Positions 1-12,084 of a DNA stretch of 12,084 nt are shown piece after piece; positions within the stretch are counted from its first letter, which is position 1, and the number at the start of each line of letters is the position of its first letter. Origin of the DNA: Pseudomonadota bacterium (GTDB lineage: Bacteria > Pseudomonadota > Alphaproteobacteria > Rhizobiales > Hyphomicrobiaceae). The stretch lies in assembly GCA_021813195.1 (NCBI GenBank), contig JAKALI010000061.1, forward strand, positions 1-12,084. The letters are read 5' to 3'. The notes under the pieces are model-generated. The model was given only the letters and a program-made list of their open reading frames with translations. It did no database searches and was not told the DNA's origin. A program made the position numbers and the translations under genes.

Positions 1-720
<720 letters not shown>

Positions 721-740
721 AAAGTTCGATTTCTGGTCGG

Positions 741-758
741 CTTGGAGGTATCTCCAAG
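741..758 (-). repeat. Hairpin immediately upstream of mature 16S
   Basis: Perfect 7-bp inverted repeat with a 4-nt loop (cttggag gtat ctccaag), ending about 20 nt before the inferred 16S 5' end. Its position fits a precursor-rRNA processing or folding element. The structure is seen in the sequence; the role is inferred. Confidence 0.5.
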
Positions 759-933
759 GATATTACTGCGTAACGGGCACCTTCACACTCTGGCGTACGC
801 CGATTGCTCGGTGCACGCCATGGTGATGGCTGAAACGCAGATATCGCCAGAGTATCTTGCGATCACCGATCCGAGGGACCGGCAATCTCGCCGGAGCTCC
901 GCCGCCTGCGTTTCTCTTTCTTCCGAATTCAAT

Positions 934-945
934 TGTCAAAGAACA
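934..945 (-). promoter_or_regulatory. boxA antitermination element of the rrn leader
   Basis: The minus strand reads TGTTCTTTGACA, which closely matches the bacterial rRNA boxA consensus (TGYTCTTTGA/AACA). In known systems this RNA element recruits the NusB/NusE antitermination complex so that polymerase reads through the long untranslated rRNA operon. Its place, about 215 nt upstream of the mature 16S end and downstream of the promoter, fits. The TTGACA-like core of this element should not be taken for a -35 box. Confidence 0.75.
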
Positions 946-1096
946 AAACCCGCGGACAACAGCTCTAGCCAATCCCTTAGGACTGGCTTTCGAGACGACA
1001 GAGCCCCGTTCGGGAGGTCCCGACTAGGAGCTGCGGTTTCGAGAAGAGCAATGCCCGATGCGGGCGCGAAGCGCTATCGCGCTCCGACGAAGACCC

Positions 1097-1125
1097 AATT
1101 AATAGTACCGGAGCCCGGTTGTCAA
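1097..1125 (-). promoter_or_regulatory. rrn promoter (sigma-70 type)
   Basis: On the minus strand a perfect -35 box TTGACA (1125-1120) is followed after 17 bases by TTAATT (1102-1097), within the AT-rich run TACTATTAATT. An overlapping TATTAA at 15-bp spacing is an alternative -10. An A/T run at 1135-1143, just upstream, could act as a weak UP element. Transcription would start near 1090 and run through the leader into 16S. No second rrn promoter was evident in the leader. Confidence 0.7.
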
Positions 1126-1149
1126 CACCTGACTTAAAAAAATCTTGCA

Positions 1150-1419
1150 TCAATGTGGGGAAAGGAACGAAGCAATTGGCTCGGAAAGCATTTTACCCTC
1201 CTCGCCGAGCATCCGGGAGGCAGTGGCACCATCGAGCTCCATGGTCTCGCGAGATGTGAGCGGTCTGCGGACGTCGGCAAGTAATCGTGAGCGTTTCGAC
1301 CCGACAGCCTCCGCCTGGCTTGCGGAGACTGAATTGCGGGCGTGCGCTGCCAAGCCAGGCTTGACCGAGGCGGCGAACGCTAGAAAAGTGAGCGTGATGC
1401 GAGATGTCCAGGTGCTCAT
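1150..1419 (-). CDS. Tentative small exported protein (89 aa), unrecognised
   Basis: An ATG at 1419 on the minus strand opens an 89-codon frame ending in TGA at 1150-1152, some 25 bp before the rrn -35 box and pointing the same way. The product begins MSTWTSRITLTFLAFAASV and continues to an AHA motif near residue 27, which resembles a Sec signal peptide with a signal peptidase I site. The remainder is Ser/Arg/Glu-rich and polar. By eye about two thirds of its codons end in G or C. Against it: no convincing Shine-Dalgarno sequence precedes 1419 or the upstream in-frame ATG at 1428, I recognise no family, and the same frame stays open far upstream into sequence antisense to the M23 gene. It could be a chance frame. 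Confidence 0.25.
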   Translation of the reverse strand: MSTWTSRITLTFLAFAASVKPGLAAHARNSVSASQAEAVGSKRSRLLADVRRPLTSRETMELDGATASRMLGEEGKMLSEPIASFLSPH

Positions 1420-1569
1420 TCTTAGCATCGGTCCAGGCAACAGCGAAAACGGCTGCCGGAGCCATGTTCTTGCCTCGCCCTCACGATATGGGCACCCAAA
1501 ATGTCGACGGCAACTGGCGGCGTCACAGCGGGCAGAACGTGACGTTCCAGGAGGGGAAGGACCGGGGGG
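1420..1569. other. Intergenic gap upstream of the M23 peptidase gene
   Basis: About 150 bp between the tentative minus-strand frame and the M23 gene. The only element I can support is the purine-rich AGGAGGGGAAGG at 1549-1560, which fits a ribosome binding site for the plus-strand gene. No clear -35/-10 pair was recognised on either strand. Confidence 0.4.
1549..1560 (+). promoter_or_regulatory. Ribosome binding site deciding the M23 start
   Basis: AGGAGGGGAAGG lies 9 nt upstream of a TTG at 1570. The next in-frame ATG at 1606 has no purine-rich stretch in front of it. The site therefore favours the TTG start, giving a 57-residue Arg/His-rich cytoplasmic segment ahead of the membrane helix. 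Confidence 0.5.
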
Positions 1570-3624
1570 TTGGCTCACAGTCGGAGATTCTCCAACACGG
1601 CGTTGATGCGCACCCAGCCTCACAGGCCTGGGCGGCGAGCGCACGCGGCTCAAGGCTTGCCGCATCTCTACCGAGGCGCGCGTGGCCGCGCGGGGCGCGC
1701 GGACGTGTTCGCCACCGACCATGCAGACGCTCACCACGGCCGGCGATTCCGCTGGCTCTTGAGCACCTGCCTTGCCGCGATCGTCGGCGCATTGGCCATC
1801 GTCGTGGTCATCTACGGAGCGACCGATCCACGTGACAGTGCCGGCGGTTTGATGCCGACGCTTCAACGGCTCCAGCATACGGCGATGGCACCGATGCCGG
1901 CGCCGTTGCGGCAGAACGACGGCTTGCGATGGGCCATCGCGAAAGCGGACCGGCTCCAGGTTACGACCGGCGCCATGTCCACCCGTTTCATCATTCACGA
2001 GACGCTCAAACAGCGCCGGAATGGTCGCGAGTACATTCACGCCAAGCCCTACGTTCGCATTCTTGCGCGCTTGGCCCCAGTGCCTCAGAGCTATGCTGAC
2101 GTTATCCCGCCGTTCAATCCCGTGAAGCTCTATGCTGAACCACGACCGAACGAAGCGGCGCCAGGTGAACTCGCCACCAGCTCGCGAAGCGACGTCAGCT
2201 TTCGCGTCGTCGAGCTCCTCGGCGGTTTTCTGCCCGGTGAAGATGGGCAGGAACTCGCAGCCGAAGAGGTTGATGAACTGGTCACGAGTGCGGCTGCCGA
2301 GTTTTCCGCGCCAGCCGGTGCCAGTGTTGTGCCTGACCCACTGTCTGGAACGATTGCCGCCACCAACCAAGACGAACCCAGCGCCACGAATTCCGCGACC
2401 CTAGAAACGCCGCCAAACACGACAAACCTGGTCAAATCCATACAAGAACATGAGGAAGACGACGATGCGTTGGAGGATGCTGAGGTTCGTGTCGTCACCG
2501 TGGGCCCCGGTGATACTCTGACGAAAATTCTCGTGGCGGCAGGCGCTGACACCTATCAGGTTCGCGAAATGCTCGAGCCGGCCAAGGCCATCTTCTCGGA
2601 AGATCAACTCGCTGTGGGCAACGAAGTGCACATTGCGCTCGTGCCTTCTCTGACCGATCCCAATCAACGCGAGCCGGTGCGCTTTTCCGTGTTCTCCGAC
2701 GGCCACGTTCATCGCGTGACGGTCCGCTTGAACTCGGCCGGCGAATTCGTCGCGAGCGCGGAGGCCAGTGGTGAGAAGTCTGCTCTGCGCAGCGCGCTGA
2801 AAACAGGCAGTCGCGATACGACATCCAGCCTGTATGCCAGCCTCTATCATGCTGCACTCGTGCAAAGTATGCCGACCGAGACGATCCAGCAGATCCTGCG
2901 CATCCATGCCTATGAAGCCGACTACCGCCGCCGCCTGCGCGCGGATGACAGCGCCGAATTTTTCTTCGATCTGAAGCAAGAAGGTGGCATCGACGGACCG
3001 CCGGGCGAATTGCTCTACACCGCGTTGTCGGCAGGCGGCGAAACGTCACGTTACTACCGTTTCCGTACGCCCGATGGGACCGTGGACTATTACGATCCTG
3101 ACGGCAACAATTCGCGCAAGTTCCTGTTGCGCAAGCCCGTGAGGGGCGACGATCTGCGGCTAACTTCGGGTTACGGCGTCCGCTTCCATCCGCTGCTCGG
3201 CGTGCGCAAGATGCACACGGGCATCGATTGGTCGGCACCGCCCGGCACCCCCATCATCGCGGCGGGCAACGGCACGATTGAGGAGGCCGGCCGCAAGAGC
3301 GCCTACGGCAATTACGTACGTATCCGACACGCCAACGGCTATCAGACGGCGTATGGGCACATGTCTCGCATCGCGCCAGGCATCGAACCGGGGGTCAAAG
3401 TGCGCCAGGGCCAGCTGATCGGTTACGTGGGCTCAACCGGATTGTCCTCCGGTCCGCACCTGCACTACGAAGTTCTTATCAACGCTCGCTTCGTTGATCC
3501 GTTGTCGATCCAGGTACCGCGCGAGCGCAAGCTCACGGGCCGCGAGCTCGCCGAATTTCATAAAGAGCGGGCGCGTATCGATGAACTCATGCGCCGCTCT
3601 CCCGTCGTCACCGCCAGCCGGTGA
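1570..3624 (+). CDS. Membrane-anchored M23 (LytM-type) peptidoglycan endopeptidase
   Basis: A 684-residue bitopic protein expected to cut peptide cross-links in periplasmic peptidoglycan. Order of parts: a basic N-terminal tail (1-57), one membrane helix (about 62-82, WLLSTCLAAIVGALAIVVVI), a low-complexity acidic and Ser/Thr/Pro-rich linker (about 85-300), an OapA/LysM-like domain opening with VTVGPGDTLTKIL (about 308-360), a Csd3-like middle domain (about 370-515), and a C-terminal M23 domain (about 530-640). All M23 zinc and catalytic motifs are present: HxxxD (H549, D553), YGHM with H597, and HLH (H630, H632), so the enzyme should be active. The overall plan matches MepM/Csd3-type proteins of Gram-negative bacteria. 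It stands alone, divergent from the rrn operon and followed by a 222-bp gap. The start is TTG at 1570 by its ribosome binding site; ATG at 1606 is the alternative and would leave the helix intact. Confidence 0.93.
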   Translation: MAHSRRFSNTALMRTQPHRPGRRAHAAQGLPHLYRGARGRAGRADVFATDHADAHHGRRFRWLLSTCLAAIVGALAIVVVIYGATDPRDSAGGLMPTLQRLQHTAMAPMPAPLRQNDGLRWAIAKADRLQVTTGAMSTRFIIHETLKQRRNGREYIHAKPYVRILARLAPVPQSYADVIPPFNPVKLYAEPRPNEAAPGELATSSRSDVSFRVVELLGGFLPGEDGQELAAEEVDELVTSAAAEFSAPAGASVVPDPLSGTIAATNQDEPSATNSATLETPPNTTNLVKSIQEHEEDDDALEDAEVRVVTVGPGDTLTKILVAAGADTYQVREMLEPAKAIFSEDQLAVGNEVHIALVPSLTDPNQREPVRFSVFSDGHVHRVTVRLNSAGEFVASAEASGEKSALRSALKTGSRDTTSSLYASLYHAALVQSMPTETIQQILRIHAYEADYRRRLRADDSAEFFFDLKQEGGIDGPPGELLYTALSAGGETSRYYRFRTPDGTVDYYDPDGNNSRKFLLRKPVRGDDLRLTSGYGVRFHPLLGVRKMHTGIDWSAPPGTPIIAAGNGTIEEAGRKSAYGNYVRIRHANGYQTAYGHMSRIAPGIEPGVKVRQGQLIGYVGSTGLSSGPHLHYEVLINARFVDPLSIQVPRERKLTGRELAEFHKERARIDELMRRSPVVTASR

Positions 3625-3770
3625 GCGCAGCTCCTTCGTTACGGGACAGGCTGACGTCCACGACGATTTCCGAATGATCCCGTCAATGGGTTGAGACGCG
3701 GCATCGAAAATAATCCCCAACTGTCCGGTTACATCCAGGAGCCTTAGACAGCGCTACCACGCCAGATAAA

Positions 3771-3815
3771 TTTAGAGCATGATGTCATTATCCGCTTTCA
3801 GCGGTTTTGACTTGT
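3771..3815. repeat. Possible degraded interspersed palindromic repeat
   Basis: The stretch starting TTTAGAGCATGATGTCATTA and continuing into CCGCTTTCAGCGGTTTTGAC resembles the 'agagcatgat...aaccg...ttttgac' extragenic repeats scattered through genomes of Hyphomicrobiales, but the mirrored right end (atcatgctct) is missing. It contains a 5-bp hairpin ccgct-ttc-agcgg (3792-3804) followed by TTTT, which could also serve as a weak Rho-independent terminator for the M23 gene. Family membership is from memory of such repeats and was not tested by any search. Confidence 0.4.
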
Positions 3816-3836
3816 CATCGCATCCTTTACGACGTT

Positions 3837-3840
3837 GGAG
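3837..3840 (+). promoter_or_regulatory. Ribosome binding site of the TIR-WD40 gene
   Basis: GGAG ends 6 nt before the ATG at 3847, supporting that start. I could not find a clear promoter in the 222-bp gap upstream; a TTGACT at 3807-3812 has no matching -10 at suitable spacing. Confidence 0.55.
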
Positions 3841-3846
3841 TGACGG

Positions 3847-6800
3847 ATGGGGATCCTCATAAGTCGTGTCCTGGAAACCAAACAACGTGATATTCCGATT
3901 CGATACCGGTACGACGCTTTCATCTCCTACAGTCATGCCGCCGATGGCGCACTAGCACCGGAAATTCAAAGACGCCTCAGCAGGTTCGCCCGCGCGTTCT
4001 GGCAGGCCTCAATGCCGATCTTCCGCGATGAAACTGGGCTCGAAATGACACCTCACCTCTGGCCGACCCTGCAGAAGCGGATCGACCAGTCGCGCACGTT
4101 TATTCTTCTGGCCTCGCAACGAGCGGCGCGATCGGAATGGGTTGCAAAAGAAGTGGAGCACTGGGTTGCAACGCGCGGCACGAACAACCTGCTAATCGTG
4201 CTGACGTCCGGTGAACTTCGCTGGCATCCCGTGACCAATGATTTCGACTGGGCAGCCACCGACAGCCTCCCGACGGTGCTGAAAGGCCATTTCCCGGTTG
4301 AACCCAAATGGGAAGACGCAAGGGCGCTGGTTTCTGCGGGCGCGCTCGTCGGTCACAATCCTGTTCTCGAAAAAATCGCCGCTTCGCTGTATTCGGCGAT
4401 AACCGGCCGGCCCCTTGAAGACGTGATCGGTGAGGATCTCACGAGAAAAAAGCGGGCGCGGCAGGCGCTCACCCTGGCAACACTTCTCGTTACCGGCGCC
4501 GTTGGATACGGCGGCTGGTCGAAATTCGAGTCAGAGAGGCGAATCAGCATCACAGCGATGCAGCAGTCTGCCATCGCCCAATCACGAACTTGGCACGACG
4601 ACGGCGATGCCAGCGCAGCGGCCGCCGCTATTCTCGATGCAATCGAAGTTAATCCGCAAATCGCCAACGAAGAATTGCACTGGCGGATGCTTAATGCTGT
4701 TCATGCCATTCATGAGTCTGCGATCCAGGCTCTCGACGCTGGGGTCACGCATCTTGCTATCGGACGAACGCGCGCCGTCTACGCCACTGCGACGCAAAGA
4801 AAGATCCAAATCTGGGATGGACACCAAGCTCGGGAGGCGACGGAAATCGCGCTTTCTGGCAGTATCCCGAGCAAACGAGATCGTGTCCTGGAACTGAACC
4901 ATGACGCGAGCCGCCTGCTTGTTCTCACCGACGACCAGCGAGTTACGATCTGGGACCTCGACGCTAGAAGGGCAAAGCAAGCGCAATCGCTGCCGTTAAA
5001 GAACAAGGGTCGATCCGCCCAATTCGATTCCAGCGGTGCGTATGTCGCAACCCTCGACGAAGCCGGGATTGTTTGCGTCTGGCCGATCTTGCAGGCGCAG
5101 ACGGATTGCCTGCGGCTCCACTTACCAGAAGGCCTTCCACGCGTCACAGCCATTGTCTGGCATCCGAGCGAGAACAAAGTGCTCGGTATTGCAGCGGATG
5201 GCTCGTTGCTCGGTTGGGACGCCGCGTCCGGTTTTCACATCCTGGGACCGTTGGCGCTAGGTCAATCAAGCGCTGCATCCGAATGGGATTTAGCCGTTGC
5301 CTCGGCAGGAGATGGAGATACAGTCGCCGCGTGGGTCGACGGGTCGGAGGGTCCCGCCGTGATCACGGCCGTCCCAGGCGCCTTGTGGAGCCTTAAGGAA
5401 GCAAAAATTGTCAAGCGCATCGAGATCGAGGAAGGCCGTAGGATTGGGGGGGCAGAATTTAGTCCCAATGGAAAAACGCTTCTCATTCGCTCAAGGGACC
5501 GCTCCCGGCTTATTGATACCCTCACGGGGAAAACGCGGGCTCATCTCATTGGTCATCAGTCGTACATCCGAGACGCTCGATTTAGCCCCGACGGCGCACT
5601 GATTGCCACGGCCTCCTATGATCGCTCGGTACGTCTGTGGGACGCCATGACAGGCGCTCCGCAACTCGTCCTACGCGGGCACCAGGACCGTGTGTTCAGA
5701 GTTGGCTTCAGGGCTGACGGCTGTCAACTCGTCAGCACGAGCGGTGACCACACATCACGGATCTGGACAATCGTGAGCGGGACCTGGCAGCGCCGATTGT
5801 CCGAGTTGCCGTGCGACGGTCGACCCACAACTGATACCACCTTATCTCGCTTGTGGATCCATGGTGCGAACTTCAATTCTAGGAATAATCTTATTGCAAC
5901 GGCCTCCGAAGATCGGCATGCGCGCGTCTGGGATATTGCGACCGCTAAACTGCTGAGCAAACTCCCGCAGCAGCCTGAGCCGGTCCTCGCCACGGCATTC
6001 AGCCCGGATGACGAATTCCTGGCTGTCGGAGAGGGAAAAACGGACGGTTCCACGGCGCGCTCGCGCGTACGCCTTTACGACTGGCGGGCCAAGCAGGAAC
6101 TAGACAGCGCAGAGGTCAAAGGCCGCGCGCGGAGCGTGGAATTCAGCCCGGATGGGCAACACCTGCTCGCCGCGACCGCGAACGGAGAGGCGCGCATCTG
6201 GCGGATTTCGGCGGGTCGTCGGCTCGAGGAACAGGCCGTCCTAAAACATGGGACAAATCCTGTCACCAGTGCCACGTGGAGCGCTGACGGCAAGCGAGTT
6301 GCTACGACAGCCACGGACAAACACGTCTGCGTCCACTCATTCCGCCCGGATGTGACCGATGCGACGTCACCCTTTGCTACGACTTGGACAACCCAGTGCA
6401 AAGAACTTGGTTGGATCGTCTACGGCGCAGCATGGAGCCACCGAGGAGAGCAACTCGCCGCCGTAGACGGTGCCGCCAACATCTGGGTCTGGCAAAACAG
6501 TCAGCTCGCAGGCGAGGCCAAGCTGCAACTTCTCGACGACCGGTACGCGGTGGACGTTGCCTTCAGCACGAGCGATAAGCAGATCATTCTTCGGCTCAAC
6601 GATGGATCGCTCATCATTCGTGATCTTGAGTATGGACGCGACGTCTTTTCCTTGCGGCCGCACATTTTGGTCACTGGGCTCGCCGTCTCACCAGATGGGG
6701 AGCAAATTGCGACGGCACATCGTGATGGATCGGTCCGTATTTGGCCTGTGCCAAGCGACCCATCCATGTTGTTGACGCAAACGCGATCAGGGCTTGCCCG

Positions 6801-6933
6801 CTGTCTCACATCAGCGCAGCGACGGCGGTACGGTACTGTGGGACAATCCACAGAGCGCTCTTTATGGTGCCACCAAAAATGGAGTGAGGAACGCCGGGAT
6901 GGGACTTATAAGGTCATGCCTCCGCTACCGTAA
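3847..6933 (+). CDS. TIR domain - transmembrane helix - WD40 repeat protein
   Basis: A 1028-residue protein. Residues ~20-165 form a TIR domain: DAFISYSH (23-30), a BB-loop-like RDETGLEMTPHLW, and SEWVAKEVEHW, whose E102 aligns with the catalytic glutamate (WVxKE) of NAD-cleaving TIR domains such as SARM1. A basic stretch (KKRARQ, ~201-206) precedes one hydrophobic helix (~207-222), then a helical linker (~225-290). Residues ~296-975 hold about 14-15 WD40-like repeats, for example SVRLWDAMTG and HARVWDIATAKLL, enough for two seven-bladed propellers; some repeats are degenerate (RLIDTLTG, RLYDW). The tail has RCLTSAQRRRY (985-995) and WCHQKW (1007-1012), which I associate with tails of bacterial WD40 sensor proteins. 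No Walker A/B or STAND NTPase separates the TIR from the repeats. By family analogy it may sense a stimulus with the propellers and hydrolyse NAD or signal with the TIR; this is inference. It stands alone, with no effector or partner gene next to it, and its GC looks lower than that of the following gene. Confidence 0.92.
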   Translation: MGILISRVLETKQRDIPIRYRYDAFISYSHAADGALAPEIQRRLSRFARAFWQASMPIFRDETGLEMTPHLWPTLQKRIDQSRTFILLASQRAARSEWVAKEVEHWVATRGTNNLLIVLTSGELRWHPVTNDFDWAATDSLPTVLKGHFPVEPKWEDARALVSAGALVGHNPVLEKIAASLYSAITGRPLEDVIGEDLTRKKRARQALTLATLLVTGAVGYGGWSKFESERRISITAMQQSAIAQSRTWHDDGDASAAAAAILDAIEVNPQIANEELHWRMLNAVHAIHESAIQALDAGVTHLAIGRTRAVYATATQRKIQIWDGHQAREATEIALSGSIPSKRDRVLELNHDASRLLVLTDDQRVTIWDLDARRAKQAQSLPLKNKGRSAQFDSSGAYVATLDEAGIVCVWPILQAQTDCLRLHLPEGLPRVTAIVWHPSENKVLGIAADGSLLGWDAASGFHILGPLALGQSSAASEWDLAVASAGDGDTVAAWVDGSEGPAVITAVPGALWSLKEAKIVKRIEIEEGRRIGGAEFSPNGKTLLIRSRDRSRLIDTLTGKTRAHLIGHQSYIRDARFSPDGALIATASYDRSVRLWDAMTGAPQLVLRGHQDRVFRVGFRADGCQLVSTSGDHTSRIWTIVSGTWQRRLSELPCDGRPTTDTTLSRLWIHGANFNSRNNLIATASEDRHARVWDIATAKLLSKLPQQPEPVLATAFSPDDEFLAVGEGKTDGSTARSRVRLYDWRAKQELDSAEVKGRARSVEFSPDGQHLLAATANGEARIWRISAGRRLEEQAVLKHGTNPVTSATWSADGKRVATTATDKHVCVHSFRPDVTDATSPFATTWTTQCKELGWIVYGAAWSHRGEQLAAVDGAANIWVWQNSQLAGEAKLQLLDDRYAVDVAFSTSDKQIILRLNDGSLIIRDLEYGRDVFSLRPHILVTGLAVSPDGEQIATAHRDGSVRIWPVPSDPSMLLTQTRSGLARCLTSAQRRRYGTVGQSTERSLWCHQKWSEERRDGTYKVMPPLP

Positions 6934-6934
6934 C

Positions 6935-6944
6935 CATGATCATG
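6935..6944. repeat. Short palindrome after the TIR-WD40 gene
   Basis: CATGATCATG is a perfect 10-base palindrome two bases past the stop codon at 6931-6933. There is no T-tract, so it is not a convincing terminator, and it may be chance. Confidence 0.25.
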
Positions 6945-6982
6945 CTTTCGCCCGCTACACTTCGTGCATGAGTCTCGTTTCA

Positions 6983-7036
6983 ACGGTCAAGGCTGAACGG
7001 TCAAACACGGGCCTGTCGATTTGACCGCACTGACCG
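6983..7036. repeat. CGGTCAA direct and inverted repeat cluster
   Basis: ACGGTCAA occurs at 6983-6990 and again at 6997-7004 (14-bp period). The second copy forms an 8-bp perfect inverted repeat with TTTGACCG at 7020-7027 (cggtcaaa/tttgaccg, 14-nt loop), and a further TGACCG follows at 7031-7036. Such spacing could be an operator array or an RNA hairpin. No T-tract follows, so an intrinsic terminator is unlikely. No factor is known to me for this motif. Confidence 0.45.
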
Positions 7037-7128
7037 CTCCGAATGTTGCGGATGTAGCCACCAACCATGAGGCGTCTCGTTTGTTGACAGTGTTTTAACC
7101 CTGGGCGCCGAACTGGCGCTGCCATATC

Positions 7129-7158
7129 TTGAACAAAGTTCAATAACATCGATATTAA
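7129..7158 (+). promoter_or_regulatory. Candidate promoter overlapping a palindromic operator
   Basis: TTGAACAAAGTTCAA (7129-7143) is a perfect palindrome with 6-base arms around AAA. Its left arm, TTGAAC, matches a -35 box at 4 of 6 positions, and TATTAA (7153-7158) follows at 18-bp spacing in AT-rich sequence. It would drive rightward transcription of the small frame at 7211 and the lplT-aas fusion at 7544. A separate TTGACA at 7084-7089 has no good -10. The repeat is plain; promoter and operator roles are inferred. Confidence 0.4.
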
Positions 7159-7210
7159 ACAGTGCTCATTTTAAAAAGCGCCCCATGCGTCATCACGCGG
7201 GATCAATGAG

Positions 7211-7444
7211 ATGGCCCAATACGCAACGATCCGAGACGTCGTACCAAACTGCCCACCTGTCTCTGGTCCTTCTCGGCACGTCCAGCAGGCGCGGTTGGCT
7301 GATCGTAACGCAGGCGGCTTCAGCCCGGCACGGAACGCCGCCAGGTGGCAGCAGAAGGCGCAACCCTCCGACAGCGGAACCTTCATCAAGTCCTGGCACA
7401 AGGACGACCGCCGATGGCGCAACGCCGCGAATCTGGCGTCTTAA
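7211..7444 (+). CDS. Tentative small hypothetical protein (77 aa)
   Basis: ATG at 7211, preceded by GGGA at 7199-7202 (8-nt spacing), opens a 77-residue frame ending in TAA at 7442-7444. The second half is strikingly G/C-ending (near 90% of codons by eye) and reads like a soluble basic protein end with SGTFIKSWHKDDRRWRNAAN. The first half has weaker codon bias. I recognise no family and there is no signal peptide or membrane segment. A minus-strand frame in the same stretch (7171-7422, Cys-rich, TTG start without a ribosome binding site) shows similar third-position bias, so the strand is not settled. It ends 99 bp before the lplT-aas start and could share its promoter. Confidence 0.3.
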   Translation: MAQYATIRDVVPNCPPVSGPSRHVQQARLADRNAGGFSPARNAARWQQKAQPSDSGTFIKSWHKDDRRWRNAANLAS

Positions 7445-7528
7445 GATGGCTTTGTCGGCAGCTCAGCATCATTCCCGCGAGCGTACGAATACCCCAAGAG
7501 CTTTCCGGTTCCATCGCCCACCCGATTG

Positions 7529-7533
7529 AAGGA
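7529..7533 (+). promoter_or_regulatory. Ribosome binding site deciding the lplT-aas start
   Basis: AAGGA lies 10 nt before the ATG at 7544. A TTG at 7526 would add six residues but overlaps this site and has no Shine-Dalgarno sequence of its own, so ATG at 7544 is preferred. Confidence 0.6.
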
Positions 7534-7543
7534 CACCGTCCCC

Positions 7544-10500
7544 ATGCTGACCTCGCTTCTGACGGCGCGCCGTTTTGCCGGTCTCTTCTGGTGCCAGTTC
7601 CTGTCGGCGCTGAACGACAATCTGGTCAAGAACGCGCTCGTCATCCTGATTGTCCTGAAGCTCGGCGCGGCGGGTGGCGGATGGCTCGTCCCGTTGGCGG
7701 GCGCCGTCCTCGTCTTCCCGTTCTTCATCCTCTCCGGGCTTGGTGGCGCCCTCGCCGACCGCCTCGACAAAGGCGTTCTCGCGGAGCGCCTGAAACGCTG
7801 GGAAATCCCGGTCGCGCTCCTTGCGGGCGCCGGCTTCTATTTCAATTCTGTTCCGCTCCTATTCGCCGCGCTAGGCGGCTACGGCATCATCGCAGCGCTG
7901 TTCGGACCGATCAAATACGGCATCCTGCCGACAATCCTCGACAAACGTGAAATTTCAGCCGGCAATGCGCTCGTCGAGATGGGCACATTCGCGGCCATCC
8001 TGCTTGGCACCATCGGCGGCGGATTGCTCATCGCGCCCGAAGGTGCCTCCCCTTACTTGCCATTTATGGTGGTGGCCCTCGCCGTGCTATGCTGGCTTGC
8101 GGCAGTCTTCATCCCGCGCACGGGCGCTGCCGCACCCAATCTTGCCGTCGATTACAATGTTGTGCGCTCAACATTCGGCCTGCTAGCGGATCTCAAGTCC
8201 GATACCCGTTTGTGGACCGGTGGTCTCATCACGAGCTGGTTCTGGCTTGTGGGGGCGGCTGCGCTTGCCCTTCTGCCCGTGCTGCTCAATGGCGAGGCTG
8301 GTGGCGATAACACCGTCATCACGCTGGGTCTTGCCGTCTTCACAATCGGCATTGCCATCGGCTCGGTCTTCGCCGCGCGCGCGAGCCATCAACGCCCGAA
8401 TCTGGCGCTGGTTCCAATCGGTGCGGCCCTGATGGGGCTTGCTGCACTCGATCTGGCCTGGACGGCCTCCACGCTCGTCAAACCCGCTGCTGGTGTGGGC
8501 GCTTGGGACTTCCTGGCCACCTGGAGCGGTGCGCGTCTTTCGGCCGGATTGTTCGTACTTGCGCTGGCCGGCGGTCTCTTCATCGTGCCCGCGTTCGCGG
8601 CAGTCCAATTGTGGGCCGCAGAGGACCGCAAAGCGCGCGTCGTGGCTGCCTGCAACGTCCTATCCGCCGCGTTCATGGTCGCAGCGAGCCTGCTGCTGGC
8701 CGCCCTGCAAGTCGTTGGACTTGGCGCAGCGACGATGTTCCTGATCCTCGGCATCGCCAATCTCCTCGTCGTCGGACTGGTGCTGGCCGCCTGGGGTCGC
8801 GAGGGTGTCAAAGACGTCGCCCTGTTTCTGTTCCGCGTCTTCCTGCGCCTCGACGTCAAGGGTTACGAAAACCTTCCGGAACCTGGTACGCGCGCCCTTA
8901 TCGCGCCCAACCACGTCAGCTTCCTCGATGCGCCGTTGATGCACGCGATCATGCCTGGGCACGCGTGCTATGCCATCGATACCAACGTAGCCAACCGCTG
9001 GTGGGTGCGTCCGTTCTTAAAGCTTGCGCGCGTGTACACCGTCGATCCCACGAAGCCGTTGAGCACCCGTCATTTGATCAACGAGGTGAAGGCCGGTCAG
9101 TCGCTGGTGATTTTCCCCGAAGGCCGGCTCACCACGACCGGCGGTCTCATGAAAGTCTATGATGGGACGGCGATGATTGCCGACAAGGCCGACGCCATCG
9201 TCGTACCGGTCCGCATCGATGGACCCGAGCGCTCACCGTTTGGCTATCTCGATCGCCATCAGACGCGCCGCGCGCTGTTCCCCAAGACAACCGTCACCAT
9301 TCTACCACCCATACGTTTGCCGGTGGATCAAGCCTTGCGCGGAAAGGCGCGCCGTCACGCGGCGGGTGCTGCGCTCCAAGACATCATGGTGGATAGCGCG
9401 GTGCTGACGGCCAACCTCCATCAGACGCTTTTTGAGGCGCTTATTGAAGCGCGAGCAACCCGCGACACCGGCAATCCCATCATCGAGGATGCGCTCGGCA
9501 CCAAGCTCTCCTACCGCAAGCTCATCTTGGGTGCACAGGTGCTCGGCCGAAAGCTCAAGCCGCTCGCTCCGGAGGGTGCGGCCGTTGGCGTGCTCTTACC
9601 CAACGCCGCAGGCGTGGCCGTTACATTCTTCGCGCTGCAAACGATCGGCCGCGTTCCTGCCATGCTCAATTTCTCGGCCGGCACCCAGAGTATGGTGCAG
9701 GCGTGCACTGCGGCGAAAGTCGAGGTGATCCTCACCTCGCGCGCATTCGAGGAGAAAGCGAAACTCGGCGACGCCCTCGCTAAACTTGGCGAAATGGCAC
9801 GCATCGTTTATTTGGAAGATATCAAGTCCTCCATCGGTCTCTTCGACAAACTCCGTGGTCTTGCCCAGGGCCCTACGCCACAAGTGAAACGCCGGCCCGA
9901 CGATCCGGCCGCCATAATCTTCACCTCGGGCTCGGAAGGCACGCCCAAAGGCGTCGTGCTCTCCCACAAGAACCTCATCGCCAACGCGTTCCAGTGCCTG
10001 CACCGCATCGCCGTCAATGGCCGCGACAAGGTGTTCAACGTCATGCCGGTGTTCCATTCCTTCGGCTTGACGGGTGGGCTCGTTATGCCGCTGATCGGCG
10101 GCGTGCCGGTGTATCTCTATCCCTCGCCGCTCCACTACCGGATTGTCCCGGAACTCGTGTACGGCTCCAACGCCACCATCCTCTTTGGCACTGATACATT
10201 CCTCACGGGGTACGCGCGCACCGCACACCCGTACGACTTCCATCGTGTGCGTCTCATCGTGGCGGGAGCGGAAGCCGTCAAGGATCGTACGCGTCAGCTG
10301 TACATGGAAAAGTTCGGCGTGCGCATTCTCGAAGGCTATGGCGTTACTGAGACCGCACCAGTGCTTGCCATCAATACGCCGTTATCAAATAAGTCCGGCA
10401 CGGTGGGTCGCCTGGCCCCACTGATGGAAGCCCGCCTGGAACCGGTCGCAGGCATCCAGGATGGCGGACGACTGTTTGTGCGCGGCCCCAACGTCATGCT

Positions 10501-10999
10501 GGGATACATGCGAACGGACAATCCGGGCGTGCTGGTGCCGCCGGAAAACGGCTGGCACGATACGGGCGATATCGTCGCGATCGACCGCCAGGGATTCATC
10601 ACGATCAAGGGCCGCGCCAAGCGCTTCGCCAAGATCGCGGGCGAGATGGTGTCCTTGTCCGCGGTCGAAGCCTTGGCCGCTGAGCTGTGGCCTGGTCTCG
10701 TCACCATCGTCGTCTCAATTCCCGACGCGCGCAAAGGCGAAAAGCTCGTGCTGCTGACGACGGATGCCTCGCTCTCGCGCGAAGCGTTCCAGCGCCACGT
10801 CAGGGCAAAAGGACTATCCGAACTCAACGTGCCCGCCGAGATCCTCGTGGTTGAGAGCATTCCGCTGCTCGGCTCGGGAAAGCCCGATTATGTGAAAGCG
10901 GCGGCACTTGCCAAAGACAAGCTCGCCCAGCGGCCCGCGCGGCCTTGTGTGCTGATGGACGAACCGGCAATTCCGCCCGCCCCTAAAACCGCAGCCTGA
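7544..10999 (+). CDS. aas: Fused lysophospholipid flippase / acyltransferase / acyl-ACP synthetase (LplT-Aas)
   Basis: An 1151-residue inner-membrane protein with three joined activities of lysophospholipid salvage. Residues ~1-425 are an MFS-type multi-helix transporter resembling LplT (start FWCQFLSALNDNLVKNAL), which in E. coli flips lysophosphatidylethanolamine inward. Residues ~435-620 are a PlsC-type 1-acyl-transferase with HX4D (H457-D462) and FPEGR (524-528). Residues ~640-1140 are an AMP-forming acyl-ACP synthetase: P-loop-like IIFTSGSEGTPKGVVLSH (about 791-808), GYGVTET (from 931), a TGD motif, and a C-terminal GKPDYVKA with K1113 as the likely adenylation lysine. All key residues appear intact. 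E. coli has the same functions on two adjacent genes (lplT and aas); the fused form is known to me from alphaproteobacterial annotation. It follows a 610-bp gap with a candidate promoter and is followed by a 219-bp gap, so it is probably expressed alone or with the small frame at 7211. Confidence 0.93.
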   Translation: MLTSLLTARRFAGLFWCQFLSALNDNLVKNALVILIVLKLGAAGGGWLVPLAGAVLVFPFFILSGLGGALADRLDKGVLAERLKRWEIPVALLAGAGFYFNSVPLLFAALGGYGIIAALFGPIKYGILPTILDKREISAGNALVEMGTFAAILLGTIGGGLLIAPEGASPYLPFMVVALAVLCWLAAVFIPRTGAAAPNLAVDYNVVRSTFGLLADLKSDTRLWTGGLITSWFWLVGAAALALLPVLLNGEAGGDNTVITLGLAVFTIGIAIGSVFAARASHQRPNLALVPIGAALMGLAALDLAWTASTLVKPAAGVGAWDFLATWSGARLSAGLFVLALAGGLFIVPAFAAVQLWAAEDRKARVVAACNVLSAAFMVAASLLLAALQVVGLGAATMFLILGIANLLVVGLVLAAWGREGVKDVALFLFRVFLRLDVKGYENLPEPGTRALIAPNHVSFLDAPLMHAIMPGHACYAIDTNVANRWWVRPFLKLARVYTVDPTKPLSTRHLINEVKAGQSLVIFPEGRLTTTGGLMKVYDGTAMIADKADAIVVPVRIDGPERSPFGYLDRHQTRRALFPKTTVTILPPIRLPVDQALRGKARRHAAGAALQDIMVDSAVLTANLHQTLFEALIEARATRDTGNPIIEDALGTKLSYRKLILGAQVLGRKLKPLAPEGAAVGVLLPNAAGVAVTFFALQTIGRVPAMLNFSAGTQSMVQACTAAKVEVILTSRAFEEKAKLGDALAKLGEMARIVYLEDIKSSIGLFDKLRGLAQGPTPQVKRRPDDPAAIIFTSGSEGTPKGVVLSHKNLIANAFQCLHRIAVNGRDKVFNVMPVFHSFGLTGGLVMPLIGGVPVYLYPSPLHYRIVPELVYGSNATILFGTDTFLTGYARTAHPYDFHRVRLIVAGAEAVKDRTRQLYMEKFGVRILEGYGVTETAPVLAINTPLSNKSGTVGRLAPLMEARLEPVAGIQDGGRLFVRGPNVMLGYMRTDNPGVLVPPENGWHDTGDIVAIDRQGFITIKGRAKRFAKIAGEMVSLSAVEALAAELWPGLVTIVVSIPDARKGEKLVLLTTDASLSREAFQRHVRAKGLSELNVPAEILVVESIPLLGSGKPDYVKAAALAKDKLAQRPARPCVLMDEPAIPPAPKTAA

Positions 11000-11030
11000 G
11001 CGCGCGCGTATAAGGTAGCGTGAGCAGGGC

Positions 11031-11126
11031 GAGGCTGACCGCTCCACAATGAAGCTCGGAGCGCAAGTGCCCGGCAACTGTTCGATGCGCACCTGAGCTG
11101 TCGCACCGCGCGAGCGGTCAGACCTC
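11031..11126 (+). other. Possible structured RNA in the gap after lplT-aas
   Basis: GAGGCTGACCGCT (11031-11043) can pair with AGCGGTCAGACCTC (11113-11126) in a 13-bp stem with a single bulged A. Inside are smaller inverted repeats such as gcgca/tgcgc (11061-11065/11086-11090). The 219-bp gap between the two plus-strand genes could thus hold a folded 3' or 5' untranslated element. No known riboswitch or ncRNA family is recognised, and in GC-rich sequence chance pairing is possible. Confidence 0.3.
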
Positions 11127-11218
11127 AGCTGAAACGGGGCCTTGACCTCGACAGCGGCAGCGACTGGGGTTCGCGAGGACGAGCCGAGCAATAAATCGCG
11201 GGGCCGAGGGAGGAAAAA

Positions 11219-11734
11219 ATGCGCAAGACGCTCAAATTCTTTCATACTTTGGCGGCCTGCGGTCTCATTGGAGCCCTGGTGGGCTACGGCGTGATCCTGA
11301 TATTCGCGCCGCAGGATACACCCGCGCGCTACGCGGACATCCGCTTCACGATCGATGCGTTGTGCGATTATGTGCTGATGCCCTCGCTCGCATTGGCCCT
11401 GGTGACCGGATTATTATCAATGGCGGTCCACCGGCCATTTCAGGAGATGCGGTGGGCATGGATTAAGGCGCTGCTGGGCATCGGCATGTTCGAAGCGACC
11501 CTCGGCCTCATTCAAGCCAAGGCCGATTACGCGGCTAAGATTTCGGCCAAAATGGTCTCCGGTGAAGCCGCCCCCGACGCGCTCGACGTGGCGCTCGCCA
11601 ACGAATGGACCGCACTCGGCGCGATCATGGCGATCTCGGTCGCCAACATCGTTCTGGGCATCTGGCGGCCATCCTTCAGCAAACGCAGTGCCGTGCGGGT
11701 GATCGAACAGACGTCCGGTCCTTCGTCCCGGTAA
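11219..11734 (+). CDS. Small integral membrane protein of unknown function (171 aa)
   Basis: ATG at 11219 follows a strong ribosome binding site, AGGGAGG at 11207-11213, five bases upstream. Four hydrophobic segments are visible at about residues 8-29, 49-70, 80-98 and 130-150, with a polar Lys/Ala/Asp-rich stretch (about 100-128) between the third and fourth. The pattern of a His in the first helix (FFHTLAACGLIG) and RWAWIKALLG before the third recalls DUF2269-like membrane proteins, but I cannot assign the family with confidence. The C-terminal ~20 residues are polar and basic. No signal peptide cleavage site or catalytic motif is evident. It lies downstream of lplT-aas in the same direction and convergent with clpB, with no clear functional link to either. 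Confidence 0.8.
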   Translation: MRKTLKFFHTLAACGLIGALVGYGVILIFAPQDTPARYADIRFTIDALCDYVLMPSLALALVTGLLSMAVHRPFQEMRWAWIKALLGIGMFEATLGLIQAKADYAAKISAKMVSGEAAPDALDVALANEWTALGAIMAISVANIVLGIWRPSFSKRSAVRVIEQTSGPSSR

Positions 11735-11806
11735 AGGTGATCGGGCCCGACCGGTATCGAGGCCTTCGAGCTTTGGGTGCGAGGCGCTGAGAGGCCATCA
11801 CGTTTC

Positions 11807-11837
11807 GGGCGCCGCGCACGTCATGCGCGCAGCGCCC
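11807..11837. terminator. GC-rich hairpin between convergent genes
   Basis: GGGCGC..GCGCA (11807-11818) pairs with TGCGC..GCGCCC (11824-11837) around a 5-nt loop, giving roughly 11 G/C-rich pairs with a small internal mismatch. It lies 10 bp beyond the clpB stop on the minus strand and about 70 bp beyond the membrane-protein stop on the plus strand. There is no T-tract on either side, so it is either a bidirectional U-less terminator or only an mRNA 3'-end stabiliser. Confidence 0.4.
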
Positions 11838-11847
11838 GCACACGTGA

Positions 11848-12084
11848 TCACGCGGCGGCTTTGACGGGCCAGCCGTTTATCGTCAGGGCACCATCGCGCA
11901 CCGAGATGCGCACGGTATCCCCATCCTTTACGCCACCAGCAAGGATCTGCTCGGCCAGCGGGTCCTGCACATGGCGCTGGATGACCCGCTTTAAGGGCCG
12001 CGCGCCATACGCCGGGTCATAGCCGCGATTGGCCAGCCACGTGCGCGCCATATCGTCAAGCTCAATCGTGATATTGCGATCGGC
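11848..12084 (-). CDS. clpB: ClpB disaggregase, C-terminal end (partial)
   Basis: The last 78 residues of ClpB, running in from the right edge of the window on the minus strand and ending in TGA at 11848-11850. The visible part covers the end of the D2 small (C-terminal) domain: [10 protein letters not shown], then [20 protein letters not shown], then [14 protein letters not shown]. The [16 protein letters not shown] block carries the sensor-2 GAR arginine and is diagnostic of Clp/Hsp100 D2 domains. The spacing and the short tail after it ([11 protein letters not shown]...) fit ClpB rather than ClpA or ClpC. ClpB works with DnaK to resolubilise aggregated proteins in the cytoplasm. Start, both ATPase cores and regulation lie outside the window; nothing suggests that the end is broken. 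Confidence 0.93.

Follow-up and report, generated by a model that had tools for sequence, protein, structure and literature searches.

Animal Toll-like receptors cross the membrane once, with a sensor outside the cell and a TIR domain in the cytoplasm; their chain runs in the opposite direction to that of the bacterial protein described here, their sensor consists of LRR rather than WD40 repeats and their TIR domain is a scaffold. ThsB, the TIR protein of Thoeris, is not known to have a membrane part or a propeller. In the part of its published account considered here, SpbK of B. subtilis is a TIR NADase that is clustered via a separate sensor domain and activated by a phage portal protein; its four-helix domain is N-terminal and its TIR domain C-terminal, and the domain summary includes no membrane helix (PMC12847820). 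Some lectin-type antigen sensors of bacterial conflict systems are, in the sections of the source drawn on, predicted to be periplasmic or outside the cell, and are DGR-diversified lectin domains carried by STAND or MoxR-linked proteins (PMC10907252).

We analysed a stretch of 12,084 nucleotides from a bacterium of the family Hyphomicrobiaceae (contig JAKALI010000061.1; hereafter the window), one gene of which encodes WD40 propellers joined directly to a TIR domain, unlike the lectin sensors. As read below, its product would resemble Toll-like receptors in its single-pass layout with the sensor outside and the TIR domain in the cytoplasm, and SpbK in being a TIR NADase clustered through a separate sensor domain. 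With ThsB it has in common a match to Pfam ThsB_TIR (30.2 bits), but its PADLOC scores are weak (ThsB1 matches, top score 19.6 bits) and no ThsA-type gene is recognised in the window. No description of the TIR-membrane-WD40 architecture was found in searches of the open-licence literature, and an earlier account elsewhere is possible: the names TIR-WD40, WD40-TIR, TIR-TM and TIR-TM-WD40 led to no open-licence papers, and the main text of a survey of prokaryotic WD40 proteins, to the extent covered, has no word starting in TIR (PMC5587647).

Domain architecture

The gene and its parts are as follows.

3847..6933, + strand: whole gene, TIR - membrane helix - double WD40 propeller, 1028 aa
3837..3840, + strand: GGAG, ribosome-binding-like site 6 nt 5' of the ATG, read from the sequence
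3910..4341, + strand: TIR domain, residues 22-165
4150..4152, + strand: codon of the putative catalytic E102 (SEWVAKE), from alignments
4414..4599, + strand: predicted single long helix, residues 190-251, the TIR-to-stalk joint (DSSP, both AlphaFold2 models)
4465..4521, + strand: predicted membrane-spanning part, residues 207-225, with RKKRARQ just before it (hydropathy and flank charge, relatives)
4711..5772, + strand: first WD40 propeller, residues 289-642
5782..6753, + strand: second WD40 propeller, residues 646-969
6754..6876, + strand: C-terminal tail, residues 970-1010, with the cysteine pair C986/C1008

The order of TIR domain, membrane helix and WD40 repeats, which an earlier note had read from this ORF, was borne out by a domain scan and by a structure model of pLDDT 88. 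About 15 WD40 blades are predicted across the two propellers, and in the AlphaFold2 models a continuous helix of 62 residues joins the TIR domain to the stalk. The note's claim that no NTPase separates TIR and WD40 also stood: residues 166-300 are without a Pfam match, a STAND or AAA module sought in residues 165-300 was not detected, there is no Walker motif, and the model shows no NTPase. The Walker-bearing NTPase that lies between effector and sensor in STAND/NLR proteins is thus lacking, and a hidden NTPase was rejected on the strength of Pfam, motif reading and the structure model. A weak PADLOC HamC2 match (20.6 bits) falls on the helical stalk (window 4573-4806, residues 243-320).

The protein has the TIR fold of TIR NADases. 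The Glu of the S-x-W-x-x-x-E motif is catalytic in these enzymes; E102, the catalytic-type residue singled out in the earlier note, aligns with the S-x-W-x-x-x-E helix of the flax L6/L7 TIR domain and did not vary in either of two alignments (45/45 and 65/65 sequences). The 79 genome loci considered below were found by the pattern F-[ILM]-S-Y-S-H-[AS]-[AV]-D, so that the invariance of residues 25-33 in the genome-locus alignment, which took in 64 of the 79, follows in part from the search itself; E102 is not among the residues covered by that pattern. Because the 50 matches listed for the full-length model in Foldseek were propellers, residues 1-290 were folded alone, and the best structural alignments of the resulting TIR model were with the catalytic TIRs RUN1, SARM1 and SPARTA, animal TLR TIR structures being also among the matches. 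The PADLOC 'TIR-TM' model (PDLC03016) is absent from the four matches of the window protein at E ≤ 1e-1 (0.1); it matches one neighbour ORF at another locus.

Membrane topology and cysteine pairs

Sequence and structure model alike point to one membrane helix with the N-terminus inside, in keeping with the single crossing proposed earlier. Charge and cysteine statistics cover 197 of 199 sequences, L037 being left out for having no S-x-W-x-x-x-E in the expected range and one other for X residues. Lys+Arg are more numerous in the 12 residues leading into the hydrophobic segment than in those following it in 157 of the 197 members, and less numerous in 6; positive residues occur on both flanks, with means of 3.7 versus 2.2. 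The hydropathy of the segment exceeds 1.6 in 118 of 120 relatives, whereas the window protein's own segment is weak (mean 1.17).

Zero cysteines precede residue 410 of the window protein and eight occur from there on, which we read as four pairs that were largely gained and lost together. Three of the pairs lie in the propellers.

5074..5109, + strand: cysteine pair C410/C421, both in 9/13 and neither in 4/13 aligned sequences
5722..5814, + strand: cysteine pair C626/C656, both in 11/13, neither in 2/13
6328..6399, + strand: cysteine pair C828/C851, both in 11/13, neither in 2/13

As to the tail pair, C986 is present in 13/13 and C1008 in 11/13 aligned sequences; P0013 and P0014 keep C986, have no C1008 and carry further cysteines, at positions 985 and 1005. 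Written loosely as C-x(18-27)-C within the last 75 residues, the tail pattern is found in 113 of 197 members, some of these being chance pairs.

Of the 188 members with any cysteine after the segment, 145 have an even number there, as do 77 of the 111 representatives at <40% identity (odd in 34; p about 5e-5), statistics that come from related and hence not independent sequences; members without the tail pattern show a mild bias (48/75 even, p 0.02). Before the segment there is no even preference (0 cysteines in 124 members, 1 in 61, 2 in 10 and 3 in 2; n=197), and even counts occur in 104 of 207 cytosol-like neighbour ORFs, a control made up of mechanical ORFs of which 222/502 were picked for low hydropathy. 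Even counts are reportedly favoured in exported bacterial proteins, according to the portion of the source relied on (PMC7678975). Since flank charge, cysteine parity and the paired gain and loss of cysteines agree, the propellers are probably extracytoplasmic, and disulfide-bonded there; the predicted N-in/C-out topology is well supported, if indirectly. The location of the propellers outside the cytoplasm, a guess in the earlier note, has in this way found independent, indirect support.

Related architectures

A protein search with residues 1-300 retrieved 463 proteins at E ≤ 0.001, the best 120 of which supplied the details of relatives, and a genome scan, in which 145 of 152 pattern matches were confirmed, retained 79 loci with record titles from Actinomycetes, Nitrospira, Deltaproteobacteria, Bacteroidetes genera, Bryobacterales and Alpha-, Beta- and other Proteobacteria. 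The C-termini that follow the common TIR-membrane half are of WD40, TPR or unassigned type; P0012, for instance, has the same half (49% identical over 68% of residues 1-300) but, as in other such relatives, a TPR or unassigned domain, in its case TPR, where the window protein has WD40. In pairwise comparisons of 13 close sequences, identity averages 60% for the TIR domain and 35-39% for the propellers, which is what a diverging sensor would lead one to expect.

TIR-nSTAND1-TM-WD40 proteins (P0129 and those at L034, L054 and L075) resemble the window protein in the N-terminal TIR domain, the helix with a positive N-flank, the WD40 repeats and the cysteine-pair tail, but carry between TIR domain and membrane helix an nSTAND1 NTPase that it does not have (the scan covered L034 and L075; the assignment of P0129 was precomputed). 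The genes of this type at L034, L075 and L054 encode both the membrane helix and the C-terminal cysteine pair and adjoin TIR-membrane genes, at 73, 100 and 634 bp, respectively; the TIR-membrane protein of L034 is not among the tail-pair members. As the sensor half is common to NTPase-bearing and NTPase-free receptors, the architecture is better seen as one combination within a modular set than as a design of its own, and the claim that the layout is peculiar to the window protein fails against so broad a family. A search for TIR-nSTAND1 homologues yielded mostly FGE-type C-termini and thus too few WD40 members for a control with and without the membrane helix; a tail-only search (residues 935-1028) gave 9 proteins and was of no help.

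Distribution and genomic setting

The distribution of the gene is patchy and accessory, sometimes multi-copy and sometimes plasmid-borne. Residues 1-298 matched 4 of 103 genomes (E ≤ 1e-8) in the family of the nearest host, G348, which of 397 sampled genomes of its order has the best Aas match (72%), and 0 of 385 genomes of the class sample at E ≤ 1e-12, the same query being positive in other samples at E ≤ 1e-8 or 1e-12. In one actinobacterial family 11 of 101 genomes were positive, with up to 6 matches per genome; 6 of 72,556 plasmid records matched, and phage genomes gave no match at E ≤ 1e-5. The strictly vertical distribution that the earlier note had set against its own reading is therefore not what is seen, the gene being absent also from the equivalent place in 15 of 15 close relatives.

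The remainder of the window holds the following genes, together with one for a DUF2269 protein.

1-720, - strand: 5' part of a bacterial 16S rRNA gene (Rfam RF00177, 734.9 bits)
1570-3621, + strand: murein endopeptidase (M23, MepM-like)
7526-10996, + strand: three-part acyl-ACP--phospholipid acyltransferase, Aas (PRK06814, 1644 bits)

In stretches of 15-18 kb near Aas in the 15 close relatives, TIR, M23 and DUF2269 genes were found in 0/15. Of 10 relatives, 8 have the M23 gene on a different contig from Aas, and in the other 2 some 1.6 and 0.4 Mb separate the two genes. M23, Aas and TIR genes thus do not lie side by side in these relatives, which places the gene at a synteny break. Aas itself (MFS - acyltransferase - AMP-binding) is ≤72% identical in relatives, where its surroundings differ. 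The M23 gene lies ≤4 kb from the contig start in 3 of 10 relatives, perhaps because an rRNA operon adjoins it there too; the 16S rRNA of the window is about 92% identical to plasmid-borne copies of Phyllobacterium, in agreement with a host that belongs to Hyphomicrobiales or stands close to them.

The conjugative plasmid pCMU01 of M. extorquens CM4 carries two TIR-TM-WD40 genes in tandem (L130, L136), one of which encodes a divergent TIR domain without the exact motif. AAA ATPase and 3'-5' exonuclease genes lie at 3-6 kb from the pair, a SIR2 gene at about 15 kb, and S8 peptidase and metallophosphoesterase genes also within about 16 kb; this stretch, a single anecdote, looks like a plasmid conflict island.

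To survey neighbours more widely, ORFs up to 6 kb from the gene were clustered, 649 in all from 78 of the 79 loci. The largest clusters comprise 10, 6, 6 and 6 loci, and none of the others listed exceeds 3. All records of the 10-locus cluster are actinobacterial (SARP-type, BTAD, by one scanned member); of the 6-locus clusters, one consists of nSTAND1, TIR-nSTAND1-WD40 and TIR-WD40 proteins, another starts like an ABC transporter ATPase and the third contains Actinoplanes-type records only. No conserved partner gene was found by this clustering. Membership in Thoeris likewise gained no support, there being no ThsA-type partner in the 12-kb window, whose scanned neighbours are the M23 peptidase, Aas and the DUF2269 protein. 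A PADLOC comparison at E ≤ 1e-8 set ORFs near the gene (≤3 kb; 128 of 343 scanned) against far ones (≥6 kb; 140 of 280 scanned), a small sample of mechanical ORFs of ≤1000 aa picked at random from 70 loci. The near ORFs matched 14 families, each with ≤2 ORFs, and the far ORFs 69 families, the 25 listed having one ORF each and being mostly methyltransferase models, with perhaps only a few ORFs behind all 69. This weak test showed no enrichment of defence genes near the gene, and the association with defence islands that had been anticipated did not materialise.

Discussion

We propose, with slightly better than even confidence in the reading as a whole, that the gene encodes a single-pass, outside-in TIR NADase receptor with periplasmic propellers. 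The N-terminal TIR domain would be cytoplasmic, the 62-residue helix would cross the inner membrane and go on as a stalk, and the roughly 15 blades would form a periplasmic sensor with four probable disulfides. An extracytoplasmic ligand or a change in the envelope would gather two or more receptors, the stalk helices would pass the clustering signal on to the TIR domains and these would pair into a composite active site, in which E102 would cleave NAD+, resulting in growth stop or cell death; we infer this activation by clustering from other TIR enzymes, SpbK among them. With clustering achieved via receptor and stalk, a STAND NTPase would not be needed for oligomerisation. An anti-phage role is plausible, although the neighbour genes lent it no support in the weak test above.

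Three other explanations deserve consideration. The protein might be fully cytoplasmic, its segment a tether or peripheral helix and its propellers scanning the cytoplasm for phage proteins in a STAND-like manner. The weak hydrophobicity of the window segment and the positive residues on either flank fit this picture, as do the best-aligned solved propellers, which belong largely to eukaryotic proteins that we take to be cytosolic or nuclear; yet the strong segments of nearly all relatives, the flank bias (157 vs 6 of 197) and the parity and paired gain and loss of cysteines, not expected under a reducing cytoplasm, make it unlikely. We judge about equally improbable that the TIR domain is a signal synthase which, like ThsB in Thoeris, makes cyclic ADP-ribose or a similar molecule for a separate effector encoded elsewhere. 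The Pfam and PADLOC matches to ThsB recall such an enzyme, but the scan of four window ORFs revealed no effector gene, and a Thoeris-like recurrent partner appeared neither in the neighbour clusters of 78 loci nor among the 25 families listed in Pfam counts of the 128 near ORFs; with no such partner, direct depletion of NAD+ is favoured over a signal nucleotide.

Lower still do we rate a receptor for envelope stress or contact that has a regulatory, non-lethal output, such as scaffold signalling, and no part in defence. The scarcity of PADLOC matches nearby and the adjoining M23 peptidase and phospholipid acyltransferase genes would suit it, whereas the invariance of E102 and its catalytic-type motif is not expected of a scaffold, the distribution is patchy and sometimes multi-copy, and in relatives M23 and Aas neighbour neither each other nor such a TIR gene.

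The outside-in NADase receptor, if real, would be a TIR enzyme driven directly from outside without an NTPase and would give bacteria a counterpart to the architecture of Toll-like receptors; cells could then react while phage DNA or the toxin of a rival is still outside, whereas SpbK is turned on by the portal protein. NTPase-free membrane TIR receptors are apparently a broad, uncharacterised type. More tentatively, and with the chances somewhat against it, they might constitute a broad bacterial family of immune or danger receptors built like Toll-like receptors, in which a fast-diverging, disulfide-bonded outside sensor, of WD40 or another type, is connected to the cytoplasmic TIR NADase by one rigid helix, with no NTPase involved and in some lineages as multi-copy repertoires, and which would sense an extracellular event, e.g. 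adsorption of a phage or contact with kin, before any genome enters. Whether a periplasmic propeller can trigger cytoplasmic NAD+ cleavage through one helix is a testable question. The membrane-propeller-tail half in common with TIR-nSTAND1 proteins suggests that their STAND-WD40 sensors may be extracytoplasmic too, and that other WD40 conflict proteins may sense the outside. One relative, P0037, has the order FHA-TIR-TM-WD40, the FHA domain ahead of the TIR domain suggesting possible phospho-control on the cytoplasmic side.
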